Below are positions 1 through 47,570 of a stretch of 47,570 bases of DNA, piece after piece. The position numbers were made by a program, and so were the translations under genes. Positions within the stretch are counted from its first letter, which is position 1; every line of letters begins with the position of its first letter. The notes beneath the pieces are model-generated. The model had not been told where the DNA came from. It made no database searches and worked only from the letters and a program-made list of their open reading frames with translations. The DNA is from a virus, in IMG/VR virus record IMGVR_UViG_3300037245_001839, positions 1 to 47,570 of that record, one strand, 5' to 3'.

Positions 1-127
1 AATATCGGAAGCTCTCCATCAGTTCGTGTTGTCCATAGAATCGAATTAGGTGTTCGCTGGAACGCGGTGTCTGTTATTCCGGTGTTAGTTACAAGATTTG
101 CCAATATCGTCATATCGGGGGCAACGT
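1..127. repeat. 127-base direct terminal repeat, left copy
   Basis: These bases match 47444-47570 exactly. The repeat lies inside the coding sequence of tail-tube B, and joining the two copies restores one uninterrupted reading frame of 1043 codons. An overlap of 127 fits a common assembler k-mer, so I read it as proof of circular closure and not as a natural packaging repeat. Confidence 0.95.
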
Positions 128-2417
128 AAGAATCAAGTTCCCAATTATACGCTAACTCCCTCATTTTCTCTGCACCACGCTGAAAGAACAACACGCTCTC
201 GTTGGCAAGAGTGGCTTGCAAGTTAGCGCTGCCATACGTCGAATGTTGTTTGGCTATTACATTCGATGGGGTTAGCGGCTCGTCCGTCCCACCAGCTATA
301 GTCCACTCTGCACCAGACGTACCGATTAAGAGTTTGTCTTTACCTACCAGCCATTCAATAACATTTACTTGTCTGGATGAAAGCGTAAACACAACAGCAT
401 CATCATCGTTCGCTCCTGCTATCATGTTTTCATAATCGCCTGTTACAGAACCCCATATAGTATCAGGCTGGTTAGTATTACCACCAAACATTAACCGGTC
501 TTCAAAGAACGCTACTGTACCTGGCCAGCCACGATAATTACTCCACGAACCCTCAGACCACTTATGCGTAGCGTCAGTGGAAGCAAGTGTTCGCACTACT
601 GTTCCTGTCGCAGAAGTGCTGCTTGTAACTGCCGTAATTTCGACAATACCGACATGCTCGGTCTGGTCTGTAGAGAAAAAGATGTCAAGCTGGCCTCCCC
701 AATCAGTTATAAAAACAGCCTGGTAGTCAGCGGGTTCTCCGGTATGTGTGCCTGTAGTAGAAACATTTCGCTCCGCTCCAGTACCGTCAGCAGTACCGGA
801 TGTAAATGGAAATACCGTCTCCCAGCCATCGGCGTCCCAGGCAGCACCTATAGTATAATTCCTTTGGATTTCAAATTTGCCTCGCCAAGTACCACCCGAA
901 ACAAGTGTCCAAGTTGCGTCATCATACAAAGTGCTATATTGGTCATTATCGTTTGCAGCGGTAAAAGCACCGGAATACTCCAAAGTATCAAGGGGGTGTA
1001 CTAAACGGAACAATGCGCCAGTCCAGGCTTTTGATGTTGCTTCAACACCGCTCGGTGAATGTCCGGCGGTCGTTCCGGTAACGAAAGGCGTACCGTTGGT
1101 GGCAGTAAGAGTGACGGAACCAGTAGTACCATCTGCCGCTATTTTGGCTTCGGCGTCTATATTCTGGCCACGAAAAGGTCCGGTCCCAATGCCAATAGGT
1201 TCTAACTTCCACGCTGCATTGCCCAGTCGTGACAATTTCCTTGTCTCGTAATCGGGATGGGTAATATAAAGGACATCAGCAGACTGCTTAAACTTCAACT
1301 CAAACAAATCGGCCGTCAGGTATGGTGCTTCTATCTCATAGGAAGTAGTGGAATTGGTGCCCGTTAAGGCGACGACTTCAGCCTGTGTGAGTTCTTTATC
1401 AAATATTGCTACATTATGTATGTCGCCCCCTAACGGGTTGGCACTGTCAAAGCGACCTATTTCAACAGCCCCACCTAAATCATCCATTGCGACATAGGCC
1501 GCATCATTTGTTTGGTTTACATCCCATTCTACCCAATCTACATAGACTTTCATGCTACCTGCCGCCAGATTTCCGCCAAGACCACCGTATGTAGCCACAA
1601 TAAAGTGCCAACCATCAGATACAGTATCAATAGTATCGGCCTGTGCTACTTTGTCTGTGGTATCATCGAATACCTGAAATCTTATTTTGTCTGTCGCCGT
1701 AAAAAGCAACGCCCATTCACGCAAACCACCAACGGGCACATACTTACTTATAATTCCCTGGGAAGTGCCGTCCGATGTGTAATTAACCCACGCATGTAGA
1801 CTAAAGGGGCTGTCATCGGTGCCGTCTCCGAAACTGAGCGCCGCGTGGTCTGAGACGGTTACAAATTCGTCCGTACCATTCAAGTTAAATGCTTTATTTG
1901 CCGTACCCGACTCGTCGGTGGTGCTATATGTATCTGTATTGTCCTCAGCCACACCATCATGGGGGACAGAGCCAACATCATCATCAACAGCCGTGCTTGC
2001 GGCGTTATCATTACATTTCCAATGGGCCACCAAGTTAGCCGATAAAGCACTCAAATCTTCCGTCCCATAAGGTTTGAAAATAACCGCACTATCCGTATAG
2101 AACCTTGCGTACTGGTTTCCAAGTTCGATAATATATGATTGAGATGTGGAGAACTCAAAGGGTAAGAGCCTGGTCTTCAATGAGGAAGTTTTTACTTCGG
2201 CTATGTATCTTGTCCCCGGACGCTTCTCCGCCCCGCCTTGCGGGATAGGTATGGCGTTTTCCATTACTGACAAACCAGACTGGAACTTTGCTAAGTTCTC
2301 ACGGCCATCCAGAAAAGGAGTTAATTCCCCACCATTAAAATTATGATAGGAACGGTAGGGATTATCGGCGACGGCTACCGAGCAAAAAAAGAGAACTAAA
2401 AATATTTTACGAATAAT
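1..2417 (-). CDS. tail tubular protein B (nozzle), N-terminal part
   Basis: This is the 5' part of a gene that continues across the map ends to 46732. The joined product is about 1042 aa. After a hydrophobic N-terminus comes the classic T7 gp12-like opening: an FNGGELTPFLDGR motif, then a run with PIPQGGAEKRPGT. This is the nozzle protein that closes the short tail below the tail-tube A ring. No ATG, GTG or TTG lies between the upstream in-frame stop and the hydrophobic leader. The best start is ATT at 2417, behind AAGGAGGGG. The leader (about residues 1-17, ending AVA) looks like a Sec signal peptide. Residues of about 120-345 (DNA about 2060-1385) form a LamG/concanavalin-like insertion, opening with NLVAHWKCND. 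The family call is strong. The start codon and the secretion role are inference. Confidence 0.88.
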   Translation of the reverse strand, partial: MIRKIFLVLFFCSVAVADNPYRSYHNFNGGELTPFLDGRENLAKFQSGLSVMENAIPIPQGGAEKRPGTRYIAEVKTSSLKTRLLPFEFSTSQSYIIELGNQYARFYTDSAVIFKPYGTEDLSALSANLVAHWKCNDNAASTAVDDDVGSVPHDGVAEDNTDTYSTTDESGTANKAFNLNGTDEFVTVSDHAALSFGDGTDDSPFSLHAWVNYTSDGTSQGIISKYVPVGGLREWALLFTATDKIRFQVFDDTTDKVAQADTIDTVSDGWHFIVATYGGLGGNLAAGSMKVYVDWVEWDVNQTNDAAYVAMDDLGGAVEIGRFDSANPLGGDIHNVAIFDKELTQAEVVALTGTNSTTSYEIEAPYLTADLFELKFKQSADVLYITHPDYETRKLSRLGNAAWKLEPIGIGTGPFRGQNIDAEAKIAADGTTGSVTLTATNGTPFVTGTTAGHSPSGVEATSKAWTGALFRLVHPLDTLEYSGAFTAANDNDQYSTLYDDATWTLVSGGTWRGKFEIQRNYTIGAAWDADGWETVFPFTSGTADGTGAERNVSTTGTHTGEPADYQAVFITDWGGQLDIFFSTDQTEHVGIVEITAVTSSTSATGTVVRTLASTDATHKWSEGSWSNYRGWPGTVAFFEDRLMFGGNTNQPDTIWGSVTGDYENMIAGANDDDAVVFTLSSRQVNVIEWLVGKDKLLIGTSGAEWTIAGGTDEPLTPSNVIAKQHSTYGSANLQATLANESVLFFQRGAEKMRELAYNWELDSYVAPDMTILANLVTNTGITDTAFQRTPNSILWTTRTDGELPI

Positions 2418-3186
2418 AACCCCTCCTTGACCGCCTTGAAGTTAGAAGCGTTCTTGTTGTTACTGACATTGGCCCGCTTTCCTGCGCGTCTATTGTTCTG
2501 GCAATCTGAAGGTAACCGGTGACTTTCGGACTACCATATAACATCGCTTGGAGATTCAGGCTTGCTTCTTCATTCTGCTTGACCGCCGGAGCTAACATTC
2601 GGGCAAGGTTAATAATAAGGCATTGTCTCGGCGACACAGGCCATGCGTCAACGTCAGTTCTTTGATAAACATATTCTACCGCAAGTACGGCTAAATCTGC
2701 GCTTTGAGAAGTGGCGTTAGATGCAAGGTCGGTGGCCTCTACTGCACCGGTAAATGTTGTATCAACCAGATAGGTCAAGTCGCTACCGGACGTATCAGAT
2801 GTAATATACTGACCGACAAGGAACTCCTTGTCTAACTCCCACGACAGAGCCGCAGAGCCTTCGTCAGTAATAATCAAATTACCTTCAGGATCCCACAAGG
2901 CTTCAGGGGCTTCAGCTATTCCCCACACCTTTATGCAATCGGTAGGCTTGGTGAAAGCGTTGTCCGGCCCGAATATAGGCGTGGTAGTTTGGAGGGCGTA
3001 GGCACGTGTCATGGCGAAACTCCATCTTGCCGCAGCTAATATCTCATCACGCGCATCATCGAAGAACGTGGTGCAATATATATGGTTCTGGTCGGTTGTA
3101 CCGGTTACAGTAATTTCTTCTGCACCCAACATACCTAAAGACTGGTTACAAACAGCAATGTTGGCCGTATTCGAAGTCATACTCAT
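2407..3186 (-). CDS. tail tubular protein A (gatekeeper/adaptor)
   Basis: The product is 259 aa. Its N-terminus carries the family pattern: AVCNQSLGMLG, then a spaced DDARDEILAAARWSFAM segment, as in T7 gp11-like proteins that form the ring between portal and nozzle. I chose ATG 3186 because it follows AAGGGG and avoids a long overlap with the preceding gene. A longer frame starting at 3267 exists. The last codons overlap the likely start of tail-tube B by about 11 bases, which suggests translational coupling. Confidence 0.88.
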   Translation of the reverse strand: MSMTSNTANIAVCNQSLGMLGAEEITVTGTTDQNHIYCTTFFDDARDEILAAARWSFAMTRAYALQTTTPIFGPDNAFTKPTDCIKVWGIAEAPEALWDPEGNLIITDEGSAALSWELDKEFLVGQYITSDTSGSDLTYLVDTTFTGAVEATDLASNATSQSADLAVLAVEYVYQRTDVDAWPVSPRQCLIINLARMLAPAVKQNEEASLNLQAMLYGSPKVTGYLQIARTIDAQESGPMSVTTRTLLTSRRSRRGYYS

Positions 3187-3196
3187 AACGCACCCC

Positions 3197-3706
3197 TTAG
3201 TTTTCGGATACTGATACCCTTGAAGACCGCTCCAATCGCCTGTAAGACATATACCACACAATAGCACCCGTAGTTCCAGAGCCGGTGTTTAGTTCGATTT
3301 CTCCAGGAGAAACAAACCAACTTAATGTTTGGCCTGCGCCTACATTAGCTGTTATATCAAGAACTCCTTCATCCATAGCATTAGAGAAACGAATCACATC
3401 TCCGGCGCCCAATGCACTTATATCGACTGTTGTAGAAAACTCTCTATCATAATCCGACCCTGCGGTTGCATCAAGTTGTATCAAGGTATCACAAGGATCG
3501 CCCGCATCAACAGTACATTCACCGAAGAACGATACAATCTCTATCCGACCGCCTGTGATTGTGAATAACTGGTCTGTGGTGCCTGCCAAGGTCGAGGTCA
3601 TTGACAAGAACTGAACACCATTATCAAACCCCCTCGGCACAGCTTCCGTGTGCAAACACAATGCCAAGACTATTAACGCCACCATAATAAGAATAAACTT
3701 TTTCAT
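3197..3706 (-). CDS. signal-peptide virion-cluster protein with a C-terminal beta domain
   Basis: The product is 169 aa. It starts with a textbook Sec signal peptide (two Lys, a hydrophobic core of about 15 residues, then a TEA cleavage-like site near residue 22). The mature part is beta-rich. It ends with a GEIELNTGSGTTGAIVWYMS segment that matches the C-terminus of the next upstream gene product (3819-5213). It sits between capsid and tail genes, so a virion or host-surface role is likely. GAAAGG precedes the ATG. No named family recognised. Confidence 0.75.
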   Translation of the reverse strand: MKKFILIMVALIVLALCLHTEAVPRGFDNGVQFLSMTSTLAGTTDQLFTITGGRIEIVSFFGECTVDAGDPCDTLIQLDATAGSDYDREFSTTVDISALGAGDVIRFSNAMDEGVLDITANVGAGQTLSWFVSPGEIELNTGSGTTGAIVWYMSYRRLERSSRVSVSEN

Positions 3707-3717
3707 TTTGTACCTTT

Positions 3718-3807
3718 CAAAAATAAGGGGCCAGGAACTCGCGTCCGTTTCTTTAGTTTCAGGCTAACGCCTGCTGTACTTTTTTTTGACGTTATGTTCT
3801 TGGCCCC
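3718..3807 (-). terminator. long hairpin with U-rich tail upstream of 3706 gene
   Basis: On the minus strand GGGGCCAAGAAC (3807-3796) pairs with GTTCCTGGCCCC (3738-3727) and is followed by TTATTTTT. The 57-base loop contains a second hairpin, CAGGC/GCCTG. It lies between two late genes. It could be a partial terminator or a leader hairpin that tunes the downstream gene. Confidence 0.55.
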
Positions 3808-3818
3808 TTTATTAAAAC

Positions 3819-5213
3819 TTACTGTGGTGTTACTGTTACGCCTTCGTCAAGTGGAATAAAAACTAAACTCCACTCTATAACACCAGTTGTTCCACCATCG
3901 GAGTCCAACAGTTCAATCATGCCTGGAGGACAATGCCAGGGAACCATAGCACTTTGTGCACCACTATCAGCACCGATAGCTCTTACTACCGGAGCAGGCG
4001 GGTCAGCAGCAGTAAAGACTATCGACCCACCATCTACAGCAAGGTCTATGTCTTGTGCGCTTGTGAACTCAAAATCCTGGTCAGCGTGGTCCATTATGAT
4101 TGAGATAGTACAGGTGGCACCAATATCAGTAGTCACATAACCAGTTAAGCTGGTGATTAGAATATTACCACCTGCGACAAGATACAAGTTGTCATCGGTA
4201 GCGCCAGGCATAATAAAGGTCCTGACATACGTTTTGCCAACCTCTAATACACTACCTGCGGTTATGTTGTGACTGTTGCCGGACAAAAAACCTACCGTCG
4301 AAACAATGGAAAGAACCTCGGTCGTATTAGTAAAAATCTGGTTGTTCATAATCAGTGCCGAGGTGTCGGCTTTCAGTGAAATAGCCGCTACAGCGTTAAG
4401 TCCACCAGCCGTATCACCATTTACGATAGTGTTGTCCTTAATAATCATCCATATCGAGGCAGTTGCAGAATCTTCAATAGCAGCAGTTGAGAAGTCTCCA
4501 GTAAATAGATTACCTGAGATTTCCGTAAAGTCTGAACCAACATGGCTGATGGCAGATACCGCAGCAGCAGCACCAAGTTCAAATTCACAGTTTGTGATTT
4601 TGCCATTGTCGCAACCTGCCGCTATATCAATGCAGTCGATAAACTCGTCGGTGTTTACAGAAGTAGTCCAGAATCGGCAGTCGTTGATAACGTAGTTTTC
4701 CACTCCTGCCTCAACGTCAATAGCGTGGACAGTTGCATCGCCAGCTATGAAGTTGAAGCCGTGAAGCTCTATGTCATCAGCACCGAATACAAACTCGCCA
4801 TTCGCGGTGTAAGTCAGGGTTGGGCGGTCTTCGAAAACACCAAGGCCGAAAATTCTAAGACCAGTTCTTGTAATGTCCACTCCATCAGCAGCAGTTAAGG
4901 TCTCGGCGTGAGCAGGAGCAGCCAGGAGAACGTCGCCATTGTCTGACGCACACTTAAGTGCACCCGCCTTAACAGTTGTTACTGCGTTAGTCCAATCTAC
5001 ACCAGTTCCAGAACCACCAGCGTTACTGTCAACATAGAACACATTGCCAGGGTTGTTTATCTGGCCCAGTTGGTCGGCAGCAAGCTGGATAAGTGCAGTA
5101 GTATCTGTCTGCACATTGGCTACCGCTGTAGCGAGATTTGACCTACCAACCGGAGTTGCATAGACAGAAGCACAAAGCAGCAAAACTAAACAAATTGTAA
5201 TGAATCGTTTCAT
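3819..5213 (-). CDS. signal-peptide protein with parallel beta-helix body
   Basis: The product is 464 aa. Residues 1-19 form a signal peptide (MKR, hydrophobic core, SVYA cleavage-like site). Then a short helical stretch is followed by a right-handed beta-helix-like region (about residues 55-310) with regularly spaced IxxN and DxxI turns. A C-terminal domain of about 130 residues is shared with the 3197-3706 product (MIELLDSDGGTTGVIEWSL). The fold suggests a carbohydrate-binding or degrading appendage or a head fibre. Activity cannot be stated. It lies 16 bases after the 5230-6036 gene. Confidence 0.75.
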   Translation of the reverse strand: MKRFITICLVLLLCASVYATPVGRSNLATAVANVQTDTTALIQLAADQLGQINNPGNVFYVDSNAGGSGTGVDWTNAVTTVKAGALKCASDNGDVLLAAPAHAETLTAADGVDITRTGLRIFGLGVFEDRPTLTYTANGEFVFGADDIELHGFNFIAGDATVHAIDVEAGVENYVINDCRFWTTSVNTDEFIDCIDIAAGCDNGKITNCEFELGAAAAVSAISHVGSDFTEISGNLFTGDFSTAAIEDSATASIWMIIKDNTIVNGDTAGGLNAVAAISLKADTSALIMNNQIFTNTTEVLSIVSTVGFLSGNSHNITAGSVLEVGKTYVRTFIMPGATDDNLYLVAGGNILITSLTGYVTTDIGATCTISIIMDHADQDFEFTSAQDIDLAVDGGSIVFTAADPPAPVVRAIGADSGAQSAMVPWHCPPGMIELLDSDGGTTGVIEWSLVFIPLDEGVTVTPQ

Positions 5214-5229
5214 TTTTTGTACTCCTTTC

Positions 5230-6036
5230 TTATTCTATGCTCAAATCAATTAACGCGTAATCACCAGTAGCGACGGGTGCTTTCGCAACTATACCAACAA
5301 CCACATTACCCTCGGCCACAGTTACGTCCCACAGACCTACAGTACCTTCCGTATTAGCACCGGCACATACAATGTCACCAATAACGATGGTTTCGTTACC
5401 GTTCAGAACTGGGCACATGCCTTTTACCTGCGCCCAGAAGAAGTAATTGGCCGGTACTGCGACATTATTAACACCAACACAAGGACCAGTAGGATTGGTC
5501 GGGAATATAAGCACATCTTTGTACTTATTCACAAACACCGTAATATCAGATGCAGCCTCCCAAGCAGTACGAATACCACCTTTGTCAGCAATCTCAAGTA
5601 TTGTGTCATATCCCGATGGGCCAACAGTATTCGCTATGCTAACTTTATTGTCCTTGATGTTATACATATTACCTTCGCCCGTACCGTCTGGAACATACAT
5701 AATACCGTCGATGAGGTCGTGAACAGCAAGCGCAGTATCTGTAACTACCGTTACTATCTTGTCGCCAGCAATAGGAACGCCGGGAGTATTGGTCTGGGCA
5801 GTGTACGTCCAGTTCGCCGTTTCTACCGAAGACTGGTTTAGTGTAGCTAAAGCGAGAGTGGCGCCGGCGTTTTCACAATACCGCCACAAGCGACCGTCAC
5901 GAGCCCAAGCTAAAGCACTTAACGGAAACTTCTTAGTCGCTGTAGGATGCCAGATGTCTCGGTCAGCGTACAAGTTTTCAGCCCGAAGACGCGGTGCAGA
6001 TTGATTAAACTCATAATTCAAATTATCGTAACTCAT
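5230..6036 (-). CDS. head-associated structural protein, possible decoration protein
   Basis: The product is 268 aa, directly downstream of the major capsid gene (45 bases apart) with GAAAGG before the ATG. It has no signal peptide. The C-terminal half, with valine- and glycine-rich short strands (for example VVVGIVAKAPVATGDYALI), resembles the small beta-barrel of capsid decoration proteins. The position supports a head protein. The decoration role is an inference and the family is not recognised. Confidence 0.6.
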   Translation of the reverse strand: MSYDNLNYEFNQSAPRLRAENLYADRDIWHPTATKKFPLSALAWARDGRLWRYCENAGATLALATLNQSSVETANWTYTAQTNTPGVPIAGDKIVTVVTDTALAVHDLIDGIMYVPDGTGEGNMYNIKDNKVSIANTVGPSGYDTILEIADKGGIRTAWEAASDITVFVNKYKDVLIFPTNPTGPCVGVNNVAVPANYFFWAQVKGMCPVLNGNETIVIGDIVCAGANTEGTVGLWDVTVAEGNVVVGIVAKAPVATGDYALIDLSIE

Positions 6037-6081
6037 GTTAAAACCCTTTCAAATATGCGGGAAACACCCGCGAGGATAAAA

Positions 6082-7056
6082 TTATTGACATTCGACTTTA
6101 ATGACTTTGCATTCGTCGAATCTCATCGCACCCATGTTCATGTGAACGTATACTCTCTGAGAATAGGACCGTGTACTTTCCTCGGTGATTTTGATAGTCA
6201 AAGCGTCAGCTATACCGAGAATCATCCCGTCCTGTGCCCATGCCCAACATTCAAATACATTTGTGTCACCATCGACATCGTTGTTCGTGCCCTTGACAAC
6301 CAGCGGGTCAACAATCCAGTTGATACCCATCCAGTTCCTAAGAACTCGTCCAGCCGGAAGTGGCTTCTGGTTGTTGTAGTCGATATTGACATACTCTTCC
6401 TGACCAAAGAGATTTGTCCCCTGACGTGGTGAAATTACGCACCAGATAGGAATATTCGGGCTTACTTCGTTGTTGGCAAAGTATTCCAGAATAAGTTCTA
6501 TCTTTTCAGTTGTCATACCGGTATCGGACGACGAGGCGTTTCCGATTGCGGTATTGTGGGCGATTGTACGACCGGTATTAAGTCCGGTGTACTTTACATT
6601 GCCATCCTGATTCGCCCAGGTGATTGTAGAGCTACCGCCACCTCGACGACCGGATGTAGTTGCGGCCTCAAACGCATTGAAGATGATTATATCTTTCTTG
6701 CGCTGAACCGCGTTTTTGAACGATGTGACAAAATCACCAGTTGGCGACAACTTAATGTCAAGATCGTCGTCCATGTCAAACAGTACAGAGTTATGGTATG
6801 GAGTGGTGTCCACCCAACGCCTCTGTGTGCTTGGGTCCAACTCAGGTGTTTCAGGATTTCGACCGGTCTTTTCCTGCAACTCAAACTCGGCCATCATATC
6901 AAACGCTTTGTCTTCGTTTGTAGTGAGGTCGGTTTCAATCCTTACCGCTTGGCCGAACCGAGATTCGTCTTTCTGGCACTCCAAATACAGGTCGTCGTGG
7001 AACTTTGACGTAAACCAAGTCGGGATGCCACCTGTCATGTTAATCTTTGAACTCAT
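6082..7056 (-). CDS. major capsid protein
   Basis: The product is 324 aa. I started at ATG 7056 (MSSKINMTGG), which follows GAAAGGTAAC. The TTG at 7071 is less likely. The sequence fits the HK97-fold capsid proteins found in podoviruses with T7-like tails. An N-terminal region on trimming of mutagenic host residues is not needed; charged helical stretches (FAVQR-type NAVQRKKDIIIFNAFEA) and a C-terminal beta-rich domain are visible. It follows the scaffold gene, the usual order. Close relatives would settle the exact capsid family. Confidence 0.85.
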   Translation of the reverse strand: MSSKINMTGGIPTWFTSKFHDDLYLECQKDESRFGQAVRIETDLTTNEDKAFDMMAEFELQEKTGRNPETPELDPSTQRRWVDTTPYHNSVLFDMDDDLDIKLSPTGDFVTSFKNAVQRKKDIIIFNAFEAATTSGRRGGGSSTITWANQDGNVKYTGLNTGRTIAHNTAIGNASSSDTGMTTEKIELILEYFANNEVSPNIPIWCVISPRQGTNLFGQEEYVNIDYNNQKPLPAGRVLRNWMGINWIVDPLVVKGTNNDVDGDTNVFECWAWAQDGMILGIADALTIKITEESTRSYSQRVYVHMNMGAMRFDECKVIKVECQ

Positions 7057-7091
7057 TATGTTACCTTTCAAAAAAAATGGTTAGTTTTTTC

Positions 7092-7159
7092 GGAAAGATA
7101 ATCCATGACGGGTCTTTCCTAACACTTTACACCTGTATTAGGTGGTGTCGCTTTGACAC
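7092..7159 (-). promoter_or_regulatory. three short hairpins in the capsid gene leader
   Basis: The spacer between the scaffold-like and capsid genes holds three inverted repeats: 7092-7098/7113-7119 (GGAAAGA/TCTTTCC), 7130-7134/7140-7144 (CACCT/AGGTG) and 7145-7149/7155-7159 (GTGTC/GACAC). It is the only large spacer in the head block. Message processing or stabilisation of capsid mRNA is possible. Confidence 0.45.
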
Positions 7160-7200
7160 AAGCATCAGGTCTCTTGCGAGATAATCTGAAATATTAAAGC

Positions 7201-8142
7201 CTACGCTGGCTTTTTTTGGTATAGAGTCTTGAGTGAGTTCTCAAGACGCTTAAACTCTGGGTTTCCTTTGTAATTTACAGGATTCTTTTCTTTTATAGTG
7301 TTCTGTTTGGCGCGAACATCGGCTATTTGAGAATTTATCCCATCTAACGACAATGCACCATCGCCCCCACCACCTATACGACCAGCTTCGCCCATCTTCT
7401 GCGCCATGCTGTCCATTATCATAGTTAGCCACGGCGATTGTTTAAGTTGCGGAGCTTCCTCGAACAGCTTTTCCAGCGGATTTATCGTATCGCCGTTTTT
7501 GCCTTTTACTTCGATCTCTCCGTACTTCTGGAGATGCGCAAGGGCAGCAGCAGTTCGGGCATCGGTTCCGTCAAGCCATTGGTCTTTAAGAATGGCCGTA
7601 CCCTCATCAAATCTCTGGTCAGTCATCTCTTTCATCTGAGCGTTGCCCAAATCAAGGTCTGACGATACATTAGCATGGTAGAAATCGAGCATTTTCTGGA
7701 ACTTGGTTGGCGACAAACCTAACTCTTTGTGCGCGAAATCTTTCAACGCCGCCATTCTTTCGTCACTAATAGGACCGAGCTTGGTAGCAAAATCATCGGA
7801 GTAATCATAGGCATACCCCTCGACCGTATCAGGTACTCCGTTAGCCTTGCCCCACGCGACCCTCACGTCGTCACCAGAGGTCTCGGACGGTATCTCTACC
7901 ATTGAGTCAGGGTTCTTGCCAAACTTCTTTTTAGTGGCTACGTATGAGTTGGCAAGGTCGGTTACGTTCTTGAATACCGACAGCGATGCAGCATTTTCTT
8001 TGAACGCATCACCATTCGTCCAGCCATCGTTAAACGTGCCGTCAGAACCGACAAAATCGCCATCGCCACCTCCCCCACCACCACCATCATCATCTGCAAA
8101 GCAATAAAACGGCAGGAAACCTCTTCTGAAATAATTACGCAT
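7201..8142 (-). CDS. scaffolding-like protein
   Basis: The product is 313 aa, acidic and strongly helical, and lies between portal and capsid genes. A Gly/Asp-rich tract (residues about 18-28, seven Gly in a row) follows a short basic N-terminus. Later come long charged helices and a C-terminal basic segment (KRLENSLKTLYQKKPA), as scaffolds use to bind capsid protein. Podovirus scaffolds are similar in length and position. Function is inferred from position and composition. Confidence 0.75.
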   Translation of the reverse strand: MRNYFRRGFLPFYCFADDDGGGGGGGDGDFVGSDGTFNDGWTNGDAFKENAASLSVFKNVTDLANSYVATKKKFGKNPDSMVEIPSETSGDDVRVAWGKANGVPDTVEGYAYDYSDDFATKLGPISDERMAALKDFAHKELGLSPTKFQKMLDFYHANVSSDLDLGNAQMKEMTDQRFDEGTAILKDQWLDGTDARTAAALAHLQKYGEIEVKGKNGDTINPLEKLFEEAPQLKQSPWLTMIMDSMAQKMGEAGRIGGGGDGALSLDGINSQIADVRAKQNTIKEKNPVNYKGNPEFKRLENSLKTLYQKKPA

Positions 8143-8647
8143 TTTCGGCCTCCTTTATTTCCGCTGCAAGCTGCTCTTTGTTCTTGCCGAAAATCGTTAT
8201 GTTCAGACCTTTGGCCTTGGCTTTCATTTGCTCCCATTCGGTAGGTTCTTTCTCTACATGACCATCTATTATTGTATCTCCTTCGTGATTACGAAACGTT
8301 GGTTCTTCATAATCCCAGTCGCCCGGTATCGGTTCACGGTTATCGCGGAATCCGGCCTGCTTCAATTCTTCCTCGTTCATCTTGTTAGCTGACCAGTTTA
8401 ACTTCTCCGGCTCGAACCTGCGGGCGTAGTTAGCTGGAACACCTTTTTTGTACCCTTCAAGCGAAGCAACTTTTTTCTTCTTCACTGCTACGATAACAGC
8501 AGCTTTCTCTGCCGCTGTTTTTACATACGGCTCTACTCCGTCCTCTCTTCGGCACTTACCCGAACAATACTCAGGGTCATACTGGTCGCTGGTCTTGTCG
8601 TGCTTTAATTTCGCACCACACTTTCTGCACTCTTCTCGTTTACTCAT
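8135..8647 (-). CDS. zinc-finger protein with HeH/SAP-like C-terminus
   Basis: The product is 170 aa from ATG 8647. An upstream ATG at 8692 would overlap the preceding gene by 53 bases. Residues 6-35 carry CRKCG and, later, CSGKC, a likely zinc-binding site. The last 30 residues (AKAKGLNITIFGKNKEQLAAE) look like the HeH or SAP-type helix-extended-helix motif seen in phage head and Rho-like proteins. The gene sits between portal and scaffold, with ATGA-type overlaps on both sides. Role unknown. Confidence 0.65.
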   Translation of the reverse strand: MSKREECRKCGAKLKHDKTSDQYDPEYCSGKCRREDGVEPYVKTAAEKAAVIVAVKKKKVASLEGYKKGVPANYARRFEPEKLNWSANKMNEEELKQAGFRDNREPIPGDWDYEEPTFRNHEGDTIIDGHVEKEPTEWEQMKAKAKGLNITIFGKNKEQLAAEIKEAENA

Positions 8648-8930
8648 CCTTCTTCTCCATTTCTGCTTTCGCTTTTTTAATATCTCTCTCAATCATATCA
8701 CGCAGGATAACCGACACGGCTCTTTTTCCTGCTTTATACGCACTCTTGTAGGGGTCGGGGTCAAAAATATCGTTCCCGTACCCGGTTATACCGTCAATAG
8801 CTTTTAAACCAATGCCACCTTTGTCGCCTGCGAACAACGCCTGTATGTGCATAGTCTGTTGTATTGCGAACTCACAAGCATCGCGATACTCTTTTCCTTT
8901 TTCTTGCTTCAAACTCTTAAAATGTTCCAT
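8640..8930 (-). CDS. small helical protein downstream of the portal gene
   Basis: The product is 96 aa, charged and mostly helical, with a lysine/glutamate-rich C-terminus. It lies 8 bases after the portal gene, behind GGAGAA, and overlaps the next gene by 8 bases. No family recognised. Its position suggests a head-assembly accessory protein. Confidence 0.6.
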   Translation of the reverse strand: MEHFKSLKQEKGKEYRDACEFAIQQTMHIQALFAGDKGGIGLKAIDGITGYGNDIFDPDPYKSAYKAGKRAVSVILRDMIERDIKKAKAEMEKKDE

Positions 8931-8938
8931 TTCTTCTC

Positions 8939-10555
8939 CTAAACTATATTCGCCGCCGGACTTCCTTCTTCCGGTTTTCCGCTCGTCGCCTTGTATGCCT
9001 TAGCAAGGTCGGGTGCGGCCTCCCTTGCCTGCTGTGCCGCCTCTGCCGCAGCCCTGTCGTCTTGTATTTGTTTCACCTCTTCTAAACTCCTGAGCCATGT
9101 AGCAGGAACACCGTTGTTCCTTGCCGAATCCCTAAACGCTGTCGGGACGTTGATATGGTCGAGCCATTCGAGTATATTCATATCAGCCAATGGCGACCAT
9201 TCCAGAAGCGTCTTGGTCAACCCCTCGGTCTCGATAGTCCTCAGAGCAAGAGCGAGTCTGCCAAGATACATAATACTGAAATCTTTCTCTGATAACTCCT
9301 TCGGCATTTCAGGTAGTTTATCCTGCCTGCTCAAAATTCCTATCACTCGTTGTATCATAGGGTTAAATAAACCGCTTTGCAATCTTCCGATTATCGGGGT
9401 GAGGAACCTTAACTTCTGTTCGACTCTTGCCTGTACTTCGGTAGCCGTCATGTTCTGCTTATCAATCAGCGGGTCGAACATATCAACGAAGTAACCCTTC
9501 ATAATTTCTTTTTGGGTCTCTTGTATCGCGTTGTTAATCTCTGAGAGATTTCCCTTAAACTCCCAGTATTCAGGTTTCTCATTGCGATAGAAAACCACAC
9601 CGCCGGGCTTAGTAGTCAGGGGCCATACCGAACCATCGTCCTTGACCAACATGGTCGGGTCAACCATCTTGTCCCATGCCTTAACCCTAATCCTCTTGAG
9701 TTCGTTGGCCATTCTGCCATCAGGCAACTTCTTCATTGTCGGGCTACGACCATAGTCTTCGAGGGAATCTTTATCGAACACGCTTACCTGATAAGGAAAT
9801 TCTTCATAACCGCTTTCTGCGCCTTCTACAAACTCTGTCTCGTCCCTTGAGATATAAACACTCGACCACGGCATATTTTTCGGGTCATCAGCGTCAGGGT
9901 CACGGTCTTCTCTTGGTTCTACGACGTGCAGAAATTCAAACTTCTTGTCTCTGTCTATTACGTTGTCGTACGCAGTTTTAATCTTGTCGCCTAAGTTTTC
10001 AAGACCAAACTCCTGAGCAGCCTGACGAGCAGAAAACTTGAACCTTCTAAATACTGTATCAACTTCACCGTCAGAGTTCCTGATGATGTAAATATCACGT
10101 ATGAAATAATTTATGAATACGATAACAGTTTTCTTGCCCTTTTCCTCATAAAGACATCCCGTACCAAAGCAACCCAGAGATTTGAGGTACTCAAAAAACG
10201 CCTCTCTAAACGTACTGCTGATAAGATATTTATGGATTAGCTTAGTAGTCTGGTCAAGCCATTGCTTCGCGTTGTCGTTTTCCTGAAGCTCCTCGTCATC
10301 AACTTCAAGAACGAACGCGCGAGTCTCTGTCGGGAACATGAACGAGTACAGGCCGGAGGCTAATTGAATATTCGACTCTTCCATCGTAGTGTCGAATAAA
10401 TCCATCAACACTTCGCCAGAAGACCGCTCAGAGATTATCTGGCTGTTCTGGGGCATCGCGTAATCAGCACAGTCCTGGTATTGTTCGTCAAAGTTTGCCC
10501 TATCTGTTTCGAGTCGTTTCATTCTCTCAATATATTGTTTAGCTGTGGCGCTCAT
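8939..10555 (-). CDS. portal (head-tail connector) protein
   Basis: The product is 538 aa, the usual length for T7 gp8-like connectors. Residues 1-60 carry the family opening (QYIERMKRLETDRANFDEQY, then YAMPQNS), followed by LASGLYSFMFP, which matches podovirus portals. The dodecameric portal sits at one capsid vertex, where DNA enters and leaves and where the terminase and tail-tube A dock. The last 40 residues are rich in Ala, Glu and Gln, as is common. It overlaps the upstream small gene by 4 bases (ATGA). Confidence 0.92.
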   Translation of the reverse strand: MSATAKQYIERMKRLETDRANFDEQYQDCADYAMPQNSQIISERSSGEVLMDLFDTTMEESNIQLASGLYSFMFPTETRAFVLEVDDEELQENDNAKQWLDQTTKLIHKYLISSTFREAFFEYLKSLGCFGTGCLYEEKGKKTVIVFINYFIRDIYIIRNSDGEVDTVFRRFKFSARQAAQEFGLENLGDKIKTAYDNVIDRDKKFEFLHVVEPREDRDPDADDPKNMPWSSVYISRDETEFVEGAESGYEEFPYQVSVFDKDSLEDYGRSPTMKKLPDGRMANELKRIRVKAWDKMVDPTMLVKDDGSVWPLTTKPGGVVFYRNEKPEYWEFKGNLSEINNAIQETQKEIMKGYFVDMFDPLIDKQNMTATEVQARVEQKLRFLTPIIGRLQSGLFNPMIQRVIGILSRQDKLPEMPKELSEKDFSIMYLGRLALALRTIETEGLTKTLLEWSPLADMNILEWLDHINVPTAFRDSARNNGVPATWLRSLEEVKQIQDDRAAAEAAQQAREAAPDLAKAYKATSGKPEEGSPAANIV

Positions 10556-10740
10556 CTTCCCCCAAGCCTCGTATCTAATATGTTGTTTCTTGCATTTAGT
10601 CTGCCAGCGAATATCGTAGCTGCCCTACCGCCACGTTTCCGAACCTTTTTCTTTGCCTCCTCCTCTGCTCTGCCGGGAATAGGTTGAGCAGTAGGCGCGA
10701 GCGCTTCTGGCGTTTGTATTTTCGGTTTGCCGCCGGCCAT
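10552..10740 (-). CDS. short basic protein with GRAATIF motif
   Basis: The product is 62 aa from ATG 10740, behind GAAAGGAAG. It has a proline-rich N-terminus, a basic stretch KKKVRKRGGRAATIF and a C-terminal LGG. Many podoviruses and siphoviruses encode a short protein with a GRAxTIL-type motif just before the portal. Its role is not established. The final codons overlap the portal start. Confidence 0.65.
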   Translation of the reverse strand: MAGGKPKIQTPEALAPTAQPIPGRAEEEAKKKVRKRGGRAATIFAGRLNARNNILDTRLGGR

Positions 10741-10741
10741 C

Positions 10742-11314
10742 TTACTTCCTTTCAAGTTTAGTTAGACGATTTATTATGCTAAGGACTTCTGGCGGCATGA
10801 GACCCGGCTCGCCCTGTTCGCCACGTTCACCTTTTTCACCCTTGACACTCTTCCCATCTTTGCCCGCCAACCCCTGCGGGCCAGTGTCACCCTTATAGCC
10901 ACTCACCCCACCCTTGCCGCGTTCGCCCTGCAAACCAATATCACCCATGTCTCCACGTTCACCACGTGAACCTCTTGACCCCTGTTCACCAATAGCACTT
11001 TCGCCTTTTTTGCCCCGTGCACCTACTGAGCCTACATCACCCATGTCGCCCTTACTACCTTTTGGACCTTGCTTTCCGATACCAGTCTCTCCAATAGGTC
11101 CGGTGATACCAATGCCATCATCGCCCTTATCGCCCTTATCTCCCATCTCGCCTTTTGGACCCGCATCGCCCTGCGCTAAGACAGATAATTTTCCGCCACC
11201 TTCACCAACAAGATACAGACCGCCCGTCTTGACGACAATGCGACTTGCTATTTTGGCAGCAAGCAGTTCTGTTAATTCCACCTCTTTCGGTAGATGTTTC
11301 GCTTTTTCAGTCAT
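10742..11314 (-). CDS. collagen-like protein
   Basis: The product is 190 aa. Residues about 50-165 are nearly continuous Gly-X-Y triplets rich in Lys, Asp, Glu and Pro (GPKGEMGDKGDKGDDG type). A short helical tail (PPEVLSIINRLTKLERK) could start trimerisation. Phage collagen-like domains are known to form trimeric stalks in fibres. Here the gene sits in the head module between large terminase and portal, and no other globular domain is attached. A head fibre or surface decoration is plausible but not shown. Confidence 0.85.
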   Translation of the reverse strand: MTEKAKHLPKEVELTELLAAKIASRIVVKTGGLYLVGEGGGKLSVLAQGDAGPKGEMGDKGDKGDDGIGITGPIGETGIGKQGPKGSKGDMGDVGSVGARGKKGESAIGEQGSRGSRGERGDMGDIGLQGERGKGGVSGYKGDTGPQGLAGKDGKSVKGEKGERGEQGEPGLMPPEVLSIINRLTKLERK

Positions 11315-11321
11315 AATACCC

Positions 11322-11465
11322 TCACGCCTTCTTGCTTTTCTTGGTTTTCTTCTTGGCTTTCTTAACTACAACTGGCTCGGCTACAGGCAAGGCAACTCTT
11401 GGGTACTGATTAGCCCTTGCCGCCTCTTTCTTTGCTTTTCGTGCATCTAAATCTATTCGTGTCAT
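11322..11465 (-). CDS. small lysine-rich protein
   Basis: The product is 47 aa, ending in a run of Lys, Thr and Ser (KKAKKKTKKSKKA). The ATG overlaps the stop of the upstream gene (ATGA at 11462-11465) and AGGAG precedes it. The basic tail suggests nucleic-acid binding. No family recognised. Confidence 0.6.
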   Translation of the reverse strand: MTRIDLDARKAKKEAARANQYPRVALPVAEPVVVKKAKKKTKKSKKA

Positions 11466-11767
11466 TGTTTTGCTCCTAAAAGTTCCTTTAATTTACGCTT
11501 CACCGCACGAGTTATATATTCCTTGGCATACTCAACTGGATTATCACGAGAGGCTAACTCGGCAAACCAACAACTATGCCAAGGCAACTTGTTTATAACT
11601 GTCTGTACCCGCCATAAAATCTCATACTTTTTAGTATCGCCCGGATATGGTGGATGGTTCGTAATCAACACATCTATTCCCTCTATCTTTATCACAAAAT
11701 AATCCCATACAGTTAAATCCATCCACTGAGTATTATTTAATTTAGTAGGACGGTAATTTTTCTTCAT
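11462..11767 (-). CDS. conserved-looking hypothetical protein
   Basis: The product is 101 aa with many aromatic residues (WMDLTVWDYFVI, ILWRVQTVINKLPWHSCWF). It shares ATGA-type overlaps with the large terminase gene before it and the lysine-rich gene after it. No domain recognised. Confidence 0.65.
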   Translation of the reverse strand: MKKNYRPTKLNNTQWMDLTVWDYFVIKIEGIDVLITNHPPYPGDTKKYEILWRVQTVINKLPWHSCWFAELASRDNPVEYAKEYITRAVKRKLKELLGAKQ

Positions 11768-13491
11768 CTTCTGCCTCCAAGTTTGTAGCTTAAATCCTGC
11801 ATAACTACCTTTTGGTTTCTATGGACTTCGGGAGTCCCGACCTTTTTACTCGCTAAGAAGTAAAAGTTGAGTGCGTTCCTGTAATGGTCTTGCTTGTCGC
11901 CTATCTTTTTGTAGTGGTAGGAAGCATTGCCCCTGCTGTCCGTCTCTAAGAACTTCGCCCTCTGGCACATCTGGTGTGCGAATATATCAACTTCGTTACA
12001 TCGTCTGGGAAGGAGCATCCTGCCGGGACTTGTGACCATGTGGTGAGTCTCATCGAAAAGGTCCGTCATGTTGACCTTTACGATATTGTCGGCGCCCCAG
12101 TTATCGAACATCTTCAAGTTGTGCTGAACGTAACAGGGATAGACGGTGTTCCCGTAAGCGGTCTCTGTTGCCGCCCATTCGCGTATCTTATGACTCTCAG
12201 GCATCGCATCACCGACAGTGGCCTTGACACCGAACCTCTGGGCCAAATCATGTAGGTCAGACCATTCCTTGACGCGGGCTAATTTGATTAACCTGTAACG
12301 GTCGTTACCTATTCGGTGGCCGATAACGACATGAATGGTCGGGTATCCTACATCAAACCCCATCGCGCACGGACCTGGGTGTGAGTTTAACATCTGGTCG
12401 GGAGAGCAACATTGAAGAACCTCTGTCTCTCTCAGGACATCCTCGGCGCGGGCAAAGGCACAGCCCATGACCGTTCTTTGGAACTCAGCCTCGGTGGTAT
12501 CGTAATCCTCTGGGCAGTCGTATTCTTTCAAGACAAGGGCTAAGTCACGGTTCGGGTTGAGTAGCTGGGAAAACCAGTATCCGACAGCATCCCTCGAAGG
12601 TGAGTCCATCTGCCACGAACCATCGACACCCGGATAAATCCTCCTACCACAATGAACACACGCTGGATAACCCTTACCATCCTTATCCAATTTGATGCAG
12701 GCGGGGAACTCGGTCTCCATGCAAGTGAACTTCCGGCAAGCATCACACTTTATCTGCCAGCGCCTCATATCACTCCGGCCGTAGAGTCTGTCGATACCAT
12801 CGTCGGGAATTTTAGGAGAACCCATATCTGTTCGACGCCGGATGGTGGAGTTCCCTAATCTCTGGTTGACTTGCGCAGCCATCTCGTCATCAAATAAATC
12901 TCTTTCATCCAAGATTATCCAATCGGCGGGGGTCTGCCTCACCTGCGTAGAGTCCTTTGCCATTCCTCCGATAACAGTCGTGCCGGTGCAACCGTGAAAA
13001 CTAACCAGCGTCTTTCCAATCCTTCGCTTATGGACAGAGTTTATGTCATCTTTGTGACAGGCTTCCTTTAATAAGGGATTATCCATCAATAAAGACTTGA
13101 CCCGTGAACCGGAAAAATCCTCTACCGCCGTCTTGGAAGGATAGTAGTTTATAATTCCTTGCGGGTAAAGACCGTATATCGCACCATGACAAACTTCAAG
13201 TGCCTTGCCCATCGTTGCTCCGGTCTGGGTGCCCTTCTTGATGACCTCATTTGTCTTGACCTTACCATCTTTACAGACAGGGCGCATCATCTCCAACTGA
13301 TACTCACGGCCTTTAAGAGTAAAGGGGCGACCGTCTATCAGTAGACCATTGGTAGCTGCCCAGTAAGGAGCGTCTACCGCACTGAGATTTTCACGTTTTA
13401 GTTCCATAATTTTCTCATGGGCAACAAAAAAAGGGCGGCCTGATGGTCTGGCACCAGACTGCCCTTTGATTGTTCTTGCGCTAACCGCCAC
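11764..13491 (-). CDS. terL: terminase large subunit, GpA type
   Basis: The product is 575 aa. It is the ATP-driven DNA packaging motor that also cuts the concatemer. The ATPase part shows a Walker-A-like GTQTGAT near residue 89 and a Walker-B-like WIILDERDLFDDE near 191. A zinc-ribbon pair (CDACRKF and CVHCGRR, about residues 240-275) is typical of the lambda GpA branch. The nuclease part has GFDVGYP, VGDAMPE and a C-terminal DHYRNALNFYFLA, which supply the expected acidic residues. The length is shorter than lambda gpA. The small-subunit gene is 1.6 kb upstream, separated by tiny genes, which is unusual. Confidence 0.93.
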   Translation of the reverse strand: MAVSARTIKGQSGARPSGRPFFVAHEKIMELKRENLSAVDAPYWAATNGLLIDGRPFTLKGREYQLEMMRPVCKDGKVKTNEVIKKGTQTGATMGKALEVCHGAIYGLYPQGIINYYPSKTAVEDFSGSRVKSLLMDNPLLKEACHKDDINSVHKRRIGKTLVSFHGCTGTTVIGGMAKDSTQVRQTPADWIILDERDLFDDEMAAQVNQRLGNSTIRRRTDMGSPKIPDDGIDRLYGRSDMRRWQIKCDACRKFTCMETEFPACIKLDKDGKGYPACVHCGRRIYPGVDGSWQMDSPSRDAVGYWFSQLLNPNRDLALVLKEYDCPEDYDTTEAEFQRTVMGCAFARAEDVLRETEVLQCCSPDQMLNSHPGPCAMGFDVGYPTIHVVIGHRIGNDRYRLIKLARVKEWSDLHDLAQRFGVKATVGDAMPESHKIREWAATETAYGNTVYPCYVQHNLKMFDNWGADNIVKVNMTDLFDETHHMVTSPGRMLLPRRCNEVDIFAHQMCQRAKFLETDSRGNASYHYKKIGDKQDHYRNALNFYFLASKKVGTPEVHRNQKVVMQDLSYKLGGRR

Positions 13492-13521
13492 GTGCCCGCT
13501 TTGGTTAGACCCGATATTTAG

Positions 13522-13803
13522 TTATAACTTAGTAGTTATATATTTTACAACCGCTTTTTTCATTGACGGGAAAAACGTCCCATTAAGCCATTCGTAAAAA
13601 GCTACATTATCCCCTATATCTCCGGCATCAACCAAGTCGCTAAATGTCCATTGTAGCATCGGAAGAAAATAGCAAACAGTAACCCGGTTCGGTTGAAGAG
13701 GATGTGTCCTCGTTGTTATTACATTTGAACATTCGTCGTATGTGAATGTATCGCCGCCAAGGTCTTTGCCCACGTTCGCTTCTATAAATTTTTGTAACGT
13801 CAT
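13522..13803 (-). CDS. hypothetical protein
   Basis: The product is 93 aa with no recognised motif. It has aromatic-rich short segments (CYFLPMLQWTF, FYEWLNGTFF). It lies 30 bases before the terminase gene and its start overlaps the stop of the SEC-C gene by 4 bases. Confidence 0.55.
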   Translation of the reverse strand: MTLQKFIEANVGKDLGGDTFTYDECSNVITTRTHPLQPNRVTVCYFLPMLQWTFSDLVDAGDIGDNVAFYEWLNGTFFPSMKKAVVKYITTKL

Positions 13804-14117
13804 ACTATTATCCCCCTGTCAGGAGTTAATATTTTAGGCTTCTCCTCGACCTTGACGGGCTTGAAAACAAAAGCGTCTTTCTTGGGATTGTAACCTACCG
13901 CCAAAGCCATATCCTTCGGTATTGATCCCAAGCCCTTACATGTTATTGTCAAACAGTCAACTTCTTTTTCCTGGCACATGCCCTGGACGAGGAACAGGAA
14001 CGCCCGCTGCATACCCTTCGGACTCAACGTCTTGTTATTGGTATTCACAGGCCCACCGCAGCATTTCTTGTGCTTCTTACCCGAACCACAAGGGCAATTT
14101 TCGTTACGTGCTATCAT
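13800..14117 (-). CDS. SEC-C zinc-motif protein
   Basis: The product is 105 aa. Residues 4-20 form a near-perfect SEC-C motif (ENCPCGSGKKHKKCCG), the zinc-binding tail found on SecA and many small proteins. The remainder is beta/alpha-like and unassigned. The ATG overlaps the end of the preceding gene by 14 bases. The motif is certain. The function here is unknown. Confidence 0.75.
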   Translation of the reverse strand: MIARNENCPCGSGKKHKKCCGGPVNTNNKTLSPKGMQRAFLFLVQGMCQEKEVDCLTITCKGLGSIPKDMALAVGYNPKKDAFVFKPVKVEEKPKILTPDRGIIV

Positions 14118-14229
14118 CGACTATCTCCAAAACTATAGTACAGTTGTCGGGATGAAACCAACATTGGACGCCTTCTGGCGGGTCAGTCATAAAATAACAC
14201 TCCTGGCATCTTTCATCTTCCGCTATCAT
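14104..14229 (-). CDS. micro-protein with CxxC
   Basis: The product is 41 aa with CQEC at residues 8-11 and further Cys at 24 and 31, possibly a small zinc site. The ATG lies in the stop of the preceding basic peptide (ATGA) and the 3' end runs 14 bases into the SEC-C gene. Confidence 0.45.
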   Translation of the reverse strand: MIAEDERCQECYFMTDPPEGVQCWFHPDNCTIVLEIVDDST

Positions 14230-14291
14230 TTCTTCTTGCCCTTCTTGTGGCCCTTCTTTTTAGGATACGGTCTTTTTCCCTTATGTGGCAT
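14226..14291 (-). CDS. 21-residue basic peptide
   Basis: The frame encodes a peptide of 21 residues, about half of them Lys, His or Arg (MPHKGKRPYPKKKGHKKG). AGGAG sits 8 bases before the ATG. Its stop overlaps the next start. Very short, so it may be only a coupling frame. Confidence 0.35.
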   Translation of the reverse strand: MPHKGKRPYPKKKGHKKGKKK

Positions 14292-14445
14292 TTTCTTTAC
14301 TCCTATCTAAAAACGTTTGACACACAATACCTATAACCGCGACCACCGCCAAGACAATAGCTGTCTGGAGAGTGGCCTTGGAGATGAACCACATCCCAAA
14401 TATCGCTATTCCTGCTTTCTTCGAGAGTACCTGGTCAAGATTCAT
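14281..14445 (-). CDS. small membrane protein
   Basis: The product is 54 aa with about 30 hydrophobic residues in the middle (AIVLAVVAVIGIVCQTF), enough for one or two membrane spans. It overlaps both neighbours by about 11 bases. It could be a holin-like or signalling peptide. No family recognised. Confidence 0.5.
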   Translation of the reverse strand: MNLDQVLSKKAGIAIFGMWFISKATLQTAIVLAVVAVIGIVCQTFLDRSKENAT

Positions 14446-14623
14446 TGGCTGGTTCCCATCTTTTCAGGGCATCCATCATTTTAATCTCGCCAACAATCTC
14501 CCCGCCGTATTCGTCCTGACTCGCATGGGCCATCAAACGAATAGCGCACCAGTAAACTAACCAGCGAGGCAATTTCCATACTACTGCCATTATCATCTTT
14601 TCTTTTGCTACACCAAATCTCAT
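14435..14623 (-). CDS. hypothetical protein, possibly membrane-associated
   Basis: The product is 62 aa with an N-terminal amphipathic or membrane-like stretch (WKLPRWLVYWCAIRLM) and an acidic C-terminus. The stop overlaps the start of the next small membrane gene. No domain recognised. Confidence 0.5.
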   Translation of the reverse strand: MRFGVAKEKMIMAVVWKLPRWLVYWCAIRLMAHASQDEYGGEIVGEIKMMDALKRWEPANES

Positions 14624-14670
14624 CTTCTATCCCCTGTAAAAATACCTATGCTTTTTGCAATAGCGTAACA

Positions 14671-14823
14671 TTATAAATTAGGTTCTCGAATTTCCGAACA
14701 ATCAGGCAGGGTTTTTGGCTGAGTAGAATCTGAGAAAGGGTCAAAAATATAATCCAACTCTACCATACGACGCTCTATTTGGTTAAGCTGCTCCGGAGAG
14801 AACATCTGAACTTTTTCTTCCAT
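14671..14823 (-). CDS. acidic micro-protein
   Basis: The product is 50 aa, with a helical N-terminus (MFSPEQLNQIERRM) and an acidic aromatic middle (VELDYIFDPFSD). GAAAGGGTAGG precedes the ATG, a good ribosome site. It overlaps the preceding membrane gene by 41 bases. Confidence 0.45.
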   Translation of the reverse strand: MEEKVQMFSPEQLNQIERRMVELDYIFDPFSDSTQPKTLPDCSEIREPNL

Positions 14824-14965
14824 TACCTACCCTTTCGCTATACGCCTTGAACGCTTGGTCGCTATCATAAAGAGCGATCCAGTAACCAATTAGGTTCGTT
14901 GTCACATACCAGTAACCATAACAAGTAAGCGTTAAAACAAATATCAGAAGTAAGAAAGCTATCAT
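14783..14965 (-). CDS. small membrane protein
   Basis: The product is 60 aa with a strongly hydrophobic first half (AFLLLIFVLTLTCYGYWYV) and a polar C-terminus. AGAAAGGTAGG precedes the ATG. It is the first gene after the small terminase and the G-rich tract. Role unknown. Confidence 0.5.
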   Translation of the reverse strand: MIAFLLLIFVLTLTCYGYWYVTTNLIGYWIALYDSDQAFKAYSERVGNGRKSSDVLSGAA

Positions 14966-15035
14966 TGCCTACCTTTCTACTATACTAAAGCTAAAATGGG
15001 GAAAAATCCGGGGTGGGTATATATAATACATCCTG

Positions 15036-15061
15036 CCCCCGCCCTTCCCGACGCCCCCCCC
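15036..15061 (-). other. G-quadruplex-capable tract
   Basis: On the minus strand this stretch has four G runs of 8, 3, 3 and 5, separated by loops of 4, 2 and 1 bases, which meets the usual four-tract rule. It lies 66 bases downstream of the small terminase gene, in a spacer without a gene (14966-15126). Confidence 0.6.
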
Positions 15062-15126
15062 TGCCTGGATTAAAGCATGCTTTGCTCTGAATGGGCCTGA
15101 GTCGTTGCTGAGTGCGCTATCTCTCA

Positions 15127-15576
15127 TTACCCTACTCCTGCCAGCTTAATGCCCTTGCGGGCCTCCTGCTCTGTCCTGAGCCGTGCAGCGAGTACTGCCA
15201 GCTCCCGCTCCTCCTTAGTCATGCGTGCAGCAAGGGCCTGCTCCTTCTCCTTGTTAGGTGCGGCTTCGCGCTTGGCACCTATCATATCAGCCACTAAGGA
15301 CAGAGCGCGGGTCTTCTCGGTCTTGGTGGCGTTTGGGTCTTGGGCTATGGCCATTGCTTCTTTGACCAGCATTTCACGCGTTATATCGATTTCAGCCACT
15401 ATTTCAGCCATTATCTCCGCTATTCTTTCCTTTATCTTAGCAATCCTTAGCAGTTTACACGCACACACATCATGCCCACTCTTGCACTCCGGATACGCAT
15501 CCCTATAAGCCCTTGCCCCGTTCCTGTCCTTTTTGTACTCTTGGCAGAATATCTCTTGGTTGGCTGTTAGTGGCAT
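15127..15576 (-). CDS. terS: terminase small subunit
   Basis: The product is 149 aa. The N-terminal part fits the small-terminase HTH region (LTANQEIFCQEY, RAYRDAYPE, then LLRIAKIKERIAEI), followed by a long helical part (about residues 60-120) for oligomerisation. TerS binds the packaging site and hands DNA to TerL. It opens the late block immediately downstream of the divergent control region, with GGAAAG about 14 bases before the ATG. A packaging site in or near this gene would be normal for the family. Confidence 0.85.
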   Translation of the reverse strand: MPLTANQEIFCQEYKKDRNGARAYRDAYPECKSGHDVCACKLLRIAKIKERIAEIMAEIVAEIDITREMLVKEAMAIAQDPNATKTEKTRALSLVADMIGAKREAAPNKEKEQALAARMTKEERELAVLAARLRTEQEARKGIKLAGVG

Positions 15577-15590
15577 TTAGATAGACTTTC

Positions 15591-15612
15591 CACGTGGTTT
15601 TTTATAAACGTG
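15591..15612. promoter_or_regulatory. CACGTG box, copy 1 (operator candidate)
   Basis: This 22-base element starts CACGTGGT and ends in AACGTG. It matches copy 2 (15680-15701) at 18 of 22 positions. The E-box-like CACGTG is itself a palindrome. It begins 15 bases upstream of the small terminase start, so it overlaps the late leader or promoter. Confidence 0.6.
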
Positions 15613-15679
15613 TTGCTTTTTTGCATCATTCTTGCAAGTCTTTGATTATACATGATTTATATCCTTTTTGAGTACTACT

Positions 15680-15701
15680 CACGTGGTATTTTATCAACAC
15701 G
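15680..15701. promoter_or_regulatory. CACGTG box, copy 2 (operator candidate)
   Basis: This is the second copy, 89 bases from copy 1 and in the same orientation. Its position between the divergent early and late promoters suits a regulator that switches between the two blocks. No regulator gene is recognised. Confidence 0.6.
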
Positions 15702-15748
15702 ACTATTTTGTTTTCTTTGTTTTTAGGTCAATAATGCCCTTTTATGGT

Positions 15749-15776
15749 TTGGCACGGTTTGTGCATTATAGATAAT
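15749..15776 (+). promoter_or_regulatory. early rightward promoter
   Basis: TTGGCA (15749-15754), a 16-base spacer and GATAAT (15771-15776) make a good sigma70-type promoter 30 bases before the MutS-like gene. The same bases also fit a sigma54-type -24/-12 element, with TGGCACG at 15750 and GC at 15763-15764 in the required 10-base spacing. The sequence alone does not decide between them. Confidence 0.65.
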
Positions 15777-15806
15777 TGATTTTAACTTTATTTAGGAGTT
15801 TAGAAA

Positions 15807-16127
15807 ATGGGATTAGCAGTAAAACAATACAAGTATTTTCAAACAAAATACCCGAAGCACGTTATTTTTATGCAGATGGGTGATTTCTACGAAGTTATCG
15901 GCGATAAGGCTGGTTATGTAGCCAAGTTGCTCGATGTGGTTTTAGCCCAGCGAGATAACTTGCCTATGTGCGGCGTTGCATATCACCAGTTAGACGCATC
16001 TATCAAGCTTTTACTGAAAGCTGGTCAATATATGGCGATTGTGGAACTAACCTCAAAACCACTCGACGCGCTGATAAAACGTGATATTGTGCGATTGATT
16101 GACCAGTATCACCCCGGCACGGCTTAA
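15807..16127 (+). CDS. stand-alone MutS domain I (mismatch-recognition domain)
   Basis: The product is 106 aa and covers only the first domain of MutS. The hallmark FMQMGDFYEV lies at residues 21-30, with the Phe-x-Glu mismatch wedge at 27-29. MCGVAYH (54-60) and a terminal PGT complete the domain I pattern. In full MutS (about 850 aa) this domain touches the mismatched base. The clamp and ATPase domains are absent here. It is the first gene behind the early promoter, with AGGAG before the ATG. It could bind distorted DNA on its own or interfere with host mismatch repair. Family assignment is firm and the role is inference. Confidence 0.88.
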   Translation: MGLAVKQYKYFQTKYPKHVIFMQMGDFYEVIGDKAGYVAKLLDVVLAQRDNLPMCGVAYHQLDASIKLLLKAGQYMAIVELTSKPLDALIKRDIVRLIDQYHPGTA

Positions 16128-16185
16128 CGGTTTTGTTGGGGCTTAAAATTAGAGTTTATTGTTTAATGATAAGGGAGTTTTGATT

Positions 16186-16380
16186 ATGCCTAAGACAAAA
16201 TATGTATGTAAGATAAAGTACGAAGTCCGTTATCAATTCGACAAATGTTTTTCAGGCTGTTTTGCAACATACACCGATAAAGCAGAAGCAATCAAGACAG
16301 CAAAATTCCAGTCTAAGCACGAAAACAACCGACTCTACTTTGTGAAAGAAATCAAGAGTACGATTATTTTCAAAACCTAA
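16186..16380 (+). CDS. small early protein
   Basis: The product is 64 aa, basic and beta-rich (CKIKYEVRYQF, RLYFVKEIKST). I chose ATG 16186, which follows AAGGGAG by 8 bases, over an upstream in-frame ATG. No family recognised. Confidence 0.6.
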   Translation: MPKTKYVCKIKYEVRYQFDKCFSGCFATYTDKAEAIKTAKFQSKHENNRLYFVKEIKSTIIFKT

Positions 16381-16467
16381 CCCTCTCCCCCCTTAGCTGC
16401 GATTCGGTCCGGTTCGGGCCTGGGGCTTAACGAAAATGTTAATCTTAATTAACGAAAGGGCAGTATT

Positions 16468-16797
16468 ATGAAAGTAGAAAACATGACAAGCAGTAAGGGA
16501 AACAAGGTAGCAAATCAGTTTATTATCACAGATGATACTTCAGTAGCTACCGAAACAGGTATTGGGATGCTCCCAGAAATACAGCCAGTTACTTATTTCC
16601 AAAGCTATGACAGCTTGATTGTCAAGTTTGTTGGCAAGGGCTGCCCCCACATAACGAGCAGGGTATATCTTGACCGCGAAAAGTGGGACTATTCCCGAAC
16701 AACCGGCAAGTATCGCAATCAGTTTCTTGGTGAAACCAAAAAGGAAACTCAGGCGAAGATTGACTCCGGCGAGTATATCCTCACAGACCTAAACTAA
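16468..16797 (+). CDS. conserved phage early protein
   Basis: The product is 109 aa. It has the layout of a widespread small phage protein: NQFIIT, then FQSYDSLIV, then WDYSRTTGKYRNQFLGE and a closing YILTDLN. These segments recur in phage proteins of unknown function. The ATG follows GAAAGGGC. A spacer of about 85 bases before it contains a GGTCCG/CGGGCC hairpin. Confidence 0.65.
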   Translation: MKVENMTSSKGNKVANQFIITDDTSVATETGIGMLPEIQPVTYFQSYDSLIVKFVGKGCPHITSRVYLDREKWDYSRTTGKYRNQFLGETKKETQAKIDSGEYILTDLN

Positions 16798-16834
16798 GCG
16801 GGCTTAATAATAACCTTTATTGGAAGGATTGAAG

Positions 16835-17038
16835 ATGGAATGTGAATGTTGGTCAGATTATAAATGTTCTCTCTGCAAGGCGGCACCCGCGCTCTTGACG
16901 GCATGTGAAGGTGTGGCGAGACTAAAAGGGCTTATTTTGCCCGAAAATCTTATATCTACTGAATACCGAGAAGAAATAGCAGCTTTACAAATAATGTATG
17001 ATAAGCTTGAATCTGCAATTACAGCGGCCAATCTATGA
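16835..17038 (+). CDS. Cys-rich N-terminus small protein
   Basis: The product is 67 aa from ATG 16835, behind GGAAGGA. It has four Cys in the first 16 residues (ECECW, CSLC), then a helical part. The N-terminus is suited to zinc binding. The stop overlaps the next start. Confidence 0.55.
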   Translation: MECECWSDYKCSLCKAAPALLTACEGVARLKGLILPENLISTEYREEIAALQIMYDKLESAITAANL

Positions 17039-17160
17039 CTAACCAAGAAAAACAACGTATTATCGCCATAATTGACTGGCTGATCCGCAAGCTAAAAGAG
17101 AACGGCAAACCTTACGCGGCTGAATTAGTCAGGCAGGCAAGGAATTTTGTTATCTATTAA
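17035..17160 (+). CDS. 41-residue helical protein
   Basis: The frame opens in the stop of the preceding gene (ATGA) and encodes one basic amphipathic helix pair (IIAIIDWLIRKLKENG, ELVRQARNFVIY). No family recognised. Confidence 0.5.
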   Translation: MTNQEKQRIIAIIDWLIRKLKENGKPYAAELVRQARNFVIY

Positions 17161-17180
17161 CCTTTTTAGGAGTTTGGCTT

Positions 17181-17339
17181 ATGGACACAGATATAAGCGA
17201 ATGTAGATTGTGCCATGATGAGGGCGATTGTATTGAAGGTATCTGCTCAAACTGTGCCGCCAGTGATTGTATAAGCTGCGAGTACAAAAATGGCTGCAAC
17301 TTCAAAGATTGCAGAAAATGGAAACATTCTCATGTTTAA
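17181..17339 (+). CDS. Cys-rich micro-protein
   Basis: The product is 52 aa with ten Cys, several as CxxC (CRLC, CSNC, CISC), suited to two zinc ions. AGGAG sits 9 bases before the ATG. No named family recognised. Confidence 0.55.
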   Translation: MDTDISECRLCHDEGDCIEGICSNCAASDCISCEYKNGCNFKDCRKWKHSHV

Positions 17340-17362
17340 CCTTTATTGAAGGGATGAGTATT

Positions 17363-17632
17363 ATGAGCTTAGAAATCGAATACAGAAACAGAACAAACAA
17401 CACAGGGCACTTTTTTGATTCTGATACGATGCGTTTTTTCAGGTCTCGTATTGGTGCGGTTCGTATCAAAGATGGTATTTGGTACTTTGTAACGTCCGAG
17501 AGACCACCTCACGGCTCAAGGGCTTACAGTGTACGCAGGATGGAGCTTGACGGAGATATTACCACTGTCGGAGAATTCTGCTCAATGAGTAGATACCAGG
17601 CAAACAAGCTACTTAACGAACTTGCGGCCTAA
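17363..17632 (+). CDS. conserved phage early protein (DTMRFF motif)
   Basis: The product is 89 aa from ATG 17363. Another in-frame ATG at 17354 follows GAAGGG more closely and may be the true start. The segment HFFDSDTMRFFRSRI is a signature of a common small phage protein of unknown function. It is the last gene before a terminator, so it closes the first early transcript. Confidence 0.65.
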   Translation: MSLEIEYRNRTNNTGHFFDSDTMRFFRSRIGAVRIKDGIWYFVTSERPPHGSRAYSVRRMELDGDITTVGEFCSMSRYQANKLLNELAA

Positions 17633-17696
17633 AGCACCAGGGCGGTAGCCAGCCGCCCATATTAAGAGTCGCTATGAACTTGTAAAGTAGCACTCA

Positions 17697-17735
17697 GGGC
17701 CGGTTCAGGGTAAATCTGGACCGGCTCTATTTTAT
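17697..17735. terminator. bidirectional intrinsic terminator
   Basis: GGGCCGGTTCAG (17697-17708) pairs with CTGGACCGGCTC (17716-17727) over a 7-base loop, followed by TATTTTAT. It separates the first plus-strand operon from the convergent minus-strand micro-gene block. Confidence 0.8.
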
Positions 17736-17736
17736 C

Positions 17737-17919
17737 TCAAAGCAAGACTGTTACTTCCCGCAAAGTTTTAATACCGCAATTCTCACACTCCGCCGCGAAC
17801 AAGTCAACTTCTTCAGGGACGAAAATAGTTACTTCCAAGCCGCATTGAACACATCGATACTCTTTTTTTTGGCGACTTCGACCATACAATTTTAACGAAG
17901 TATGATATATTTTGTGCAT
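17737..17919 (-). CDS. zinc-ribbon micro-protein
   Basis: The product is 60 aa with CVQC at residues 23-26 and CENC at 45-48, the spacing of a small zinc ribbon. It is the last gene of the minus-strand accessory block, ending 2 bases from the shared terminator. Confidence 0.6.
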   Translation of the reverse strand: MHKIYHTSLKLYGRSRQKKEYRCVQCGLEVTIFVPEEVDLFAAECENCGIKTLREVTVLL

Positions 17920-17944
17920 ATCTTCAATCCTGATTCTTTCAGGT

Positions 17945-18043
17945 TTACTTCCTAAGAATCTCTTTAGCTCTTTCTTCCATCACCAATATATACTTCATTT
18001 CTTCTTCTGTCGGTGGCGACATAAGCGGAACGGGACAAATCAT
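17945..18043 (-). CDS. 32-residue micro-protein
   Basis: The product is a helical, acidic/basic peptide (EEEMKYILVMEERAKEIL) after a proline-rich start. AGAGGTGG lies 5-6 bases before the ATG, a good ribosome site. It follows the 27-residue gene by 9 bases. Confidence 0.45.
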   Translation of the reverse strand: MICPVPLMSPPTEEEMKYILVMEERAKEILRK

Positions 18044-18052
18044 TGCCACCTC

Positions 18053-18136
18053 TCAAGGTGGTGTCTCATCAGGGAAATGATTGCACCAGTGCACATAATT
18101 ACAAAACAACCAGTTTTTTTCATACTTAAAACTCAT
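18053..18136 (-). CDS. 27-residue micro-protein
   Basis: A short frame rich in aromatic residues and His/Cys (WLFCNYVHWCNHF). GAAAGG lies about 14 bases before the ATG, so initiation is uncertain. It heads a three-gene string of tiny frames. Confidence 0.35.
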   Translation of the reverse strand: MSFKYEKNWLFCNYVHWCNHFPDETPP

Positions 18137-18574
18137 ATTTCAAAGCCCTTTCAGACTGTTACATCCTAAGCCCACAAGTGTTATCTCATGGGCTTAATGC
18201 CCTGCTATAGTGTATATGTATCGTTATGATACCTGTTTACTGATCTTTTTATGGTTGTATTTATAGCTAAGTCTTTGTTTTCCAAGTCTTTATATATGAT
18301 CTTTGTGTATTTTGCAAAACCCAGAGGGAGTGAGCGCAAAGCGCCCTAATAAAAGGACGCTCTTGCAAGAACCCGTCGGGTTTTCACGTTTGCGGTGTAT
18401 AATCTCACCATTTCGAGTATGGGGCAAACTCAGCTAATTTATACACTATAGCTTATCTACTGACAGCGCAAAGACGGGCAAGCCCTTACGACACTATCAG
18501 CCCCATTTCTCGGCTCTTCACCTATGCACTTTTGCAGCAATTAAGCCTGGCCGGTGCATTGCGGCCTGTTGCAA
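18137..18574. other. 438-base spacer with many inverted repeats
   Basis: No gene is supported here. The stretch holds many short stems: GTATC/GATAC near 18220, AACCC/GGGTT at about 18370, and GTGTATAA/TTATACAC at 18395-18402/18439-18446. Just outside the last, GTTTGC pairs with GCAAAC. There is also GGCC/GGCC with GCAA/TTGC near 18535-18573. The density of stems suggests transcribed structured RNA on the minus strand, but I could not assign a family. Confidence 0.4.
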
Positions 18575-18736
18575 TCAGTTTATAAACTCTACCCTTACGG
18601 GCAAATCACATCTATCACAAAACAAGTCGAACAAACTCAAAAATGCCGCCTCAAGTTGATTAAACGTCCCTTTTTGGAAGTTTTTGCACTTTGGGCAGCT
18701 AACCTTTAATTCTTGTATGTCTTTTTGATTTTCCAT
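18575..18736 (-). CDS. zinc-ribbon micro-protein
   Basis: The product is 53 aa with CPKC at residues 14-17 and CDRC at 40-43. It starts at ATG 18736. A longer frame would read into the upstream tRNA-like element. One copy of the TTTTACAAGTGAATA motif ends 7 bases before the start, so the motif may act as its promoter or operator. Confidence 0.55.
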   Translation of the reverse strand: MENQKDIQELKVSCPKCKNFQKGTFNQLEAAFLSLFDLFCDRCDLPVRVEFIN

Positions 18737-18742
18737 ATCTCT

Positions 18743-18757
18743 ATTCACTTGTAAAAA
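18743..18757 (-). promoter_or_regulatory. TTTTACAAGTGAATA motif, copy 1
   Basis: Exact 15-base copy on the minus strand, between the tRNA-like element and the 53-residue zinc-ribbon gene. Two other exact copies are at 18927-18941 (minus) and 21544-21558 (plus). Confidence 0.6.
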
Positions 18758-18761
18758 TAAA

Positions 18762-18925
18762 GTGCAGGTCAAGACTCGAACCTGACATTCCTACTTTCGC
18801 ACCTTGCTAAAGGGTGTGAGACAGTAAGCAACAGTTTAGCTTCTACCGCTTACGGCCGCATTCGGACTCTTGGACCACTCTGGGATAGAACGATTCAAGG
18901 GCGTCTGCCTCTTTCGCCACTGCAC
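18762..18925 (-). ncRNA. oversized tRNA-like element
   Basis: On the minus strand a 6-bp stem GTGCAG/CTGCAC closes 164 bases. Next to the 5' arm lies a tRNA-Leu-like D-arm (TGGCGAAAGAGGCAGACGC). Before the 3' arm lies a canonical T-arm (stem around the TTCGAGT loop, with a GTTCGAGTC core). The middle is far too long for a tRNA. It includes stems GTAAGC/GCTTAC and CACC/GGTG and a second D-arm-like segment. I cannot place an anticodon. A decayed or fused tRNA, or a tRNA mimic, are both possible. Confidence 0.4.
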
Positions 18926-18926
18926 A

Positions 18927-18941
18927 TATTCACTTGTAAAA
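18927..18941 (-). promoter_or_regulatory. TTTTACAAGTGAATA motif, copy 2
   Basis: Exact 15-base copy immediately upstream of the tRNA-like element on the same strand. The shared context with copy 3 continues one pyrimidine and GTGC further, into the first bases of each RNA. Confidence 0.6.
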
Positions 18942-19040
18942 CATATTCTTAACTGACAACCTGGATTGCCAGGGGTTATTCAGTTGCTCTCATTTAGTGC
19001 CTATTAGTTATTGTTGTAAATTTAGTAAATTCAGTTATTT

Positions 19041-19148
19041 TCATTGTATTGCATTAACAAGGTGCGTGCGTATCCGTTCGGCGCTACGCTTCGCATCTCG
19101 TCTTTTCCTTGTCAGTTTCACGCGTCTTTTATAACCTATTTTCCCCAT
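19041..19148 (-). CDS. 35-residue basic micro-protein
   Basis: The peptide carries 13 Lys or Arg in 35 residues (YKRRVKLTRKRRDAKR). AGGTAGGA lies 5 bases before the ATG, a strong ribosome site. It sits directly downstream of the structured RNA stretch 19160-19393. RNA or DNA binding is likely from composition. Confidence 0.5.
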   Translation of the reverse strand: MGKIGYKRRVKLTRKRRDAKRSAERIRTHLVNAIQ

Positions 19149-19159
19149 TTATCCTACCT

Positions 19160-19393
19160 CTGGCCCTTGCCAGGTTAATTTCGCGGGCGGTCAGCGCTGC
19201 CTATCCATAGGATTTACGCGCTAGGCCGCCAATTCTCATTGCATACCCCGAAGGTCATGCAAACCCAACACACACAGTGCTGGGGCGATATTCTAAGCCA
19301 ACGGACAGGATACTTGACGTTTGCTCTGAAACGCCCAAAGTAAGCCGTTACGGGTGGCCAGCCTTGATAGCGGTATTCCTGTATAGCCGTCAG
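19160..19393 (-). ncRNA. structured RNA candidate, about 230 nt
   Basis: Five consecutive stems fill this spacer. They are a long helix 19298-19313/19373-19393 with one bulge and one small internal loop; 19265-19271/19277-19283; 19239-19244/19257-19262; 19196-19200/19226-19230, enclosing AGCGC/GCGCT and CCTA/TAGG; and CTGGC/GCCAG at 19160-19173. The minus orientation is assumed from the flanking genes and promoter. No known RNA family recognised. Confidence 0.5.
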
Positions 19394-19423
19394 TTTTTGC
19401 CGTCAGCATTTATTTCAAAAGAG

Positions 19424-19528
19424 CTATATTAGGTTAAGTCCTCCCAGCACAATTAGTACACCACAGACAAGCATTGTGCCACTTCCACCGATTACTATTG
19501 TTCCAAGCAGAACCATCCAACCGTTCAT
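19424..19528 (-). CDS. 34-residue membrane peptide
   Basis: The peptide is almost entirely hydrophobic (MVLLGTIVIGGSGTMLVCGV), one membrane span. Its ATG overlaps the preceding stop (ATGA at 19525-19528), and AGAGGTGGG precedes it. Confidence 0.5.
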   Translation of the reverse strand: MNGWMVLLGTIVIGGSGTMLVCGVLIVLGGLNLI

Positions 19529-19665
19529 TTCCCACCTCTGAGCCGCTTCCACTCATCATGGTCCCGAACAGCTATAAACCCACATTGGGCGGGAGATTTT
19601 ATGCCTGGACCGAGCTTGCGGGCTTGCTTGATGATCTTGGCTATTTCAAAGCTGTATTGAGACAT
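19525..19665 (-). CDS. 46-residue early micro-protein
   Basis: First gene behind the strong minus-strand promoter, with AAGGAAAG before the ATG. It has a helical N-terminal half (YSFEIAKIIKQARKLG) and a basic C-terminus. No family recognised. Confidence 0.55.
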   Translation of the reverse strand: MSQYSFEIAKIIKQARKLGPGIKSPAQCGFIAVRDHDEWKRLRGGK

Positions 19666-19695
19666 TATAGACTTTCCTTAGTCTTAACTAATCGC

Positions 19696-19723
19696 ATTAA
19701 AACAATTCTTTGCCAAAAGTCAA
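19696..19723 (-). promoter_or_regulatory. sigma70-type promoter for the minus-strand accessory block
   Basis: On the minus strand TTGACT (19723-19718), a 16-base spacer and TTTAAT (19701-19696) lie about 30 bases upstream of the 46-residue gene. Only one base differs from consensus in each hexamer. It is the best sigma70 match in the accessory region. Confidence 0.75.
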
Positions 19724-19812
19724 GTCTTTTTTTGGTTTTGCTTGAAGATTTCCATGAACTACTCAAGCGTGTCAATGGTTAGAACTCCCCGTCTATGGTC
19801 TAGCGCCAGAAC

Positions 19813-19828
19813 TTTTACACTTGTAAAA
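19813..19828. promoter_or_regulatory. palindromic form of the TTTTACA motif
   Basis: TTTTACACTTGTAAAA is a 7-bp inverted repeat around two bases. Its minus strand shares TTTTACAAGTG with the three 15-base copies, so it may be the full operator of which they are half-conserved versions. It lies 90 bases upstream of the accessory promoter. Confidence 0.5.
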
Positions 19829-19955
19829 CTTGAGATTTTATCTCTTTACGCAGCAAGGGTTTGTAAGATAATTGAAAATTCTTTCAGGATTTCCCTTGCA
19901 ATAACCGATAGATATGGTAAATTTATAGTGTAGTTAAAAAGTGAAAAAAGGAAAT

Positions 19956-20027
19956 CCAATGCGTACTGAAAACAAACTACTATCACCTATCACAAATAGC
20001 ACCTCTCCATTGTTTAGTACGCATTGG
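19956..20027 (+). promoter_or_regulatory. 12-bp inverted repeat over a start codon
   Basis: CCAATGCGTACT (19956-19967) and AGTACGCATTGG (20016-20027) pair perfectly over a 48-base loop. The left arm contains the ATG of the leader frame 19959-20096. If formed in RNA, the stem would hide that start. Confidence 0.65.
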
Positions 20028-20096
20028 TTTACGGTGAAGGGGGCTGGGTTTTCAAGAGTTTCCCGGCCCCTATTTTTTAATCTTGAAAGGAGTTAG
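19959..20096 (+). CDS. 45-residue frame, possible leader peptide
   Basis: The frame starts at ATG 19959 behind AAAAGGAAA and ends 3 bases before the next gene. It runs through both the inverted repeat and the terminator hairpin that follow. Translation would disturb both structures, which is how leader peptides control attenuators. It may also be chance coding within a regulatory leader. Confidence 0.4.
   Translation: MRTENKLLSPITNSTSPLFSTHWFTVKGAGFSRVSRPLFFNLERS
20039..20080 (+). terminator. intrinsic terminator (attenuator candidate)
   Basis: GGGGCTGGG (20040-20048) pairs with CCCGGCCCC (20062-20070) with one wobble, followed directly by TATTTTTT. It sits 20 bases upstream of the next gene, so read-through is needed to express it from upstream. 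Confidence 0.75.
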
Positions 20097-20099
20097 AAG

Positions 20100-20675
20100 A
20101 TGAAAGAAGTAACTACAACATTCGAAAGTATCGTTCCGATTATGTTCAACAGGTTTCCCCCACCGAGGAAGCCTGGGGACACGGAAAAAAAGAAGAAGCA
20201 AACTATCGAAGAAAAGCTATGGTTTGACGATAAGGGTGTTTATATCCCGACCGATAATATCAGGATGCTCCTTATCGGTAACCGATTCCGTACCGGAGCA
20301 GCCAAAATTTACGGCTCTGAGTACCAAAGCAAAAAGGGCAAGAAATTCGTAGACTTCTGCAAGGCCTGTGTATGGATTATCGGGGAAGGCCCGAAGAAGG
20401 ACAAGGTATACTTCAAGCCCAAACGCAAGAAATGGGATGATACGGACGTGAGGTCGTTTATTAACGCTACTGGAGGCCGTGATACGACCGAGAGGCCGAT
20501 TTTAACGACCCCGTGGAGCTTGACCTTTACTGTCAGCCTAACAGACGACAGCGTGGGCGAGGAGCTTATACACAAGATGTACGAAGTTGCAGGTCTGCGA
20601 TGCGGACTAGGCGTTTACGGCCCCACTTTCGGCAGGTTCACAGTTACTCAGTGGGATGTTAAGAAAGCAAAGTGA
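20100..20675 (+). CDS. conserved phage protein, possible RAMP/Cas7-like fold
   Basis: The product is 191 aa. An N-terminal IPTDNIRMLLIG segment followed by GAAKIYG, and a C-terminal AGLRCGLGVYGPTFGRFTV, resemble the two conserved ends of RAMP-type RNA-binding proteins (IPGxxLKGxLR; GxGxxRGxGRF). A family of phage proteins of this length with the same GIGxYRPxFGRF ending is common and uncharacterised. It has a strong AAAGGAG site. The RAMP relation is my inference from motifs only. Confidence 0.6.
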   Translation: MKEVTTTFESIVPIMFNRFPPPRKPGDTEKKKKQTIEEKLWFDDKGVYIPTDNIRMLLIGNRFRTGAAKIYGSEYQSKKGKKFVDFCKACVWIIGEGPKKDKVYFKPKRKKWDDTDVRSFINATGGRDTTERPILTTPWSLTFTVSLTDDSVGEELIHKMYEVAGLRCGLGVYGPTFGRFTVTQWDVKKAK

Positions 20676-20713
20676 TGAGATGCGACGGGAATAGAATGTA
20701 ATGGAACAGAATT

Positions 20714-21190
20714 GATTTGAGCACAATTGGAATAGATGGGATTTGATGCGATACGAGCGGAACCGAACTGATTTGAAAGCAAATAGAAGCGAAGAAAATC
20801 GACTAAAACCGATGGGACGGGATTGGATTTGAACACAAAGTGTTCAGAAGCGACGTGAACGGACGCGAATACAAAAGAATGGATTTGAGCACAAAATGAA
20901 AGGTTCAGAAGAAAGATGATTCGTCAAGAAAAGATAGGATTTGAACGCAAAATGAGACGATTGGACTTGCTCAGAGACGATTGGAATTGCGTAGATTTGA
21001 AAGCAATAGGACTGGAAGCGAATGGAGGAAAAAGGAACCGATTTGATTTGAACGCAAGCCGACCTGAGTGGTGTGGAAAAGACGGGACATGATTAGATTG
21101 GAAAGCAACTTGAACAGCAGGGATTAGACTGGAAGGAAATCGAATGGAGCAGACAGGATTAGACTTGAGCACAAATAGACCTGAAAGAAA
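20714..21190 (+). repeat. purine-rich array with a 14-base box every 56 bases
   Basis: The box GATTTGARMRCAAW starts at 20714, 20770, 20826, 20882, 20938 and 20994, exactly 56 apart. Degenerate copies follow at 21045, 21096 and about 21157. The 42 bases between boxes differ from unit to unit, but the whole stretch stays rich in A and G on this strand (unit 4 is 40 of 56 purine). No gene is supported between 20676 and 21225. It is not a CRISPR by the usual standards. Confidence 0.85.
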
Positions 21191-21225
21191 CGGAATAGAC
21201 ATGAATTGACCTGAAAGGAAAAGAA

Positions 21226-21510
21226 ATGACTAACTTAGAAATGTCGGAACAAAAATGCAATAAGATGAGTGAACTCGAAGATACAGCGATTGACATGCTG
21301 CTCAGTGCCCTCAAGGGCAATAGGGACGTTGACGAAGAGGTCAAGGTGGCAATGAAGGCCTTGAATGTGGTCGCTAAGAACCGGATGACATTATCACACC
21401 GGCGAGGGCTGGACTTTGCTATGGCAAGAATAACGATGACGGATGACGAACTAAAGAAGTACGCTCAGGTTACTACACCAGAGATTAAAAAACTACTCAA
21501 AGCAAGCTGA
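21226..21510 (+). CDS. helical early protein
   Basis: The product is 94 aa, charged and helical throughout (VDEEVKVAMKALNVVAKNR, then MTDDELKKYAQVTTPEIKKLL). AAAGGAAAAG precedes the ATG. It lies directly after the 56-base array. No family recognised. Confidence 0.65.
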   Translation: MTNLEMSEQKCNKMSELEDTAIDMLLSALKGNRDVDEEVKVAMKALNVVAKNRMTLSHRRGLDFAMARITMTDDELKKYAQVTTPEIKKLLKAS

Positions 21511-21543
21511 CCCTTCTGATAAGTTGGCAATAGTAGCATAGTA

Positions 21544-21558
21544 TTTTACAAGTGAATA
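21544..21558 (+). promoter_or_regulatory. TTTTACAAGTGAATA motif, copy 3
   Basis: Exact 15-base copy, two bases upstream of structured RNA candidate A, the same arrangement as copy 2 with the tRNA-like element 2.6 kb away on the other strand. Confidence 0.6.
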
Positions 21559-21560
21559 CG

Positions 21561-21683
21561 TGCCAGCGGCGGTCGTAGTGGAGCGGTTGTGCATGACTGC
21601 GAAGCAGAACCAAGCAGGCAGGGCTATTACCCGAAAGGGCGGCGGACGCCGTATACGATAGTAGCAATTCCTGCCCGCTGGCA
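21561..21683 (+). ncRNA. structured RNA candidate A
   Basis: TGCCAGCGG (21561-21569) pairs perfectly with CCGCTGGCA (21675-21683) and closes a branched fold. Inside are GGTT/AACC around CTGC-GAA-GCAG, GCAGG/CCTGC, CCC-GAAA-GGG with a GNRA-type loop, and CGGC-GGAC-GCCG. No frame is open here. Orientation follows the flanking genes. No known RNA family recognised. Confidence 0.6.
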
Positions 21684-21698
21684 TTTTATATAAGAATA

Positions 21699-21816
21699 TG
21701 GGGCAGTGGCGAGCATTGTGCCGATAGTTAGGTAATGGCGTTGCAACATCGTCCGTTGTTGGGTTGCCACCATGCAACTGGTGCCAATGGCGTAGGCAAC
21801 TGCTTAGCCTGCCCCA
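21699..21816 (+). ncRNA. structured RNA candidate B
   Basis: TGGGGCAG (21699-21706) pairs perfectly with CTGCCCCA (21809-21816). Inside, GGC/GCC forms a D-arm-like hairpin and GTTGCA pairs with TGCAAC. AATGGCGT followed by a CAAC occurs twice inside. It ends about 20 bases before the next gene, so it could be a separate RNA or a leader element of that gene. Confidence 0.55.
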
Positions 21817-21836
21817 CCTTTTGAAAGGGAAAGAAA

Positions 21837-22217
21837 ATGAAGTGGCTAACACAGGATTACATCCAAGCCCAAGCCAAAAAAGGCCGCAGGCCAGCCCTTG
21901 AATGTTCTATTGAGCATTGGGAGCAGTTGGCAGGGGCAACGTACAGGGAGTTGGTCTTTGGTGGCTCGCTCGGCAGTGGGGATTGTGCGCTGTGCTACAG
22001 GTACAGTTCGTGGAGTAGTAAAGAGTGGAGAGTTGGTAGTGGTTGTAGATTTTGCCCCTTAGACAAGGCTGGGGAAAATTGCTTTAGGGCCTCATCCGCG
22101 TTCTGTACAGTAAGGGAGGTCGGATTCGGAAGAATCAAGTCATTCCACCGCGAAGCCAAGAAGATGCTCAAGGTCTTAAAAGATGTGCATAAGAAACTAT
22201 ACGGGAGAAAGAAATGA
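21837..22217 (+). CDS. Cys-rich early protein
   Basis: The product is 126 aa. CALCYRY and CRFCPLD, then two more Cys, suggest a zinc site, and the C-terminus is a basic helix (REAKKMLKVLKDVHKKLYGRKK). GAAAGGGAAAG precedes the ATG. No named family recognised. Confidence 0.65.
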   Translation: MKWLTQDYIQAQAKKGRRPALECSIEHWEQLAGATYRELVFGGSLGSGDCALCYRYSSWSSKEWRVGSGCRFCPLDKAGENCFRASSAFCTVREVGFGRIKSFHREAKKMLKVLKDVHKKLYGRKK

Positions 22218-22378
22218 AAGACTTAGCATACGAAAAGTTTTTACTATCATTTGGTGGGCCTGTTAAGCCTACAAAATTTACAACAGTTGAGAGGGTCGAT
22301 TATCTTGCGACAATTCTCAACGAGCCGGAGGAAACTCGGAAGTCGCTGTGTAGGCGATTTTCAAAAGAGTTTAGCTAA
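22214..22378 (+). CDS. 54-residue early protein
   Basis: The frame starts in the stop of the preceding gene (ATGA) and encodes a small basic helical protein. No family recognised. Confidence 0.5.
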   Translation: MKDLAYEKFLLSFGGPVKPTKFTTVERVDYLATILNEPEETRKSLCRRFSKEFS

Positions 22379-22388
22379 GGAATTGATT

Positions 22389-22517
22389 ATGAAATCACTA
22401 CTCATCACACTGTTAGTTGTGGCGCTCCTGTTGATTCAGGGGTGCGGAACGGTCCAGGGCTTTGGCCACGACCTCGAATGGTTAGGCCAGAAGCTCGAAA
22501 CTACCGAAGCAAGTTAA
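22389..22517 (+). CDS. entericidin-like lipoprotein
   Basis: The product is 42 aa. A lipoprotein signal (MKSLLITLLVVALLLIQGC, Cys at residue 19) is followed by GTVQGFGHDLEWLGQKLE. This fits the entericidin pattern, in which a lipid-bound Cys precedes a GxGxD motif and an amphipathic helix. Entericidins are envelope toxins or antidotes in bacteria. In a phage it may act on the envelope late or modify superinfection. AAGGAATTG precedes the ATG. Confidence 0.7.
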   Translation: MKSLLITLLVVALLLIQGCGTVQGFGHDLEWLGQKLETTEAS

Positions 22518-22566
22518 GGACAGCCACAGGCCCACGGATGGGCCATGTAATTATAGGAGATAAGAT

Positions 22567-22995
22567 ATGGAACAAAGTAAAGGGAAATTGAAAGTCGAAA
22601 AAGATACAGAATTGTTTTATCCACATGATTCTTATCTTGTTACAGACGAAAACGGCAATTCTATAGTTAATTTCATAGGCGACAATCCTGATATTGATGC
22701 CGAAGCCAACGCCCTCCATCTCATCAAGTGCTGGAACGCCTTTGAAAAGGATGGGTTGGTGGGGGAGATGAGGGATGCACTGAAGGACGCCCTAAAGGAT
22801 ATGGATAGCGACGCTGTTCAGTGCAATGGAGACTGGCAAACAGGATTATTCTGTGGGCTTGAAGATGTAGGCACTAATGATATTTACGAAGCTTGCTTGC
22901 ATGGGTACGAAAAAGCCCTCGACAAAGTACAAGAATGGGTATTGTGTAACTTTGAAGCTGTCCTCGCCAAATATGAGGAGATTGACAATGGCTGA
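22567..22995 (+). CDS. hypothetical early protein
   Basis: The product is 142 aa, acidic, with helical segments (ALHLIKCWNAFEKD, ALDKVQEWVLCNFEAVL). Its last codons overlap the next gene. No domain recognised. Confidence 0.6.
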   Translation: MEQSKGKLKVEKDTELFYPHDSYLVTDENGNSIVNFIGDNPDIDAEANALHLIKCWNAFEKDGLVGEMRDALKDALKDMDSDAVQCNGDWQTGLFCGLEDVGTNDIYEACLHGYEKALDKVQEWVLCNFEAVLAKYEEIDNG

Positions 22996-23221
22996 GACAG
23001 CAACAACCAGTACATCAAGCGGCAAGTTCGCTACAATGAAACTGGACATTTTACTAAACATGATGAAAGACTTACCAGAATACCCGAAAATGTTCGGATT
23101 GAACTGGTGCAAGATCGTGCCGAGTGAAATTATTCCCCCGAATACAATATTTATAAGTATGGATTTAGCAAAATGGCTCGAAAATTCAGGAATAATATTC
23201 CTTGAGGAGCAAACTCCATGA
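22988..23221 (+). CDS. hypothetical early protein
   Basis: The product is 77 aa from ATG 22988, overlapping the preceding gene by 8 bases. A Ser/Thr-rich start leads into an aliphatic, mixed alpha/beta body. No domain recognised. Confidence 0.55.
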   Translation: MAETATTSTSSGKFATMKLDILLNMMKDLPEYPKMFGLNWCKIVPSEIIPPNTIFISMDLAKWLENSGIIFLEEQTP

Positions 23222-23388
23222 CTGAGACATGCTATAATTGCAGGTTTTGGAAAAAAAACAGGAATTGGTTTAGCAGGAATCGGCGGAAGCTAAAGAAATT
23301 GGTTTTTTGGGGAATATGTTACGGTAATACATTGTGGACAAGTTCAGTATTTTATTATCGGTGTGGCGAATTTGAGGTGAAAGAATGA
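23218..23388 (+). CDS. small Cys-containing protein
   Basis: The product is 56 aa with CYNC at residues 5-8, a basic centre and two further Cys, suited to one zinc ion. It overlaps both neighbours by 4 bases. Confidence 0.55.
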   Translation: MTETCYNCRFWKKNRNWFSRNRRKLKKLVFWGICYGNTLWTSSVFYYRCGEFEVKE

Positions 23389-23717
23389 CTCTTAACGAAA
23401 CTTGGGAAAACTGTCTGGCTATGTGGAAATGGATAGCGGAGCAATGGGACGATGGAGACGATGACCAAGATGTGAATAAGCTGAAGGAGACATGGTTAGA
23501 CGAGCACGGCTCTCAGCCTATTGAGGATGATTGCTTCTTCTGTGACTACGGCCTGAATAATGGCAAAGAGGATAGGCCATGCGAAAGCTGTCCGGGTTAT
23601 TTGGTTGACCCGGGTTTTAATTGTGAAAACCCAAAATATCATTACAGACACAGACCAATTAAATTCTACGAAAAAATCATAGCCCTGAACAAAAAGAGGG
23701 AGTCCGACAATGACTGA
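23385..23717 (+). CDS. acidic Cys-rich protein
   Basis: The product is 110 aa. An acidic helical N-terminus is followed by CFFC, CESC and one more Cys, a likely zinc site. The overlap with the next gene is 8 bases. No family recognised. Confidence 0.6.
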   Translation: MTLNETWENCLAMWKWIAEQWDDGDDDQDVNKLKETWLDEHGSQPIEDDCFFCDYGLNNGKEDRPCESCPGYLVDPGFNCENPKYHYRHRPIKFYEKIIALNKKRESDND

Positions 23718-24060
23718 CAAACTATCCCAAATCAAGCAAGCGGCAGAGGCGAAGAACGGGCTTTTACCCTGTCCATTTTGCGGGGGAAGGGCGTTCACTG
23801 GAGTAGATGGTTTAAGTCCAGATTTCTTACATCACGTTTCATGTTCAAAATGCAATGCTTGTGTGCAAGATTGTGCAACCGAAGCCGAAGCTATCATTGC
23901 ATGGAACACCCGCACTCCTACCGTCCCTGCCCTGTGCAAAGCGGTAGAAGAAGCAAAGAAAATTTTGAGATTTCAGGGTGACCACACAAGCATTATAGGT
24001 TGTCGTCGCTCAGCCAAATTGGGTCTCACCCGCATCGACAAATTACTGGAGAGGGTGTAA
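23710..24060 (+). CDS. Lar-like restriction-alleviation family protein
   Basis: The product is 116 aa. Residues 17-70 hold the Lar-type pattern: LLPCPFCGG, then CSKCNA, then AEAIIAWNTR. Lar of the Rac prophage reduces type I restriction, and relatives are common in phages. The 40-residue C-terminal helical tail is extra. Family assignment is good. Anti-restriction activity here is inferred. Confidence 0.75.
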   Translation: MTDKLSQIKQAAEAKNGLLPCPFCGGRAFTGVDGLSPDFLHHVSCSKCNACVQDCATEAEAIIAWNTRTPTVPALCKAVEEAKKILRFQGDHTSIIGCRRSAKLGLTRIDKLLERV

Positions 24061-24299
24061 TGGCTAAGACAGTGCATTATGCTTATAGGTGCTATTGTGG
24101 CGAAGATGGGGCTTTTCATATAGTTATTCCTTGCCAAGATATAATCAAATCCATCTTTTACGGCTTATCAACAAATAGAAAGTCCCGCGTTACCTGCGAC
24201 AACTGCCGTAGGACTAAAGCGTGGTTTGAGTTTTGGAAGGAATTGACACCATCACCCCCACGGGGCGGTCTTTTGCCTCTCCAGCCGCCCCAGCAATAA
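24060..24299 (+). CDS. zinc-ribbon protein
   Basis: The product is 79 aa with CYC near residue 11 and CDNC near residue 48, a plausible ribbon. The 3' end contains a 7-bp stem GGGGCGG/CCGCCCC (24262-24268/24285-24291), which gives the proline-rich C-terminus and may be a processing or termination hairpin. The start overlaps the preceding stop (TAATG). Confidence 0.55.
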   Translation: MAKTVHYAYRCYCGEDGAFHIVIPCQDIIKSIFYGLSTNRKSRVTCDNCRRTKAWFEFWKELTPSPPRGGLLPLQPPQQ

Positions 24300-24328
24300 T
24301 AACTTTAATTTATGAAAGGAATTGGAAA

Positions 24329-24739
24329 ATGGATGAACAAATAGGAGACAAAATAGCAGGTTCGGAACCAGCAATTAGCCTACACCCCCAATCTCTTGAA
24401 GAAGCCATTGAATGGTGGGATAGTGGTAAGTCATTGTTCTCTGTGGAAATGGGAGGCTTGGGGCCGGGTTATGAGCAAGCCTTGCAAATTGCAGCTATGG
24501 AACTGATAAGAGAGTTCAAAAACCATGTTATCGATTGGAAGAATGAAGAAAAAGTTAAACAGTTTAATCAAGAAATCAATGATTATCACAATGGAATTAT
24601 TACAAAACTCAGACTTTCCGGTGCTCAATTTGGTGCTGCAAAATCTATCTTGTGTGTATTTCTAAGAAACGGCTGGGAAAAAGGCATAGAAATGGCCCCA
24701 GAGGATAGGCGAATCCAAATATCAAAGAATTTCCCTTAA
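24329..24739 (+). CDS. hypothetical early protein
   Basis: The product is 136 aa from ATG 24329, behind GAAAGGAA. It is helical, with a repeated small-residue pattern in the middle (GGLGPGYEQALQIAAMELI). No family recognised. Confidence 0.6.
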   Translation: MDEQIGDKIAGSEPAISLHPQSLEEAIEWWDSGKSLFSVEMGGLGPGYEQALQIAAMELIREFKNHVIDWKNEEKVKQFNQEINDYHNGIITKLRLSGAQFGAAKSILCVFLRNGWEKGIEMAPEDRRIQISKNFP

Positions 24740-24775
24740 CTGGTCGCCGTACCCACGGCCTGAAAGGATAAGGAT

Positions 24776-24985
24776 ATGGCAAAAATAGAAATATGTAATC
24801 CACAGGACATTGAGTTTACACTAACTTACAAAATGAAATTGTCTGAATGGAAGGAGCTTGCAGAGCAATTCAAGACCTCGACAAATGCCGGTCATGTAGC
24901 ATGGCCTGCATCCAAGTTTGTATCTGCTATTCAGGACATGGCTTCGCAGGCAACAAAAGCATTTTATCCATCCCTAAGCGAGTGA
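24776..24985 (+). CDS. small early protein
   Basis: The product is 69 aa with a helical core (MKLSEWKELAEQFK). The ribosome site is GAAAGGATAAGG, repeated almost exactly before the next gene. No family recognised. Confidence 0.55.
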   Translation: MAKIEICNPQDIEFTLTYKMKLSEWKELAEQFKTSTNAGHVAWPASKFVSAIQDMASQATKAFYPSLSE

Positions 24986-24997
24986 AAGGATAAGGAT

Positions 24998-25267
24998 ATG
25001 AAACCAAAGTACATAGCTTTGATATGGTTCGCAGTTAGCTGCTTAGGTGGATTGGTCTGGTTTTTTGCAATCACGGGCGTTGTCCATACCTGCCCCCTCT
25101 TGTCTCCAACAGAGCTACAGGAGCGGGTTGGGGTCGAGCCTGATGGCAAGATAGGCCCAGAGACTATGGAGGCTTGGGACAGGGTTTATTGCGAAGAACA
25201 GGGAATTAAAAGCTGCGAGCCGTTTGTAGGCGATGATGGTAAATTGCATTTTTATGACGAAAGGTAG
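24998..25267 (+). CDS. membrane-anchored protein with peptidoglycan-binding motif
   Basis: The product is 89 aa. Residues 5-30 form one membrane span. Residues 37-58 (LQERVGVEPDGKIGPETMEA) match the core of the peptidoglycan-binding domain 1 family (LQxxLGVxxDGxxGPxT), though only half the usual domain length is present. Three Cys follow the membrane span. It would place a wall-binding patch just outside the inner membrane. A lysis or wall-sensing role is an inference. Confidence 0.65.
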   Translation: MKPKYIALIWFAVSCLGGLVWFFAITGVVHTCPLLSPTELQERVGVEPDGKIGPETMEAWDRVYCEEQGIKSCEPFVGDDGKLHFYDER

Positions 25268-25333
25268 GCAGGCACCTTGCGACAGGGCGGGGCCAGGGAA
25301 TGGCCCCAAGCCTGCCAAGAAAGGAGATTGATT

Positions 25334-25609
25334 ATGAAGGTTAAAATTGTAGACAAAAAAGAAGATGTAAAAGAAATGACGATTGAGGAATTGGCGGAGA
25401 GGGAATTTATCGGGCTTAGAGGTGGTAGCCTAAAATACATGCTGGCCAAGGTTGGTAGGGGGATGTATCGGTTTGTGTGCGCAGCGTATCGGTTGGATTT
25501 TGAAGGGCCAAAGACGGAGGTGTTGAGACAATATGTAAAAAATGGTGAGCACAACGAAGGTCATACCTTCGACACCGCCCGCGAACTCTATCTATGGATG
25601 GCAGAATGA
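25334..25609 (+). CDS. hypothetical early protein
   Basis: The product is 91 aa from ATG 25334 behind AAAGGAG. It is basic and alpha/beta-like (YMLAKVGRGMYRFVCAAY). The stop overlaps the next ATG. No family recognised. Confidence 0.6.
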   Translation: MKVKIVDKKEDVKEMTIEELAEREFIGLRGGSLKYMLAKVGRGMYRFVCAAYRLDFEGPKTEVLRQYVKNGEHNEGHTFDTARELYLWMAE

Positions 25610-25710
25610 AAATACTGGTCTTTATCAAAAACCTGTTATGGCTCTTTGCACATGAATGGAAAAAGTGCTGGAACGCCATGTCAAGTAAGGAGTGGCGACC
25701 GTGGACATGA
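25606..25710 (+). CDS. 34-residue amphipathic peptide
   Basis: The frame overlaps both neighbours (ATGA) and encodes a Trp-rich, hydrophobic N-terminal segment (ILVFIKNLLWLFAHEW). Membrane association is possible. Confidence 0.4.
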   Translation: MKILVFIKNLLWLFAHEWKKCWNAMSSKEWRPWT

Positions 25711-25874
25711 GCCTTGACCAACTAACTCCCGCCGAGCGCCAACAGTCGTACTCCGACAGTTTCGCCAACAAGAGCTTACACGATATGCAGGCAAGAATGG
25801 CAAGGGCAGAAAGGGAAAAAGAAAATGAAGTGCTCGATACACTCGACCAAGGACTTGATACCCAAAAAGACTAA
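25707..25874 (+). CDS. 55-residue helical protein
   Basis: From ATG 25707, overlapping the previous stop. The charged helical sequence (MQARMARAEREKENEVLDTL) suggests a coiled coil. It overlaps the next gene by 50 bases, so either its end or the next start may differ. Confidence 0.45.
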   Translation: MSLDQLTPAERQQSYSDSFANKSLHDMQARMARAEREKENEVLDTLDQGLDTQKD

Positions 25875-26160
25875 GTTCGGGACAAGAAGCCAATGCCCAG
25901 TCGGCGGCTGTACCGTAGTCAGTTGGAACGGCAACCCTCCCGCTGATTGTGCCACCAGAGGGGCCAGAATCGCCGCACACGAGTCTTTTGATAAAATATG
26001 GCAGAGTGGTGCCTTGACCAGAAGCCAAGCTTACAAACGATTGTCGGATGCTTTAGGGCTGCGCCCTACAAAAACTCATATATGTCAATTTGAAATGGGG
26101 CGATGTTTGGCAGTACAAAGATTCGCTTATGAATTTTTGCGGAATGTGAGTGATTTATAG
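25825..26160 (+). CDS. DUF3268-like zinc protein
   Basis: The product is 111 aa. CPVGGCTVVSW opens a small beta sheet. Then come AAHESFDKIWQSG, SRSQAYKRLSDAL-type helices and a terminal FEMGRC segment. This order (metal-binding start, FDxxW, RxxAYxxL, closing Cys) matches the DUF3268 phage family. Function of the family is unknown. The start may lie slightly later because of the long overlap. Confidence 0.65.
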   Translation: MKCSIHSTKDLIPKKTKFGTRSQCPVGGCTVVSWNGNPPADCATRGARIAAHESFDKIWQSGALTRSQAYKRLSDALGLRPTKTHICQFEMGRCLAVQRFAYEFLRNVSDL

Positions 26161-26184
26161 ATGCAGGAATTAAGGAAGAAGATT

Positions 26185-26586
26185 ATGAGAGAGAATAAAT
26201 TCAGATGTTGGGATGAAGAAACAGAAACAATGCACTACTCAGACAAGTGCTGGGAAAATGCAGAGGCAACATTTGTTTGCGAGAGCGAAGGCACTTTGAA
26301 ATGTTACGTCCCTGAAGAAATAGCAGCTATGCAAGACGAACCTGCGTATACGGGGGGCAGAGAGCTTTTTCATATAGAACAATACACCGGCCTCAAGGAC
26401 AAGAACGGGGTCGAGATATATGAGGGGGATATAGTAAAAACACAACATGGTAATTATCCTGTCGGGTGGCTTATCCATCACGCCAGATTTGCGGCCCAAT
26501 ATGGACAAGTTTATGTAAAACCTGAAACTTGGAATAGACACGAAATCATCGGCAACATACACCAGAACCCGGAGCTTTTGCCATGA
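26185..26586 (+). CDS. YopX-like protein
   Basis: The product is 133 aa from ATG 26185 (MRENKFRCWD), behind AAGGAAG. An upstream ATG at 26161 is less likely. The family signature is clear: KFRCWD at the start, QYTGLKDKNGVEIYEGDIV in the middle, and EIIGNIHQNPELL at the end. YopX-type proteins are common in phages of many hosts and have no settled function. Confidence 0.85.
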   Translation: MRENKFRCWDEETETMHYSDKCWENAEATFVCESEGTLKCYVPEEIAAMQDEPAYTGGRELFHIEQYTGLKDKNGVEIYEGDIVKTQHGNYPVGWLIHHARFAAQYGQVYVKPETWNRHEIIGNIHQNPELLP

Positions 26587-26771
26587 CCATCTTCCGCACA
26601 CCCCCAGACGTTGAAGAAGCCCAGCACGAGGCGATGAAGGACGATATGGACTTCTCGGATTGGGGTCCGATAGTCCACTTGCCGCCGCCTAAGGATGGGC
26701 TTATGTTCGGTCACAAAATAGAATATTGGAAAAAACTAATAAAACACGAATCGTATATATCTGATTATTGA
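26583..26771 (+). CDS. 62-residue protein
   Basis: The frame overlaps the YopX-like stop (ATGA). It is acidic at the start and basic at the end. No family recognised. Confidence 0.5.
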   Translation: MTIFRTPPDVEEAQHEAMKDDMDFSDWGPIVHLPPPKDGLMFGHKIEYWKKLIKHESYISDY

Positions 26772-26782
26772 AAGGAAAAATT

Positions 26783-27199
26783 ATGAAAGCAAGTGATTTA
26801 AGAAACAGTCCCTACATGGAAGAAGACGACGTAACACCCCCTGTCATATTAACGATTGCAGCCGAAGAGCTAAGAGAGTTCAAGAAATTCGGCGGGGGCA
26901 TGGAGAACAAGGCCGTTCTTGGGTTTGGGGAAACCGACAAGCTATTTGTGTGCAATATAACCAATTTCAAGCACATCAGTAAAATCCTCGGAGAAAAAGA
27001 TTCAGCGGATTGGATTGGGCACAAAATAGAAATCTGGTACAATCCAGACATTGAATACCAAGGCGATACAGTTGGTGGGATTCGGGTCAGGAAACCAAAA
27101 AACTCCATCCAGCAAGCCGCCGAAGAGGCACAGGCAGCTCACCGAGACAGGCTTGCAAACGAACTGGCTGACGCCGAGGCGGCAATGGGAGATGATTAA
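26783..27199 (+). CDS. conserved phage DNA-metabolism-cluster protein
   Basis: The product is 138 aa from ATG 26783 behind GAAAGGAAA. The opening MKASDLRNSPYMEEDDV and the later WIGHKIEIWYNPDIEY resemble a family found beside recombination genes in many phages. The C-terminal 30 residues are Ala- and Glu-rich. The family function is not known to me. Position next to the NinB-like gene supports a DNA role. Confidence 0.6.
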   Translation: MKASDLRNSPYMEEDDVTPPVILTIAAEELREFKKFGGGMENKAVLGFGETDKLFVCNITNFKHISKILGEKDSADWIGHKIEIWYNPDIEYQGDTVGGIRVRKPKNSIQQAAEEAQAAHRDRLANELADAEAAMGDD

Positions 27200-27202
27200 G
27201 TT

Positions 27203-27658
27203 ATGGTACAGCCAAGATTCTTCTATGAATTGAAAAACGGAACTACAGTTTACGACCGGCCAGACATACGCCAATGCTATCTTGAGAACGTCGGCTGGAA
27301 GCGAGGCTACGAAGAGCATCATAAGGAAAAAGGACCGAGCAAAACCAATCCGCAACTGGCCTATTATTATGCTGTCGTGATTGAGACCGCCTTCCAACAG
27401 ATGCGTTCTGATGGTAATGATGTTATAAAAATTGATATTGCCGGAAAGATTCGGGAATTGCCCCTTACAGTTGATTTGGTCGATTTAGTTCTCAAAGATG
27501 CTTATGCAAAAAGCATTGGCGTGCCTAAAGTCTTAAAAACATTTATGAGCAAGACCGATTGTATGGCTTTGATAGATTTCTCAATCAGGTGGTGTGCTTG
27601 CTACCTGCACTGTGTAATCCCCGATCCAGACCCGAATTGGCGAGAGAAGGTAGAATAA
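27203..27658 (+). CDS. NinB-like recombination-associated protein
   Basis: The product is 151 aa. KTNPQLAYYYAVVIETAF and a C-terminal IDFSIRWCACYLHCVIPDPD match the general pattern of phage NinB-like proteins (KTxxQxxYxxG, then an alpha segment ending IPxPD). Lambda NinB aids recombination. The assignment is by pattern and moderate. It starts 3 bases after the preceding stop. Confidence 0.5.
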   Translation: MVQPRFFYELKNGTTVYDRPDIRQCYLENVGWKRGYEEHHKEKGPSKTNPQLAYYYAVVIETAFQQMRSDGNDVIKIDIAGKIRELPLTVDLVDLVLKDAYAKSIGVPKVLKTFMSKTDCMALIDFSIRWCACYLHCVIPDPDPNWREKVE

Positions 27659-27783
27659 TGGGCGACATGGCTGATTATGATTTTGAACAAGGCTCGGATA
27701 TGTGGAATGCGCACTTGGCTGGAGATTGCTTCCAAGATTGTATCTATTGCGAAGAAGGATACGAAAGGCAAGTTGTGGAATAA
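27658..27783 (+). CDS. acidic Cys-containing micro-protein
   Basis: The product is 41 aa, acidic, with Cys at the centre (DCFQDCIYCEEG). The TAATG overlaps on both sides show tight coupling in this string. Confidence 0.5.
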   Translation: MGDMADYDFEQGSDMWNAHLAGDCFQDCIYCEEGYERQVVE

Positions 27784-27929
27784 TGGGTGCATATAGATGT
27801 GCAAAATGTGAAGGCGATTTCTGCTCGCACGATGTTGTACCGGAAGAAGTTGACGGTGAATTGTGGTGCGAAGGCTGCTATGGAGATTTACTGGCCGAGG
27901 CCGAGGAAATGACTGAAAGGAAAGAATGA
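27783..27929 (+). CDS. zinc-finger micro-protein
   Basis: The product is 48 aa with CAKC (residues 6-9), a spacer and CEGC (residues 29-32), a small treble-clef-like arrangement. It overlaps both neighbours. Confidence 0.55.
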   Translation: MGAYRCAKCEGDFCSHDVVPEEVDGELWCEGCYGDLLAEAEEMTERKE

Positions 27930-28105
27930 TGGAATGTAAAGAATGTGGATATAGCTGTGACACAGAAATGGTAGGTGAGCATCACTATAAGCAACTCCAA
28001 GCCGAGAACAAGCGGCTGCGGGATTTTGTTTTGTGGACAAAAAGCAGTAAATTCGATAGCCGCGACATGAGCTTTAAGGCAAATGATGCCCTGAAAGACC
28101 AATGA
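27926..28105 (+). CDS. small zinc/coiled-coil protein
   Basis: The product is 59 aa (or 58 from the second ATG). CKECGYSC is followed by a helical part (YKQLQAENKRLRDFVLW). The stop overlaps the next gene's start. Confidence 0.5.
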   Translation: MMECKECGYSCDTEMVGEHHYKQLQAENKRLRDFVLWTKSSKFDSRDMSFKANDALKDQ

Positions 28106-28662
28106 TGGAACAATCCATATTTGACATCTGGAACTCATACCGCTCTACACGCAACAGGGCGGGCAAGTGGAAGGGCTGTGCCGAACTCGATGGATTCACC
28201 AAGTCCACGATTAGGCAAGCCCTGCGACTGCATGGGGGCACTGAGCGGGTCATGGCGGCAATTACCAACTACCACAAGGTCTGGCTCGGCAAAGAGTATA
28301 AATGGACGTACGCTTGGACTTTGTGCCATTTCTTGACCAGAACCGAGCCACATGACAGGAAGAGCCCCCAGATACGCAGATTCTTACCGGGCACTTTCAG
28401 GGCTGAGGACTATCTGTATCCAGCGGAGATTACGAGAAGGAAGGCTATCCAAGCCCAGCAAATAGCAGATACTTTGAAAGCCGAAAACATTAAGGCCGAA
28501 ATGAAGAGCGTACCTACCCCCAAAAGAAAGACTTCCCGGCAAATATATGCCGAACGTACCGAGGTCAAACTCGCCGAGGAATGGGATAAAAACGCGTTCA
28601 ATAGAATGTTAATAACAAAGCACAGACCGGATTTTGCCAAGAAAATGAGAGCCAAGCGATAA
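28102..28662 (+). CDS. possible replication-organiser-like protein
   Basis: The product is 186 aa, basic. IFDIWNSYRS, a helical middle with KVWLGKEYKWTYAWTLCHFL, and RRFLPGTFRAEDYLYP resemble the C-terminal part of DnaD/O-type phage replication proteins, where a short YxxxI helix is followed by WxxxFxxFL and a LxGxF segment. No winged-helix DNA-binding half is visible. In a genome without its own replicase, a helicase-loading factor would be expected. Confidence is limited. Confidence 0.4.
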   Translation: MMEQSIFDIWNSYRSTRNRAGKWKGCAELDGFTKSTIRQALRLHGGTERVMAAITNYHKVWLGKEYKWTYAWTLCHFLTRTEPHDRKSPQIRRFLPGTFRAEDYLYPAEITRRKAIQAQQIADTLKAENIKAEMKSVPTPKRKTSRQIYAERTEVKLAEEWDKNAFNRMLITKHRPDFAKKMRAKR

Positions 28663-28680
28663 TGTAAAGGAGAAGTACGA

Positions 28681-29067
28681 ATGATTACTAACAATGATTA
28701 TACTAAGACCTTACTCAGGCGAGAAAACAAAAACTTACGCGCTCGAATCAAGGGGCTTGAGAAGCAGGCAAGGGGTTACGGCGAATTATTGGGGTCTGCA
28801 AACACTGATGTAGAGAATTTACATAATTGGGGCAAAGACCTTGTGGAGCTGTTGCGAGAAGTGTGCGAAATGCTCCCTGTCCGTATGTGGCCTGAGCAAG
28901 CCAAGAAAATTCTAACAGAAGTAAAGGCTAAATACGAAAAAAGCCCCGCCCACGGCGGGAAAGGAGTAAGTGAAATGGAAGATATGATTCAAATTAAGAT
29001 TGCCGTTGAGGGACTGAGAAAGCCGTGGATGAGTTTGATATGGAGACATACATCAAAGATGCCGTAG
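28681..29067 (+). CDS. coiled-coil protein, possibly fused by readthrough
   Basis: The product is 128 aa. Residues 10-90 are a charged coiled coil. Near 28955 a CCCGCC/GGCGGG hairpin and a strong GGAAAGGAG site precede an in-frame ATG at 28975. The last 14 codons overlap the frame 29025-29207, which continues a more natural-looking protein. A frame change between 29000 and 29025 is possible. Confidence 0.5.
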   Translation: MITNNDYTKTLLRRENKNLRARIKGLEKQARGYGELLGSANTDVENLHNWGKDLVELLREVCEMLPVRMWPEQAKKILTEVKAKYEKSPAHGGKGVSEMEDMIQIKIAVEGLRKPWMSLIWRHTSKMP

Positions 29068-29207
29068 AGCATGTGCTTGACTTGGCCCGCGAAGGCGCAA
29101 CAAATGAATTGGCTGAAAAGTACGGAAGGCGATGGGCGGCTGAATTGGCTGTGAAAATAGACGAGAAAATCGAGCAAGCCATTAGCCCAAAGGACACCCC
29201 CCAATGA
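29025..29207 (+). CDS. helical acidic protein, 5' end uncertain
   Basis: The product is 60 aa from ATG 29025. It is a clean amphipathic helical sequence (METYIKDAVEHVLDLAREGA, then AAELAVKIDEKIEQAI). It lacks a ribosome site of its own. Joined to the frame starting at 28975, which has an excellent site, it would make a protein of about 77 aa. Confidence 0.5.
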   Translation: MDEFDMETYIKDAVEHVLDLAREGATNELAEKYGRRWAAELAVKIDEKIEQAISPKDTPQ

Positions 29208-29260
29208 TTGACTTAAAACACATACTGGCCGCCGTGGTAGCGAAGGAGGGGGCCGAATGA
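29204..29260 (+). CDS. 18-residue frame
   Basis: This very short frame links its neighbours through ATGA overlaps at both ends. It could serve only to carry ribosomes to the next gene, whose site GGAGGGGG lies within it. Confidence 0.25.
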   Translation: MIDLKHILAAVVAKEGAE

Positions 29261-29475
29261 TTGAGAAAAGACACAAAGGATGGCTTAATCTTAATCTGAC
29301 AGAACCAGTAGATTTAGATGTTGACGGCAGGCCCGTTAGATTGCCTAAGGGCTGCCTCGGCATGTGCTTTATTTGGGAATCAAAGGCTGCATTTGGGCGG
29401 GCGGGCTATAAGGGTACTAAAAATTTCCGCAAAGTATCTTGGCCTGTCCAGCAACCCAAAGAGGGGGAAGAATGA
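29257..29475 (+). CDS. 72-residue basic protein
   Basis: A beta-rich basic protein (LNLNLTEPVDLDVDGRPVRL) with GGAGGGGG before the ATG. The stop overlaps the next gene. No family recognised. Confidence 0.6.
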   Translation: MIEKRHKGWLNLNLTEPVDLDVDGRPVRLPKGCLGMCFIWESKAAFGRAGYKGTKNFRKVSWPVQQPKEGEE

Positions 29476-29795
29476 GCAAAAAATATATCTGCAACGGAAT
29501 TGATATTTGTGGGGTATTAGCTAAAGAGTGCCGACATGGAAAACCCCATATAGTAACTCGTTGTGGCGACTGTGGGACATGGTGCGGTGATTCAAACGGA
29601 TTTTGCAATGAAGGGTCATGTTCAGGTAAGCCTCAATACAAAACTATCTTCCATAAAGTTTGTGAAAAGCATTGTCGGCCAGCGTGCAATATAGAACACA
29701 TTCCGACAAAACAGTGTCCGCATAAACCCGAAATAAATTGCTTGACAGATGAAACCTGCGAAGATTGCCTTCACCATACGGAGGCCGAAGAATGA
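29472..29795 (+). CDS. Cys-rich protein
   Basis: The product is 107 aa from ATG 29472. It has 20 Cys, many in CxxC pairs (CGDCGTWC, CEKHC, CEDC), so several zinc ions are likely. No recognised family. Gene overlaps: 4 bases on each side. Confidence 0.6.
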   Translation: MSKKYICNGIDICGVLAKECRHGKPHIVTRCGDCGTWCGDSNGFCNEGSCSGKPQYKTIFHKVCEKHCRPACNIEHIPTKQCPHKPEINCLTDETCEDCLHHTEAEE

Positions 29796-30199
29796 GAACG
29801 ATCAAGACAATCACAGCCTCTTGCAAGAAACTCTACATAGAGATTATATGGCTCAGGGATGAGGGCGTGTGCCAGTGGTGCCACGGAGAAAAAGGCCCAG
29901 CCGAGCAAGTCCACCACATTATCGAGCGATCTTTGAGTGCGTACCTATTTTATGATTTATTAAACTTGATATTGCTGTGCAAGAAGTGTCATTGCAAATA
30001 CGGCTATGATAAAGCCGCAGGCATATATTGGTTTGAACATGCTTTCCCTGCCAGATGGAGATACCTACACGAAGTGATTGAAGACGAGTGGGGCAAAATG
30101 CTACCCCGGCGCAACGTCATAAAATCATCGTGGAAGAAACAGGATTATCTGGAAATAGAGGAAAGATTGAAAGCGAAACTTAAAGACTTGAAAGGATAA
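29792..30199 (+). CDS. HNH-like nuclease
   Basis: The product is 135 aa from ATG 29792. CQWCHGE (residues 30-36), QVHHIIERS (about 42-50) and LILLCKKCHCKY (about 62-73) reproduce the HNH order: Cys pair, His-His core, closing Asn/His-like segment with Cys pair. The family includes phage recombination and nicking nucleases. The C-terminal 50 residues are basic helices. A structural or resolution role in phage DNA metabolism is likely. Confidence 0.75.
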   Translation: MRTIKTITASCKKLYIEIIWLRDEGVCQWCHGEKGPAEQVHHIIERSLSAYLFYDLLNLILLCKKCHCKYGYDKAAGIYWFEHAFPARWRYLHEVIEDEWGKMLPRRNVIKSSWKKQDYLEIEERLKAKLKDLKG

Positions 30200-30203
30200 G
30201 AAG

Positions 30204-30611
30204 ATGGGAATAACGTTATTGGCAGATGTGGCCTTAGAAATGGAAGTTTGCAGAGAGTGTGGCGGAGCGTATGCCTTATCAAAAGGGTATAAAGAACAAA
30301 AACGGATAAAGGGGGGTAGTTGGCATTGTCCTTATTGTGATACCTCTTGGCATTTTTCAGAATCGGAAAATGCACGACTAAAAAAGTTGCTTGAAAAACA
30401 AGAACAGCAAACATGGGCCGAACAGCAAAAAGCCAAAGATGCTCTCAAGGAAGCGAGGCATTTCAGGCGCTCAAGAAATGCCGTAAAAGGACAACTTACT
30501 AAGGTAAAAAACAGAATCCAAAAGGGAATTTGCCCGCATTGCAATCGATATTTTAAGAATTTACATAGACACATGCAATCGAAGCACAATGCCGAAAGGA
30601 CTCCCCAATGA
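30204..30611 (+). CDS. double zinc-finger protein
   Basis: The product is 135 aa. An N-terminal ribbon (CRECGG, then CPYCDTSWHF) leads into a coiled coil (about residues 50-105). The C-terminus carries a C2H2-type finger (CPHCNRYFKNLHRHMQSKH). The same layout occurs in several phage hypotheticals. Nucleic-acid binding is likely. Confidence 0.7.
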   Translation: MGITLLADVALEMEVCRECGGAYALSKGYKEQKRIKGGSWHCPYCDTSWHFSESENARLKKLLEKQEQQTWAEQQKAKDALKEARHFRRSRNAVKGQLTKVKNRIQKGICPHCNRYFKNLHRHMQSKHNAERTPQ

Positions 30612-30868
30612 AAGCGATTGAAGGAATTTTAGAAGAGGCGAGAGGTGTTTATGTAGGTTATGGAACAAGCGATAGATTTAACAAATTAACAAGCCTTATC
30701 GACCAAGCCCTCGCCCTGTCCCGTGAGAAGTGTGTGTGGAAGAAAAGAGCAGGATTTGAGAACGAATACTACATGGGTTGCTACAATTTCAAGCAAATAA
30801 CATGCACGCTTGGGCAATCGTTCAAATACTGTCCTATGTGCAACAAGGAAATAGAGGAGGTGAAGTGA
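30608..30868 (+). CDS. small Cys-containing protein
   Basis: The product is 86 aa, helical at the N-terminus, ending with CTLGQSFKYCPMCNKEIEE, a zinc-ribbon-like tail. It overlaps the previous stop and the next start. Confidence 0.55.
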   Translation: MKAIEGILEEARGVYVGYGTSDRFNKLTSLIDQALALSREKCVWKKRAGFENEYYMGCYNFKQITCTLGQSFKYCPMCNKEIEEVK

Positions 30869-30960
30869 TGAACGCAGAAATGTTGTGTGAGATAATACCG
30901 CCCTTGTCAATAGCGATAATGGTTATCTTAATTGTTTGCGGAATAAATAGCCAAGATTAA
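30868..30960 (+). CDS. 30-residue membrane peptide
   Basis: The frame follows GGAGGTGAAG, a near-perfect ribosome site, and encodes one membrane span (IIPPLSIAIMVILIVCGI). Such peptides often act on membrane proteins. Role unknown. Confidence 0.5.
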   Translation: MNAEMLCEIIPPLSIAIMVILIVCGINSQD

Positions 30961-30972
30961 GGAGACTCCCCA

Positions 30973-31908
30973 ATGACTAAACCAAAGAACACCCCAGCCG
31001 ATGAGCCTAAATGCAAAACCTTGCAGTGTCAGGATGGACAGATAAAGGTTTACAATAACGTCGGCAAGTTCATCGGCACTATTCCTTGCCCCGCCTGTGC
31101 CGATGAGTGCAAAACGTGTGGGGGAAGCAAAAAAGTGTGTGCAAGTTGTGGTAAAAAATGGGGGCCGAGACATTATTGGTTTTGTAAGTCTATAGTCAAA
31201 CAAAGTAGATTAACTATTCCTTGCCCCGACTGTGCCGATGAGTGCAAAACGTGCGGGGGGAGTAAAGAGGTTATGCAAGGCAGACCAGAACATTGTGATA
31301 ATCCTGAGATGGTTCCTTGCCCCGACTGTCCCCCTGAGCCGGGGGAGTTTGTGTGCTGTGCAGCCATAAAACGAACTGATGGTATTATATTGGCTGGTCG
31401 AAATCATGCCTTTATAATCAAACACTCGCCAAAAGATACTTGCAGGGGCGACAATAGTTTGCAAGGTTTTATAACATCAAAGGCGAGGTTTGTAGGCAGG
31501 TCAGAAGCGGGTGAAATAGCTTTTGGGGCAGGCCAAATCAAAAAGCCTACAAATTTACTGTTCAGTGAGGATATTACACAAGACAATCCTTGGGCTGGTG
31601 AACAAATCACCACCCTCCAAGCCCGCATTGGGGAGTTAGGTCGGGGCATCATCGACAGGGATAGTGCGATTGGAAGGCGCGGTCGCCGCATCGATGAGTT
31701 GAAGGAAAAGCACCGCTGGATACCTGTAGGGGAGAGGTTGCTTGATTTAGAACATAGTAAAAAACGACCTTTTGCAAGTATAGACCTGTATTTGACAAAC
31801 GGGAAAGCGGCGTGTGTGGGGGCATATAACTATAGTGCTGATTATTGGATGTGTCCACTTCAAGATATAACCCATTATTGTTACATAACCCTACCTAAAG
31901 GAGAATGA
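30973..31908 (+). CDS. multi-domain zinc-repeat protein with DUF551-like C-terminus
   Basis: The product is 311 aa. Residues 30-125 hold two near-identical DnaJ-like Cys modules (CPxCADECKTCGGSK) and a third partial one. The DNA copies at 31081 and 31216 are 135 bases apart. Residues about 130-215 contain QGFITSKARFVGRSEAGEIA and a GQIKKPTNLLFSEDI segment, known from another phage protein family. The C-terminus (HRWIPVGERLLD, then THYCYITLPKGE) fits DUF551. These parts usually occur on separate small proteins, so this is a fusion. Confidence 0.65.
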   Translation: MTKPKNTPADEPKCKTLQCQDGQIKVYNNVGKFIGTIPCPACADECKTCGGSKKVCASCGKKWGPRHYWFCKSIVKQSRLTIPCPDCADECKTCGGSKEVMQGRPEHCDNPEMVPCPDCPPEPGEFVCCAAIKRTDGIILAGRNHAFIIKHSPKDTCRGDNSLQGFITSKARFVGRSEAGEIAFGAGQIKKPTNLLFSEDITQDNPWAGEQITTLQARIGELGRGIIDRDSAIGRRGRRIDELKEKHRWIPVGERLLDLEHSKKRPFASIDLYLTNGKAACVGAYNYSADYWMCPLQDITHYCYITLPKGE

Positions 31909-31910
31909 AG

Positions 31911-32435
31911 ATGGACAAAGAGCTTAAACGAGGATGTATAGTTTTTATGAAGGCATCATCCGGCTTAGTTGGGTATGGCAATGGTCAATGTGTTTCTGAG
32001 GTGCATCACGAGTCGCTGGGCACAATATCGCTATACGGACACAATCGACACTACAAAACGTATGATATTGATAAGATTGTGGAATACCCTGAATGCGAAG
32101 CTCTCCGCACCCAACTCGCCGCTCTCCGCGACCTCAGATGCCCCCCAATCTCAGATGGTGATGGACTTTGTATCTGCCCGATTGAGGAGTTAGAGGAAAA
32201 GAATGGAAAGCTGAAAGAGTTTGCCCGTCATGTTATCAAGCAAGAGTGTTGGGCGTGCTACAGCCTTGACGGCGGAGAAATACAAGACTTGGCTGAAAAA
32301 CTGGGCCTGATTAAGCCCCACACAGCAACCGAAGACGATGTTGATGAAGAAAGTGATTTTGAAGTAGGCGACACGATTTACAAGTTCTCGGAAACCTTGG
32401 CCGAACAAGCAAAGGAGAATGAAGATGGAAAATGA
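31911..32435 (+). CDS. hypothetical protein
   Basis: The product is 174 aa from ATG 31911. An in-frame ATG two codons earlier lies in the previous stop. It has a beta-rich start, a CPISDGDGLCIC-like Cys region and an acidic helical end. AAAGGAGAATGAAGATGG is repeated almost exactly at the next gene, suggesting the two arose as a pair. Confidence 0.55.
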   Translation: MDKELKRGCIVFMKASSGLVGYGNGQCVSEVHHESLGTISLYGHNRHYKTYDIDKIVEYPECEALRTQLAALRDLRCPPISDGDGLCICPIEELEEKNGKLKEFARHVIKQECWACYSLDGGEIQDLAEKLGLIKPHTATEDDVDEESDFEVGDTIYKFSETLAEQAKENEDGK

Positions 32436-32847
32436 CCTTGAACCAGGTGCAAAAATTATATTTCAATGGAAGAACCCCGCCGAAAAACGTCAAAGAATAA
32501 TAAACAACGAAGCAGAGGAATATGCCGTTGAGGATAGTAAAGACGCAAATTCTGGCATTATTATTTATGGTAGATACGGGCCAGCATGGCAAGCTAATCC
32601 ATGGTCTGCCAGAGCATTAGTTAAACAATTACTGTCCCAACTCGCCTCGGCACAGGGGGAGGTGGAGAGGCTGAGACAAAATAATATAATTCCTGAGTTT
32701 GTCCAGCAATTAGCAGACAAAAACGAGTGCCTGTGCGATGAAGGGCCTCCCTACAACCGCTGTTTATGCTGTCAGGCTTGTGGAGCAATTAACGAAGTGT
32801 CCCGTATTATGGGTCAAGCCGAGCAAGCCCTAAAACCCCATGACTAA
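32425..32847 (+). CDS. hypothetical protein
   Basis: The product is 140 aa from ATG 32425. Near the end, CLCDEGPPYNRCLCCQACG is a dense Cys cluster. It overlaps the previous gene by 11 bases and the next by 8. Confidence 0.55.
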   Translation: MENDLEPGAKIIFQWKNPAEKRQRIINNEAEEYAVEDSKDANSGIIIYGRYGPAWQANPWSARALVKQLLSQLASAQGEVERLRQNNIIPEFVQQLADKNECLCDEGPPYNRCLCCQACGAINEVSRIMGQAEQALKPHD

Positions 32848-32986
32848 AAGATACCAACACAAATGTAGCGGCTGCGGGAAAATGGGCTATTCCAAGAACA
32901 TGATATACGCAGTGGTAAACGATAAATTTTTCTGCCCAAACCAGAAATGTTTAGATAAATACAGGGCTAAAGTGGATGGAAACTGA
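32840..32986 (+). CDS. zinc-ribbon micro-protein
   Basis: The product is 48 aa with CSGC and, 24 residues later, CPNQKC. It overlaps the methyltransferase start by 11 bases, so the two are likely translated together. Confidence 0.55.
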   Translation: MTKRYQHKCSGCGKMGYSKNMIYAVVNDKFFCPNQKCLDKYRAKVDGN

Positions 32987-34649
32987 TAAAATCTATTGCT
33001 GTGATATTACCAAGGGCATCCCCTTGCTGGACAAATCTGTGCATAGCGTTTGCACCAGCCCGCCGTATTGGGACCTCCGCGACTACGGCGTTGAGGGTCA
33101 GTTAGGCTTAGAAAAGACCCCCGAAGAATATATCGAGCGGATGGTAGGCGTTTTCAGGCACGTCTGGCGGGTACTCAGGGACGATGGCACGTGCTGGCTG
33201 AATATGGGGGATAGCTATGCCAGTGGAGGGCGGGGCGGGCAAGGCGAAAAACAGCAGAGCAACCAGGGGGCGCTGGTAGGAGCAAGAACCCCGCCCCCCG
33301 GCCTTAAACCCAAAGACCTCTGCATGATGCCTGCCCGTTTAGCCATAGCGTTGCAACAACCGTTTTATACAGGCAAAATCAAGAACGAACTCGATAGGGT
33401 GTGGCTGGCGGCAATGATAGAGGCTGAGGGGTGTATATTTATCCATAAAAGGAAAGCGGGCGACAACTCATATTCTACATATACCAAACAAGATGGAACT
33501 GTTTCAGAATACAATCGCACACAGGACACATACGGTTCAGGGCTTGAGGTGGCAAGCACAGACAGGGTGATAGTAGAAAAATGTATGCAAATTGCCGGCA
33601 TAGGCTCTATTTGCCAACAATCGCCCGAACAAAATAAACGGCGGAAGCAAACGATATACAGGTGGAATGTCAGGTCTAATGAGTGCCGATGGATTATATC
33701 AGAGCTTTACCCACATTTTGTAGCGAAACAATTAGAGGCAAGGCTGGCTATTGGCTGTCCATCATCGGGTGAAAAAGCAGCTAAGGCCCATGAGTCGTTA
33801 AAGTCTGTCCATCAGGGCGGCAAGGCAACTATAGATTTCCCCGCCCCAAAGCCTTTGTTTGAGCAGGGATGGTATCTAAGAAACGACATCATATGGGCAA
33901 AGTGCAATCCCATGCCGGAGAGCGTTACTGATAGATGCACCAAATCCCACGAGCATATATTCCTTTTGACGAAGAAGCCGAAGTATTTCTATGATGCTGA
34001 CGCAATTCGAGAGGACGTAACCGGTACCGCACATGACCGCGGTACCGGAATCAACCCCAAAGCGGTGATAGGTACCGGCGTCGGATATAACCGGTCAAGC
34101 GAGGCCGACCCAACAGATAAAAGAAACGACCGGCCCCGCGTAAAGCAAAACGAATCATTCGCGGCTGCAGTCAATCAGCTTGTCTCCTCGAGGAACAAGC
34201 GCGACGTATGGACTATCCCAACCCAAAGTTTCCCAGAGGCCCACTTTGCTACATTTCCTGAGAAATTAGTAGAGCCCTGCATCAAGGCCGGAACCTCTGA
34301 AAAAGGCTGCTGTCCTGAGTGTGGAAGTCCGTGGGTGAGGATGGTAGAAAAGGATAGACAGCCAACGCGGGCCGGACTATCACAAAAGACCGAAGATTAC
34401 AACTACGACACACAGAGACACTGCACAACGTCCACAACAATAGGCTGGAAGCCCACCTGCAAACATGGCAGCAAAGCATCTATCCCCTGCACAGTATATG
34501 ACCCGTTCATGGGAAGCGGTACGGTAGGGCTGGTAGCCTACAAGCTGAACCGCCACTATGTAGGCACAGAACTAAACGCCGAATATATCAAAATGGCCGA
34601 GAAGCGAATCGGCAAGGAAAAGGAAAAGTTCAGTTTGCTGGAAGGATAA
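32976..34649 (+). CDS. DNA methyltransferase with internal LAGLIDADG endonuclease domain
   Basis: The product is 557 aa. TSPPYWDLRDYG (residues 27-38) is the catalytic motif of N4-cytosine/N6-adenine methyltransferases, and DPFMGSGT (509-516) is the S-adenosylmethionine loop. The motif order is the beta class. A CPECG zinc turn (446-450) is common in this type. Between RLAIALQQ (121-128) and GWYLRNDIIW (298-307), residues about 129-297 form an insert with the single LAGLIDADG signature WLAAMIEAEG (143-152). The insert continues as that family does (RWNVRS, then LYPHFVAKQLEARL). No intein splice residues are seen. The two halves otherwise join like an uninterrupted enzyme of about 390 aa. Confidence 0.88.
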   Translation: METDKIYCCDITKGIPLLDKSVHSVCTSPPYWDLRDYGVEGQLGLEKTPEEYIERMVGVFRHVWRVLRDDGTCWLNMGDSYASGGRGGQGEKQQSNQGALVGARTPPPGLKPKDLCMMPARLAIALQQPFYTGKIKNELDRVWLAAMIEAEGCIFIHKRKAGDNSYSTYTKQDGTVSEYNRTQDTYGSGLEVASTDRVIVEKCMQIAGIGSICQQSPEQNKRRKQTIYRWNVRSNECRWIISELYPHFVAKQLEARLAIGCPSSGEKAAKAHESLKSVHQGGKATIDFPAPKPLFEQGWYLRNDIIWAKCNPMPESVTDRCTKSHEHIFLLTKKPKYFYDADAIREDVTGTAHDRGTGINPKAVIGTGVGYNRSSEADPTDKRNDRPRVKQNESFAAAVNQLVSSRNKRDVWTIPTQSFPEAHFATFPEKLVEPCIKAGTSEKGCCPECGSPWVRMVEKDRQPTRAGLSQKTEDYNYDTQRHCTTSTTIGWKPTCKHGSKASIPCTVYDPFMGSGTVGLVAYKLNRHYVGTELNAEYIKMAEKRIGKEKEKFSLLEG

Positions 34650-34679
34650 AAAGGAGGCCAAGAGCCAAAGCCCTTAGCC
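34648..34679 (-). terminator. intrinsic terminator of the late block
   Basis: On the minus strand GGCTAAG (34679-34673) pairs with CTTGGCC (34662-34656), followed by TCCTTTTT. It lies 18 bases past the last late gene and its U-tract overlaps the methyltransferase stop, so the two convergent blocks meet here. Confidence 0.7.
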
Positions 34680-34696
34680 CCCCCGGAGGAGAGTGA

Positions 34697-35101
34697 TTAA
34701 CTTTTATTCCATGACTTGGCCCCGAAGTTATCAACTGCCCAATAGAATCTGTCGATAGTCGTCTGCTTTTTCTTGGTTATTTTGCCATCTTCTTCGATAG
34801 CCAAAATTTCCATGCCTTCCTTCATAATATCGTCCCACCATATTCTTAATCTGCTATCGTGGTCTTTGTAGCCTTTATCGTGAATTGCAACCGCCTTGGC
34901 ATACCAACCTATTGCCGGATACCGCCAACGAATCCACCACGGAGTAGATGCGAAGTCCAAAACAAAACCCACCTCTATCTTAATTATCTCGTTTTCATTT
35001 GTCCGGTACTCGAACGGTTCGAGAATCTGGTACATCTGCCGATGCCAGAAATGTCTCTTTTTGAGCTTGCGGTATTTTAACGGGTTAGTGAAACTACTCA
35101 T
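34697..35101 (-). CDS. DUF1353 family protein
   Basis: The product is 134 aa. The segments GFVLDFASTPWWIRW and AVAIHDKGYKDHDSRL match DUF1353, a phage family with a conserved DFASTP and HDxxY pair. Relatives are often found beside lysis genes, and some may be small peptidases acting on the wall. Last gene of the late block, with an ATGA overlap to the lipoprotein gene before it. Confidence 0.8.
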   Translation of the reverse strand: MSSFTNPLKYRKLKKRHFWHRQMYQILEPFEYRTNENEIIKIEVGFVLDFASTPWWIRWRYPAIGWYAKAVAIHDKGYKDHDSRLRIWWDDIMKEGMEILAIEEDGKITKKKQTTIDRFYWAVDNFGAKSWNKS

Positions 35102-35304
35102 TTCCTAATCTTCCTATCAATAGCAGCGCCACTCAACGCAGCCCCTAACAGCCACACCAGAGGACGGAACTGGAGGGGCACCCACGCCTCCGCAGCTACT
35201 TCCAAGGCAACCTCACCCACAGGGCTTAAAACCATTCCTGAGCCATCCTGGGCCTGCTGACAGCCACACAGGAGTACCAAGCTAACCAGTATCAGGGCTT
35301 TCAT
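35098..35304 (-). CDS. small lipoprotein, outer-spanin candidate
   Basis: The product is 68 aa. Residues 1-15 (MKALILVSLVLLCGC) form a lipobox with Cys at 15. A second hydrophobic segment (PLVWLLGAALSGAAI) ends in a basic tail. Outer-membrane spanins are short lipoproteins, but a second membrane span is not typical of them. The lysis role is inferred from position. Confidence 0.55.
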   Translation of the reverse strand: MKALILVSLVLLCGCQQAQDGSGMVLSPVGEVALEVAAEAWVPLQFRPLVWLLGAALSGAAIDRKIRK

Positions 35305-35416
35305 CTGTCAATTTCCTCCTAATTTCGTCTATAGTTTCCTGTAGCTTTTCCTTGAGCCGCGTGACTTCGGCTTTCAGTTCTTCATTTTCTTGGATTAAAG
35401 GGCATTTAGTATCCAT
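35282..35416 (-). CDS. 44-residue coiled-coil protein
   Basis: The peptide is almost fully helical with heptad spacing (LIQENEELKAEVTRLKEKLQ). It overlaps both the membrane gene before it (11 bases) and the lipoprotein after it (23 bases), as spanin and lysis genes often do. Confidence 0.5.
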   Translation of the reverse strand: MDTKCPLIQENEELKAEVTRLKEKLQETIDEIRRKLTDESPDTG

Positions 35417-35759
35417 TTTTCAACAAGTCCTTGATTTCTTTCATATCAGCCCGCTGCTCGATACGCTGGGTTTCGACTGTGGCTTTTATTTCACTCACAA
35501 CTTCGCCTTGATATTCGGCGTATTGACGGAATATATCCCTGTCGAGCTTCGTTGCTTCGAGCCGAGTCGTTTCTTGTTCGGCGTACAATCTGCTTTCCGT
35601 AGCCTTGCGGTCGGCTGTAACCGCTATTGATTTGATGGTTGCAACCTCTGCGCCTTCCGTGCGAACAGAGCCTAATAGCCTGAGTAGGGCCACAAATATA
35701 GCCACTAAGAGAGTATATATGCCGATGTATTTCTTACTGCCGTTAAAATTCTTTGCCAT
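35406..35759 (-). CDS. membrane-anchored coiled-coil protein, holin or inner-spanin candidate
   Basis: The product is 117 aa. One membrane span at residues 11-30 (IGIYTLLVAIFVALLRLLG) is followed by about 85 residues of charged helix on the far side. This is the layout of inner-membrane spanins and of some XhlA-like holin partners. The nearby lipoprotein supports a spanin pair. No catalytic endolysin is recognised in the block. Confidence 0.5.
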   Translation of the reverse strand: MAKNFNGSKKYIGIYTLLVAIFVALLRLLGSVRTEGAEVATIKSIAVTADRKATESRLYAEQETTRLEATKLDRDIFRQYAEYQGEVVSEIKATVETQRIEQRADMKEIKDLLKNGY

Positions 35760-35770
35760 TGTTTATCCTT

Positions 35771-38700
35771 TTAAGGTGTTTCTTCTGCCCATGTACCAAC
35801 TTCGTCTAATATCTGCCAAGTATTAGCAGCGACTCTTTTAACTTTGATTTTGCCGTAAGTATCGTTTTCACTTTGGTATTGTTCGCCAGCCGCCATTGCT
35901 GTTCCATCAGGTTTTACAAAATGGTCTGCCCCGTCTAAGTCTATATTCAAATCAACTGTCGGCGTGTCATCTACATCTTCAAAGATATAGATTGCACTTG
36001 GGAATACCGCTGGCAAGGTCAGGGTTACCGGTTCCGTTGCACCTTCGTTATTATAAGTATGCCCGTTATCAAATGCGAAAATTGTCGCATCTATCGCGTG
36101 CGATGATGGTGTTGTCGGGTAATTGCCGGAGAAAGAGACTGTATTGACTCCGCCAGTTAAAGGGAAAACATCTTCGGCACTACCATCATCAGGCATAGTA
36201 CCTGCTCCACCCGCCGTCCATGTCATAATCGCATTTGCGGCATCACTTGCATCTAAGGCATCAGTAATGTTAGCGGCCGTTACTGATTCACCGGCAATGT
36301 TGAATTTTACCTGTATTAACTGGAAAGTAGCGAAATCAACCACAGCTATTGCAATAGCACCACCCTTTTGCATATACCTAACTTGGGGGTCATCCGAACT
36401 GCTTTTGAAGCGGGAAGTAAAGGTTATATCATTGTCTGCTCCAGTAGGGTCGATAGTTACACTTCCCGCCGTTCCGTTATCTGTAACTACGCTTGGCCGG
36501 GCTCCTGACCGTCCTGCCGCATAATCTCCAGCTGTTCCGTTCCGACAATTTGTTATAACACCACTTTGAATACTATTGCCTGACCCCTTAGCATTGTTCA
36601 TGCCATATGAAGAACCACCTTCTGTTGTGCAGCCGATAGTTGTCCCTGTTAAATCACCCTCAGTTGAACTTGTAGAAACTGTGCCACCAAAACCACTGAC
36701 ACTATTGGAATTACAAAAGTACGCATACCCTGCAAAATCATGGCCTAATGCAAAAGACTTTAAGGTAGAGTCGCCTTCGCAATAAAAGAATTTTGACGAA
36801 CTATTGCATTTACACCCATCTTTTGCACTACCACCGAAAGTTCCCCTGCATCGCCAAAATATCCCGCCTATTTCAACGCCATCTTCAAAGCCGCCAAAGT
36901 CTCCTTCACAATCAAACCATTCGCCATTGAGGGTTTTGCTGGCTATCATATTCCAACTGAATGTATTACCCCAACAATCAATCCACCTGCCCTCTATATC
37001 ATCTGCACCGAGGATAGAAATTGCATTACCGTTTCTCGCTGGTATGCCGTGGTCAAACCTCATATTCGTATATACACAAGCGGTAGGGTCTATGGCACCT
37101 GCTTCTGCACGAGGTGCGGTCATACTCGAAACATTCACAACAAAAGCATGGTCGCCAGTTGCACTAAGGTTGTCAATGCCAAATCCAGTACCATCATGTG
37201 AAACGGTAAAGTTTGACAGTCGTATATCATCCGCCGTCTGTTCGATTGCAGGCCCGAACTGGTTACCCGTAGCCCTGATTACTACATCAAAAGGCGTAGC
37301 ACCAAGACCCTTTAAGTCTACAAAGGTTGTGTCTAATACCCATTTGCTCGGAACCACATAATTCCCAGACATAAATCTGAGCACTCTTCGGTTTGTGGTA
37401 GAGATAGTTCCCATCCCATGAGTTGTGTCTGCTATAAGGGCATTGTATGCAGTACAGGGGTCATCGGCATCGGAAATTGTAAGTGTATTGCCAAACCATA
37501 CATAAGAGCCATCAAGAGCCGCTGATGTATTGACGGTTAAAATTCCAGCAGTTACCGCACAAGGGTCTGAGCCGCCTATATTCGTTTTGTTTATCGTGCC
37601 TCCGTTTGCCGTCCCCACAGTTATCGAGGTAGCCCCGACATCACCCGTTACTTCTATATCATTGTTGAATCGGTGCTCGGTCGTAGCCCTATAATCCATG
37701 AAACCATCGTTGAGGCTGTCGATGTATTCGTTGCCGTCAACTTGAGTGAAGGCGAGTTTGTGTTCAAAGCGTGTATGGCCTGCACCTTGAAAGCTCATTA
37801 TCTTACCACTGCCGGTGGAGAAAATCATCTCCCCGCTATTTTCACATGGGTCATAACGAATAGAACCAAGGCCGGTGTCCCCAAAACGAGCACGGGCCGT
37901 GCCCTTAAACCAAGCCTCGGTCGAATCTAAATATAAATCACTCGTACCAGTAAAGTGTAATCCTGGGTCGCCACTCCATGTGAAAACTATCGTCCCGCCA
38001 GTGTCGTCTGTTATTGTTATAAGAAAACCTGTTCCAGCAGAGCCTATATTCCAAGGCTGGTCCTCGTTGGAAGTAGTAGTTTCCCAAGAAGCACCACCGC
38101 CATCCCAATAATTGAGAACTGATACACTATTGAAGGCAAGCTTTGCATCAGGTGAAAAATTGAACGTATTTTCACTTTTATCCCATAACGCATCATCTCC
38201 CGTATCTGCCCCATCAAAGTGAACATCACCGTTAAAGATAGCCCCCGCATCAAAGGTCTGTACGCCTGAGAAATTCGTAAACCCGTTCGATGTGATTATC
38301 GTTGAACTCGTATCAGGCCAAGTGAGCGTTCTTACATTGCCTGTTGTTATTCCAGACAGGTCGAAAACTCCTTCTTTTGTATCATCAGCAGTAGCGAACA
38401 ATTCAAAACTACTATCTGGGAATATAGACACCGCCGTAGTCGTGCCGCCACCCGGAACTAAGGTTGGGGTCTGGCCCAGTAAATCTGTATTCTGTACTAA
38501 AGTCCACGTGGAACCACCACCTGTTAATTTGAATGTGAGTTCCGCAATAAGGAAGCCAGTCCCCCTAAAAGCAACTGGTATAGTGTGGACTGAAAATTTA
38601 CTCGAATCAGTTGTACCGCCCAAAGATGTATTGTATTGACCTGTAGGGAGATTGCACATTAAGTGAGATGCTTCTCCCGTCCTGTTCTGGACGCCCCATA

Positions 38701-39820
38701 TTACAATGTTGAAATATTTATTATTGGCAAGTGGAACGCAGGGGTCAGCCAACGTAGTAATATCAGCTACGAGATTAACCGAAGTAGAATATTCACTGCC
38801 TGATAGATTGACTAAATGAATATCCCCTGTAGTGGCCATGTCTATTGCAGGGAAAGTATGTAACCTTAATTGATACACTGTACCCGCTGTAGTCGCTAAT
38901 TGAATTGTGCTCGTTGTGTCTCCGGCTATTGATAGCACAACTCCTGAAGCCCATAGGGCATGTTCAAACCTCATCCTCTCGTTACCTTGAACAGCACCGC
39001 CCCTTGGGTCAGTTATACCAAAAGAGAAATCGTTCCAGTTCCGGTTCATCAGAGCCTTATCGGTACTTGTAGTCGCTGCACTTTGAAGGATAAGGGAAGC
39101 AACCCGAATATGTTCTACTGATTCCGCAGGCCATGAACCGGCAGCGGTAAGAATCTTAGTGCTCTGTGGTATGTAAACAAAAGCAGTGGCAGGAGATGTA
39201 TCAATGCCTACGAGGGCGGTCAGTTCAACTGTTATCGCAGGCGTTGCGTCCAGCAAAGTAAACTCATCGGAGAAGTACATAGTCAAGTCCCCTCCATTCT
39301 CTTTTTCAAGAGAGCCTATAACATTCGGCCCCGATACAGAAATTGTAAAATCTATCTGTTCGAGAAACGAGCCTTGCCAAGTATGAAGATTGGTATCCTG
39401 GCCATCAGAAAAGTCAAGTTGCCCTCCACTTTTGAACTGAAAATGATCTGTATTCGTTCCAGCAGGTATCTGCCTGTCAGTGCCATCGCCGTCAGTAAAC
39501 CAAGGTTCGTTGGGATTGGTGTCCAAGACCCAAAATTGCCCTAATCCCGCACTATCCGCACTTGCAGCGGCGACTTCCTGTAAGTACAGATTTGTGAAAG
39601 CCGGGGAATCTCCTGTCCCTAATCCGAGTGAAGTCCGAGCCGTGTTGCCGGATTCACCTACAAAATTAGAACCGTTCCCAACGATAAAAAGGCCATCAGA
39701 GGGTGTCAGAAATACTATATCAGCCAGATTTTGCCCTGGGCCATAGTCGTACTCCCCGCCCCACGGCTGCGCCATGAGCGGTGTTGCCATCAACAACACT
39801 ATCATCGCGAATGTTTTCAT
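35771..39820 (-). CDS. large tail fibre/spike protein with signal peptide
   Basis: The product is 1349 aa from ATG 39820, which overlaps the previous stop (TGATG) behind AAGAGG. A frame starting at 39880 is 20 residues longer but skips this signal. Residues 1-18 are a Sec signal peptide (LMA cleavage-like site, then QPWGG). Early on, LGLGTGDSPAFTNLYL is a repeat seen in many fibre shafts. Roughly residues 820-1150 are a right-handed beta-helix with Cys and Trp ladders (RWIDCWGNTF, GEWFDCEGDF, GIFWRCRGTF). The C-terminal 200 residues form a separate beta domain. This is the likely receptor-binding or depolymerising appendage. Confidence 0.75.
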   Translation of the reverse strand: MKTFAMIVLLMATPLMAQPWGGEYDYGPGQNLADIVFLTPSDGLFIVGNGSNFVGESGNTARTSLGLGTGDSPAFTNLYLQEVAAASADSAGLGQFWVLDTNPNEPWFTDGDGTDRQIPAGTNTDHFQFKSGGQLDFSDGQDTNLHTWQGSFLEQIDFTISVSGPNVIGSLEKENGGDLTMYFSDEFTLLDATPAITVELTALVGIDTSPATAFVYIPQSTKILTAAGSWPAESVEHIRVASLILQSAATTSTDKALMNRNWNDFSFGITDPRGGAVQGNERMRFEHALWASGVVLSIAGDTTSTIQLATTAGTVYQLRLHTFPAIDMATTGDIHLVNLSGSEYSTSVNLVADITTLADPCVPLANNKYFNIVIWGVQNRTGEASHLMCNLPTGQYNTSLGGTTDSSKFSVHTIPVAFRGTGFLIAELTFKLTGGGSTWTLVQNTDLLGQTPTLVPGGGTTTAVSIFPDSSFELFATADDTKEGVFDLSGITTGNVRTLTWPDTSSTIITSNGFTNFSGVQTFDAGAIFNGDVHFDGADTGDDALWDKSENTFNFSPDAKLAFNSVSVLNYWDGGGASWETTTSNEDQPWNIGSAGTGFLITITDDTGGTIVFTWSGDPGLHFTGTSDLYLDSTEAWFKGTARARFGDTGLGSIRYDPCENSGEMIFSTGSGKIMSFQGAGHTRFEHKLAFTQVDGNEYIDSLNDGFMDYRATTEHRFNNDIEVTGDVGATSITVGTANGGTINKTNIGGSDPCAVTAGILTVNTSAALDGSYVWFGNTLTISDADDPCTAYNALIADTTHGMGTISTTNRRVLRFMSGNYVVPSKWVLDTTFVDLKGLGATPFDVVIRATGNQFGPAIEQTADDIRLSNFTVSHDGTGFGIDNLSATGDHAFVVNVSSMTAPRAEAGAIDPTACVYTNMRFDHGIPARNGNAISILGADDIEGRWIDCWGNTFSWNMIASKTLNGEWFDCEGDFGGFEDGVEIGGIFWRCRGTFGGSAKDGCKCNSSSKFFYCEGDSTLKSFALGHDFAGYAYFCNSNSVSGFGGTVSTSSTEGDLTGTTIGCTTEGGSSYGMNNAKGSGNSIQSGVITNCRNGTAGDYAAGRSGARPSVVTDNGTAGSVTIDPTGADNDITFTSRFKSSSDDPQVRYMQKGGAIAIAVVDFATFQLIQVKFNIAGESVTAANITDALDASDAANAIMTWTAGGAGTMPDDGSAEDVFPLTGGVNTVSFSGNYPTTPSSHAIDATIFAFDNGHTYNNEGATEPVTLTLPAVFPSAIYIFEDVDDTPTVDLNIDLDGADHFVKPDGTAMAAGEQYQSENDTYGKIKVKRVAANTWQILDEVGTWAEETP

Positions 39821-40329
39821 CAATGCCTCTTGGTATCTATATAGATATTTGTTGCAGTTTTCAAGTCCGTACACACCCACAAAAACCTGTCATAGCCGTG
39901 GCAGTTGACAACAAACCTCGCTATCTGGTCTGCTCCTGGCGCCACAACCTTTGTCCACGTTACCCATGCCGCTGTATTCGTGCCACCCGAAATAGCATCA
40001 CAGAACTTTGCTGAGTCATCAGCTTCCTGAGTGCCTTGGATACAGGTCAAGTCCCCTATCAGTGTGTAACGGTCTGTACCTGCGACGGCGTAAAGCGGAA
40101 TAACTAAGGCGTCATCTTCAGTGCCATCGGCTCGGACCCGAAACTCAAAGGCCACTTGGCCGTTATCCGGCTCGTAAATAACCTTCTTGGTATCTGACAG
40201 AGCAACTATATCGGCGTTAGCCCTTTTGTCTACGTCTATCGGAGCCTCACCAGCCGCCACTACCACAGTAAGAGAACCTGCGTTCGCCCAAGGATATTGC
40301 CGGGTATATGGTGAGTGTCCTCTTTTCAT
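39820..40329 (-). CDS. virion-associated beta protein
   Basis: The product is 169 aa, beta-rich and without a signal peptide. It lies between the big ejection protein and the fibre gene, immediately adjoining the former and overlapping the latter by 1 base. A fibre adaptor or tail collar protein would fit the position. No family recognised. Confidence 0.55.
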   Translation of the reverse strand: MKRGHSPYTRQYPWANAGSLTVVVAAGEAPIDVDKRANADIVALSDTKKVIYEPDNGQVAFEFRVRADGTEDDALVIPLYAVAGTDRYTLIGDLTCIQGTQEADDSAKFCDAISGGTNTAAWVTWTKVVAPGADQIARFVVNCHGYDRFLWVCTDLKTATNIYIDTKRH

Positions 40330-43300
40330 TTATTCCATTTCCCCTATTTTCATTTCCTGCGCGGCGAGTTGCTTGGCAGACAATAATATGCGGGTCATTA
40401 TTTCATATTTCCCCTCGGTAACGCTGGTGTCCCACACGGGTCGCATATCTTCAAATAATTCATTTATGTTACGGGCGACCCTCTCTTGATATTCTTTGTA
40501 TTGGTCGTCATTTAGTCGCCATGTTCCGAATACTCTGTCAACACCACCAAGCGAAATCTTTGTCTCGTGCAGGTCGGCGAGCAAATCTTTGCTTATGTTC
40601 TTTTCCAAAAACCTTTCGGACTTGCGGAGTTCCTGTGCCTGTCGTTTAAGATAATTCACACCTTGGCTGTCAAACTTGGCTTCCCGCTCTAATTCCACAA
40701 TGCCTGGGTGGTTTACTAAAATATCGGTATCCAACATCTTCGATTCAACGAAATCCAGTTCGTCATAGTTTTTGCCGTATGTCTGCCTTGCAAGTGAATC
40801 TTTTGCCAATTCCACCTTCGCGAATGGAGCAACTTCCCATGTCTGGACGCCTATCCCGTGAAATGCCAGCCCTGCACTGATAGGGAACTGTGCGTCGGCG
40901 CCTTGAAACCGCCAAGCGTCAACAACGTCCTGAAAGAATAAAGGGGCAAGAGACTCATAAGCGGCTTTGGCTACAAATTCTTTTGTAGGTTCTACGGGTT
41001 CGCCAAGTATGGTTTCGCCAACACCTACATCAACCGTCCTTCCTGGTACGGGCGCAAGTTTTGTCCTAAGAAAGCTCGTTGTTATATTTAATCTGCCCTT
41101 GTCCTTTATCTTTTTTGTGGCCGTGGATTTAATCTGTCCTGTGTATAGCCGTCCCGCCAGCGTAGCGATGGGCTGAAATGCACCCCAATAATTATACCTT
41201 GTCTCTCCAACTTTTATCTTACCAAAATCAGATGAGCGAGGGTCTGTCTCGACCTCTGCGCCACCCATTTTCGCTATCGCCAATATGCCCATGCCAGTAG
41301 CGTAGAACTCAGCAAGGTCACGAGCAATTGCTTTGCGGGCGTGCCAAGTAGTCTTGGGATTTATTAAATCCCCCAATACCTGAACGCGAGACACTTGGAA
41401 TCGAGGCGAAAAGAAAGCGGCGTTCATAGCTGTCAATGCGCCTGGCTGCATTGTTTCCATCGAACCTCTGCCCGTAGCATGATTGACGAACTTAGCGAAC
41501 TGCTGAAAGACCTTGGGGTTTTTGTCCGGTGTTATACCCCGCTTAATCCATTTTTCAGCCTGAACCTCAAAAACTAATCTTCTCTGCTGGTTCAGAAATG
41601 TAGTAAATGCTCTTTCGGATTGGGCAATACCAGGAATCTTTTCGGCGATACGAGACATATACACTTCTTCTTTGGCGGCGAGGCTTGCAGAAAATCCCGT
41701 AGGCGAGGAATGAACGCCAAACCTATCGGCCATCTTGCCGAATTGAGTTGTCCTTGAAACCCGCTCTATATCGTCGGCATATTTCAAACTCGCGGCAGCA
41801 CGAATACTTCTTGCGTATGCCCTCATAGATGCTTTTGGGTGAGATACTGAAAAGATTATCCCCTGCCTCAAGCCAGCCGACAAATCATAAGAGGCCATCA
41901 TCGCCCTTGGTAGATTGATGATTTCAAAGGACAAGTCTTGAATAATGGAAGATATTGACTGCTTTCGGAATAAAGTCTTGGTCAAAGCCTTGCCGAACAC
42001 AGCTTCTAAATTAGCAATCTCACCTTTAGTTATAAGCGTTCCTTTAAGTAGTTTGTCGAGAGAGAGTACCGCCCTGCCCTTGTCAAAACCCGCAGCCAGT
42101 TGGGAGTTGTTTACCAGATTGAATAAGGCATCTATTTCGGGACCAGTAAGTGATGTGGCTATCGGTTCAAAATCGGGAACAGCGGCTTTGCCTGTCAACG
42201 CGCCCTTGGTAGCCCCCACCAGTTTTTCACCCCGAACCTTTCTTTGGACCCTCGCTAATTTGGCAAACTTTTTCTGTCGGTTTTGGTGAACGAATAGCGC
42301 CTTTTGGTCGCGGAGGGGCTGGGCCTCCTTGAGTAGCTTAATTAGTTTCTGCGTTACAGTAGCAGCCTCGGTCGGAGAGGGAACGCCTGGGTCTCTCGGT
42401 ACCGGAACCTTTACACGCGAAGCAGCCTTGTGCATTTTCTTAATCGCTCTCACTTCGCCTTTTGTAAGTTTTGCACCTTCGGCGATTTGGGTGGCGCCCA
42501 CTCCTGCTCGCGCGTTCCGAGCGGAAGTGGCAATTTTCATCAAGCCCACCATAGCTGTTGTCTGGTCGATAGTGTCGCCAATGATTGCATAACCCCAAGG
42601 CGCCTCTCGGCCAACAATCCTACCATAAGAATCAGCCTCTAAGTCGCCTTTTGTCTTTACGTCGTCAGCAAATCCAGGCCAGGGAACCAATGACTTGAGT
42701 GCGTCTTGGGCAGAACGGCCAAAGTCGCCCAACTCAACAGGCTCGGCACCCTCAACTTCACCACTAACCTTTTTGATTAAGCCAGAGGCAAGAACGTCCA
42801 CATCCTGAGATATTTTATCCCTTACCTCTTCTGGCACGACTTGGTTTGGGCGGAAGTTGTTGTCGCGTCTATACTTCTGTAATCTCTCCAGTTTCTCGAA
42901 ACGAAGAACAGACAAGAGCACTGCCTGCTTGACCGGCCCTACCGCCGACTTAAATAACGGGTCAGTCATGGTCGCGTGGGTTACAAACTTCAAGGCGCGG
43001 TCTAACGGCGAATAGATGTACGCCATTGTTTTCAGGGCAAACTTCCCCACCTCGCGCCCCACTGCGATTTCGGCTTTCGTTAGTTCGGCTAAAGGATGGG
43101 CAATTCCCTCACCGCCCTGCGGTGGTTCAGACGGGTCGTAAGCGTCCAAGAGTTCGTCTGCGCCTTGGTAAGAAGGACTGTCCTCCAGCCGTTTTGCAAA
43201 AGTAGATAAATCGTCGACGAGAATTTCAGCACCAGCCTCGTCCGTCGAGATATTTTTCTGTATGGACAAGTCGAATACTTTTTCAGACCTGTCAACTCCA

Positions 43301-43371
43301 GCAAAAGATGGTTCCTTATTGGGAACAATATCTTTTGCCTCATACTTCTCTAATAAAGTGTCGAGACTCAT
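40330..43371 (-). CDS. large internal (ejected) virion protein
   Basis: The product is 1013 aa. Residues about 480-820 match the pattern of a polyvalent-protein-associated region (LPRAMMASYDLSAGLRQG, then SERAFTTFLNQQRR, NHATGRGSM, AEVETDPRSSDFGKIKVG), known from ejected internal proteins of podoviruses. The N-terminal half is helical. Such proteins are stored in the head and enter the cell with the DNA, where some help DNA cross the envelope. It overlaps the upstream ejection gene by 4 bases. Confidence 0.8.
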   Translation of the reverse strand: MSLDTLLEKYEAKDIVPNKEPSFAGVDRSEKVFDLSIQKNISTDEAGAEILVDDLSTFAKRLEDSPSYQGADELLDAYDPSEPPQGGEGIAHPLAELTKAEIAVGREVGKFALKTMAYIYSPLDRALKFVTHATMTDPLFKSAVGPVKQAVLLSVLRFEKLERLQKYRRDNNFRPNQVVPEEVRDKISQDVDVLASGLIKKVSGEVEGAEPVELGDFGRSAQDALKSLVPWPGFADDVKTKGDLEADSYGRIVGREAPWGYAIIGDTIDQTTAMVGLMKIATSARNARAGVGATQIAEGAKLTKGEVRAIKKMHKAASRVKVPVPRDPGVPSPTEAATVTQKLIKLLKEAQPLRDQKALFVHQNRQKKFAKLARVQRKVRGEKLVGATKGALTGKAAVPDFEPIATSLTGPEIDALFNLVNNSQLAAGFDKGRAVLSLDKLLKGTLITKGEIANLEAVFGKALTKTLFRKQSISSIIQDLSFEIINLPRAMMASYDLSAGLRQGIIFSVSHPKASMRAYARSIRAAASLKYADDIERVSRTTQFGKMADRFGVHSSPTGFSASLAAKEEVYMSRIAEKIPGIAQSERAFTTFLNQQRRLVFEVQAEKWIKRGITPDKNPKVFQQFAKFVNHATGRGSMETMQPGALTAMNAAFFSPRFQVSRVQVLGDLINPKTTWHARKAIARDLAEFYATGMGILAIAKMGGAEVETDPRSSDFGKIKVGETRYNYWGAFQPIATLAGRLYTGQIKSTATKKIKDKGRLNITTSFLRTKLAPVPGRTVDVGVGETILGEPVEPTKEFVAKAAYESLAPLFFQDVVDAWRFQGADAQFPISAGLAFHGIGVQTWEVAPFAKVELAKDSLARQTYGKNYDELDFVESKMLDTDILVNHPGIVELEREAKFDSQGVNYLKRQAQELRKSERFLEKNISKDLLADLHETKISLGGVDRVFGTWRLNDDQYKEYQERVARNINELFEDMRPVWDTSVTEGKYEIMTRILLSAKQLAAQEMKIGEME

Positions 43372-45353
43372 TGCTCTCCCTGCTCAAAGAAAACACTCTT
43401 ACCTTGAGATATTCTTTTTTTTGCATGAGCCACTGCCTTTTTTACTATTTCGTCGGGCACATCTTTGTTGTTGGGGATAATATCATTAACCATAATATCC
43501 CTCTCTTTAATAGTGAGTGTCGGCACAAGGGTTGGTATATCAATTTCTTTTCCAGTAACATCTGTTGTGCCTACAGAAAACTCAGTCGCCACCCGACCAT
43601 TTGGCAAATCAGGTACGCCGAGAAAACCTACATCCTTCTTGCTACCGTCTGGCCTTAGATTGTTACTTGGAATTTCTCCCGTTATTTCTTCAACCGAAGC
43701 ACCGGCCATGCGCAACGCCCACACCTTTGCCTTATCGCTTTGGGACAGACCCTTCCATATATCCTTAAACGCATCGTCCGGAGGGGTGGCTGTAATCGCT
43801 GAATCAGCGTTGTCATTATCGAACTCGTTTACCAATGCGTCAAAAGGTTTGTCGTATTTTTCGATAAGTATATCACTGGCGACGAAAATTTGCTTCTGAG
43901 ACCATTCAGGGTTTTGACTTATCTGTTTTCTTAAATCGGTTCTGTACCTACCGAAGTTCCATTTTTGCACTTGTGATTTCTTTAGCGCTTTATCAAGGGC
44001 GTTGACCTTCGGAACGTCTTTGAGCTTTATCGCCAAGTCTCTTGCCGTCACCATCGCCTGGAGTTCGCTCTCGGTAGCAGCCACAAGACTTGCCCTGTTA
44101 TCAGTTGTGGTCTGCGTGAAGGTACTATTCTGCATCGACTGAGTAGCTACTATATCTTTAGAGCGGAGAGTCCGACGGTCATTTGGCGTTAATTCGCCAG
44201 CCGCATTTGCTTCCGCAAAAGCAGTTTCAAATTCACCTGGGGTCTTGCTTCCCGACTTAACAAGTTCGCTCATAACCGTTAAATTGTCGTATGTATCTTC
44301 ATTGCTGACTAACGGCTCCTTACGAGTAACAGTGGCACGAAGCAGGCCTCGCCACTTTTCCTTGAACGCCTCTTCTTCGGTTTTCTGGTCGCCGACAGCC
44401 TTGAGGTCAACTTCGTTTATCTGCGGCACAGTCAATAAATTATCCGCAAGCAATCCACCAAGTCTTGCCGATTCATCGCCCACTCTGGCGTCAAATGCTA
44501 TGGTGACCTGTTTTGCCTCGATATTCTTTTGTGTTGTATATTCTGTTCGGACAGTTTTTATGTCGTCCAATAGAAGGCCGGAATTATTTATAAACTCAAT
44601 CCCCTCGTCTAATGGCAAACTAAGAGCAGCCTGAAAAACTGCATCCCTGGCAGCTTTTGCCGCAGCCGTTTCATTCTTTTCCCTCTCTGCCGCCGCTCGC
44701 TTCGGCCCGATAAGTCCGTGCTTTTCGGCAATATCAATCCACTCATTAGACGTTTCTATGTCGCCATTCTCAGCAGCATCTTTAGCGTAACCGAGTATCA
44801 GGGCTTCTTGATATTCCTGATGCTTTAGGTTTCCGGCGTCCGTGAAATCTTGGAACCCACCGACAAGCTGACTGCTTTCCCATGCCTGTCGCGTTTTAGG
44901 GTCTTTAATCGCTTTCGACAGGTTTTTAATCTTCTTTTCAAAGTCTTTATACGTTAAGTCTCGAAACTCAGCCTTTTTGGGATTGTTGAAGTTAAGGAGT
45001 TTATCTCCATCGTAGTAATCTTTTGGGTTGGTAGGTAACGTATTACCCACCTGCGGGTCGAAGTTCTTGTAGGTGCCCAGCCCCTCATCGAGAGCATCGA
45101 TAGCCCGTCTATCTGCCTCTCCCTTTGCCGCTTGGTCGTCTAACGCCTGACGTTCCTTGGCGGCTCTGTCTGCCTCGGCCTTACGTCTCTGTGCTTCCCG
45201 TCCCGCCAAACTACCAACGTCCTGTATCGCCCCACCAAAAGCCTGCAAACCTCTAAACTGAGCGTCGCCAACATCGGTCTGTGCGCGAGGGTCGGCACGT
45301 ACCAACCCTGTGCCTGTGGGTGCTGTTGTTGCTGTAAAGCGTGGAAGTTTCAT
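43368..45353 (-). CDS. internal virion protein
   Basis: The product is 661 aa. The middle is long charged helices, including a heptad-rich Ala/Lys/Glu stretch near residue 55. The last 80 residues carry a widespread phage segment: NGRVATEFSVG, then EIDIPTLVPTLT, then VAHAKKRISQGKSVFF. This ending is common to ejected proteins of T7-like podoviruses. ATGA overlaps tie it to both neighbours. Confidence 0.75.
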   Translation of the reverse strand: MKLPRFTATTAPTGTGLVRADPRAQTDVGDAQFRGLQAFGGAIQDVGSLAGREAQRRKAEADRAAKERQALDDQAAKGEADRRAIDALDEGLGTYKNFDPQVGNTLPTNPKDYYDGDKLLNFNNPKKAEFRDLTYKDFEKKIKNLSKAIKDPKTRQAWESSQLVGGFQDFTDAGNLKHQEYQEALILGYAKDAAENGDIETSNEWIDIAEKHGLIGPKRAAAEREKNETAAAKAARDAVFQAALSLPLDEGIEFINNSGLLLDDIKTVRTEYTTQKNIEAKQVTIAFDARVGDESARLGGLLADNLLTVPQINEVDLKAVGDQKTEEEAFKEKWRGLLRATVTRKEPLVSNEDTYDNLTVMSELVKSGSKTPGEFETAFAEANAAGELTPNDRRTLRSKDIVATQSMQNSTFTQTTTDNRASLVAATESELQAMVTARDLAIKLKDVPKVNALDKALKKSQVQKWNFGRYRTDLRKQISQNPEWSQKQIFVASDILIEKYDKPFDALVNEFDNDNADSAITATPPDDAFKDIWKGLSQSDKAKVWALRMAGASVEEITGEIPSNNLRPDGSKKDVGFLGVPDLPNGRVATEFSVGTTDVTGKEIDIPTLVPTLTIKERDIMVNDIIPNNKDVPDEIVKKAVAHAKKRISQGKSVFFEQGEQ

Positions 45354-45910
45354 GCAAACGTCCCCATTTGACTACCTGGAATAGTATTAGTTCGTGTGCC
45401 AGGGATTCTTCCGGCACTACCCATAAAAGCAGCCTGTCCACCGGCTTGTAACAACGTAGCACCCGGCTGAGTAATAGCGGCCTGACCAAACCCGGCGGCT
45501 CTGGCTTTAGCCGCACTCGCTTTAGATATGTCAAGTATTGACCGACTTTGGAATGCTTGCGCTCTTCGCTGTCCGGTAACACGAATGCCAACCTCTTCTT
45601 TGGCTAACTCAGCGGCGGTATCTTCCATAACCAGTAACGGTGAACCCTCAAGTTCTACGCCGGAAGCCCCACGTATCGCCTGTGCCTTACCCCGTAACCG
45701 CTTGCCTCTCCGCTGCTGTTGCTTGACCGCAAACTTCGTTGCCGCCTCTTCGGCTTCCTTTTCTCGTAGAGCAACCTTGGCATTGTATAGGTTCCACGCA
45801 GACTGAGCCTTGGCCTGGGCCTGCGCGGACTTGTTCGCTTGGTACTGGCCGTAAGCCTGTATGCCACCACCAACCACAATAGCTGTTATCGCTACCGCCG
45901 CCCACGTCAT
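45350..45910 (-). CDS. internal core protein, gp14-like
   Basis: The product is 186 aa with a hydrophobic N-terminus (AAVAITAIVVGGGIQAYGQY) followed by Ala/Gln/Lys-rich helices. This combination and the place before the two large ejection genes match T7 gp14-type proteins, which insert into the outer membrane to start the channel. The N-terminus could also be read as a signal anchor. Confidence 0.7.
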   Translation of the reverse strand: MTWAAVAITAIVVGGGIQAYGQYQANKSAQAQAKAQSAWNLYNAKVALREKEAEEAATKFAVKQQQRRGKRLRGKAQAIRGASGVELEGSPLLVMEDTAAELAKEEVGIRVTGQRRAQAFQSRSILDISKASAAKARAAGFGQAAITQPGATLLQAGGQAAFMGSAGRIPGTRTNTIPGSQMGTFA

Positions 45911-46311
45911 TGCATTTCCCCCCTAATCAAATCGTGCTCTATTTTCTCAAGGTCAGTTTCTTTGGTCGAATGAACAGTTATCCAGACCGTCTCTTCGTGA
46001 ATCTTTAGCACTCGTTTTGTACCGGCTTTTGTCATGCCCCAGTACGGACCCTTAATCCGAACCTTCCCCTCTTCGGTTATAACTGAAACATCACCCCGCA
46101 TAATGAAATATGGATGAGTCGTCTTGTGTATTTTACTGGTGAGAATCATCCCGGCTGGCATTGTTATCTGCCGAATATACAGATTGTCGCCAAACGTATG
46201 CTCAAGCGGAGCGCAGGCATCACCGAACATCGCACCGGGAACCTTAGCCAACATTCCCTCGAAAGCGACTATTTTCCTAAACTGTAGAGCAGAGTTCTTT
46301 TGTGCTAACAT
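45907..46311 (-). CDS. cupin-like virion-cluster protein
   Basis: The product is 134 aa. YIRQITMPAGMILTSKIHKT, then YFIMRGDVSVITEEG, then a helical end, follow the cupin pattern in which a His-containing strand is followed by a GDxSV turn. Cupin-like proteins sit beside internal virion genes in many podoviruses. The role is unknown. Confidence 0.65.
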   Translation of the reverse strand: MLAQKNSALQFRKIVAFEGMLAKVPGAMFGDACAPLEHTFGDNLYIRQITMPAGMILTSKIHKTTHPYFIMRGDVSVITEEGKVRIKGPYWGMTKAGTKRVLKIHEETVWITVHSTKETDLEKIEHDLIRGEMQ

Positions 46312-46735
46312 AACTCGTCCTCTTGCTGTAAATTATATCACCGTCTATCGTTCTTTGCTCAGTAACTATATATCCTAACCATTCCGCCATCCGTATACCA
46401 AACCGAAAGCCAGGCTTAATCGCAGCGTTTAGTTGCTCGAACGGGTAGGTCTCATCGAGTATTTTCTGACCGTCCCTCAAAAGCCTCAGCGTCTCAATCC
46501 TGAAACCCATACACTCCTTACTGAGCCGTATCCATACCTCACCGTTGCGCTCGTCTATTGGATGAACTCCAACGCATCCGATTATCCTACCCTTACGTAT
46601 TCCTGTAACGGCCAACCCCGAATCTTCGATAGCCTGAGCAAGTTCGGCATCGTTAATTTCAGCAGAACTTAGTGACTCTACCGGGTCAAACGCCGATAGG
46701 TCAGACACTTTGAATGGTCTTATAAAAATGCTCAT
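46277..46735 (-). CDS. GNAT-like protein, gp13-type
   Basis: The product is 152 aa. ITGIRKGRIIGCVGVHPIDE-like beta strands and an RFGIRMAEWLGY helix resemble an acetyltransferase core, although the Q/RxxGxG/A loop is not clear. A similar small protein lies at this place in many podoviruses. It overlaps the tail-tube B stop by 4 bases and the next gene by 35. Confidence 0.6.
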   Translation of the reverse strand: MSIFIRPFKVSDLSAFDPVESLSSAEINDAELAQAIEDSGLAVTGIRKGRIIGCVGVHPIDERNGEVWIRLSKECMGFRIETLRLLRDGQKILDETYPFEQLNAAIKPGFRFGIRMAEWLGYIVTEQRTIDGDIIYSKRTSYVSTKELCSTV

Positions 46736-47570
46736 CTTAAATTGAACTCAGCCATAATACTCAACAAGGTTAATGGTTCAGGTGACAACTGGTACACAAA
46801 AATATATCCGTTCCGAGTCCAACCAGGAGAAAAGGTCTTCCTGTCTATGCTTGTGGTCTGGTTGGTGATACTATAAGTCTGTAGATTGTCAGCGTCCCGC
46901 CCAATAGAAAAATCGCCACTCTTGTACCATCGAGAGATTACTTCGCTTATCTTCTTTTGTTTGCCTTGGATGGTCTGACCCTCTACCCAACTGAGAGGCA
47001 TTGTTCTTAACTGGACTTCGTACCCTAACCCCATTTGAACTGTAAAAGCTGTCGTGGTAATGTCGTCCAATGAAAGAGTTATCGCTCCGCCAGCTACTAC
47101 TTCAGTGTCGAATTGTACACCGTCAGCTAATACATACACCGTCTGTCCTTCAAGGTGGCCTAACCCTGTCATAGCAGACGAAGCGGTAACAGAATCGTAG
47201 GTAATGCCGCAATCTACAAAGATAGCATCCGTTGAGTCGCCGAAATCCCTTGGCTGGAACTGTTCTATGTACCTAACAGTATTAGAATCTATTATTCGTT
47301 CCACTATCGCCCATACCTCGTCTTCGGGGCTACCGTTTATCACTGCCACAGACTCTATATCGGAGTCCGTTAAAGTCCCCGCAAGGTTTGTCTGGGTTAT
47401 CATTCTTGACCATGCCGTTATGTTCTCTGCCCGCTCGTAAGAGAATATCGGAAGCTCTCCATCAGTTCGTGTTGTCCATAGAATCGAATTAGGTGTTCGC
47501 TGGAACGCGGTGTCTGTTATTCCGGTGTTAGTTACAAGATTTGCCAATATCGTCATATCGGGGGCAACGT
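46732..47570 (-). CDS. tail tubular protein B (nozzle), C-terminal part
   Basis: This is the 3' part of the gene that begins at 2417. In the joined numbering it covers the last 237 residues, and the 127-base end repeat is counted once. It is beta-rich, with the segments TFSPGWTRNGYIFVYQLSPEP near the end, as in the nozzle tip of related proteins. It ends at TGA 46732, overlapping the next gene. Confidence 0.85.
   Translation of the reverse strand, partial: VAPDMTILANLVTNTGITDTAFQRTPNSILWTTRTDGELPIFSYERAENITAWSRMITQTNLAGTLTDSDIESVAVINGSPEDEVWAIVERIIDSNTVRYIEQFQPRDFGDSTDAIFVDCGITYDSVTASSAMTGLGHLEGQTVYVLADGVQFDTEVVAGGAITLSLDDITTTAFTVQMGLGYEVQLRTMPLSWVEGQTIQGKQKKISEVISRWYKSGDFSIGRDADNLQTYSITNQTTSIDRKTFSPGWTRNGYIFVYQLSPEPLTLLSIMAEFNLR
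47444..47570. repeat. 127-base direct terminal repeat, right copy
   Basis: These bases are identical to 1-127. Trimming one copy gives a circle of 47443 bp with continuous coding across the join. Confidence 0.95.

Follow-up and report, generated by a model that had tools for sequence, protein, structure and literature searches.

The phage contig and its nozzle gene

The stretch of DNA analysed here, called the window below, is a complete-looking phage contig of 47,570 nucleotides with a 127-bp terminal repeat (1-127 = 47444-47570). Its structural module lies on the minus strand. In order, the module comprises the terminase, portal, scaffold and capsid genes, gene 5230-6036, genes 3819-5213 and 3197-3706, tail tube A and the tail nozzle (Table 1). 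The nozzle is followed by an acetyltransferase-like gene, an internal virion protein, large ejection-type proteins, gene 39820-40329, the fibre-like gene 35771-39820 and a lysis-type cassette. The nozzle and the capsid are of the broad epsilon15/HTVC010P podovirus type. Spanin-like genes suggest a lytic exit through an outer membrane.

Table 1. Leaders, tail genes and reference features of the window
Feature	Coordinates	Strand	Remarks
Nozzle (tail tube B) leader, MRKIFLVLFFCSVAVA	2367..2414	-	predicted cleavage after 2367, before DNPYR; ATT start codon 2412-2414
Ribosome-binding site AAGGAGG	2422..2428	-	7 nt before ATT; conserved with ATT in L001, L019 and L036
Mature nozzle, first part (DNPYRSYHNFNGGELTP...), with LamG domain	1..2366	-	homologous to phrog_376 and PDB 8ck1
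Mature nozzle, remainder	46732..47443	-	gene runs on across the contig ends (127-bp repeat)
Tail tube A (adaptor), without leader (MSMTSNTANIAVC...)	2407..3183	-	phrog_394
Leader of 3197-3706 protein, MKKFILIMVALIVLALCLHTEA	3641..3706	-	predicted cleavage before VPRG; site weak here, stronger in homologues
169-aa protein	3197..3706	-	beta-rich domain, homologous to the C-terminus of 3819-5213
Leader of 3819-5213 protein, MKRFITICLVLLLCASVYA	5157..5213	-	predicted cleavage before TPVG
464-aa spike-like protein	3819..5213	-	predicted helical stalk, right-handed beta-helix, C-terminal beta domain
Leader of fibre-like protein, MKTFAMIVLLMATPLMA	39770..39820	-	predicted cleavage before QPWG
1349-aa fibre-like protein	35771..39820	-	adjoins the lysis-type cassette
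Putative inner-membrane spanin-like protein	35406..35759	-	one TM, coiled coil; from sequence
Putative outer spanin-like small lipoprotein	35098..35304	-	LLCGC lipobox; from sequence
Major capsid protein, without leader	6082..7056	-	phrog_3437
Portal, without leader	8939..10555	-	phrog_332

The nozzle gene is located directly downstream of tail tube A. Its product is homologous to phrog_376 (tail protein, E 2.2e-128) and to the solved tail nozzle 8ck1 (E 5.6e-97). The gene runs from 2414 to 1 and then from 47443 to 46732, encoding about 1,040 aa. The PHROG 376 match begins at residue 25 (numbering from one residue before the ATT-encoded start), thus the leader precedes the conserved protein. 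The AlphaFold model of the nozzle is poor (pLDDT 58, 19 sequences) and does not give the position of the N-terminus, for which a hydrophobic helix is predicted with low confidence.

The original prediction had the nozzle starting near 2417. The leader itself was found as described, but we moved the start and found the gene to be split by the contig ends. The window's nozzle gene has no ATG, GTG or TTG start, and judging by the sequence it most likely starts with the ATT at 2414-2412 behind AAGGAGG. The same arrangement is conserved in three relatives of the window's sub-group (L001, L019, L036), where the ATT aligns with the ATG of other relatives; further starts are ATA (L006), GTG (L067) and probably TTG (L052). 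A sequencing error is unlikely, since the ATT is kept across proteins of about 50-65% identity. A programmed +1 frameshift from tail tube A is improbable because the ribosome-binding site is ideally spaced from the ATT and the start aligns with the relatives' ATG. A dual start giving a cytoplasmic nozzle was rejected: no internal start is conserved among the relatives, with the exception of an internal ATG in L052. AUU initiation is rare and IF3-sensitive, as in infC; by analogy, the AUU start may throttle nozzle synthesis.

Leaders in the window and in related phages

Four probable virion proteins of this phage had been proposed to carry Sec-type signal peptides. All four leaders were found, and the case for them is stronger than the earlier reading could see. 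Signal peptides were scored with a home-made scorer based on 40 E. coli leaders, of which it recovers 38; being the same set, this is not an independent test. Among the window's late genes, the scorer selects the nozzle, 3819-5213 and the fibre-like protein and no other gene. The capsid, portal, tail tube A and ejection proteins lack a leader, as had been claimed, and so does the scaffold. Small residues occupy positions -3 and -1 in the three leaders selected. The leader of 3197-3706 has a strong hydrophobic core, but its weak T-E-A site places it below the cut-off; most of its close homologues pass the scorer or show clear A-x-A sites (P-A-F-A, P-A-Y-A). None of the window's four leaders contains a lipobox.

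Such signals are rare by chance. Only one further ORF scores among the window's 193 mechanical ORFs, and none of the 44 annotated structural-module genes of HTVC035P, Baldr, HTVC010P and epsilon15 is positive. Around 23 leader-type nozzles, 16 of the 198 flanking ORFs score (the nozzle excluded), and all 16 sit 1.3-4.3 kb upstream of the nozzle, in the interval of 3197-3706 and 3819-5213. The corresponding count around 51 leaderless nozzles is 0/357 (P = 5e-8, which overstates independence, as loci within each group are related).

A first search of IMG/VR yielded 34 nozzle relatives, and a wider one added 80. A hydrophobic leader is present at the nozzle N-terminus in 34 loci, on 28 contigs that include one from Planctomycetota. 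These are all 34 loci of the clade and its near kin, compared with 0/78 among the other nozzle relatives. The original prediction named relatives starting downstream of the leader as evidence against it. No such case was seen: the start of every close relative is at the leader, often with an ATG and a ribosome-binding site, which supports the view that these are export signals unexpected on tail-type proteins.

All 25 distinct nozzle leaders have Sec anatomy, namely a basic n-region with 1-2 Lys/Arg at the start, an uncharged hydrophobic core and no acidic residue. The residue at -1 is Ala, Gly or Ser in 24 of them, and that at -3 is A in 16 and V in 5; the site of L158 is poor. Most nozzles of the clade have LamG domains, but a tie between the leader and the LamG insertion seems doubtful, as leaders are found on short nozzles too (839 aa in L052, 777 aa in L158). 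Overall, we regard it as very probable that the leaders are true Sec signals.

Leaderless nozzles begin like MARVAVQLTNFTGGEL, with N-termini such as MARVAVQLTNF, MPRTTLALTSF, MGKQLLSIPSF and MANIRTLQRSF. After Met removal they have 8 or 9 residues before the conserved F. After the predicted cleavage, leader-bearing nozzles have 9 residues before this F in 13/25 cases and 10 in 9/25 (22/25 in total). Thus the leader resembles an added segment, and cutting it off would give back the ancestral N-terminus. Leader-bearing nozzles have neutral or acidic residues at the first four mature positions, where leaderless ones have basic residues (the sequences within each set being related), which fits a need for translocation. 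Because complete relatives have only one nozzle gene each, the leader-bearing gene must supply the nozzle of the virion.

In the nozzle tree, the leader-bearing proteins group with 95-100% support and as few as one or two changes are needed; one leaderless long branch (L096) lies at the base of the group. The leader therefore appears to be a clade trait, possibly with a single origin, and the clade takes in a nozzle gene from a Planctomycetota chromosome.

The 3197-3706 protein and the C-terminal domain of 3819-5213 are homologous (37% identity, E 4e-12). Complete members of this family beside leader-type nozzles have leaders of 16-33 aa, in which the sequences are strongly divergent and the architecture is kept. 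In L174, next to a leader-bearing nozzle, the 3197-3706 homologue carries a lipoprotein signal, MKKTFILIVILLLLCGC, with a lipobox. Among distant relatives of the family elsewhere, many are leaderless (L175-L177, L184-L190, L194-L197) and a few have a leader (L180, L181, L211; by eye also L178, L179, L212, L217). Two unrelated protein families thus seem to have gained export signals in the same phages.

The description of the four as virion proteins stands for the nozzle, by sequence homology. For 3819-5213 it is supported by fold, and for 3197-3706 and the fibre-like protein by position and composition only; these three are presumably virion components. The model of 3819-5213 (pLDDT 77) has a leader helix, followed by the parts listed in Table 1. 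Its best Foldseek matches are phage tailspikes and tail fibres with low TM-scores, and it contains the right-handed beta-helix expected of a tailspike, so that the protein can be called spike-like by its predicted fold. Sequence searches in Pfam, PHROGs and PDB gave no name for 3197-3706. No relatives of the fibre-like protein were found in the viral contigs and six relatives searched; a leader is likewise carried by the gene that follows the 39820 homologue in G002, G004 and the window.

The only close nozzle among GTDB genomes (L046) is on a Planctomycetota contig. There the leader-bearing nozzle gene is the only phage gene, and its neighbours are a transposase remnant and a histidine kinase. 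Members of the Planctomycetota family concerned share this kinase (92% identical in one of them), so L046 is no stray viral contig. More distant nozzles come from genomes of this family, on two phage-like contigs: that of L158 has a leader-like start and that of L159 lacks one, and in both, tail tube A has leader-bearing proteins as neighbours. Planctomycetota are therefore the likely hosts. The idea that the host phylum alone imposes the leader was rejected, since other Planctomycetota genomes have leaderless nozzles (L132, L145, L159, L160).

Possible roles of the leaders

The leaders have Sec anatomy, are conserved and are restricted to one clade. From the general knowledge of Sec, we infer export and cleavage. 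Since cleavage by signal peptidase I takes place on the outer face of the inner membrane, trimming to the ancestral N-terminus would release the nozzle outside that membrane. In addition, the leader-bearing proteins are distal or external, while the leaderless ones are the head, the portal, the adaptor and internal proteins. The simplest reading of this split is an assembly in two compartments.

According to this reading, the outer tail parts of this phage clade would have acquired cleavable Sec (signal peptidase I) signals. The nozzle and the spike- and fibre-like proteins would be made with a leader and carried across the inner membrane, and trimming on the far side would leave the same N-terminus as in leaderless nozzles. 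Heads, portal, adaptor (tail tube A), scaffold and ejection proteins would remain in the cytoplasm. The two halves would meet once the inner membrane is breached at lysis, and the virion would be finished in the periplasm or during lysis. In other podoviruses, heads filled with DNA are prone to leakage if the nozzle is missing, hence late joining would need another plug.

The original prediction left a choice between display on the host surface, assembly after the onset of lysis and processing during assembly. The agreement of the cleavage sites with the leaderless N-termini favours export and cleavage by signal peptidase, followed by late joining. Taken as a whole, export, signal-peptidase processing and joining to cytoplasmic heads around lysis is the best explanation we have, though we put it just short of an even chance. 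We are slightly more hesitant about a virion built in two compartments with the nozzle and spikes exported into a possibly enlarged planctomycetal periplasm. The planctomycetal periplasm can indeed be greatly enlarged (PMC5394234); that this makes room for such an assembly is speculation.

Alternatively, exported spikes and nozzles might be displayed or released in the host envelope, where they would mask receptors or glycans against superinfection or against the loss of progeny on debris, with virions using a non-exported fraction. The lipoprotein version of the 3197-3706 protein in L174 would be membrane-anchored, lectin (LamG) domains are present in most nozzles of the clade, and the lone leader-bearing nozzle in a Planctomycetota chromosome hints at a non-virion role. 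However, the window's proteins have no anchor, a nozzle would be an odd decoy, and the second start that a cytoplasmic form requires is not conserved behind the leader (the internal ATG of L052 excepted). We consider this alternative unlikely.

We give still less credit to a leader retained on the virion as a membrane-active or assembly peptide, which would aid tail entry or tether assembly to the inner membrane face. Hydrophobic N-terminal helices are predicted on 3819-5213 and, with low confidence, on the nozzle, in line with this reading. Yet the conserved A-x-A, the polar +1 residue and the match to leaderless N-termini would all be unneeded, and the peptide would have to arise at once in three unrelated proteins.

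It is marginally less probable again that the leaders serve as pro-peptides and are removed in the cytoplasm as the particle assembles, or that the proteins fold too fast for export and the leader is inert. Large multimeric proteins are poor Sec substrates, which speaks for this possibility, but a Sec architecture kept across very divergent leaders suggests that recognition by Sec and signal peptidase is under selection. Finally, the leaders could be misread upstream DNA with the true starts downstream, as the window's nozzle without a standard start codon might suggest; this is very improbable, since an ATG occupies this position in most relatives, downstream starts are not conserved and leaders precede two protein families.

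Comparison with known systems

Two-compartment assembly would set these phages apart from the known tailed phages. The group consists of uncultured short-tailed phages, probably infecting Planctomycetota, with putative export tags on the nozzle and spike-like proteins. Tail assembly in dsDNA phages is taught as purely cytoplasmic, and to our knowledge tailed phages do not export outer tail parts before the particle is completed. With a conserved cleavable export signal on the sole nozzle gene, part of the tail would be formed outside the cytoplasm. If true, this changes views on the timing of virion completion, on the coupling of lysis and assembly, and on what the enlarged periplasm of Planctomycetota offers to a virus. 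In the open-access literature, our searches turned up no previous description of nozzles with signal peptides.

The closest counterparts are podoviruses. The nozzle (tail tubular protein B; phrog_376, 8ck1) of T7-like, epsilon15-like and HTVC010P-like phages is homologous to the window's over the whole length outside insertions, and the gene order of these phages, portal-scaffold-capsid-tubeA-nozzle-acetyltransferase-internal virion proteins, matches that of the window. In contrast, known phrog_376 nozzles start with M[A/P/G]...F.GGEL and have no leader, while the window's nozzle has a leader and a LamG insertion. For the 3819-5213 model, the best Foldseek matches include the right-handed beta-helix tailspikes of Acinetobacter phage Fri1 (gp49, 6c72) and Klebsiella phage K2-2 (TSP), with low TM-scores and about 10% identity. 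The known tailspikes are, as far as we know, cytoplasmic and have no signal peptide.

Filamentous phages do have virion proteins (pIII and pVIII) that are synthesised as Sec pre-proteins and assemble at the membrane. This system is described in a review of secretomes (PMC4823517). Filamentous phages are extruded without lysis and have no capsid or portal machinery, unlike the dsDNA tailed phage of the window. Non-lytic release is also described for the deep-sea Planctomycetes phage ZRK32, a 21.9-kb element (PMC10945688); it seems unlikely for the window, where the spanin-like pair speaks for lysis. Lom of phage lambda is a phage-encoded envelope protein (PMC12309495). Like the leader-bearing proteins of the window, it is a late phage product with a signal peptide, encoded near fibre genes. 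However, Lom is an outer-membrane protein of the host surface, whereas the window's leader sits on a tail nozzle.

Nozzle gene and contig ends

The window contig is circular or terminally redundant; it carries a 127-bp direct repeat at its termini, and the nozzle (tail tube B) gene is split by the contig ends. The start codon of this gene is most likely ATT, preceded by AAGGAGG. In a comparison of the starts of its relatives, ATT was also kept in L001, L019, and L036, and the nozzle of L006 has ATA at this position. Most nozzles of the leader-bearing clade, that of the window among them, contain one or two inserted copies of LamG lectin domains, which bring them to 1,000-1,340 aa.

Features described in this section
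Feature	Sequence	Position
Terminal repeat	window	1-127; 47444-47570
Nozzle with LamG	window	1-2366
AAGGAGG and ATT start	window	2412-2428
Collagen-like repeat protein	window	10742-11314
DUF1353 protein, spanin-like pair	window	34697-35759
Lipoprotein-type homologue	L174	2593-3156
Chromosomal nozzle	L046 (JABMRO010000035.1)	3225-7094

Other genes of the window

The collagen-like repeat protein is encoded upstream of the portal gene and is conserved in two related phage genomes (G002 and G003). Downstream of the fibre gene lie genes of a DUF1353 protein and a spanin-like pair; no endolysin was identified.

Related loci

A gene for a phage nozzle of 1,289 aa with a leader was observed in a Planctomycetota chromosome. 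Other phage genes are absent from its surroundings, and it lies next to the remnant of a transposase and a histidine kinase that is conserved within the family. In L174, the homologue of the 169-aa leader-bearing protein encoded at 3197-3706 of the window has a predicted lipoprotein signal (MKKTFILIVILLLLCGC), and its gene adjoins that of a nozzle with a leader.
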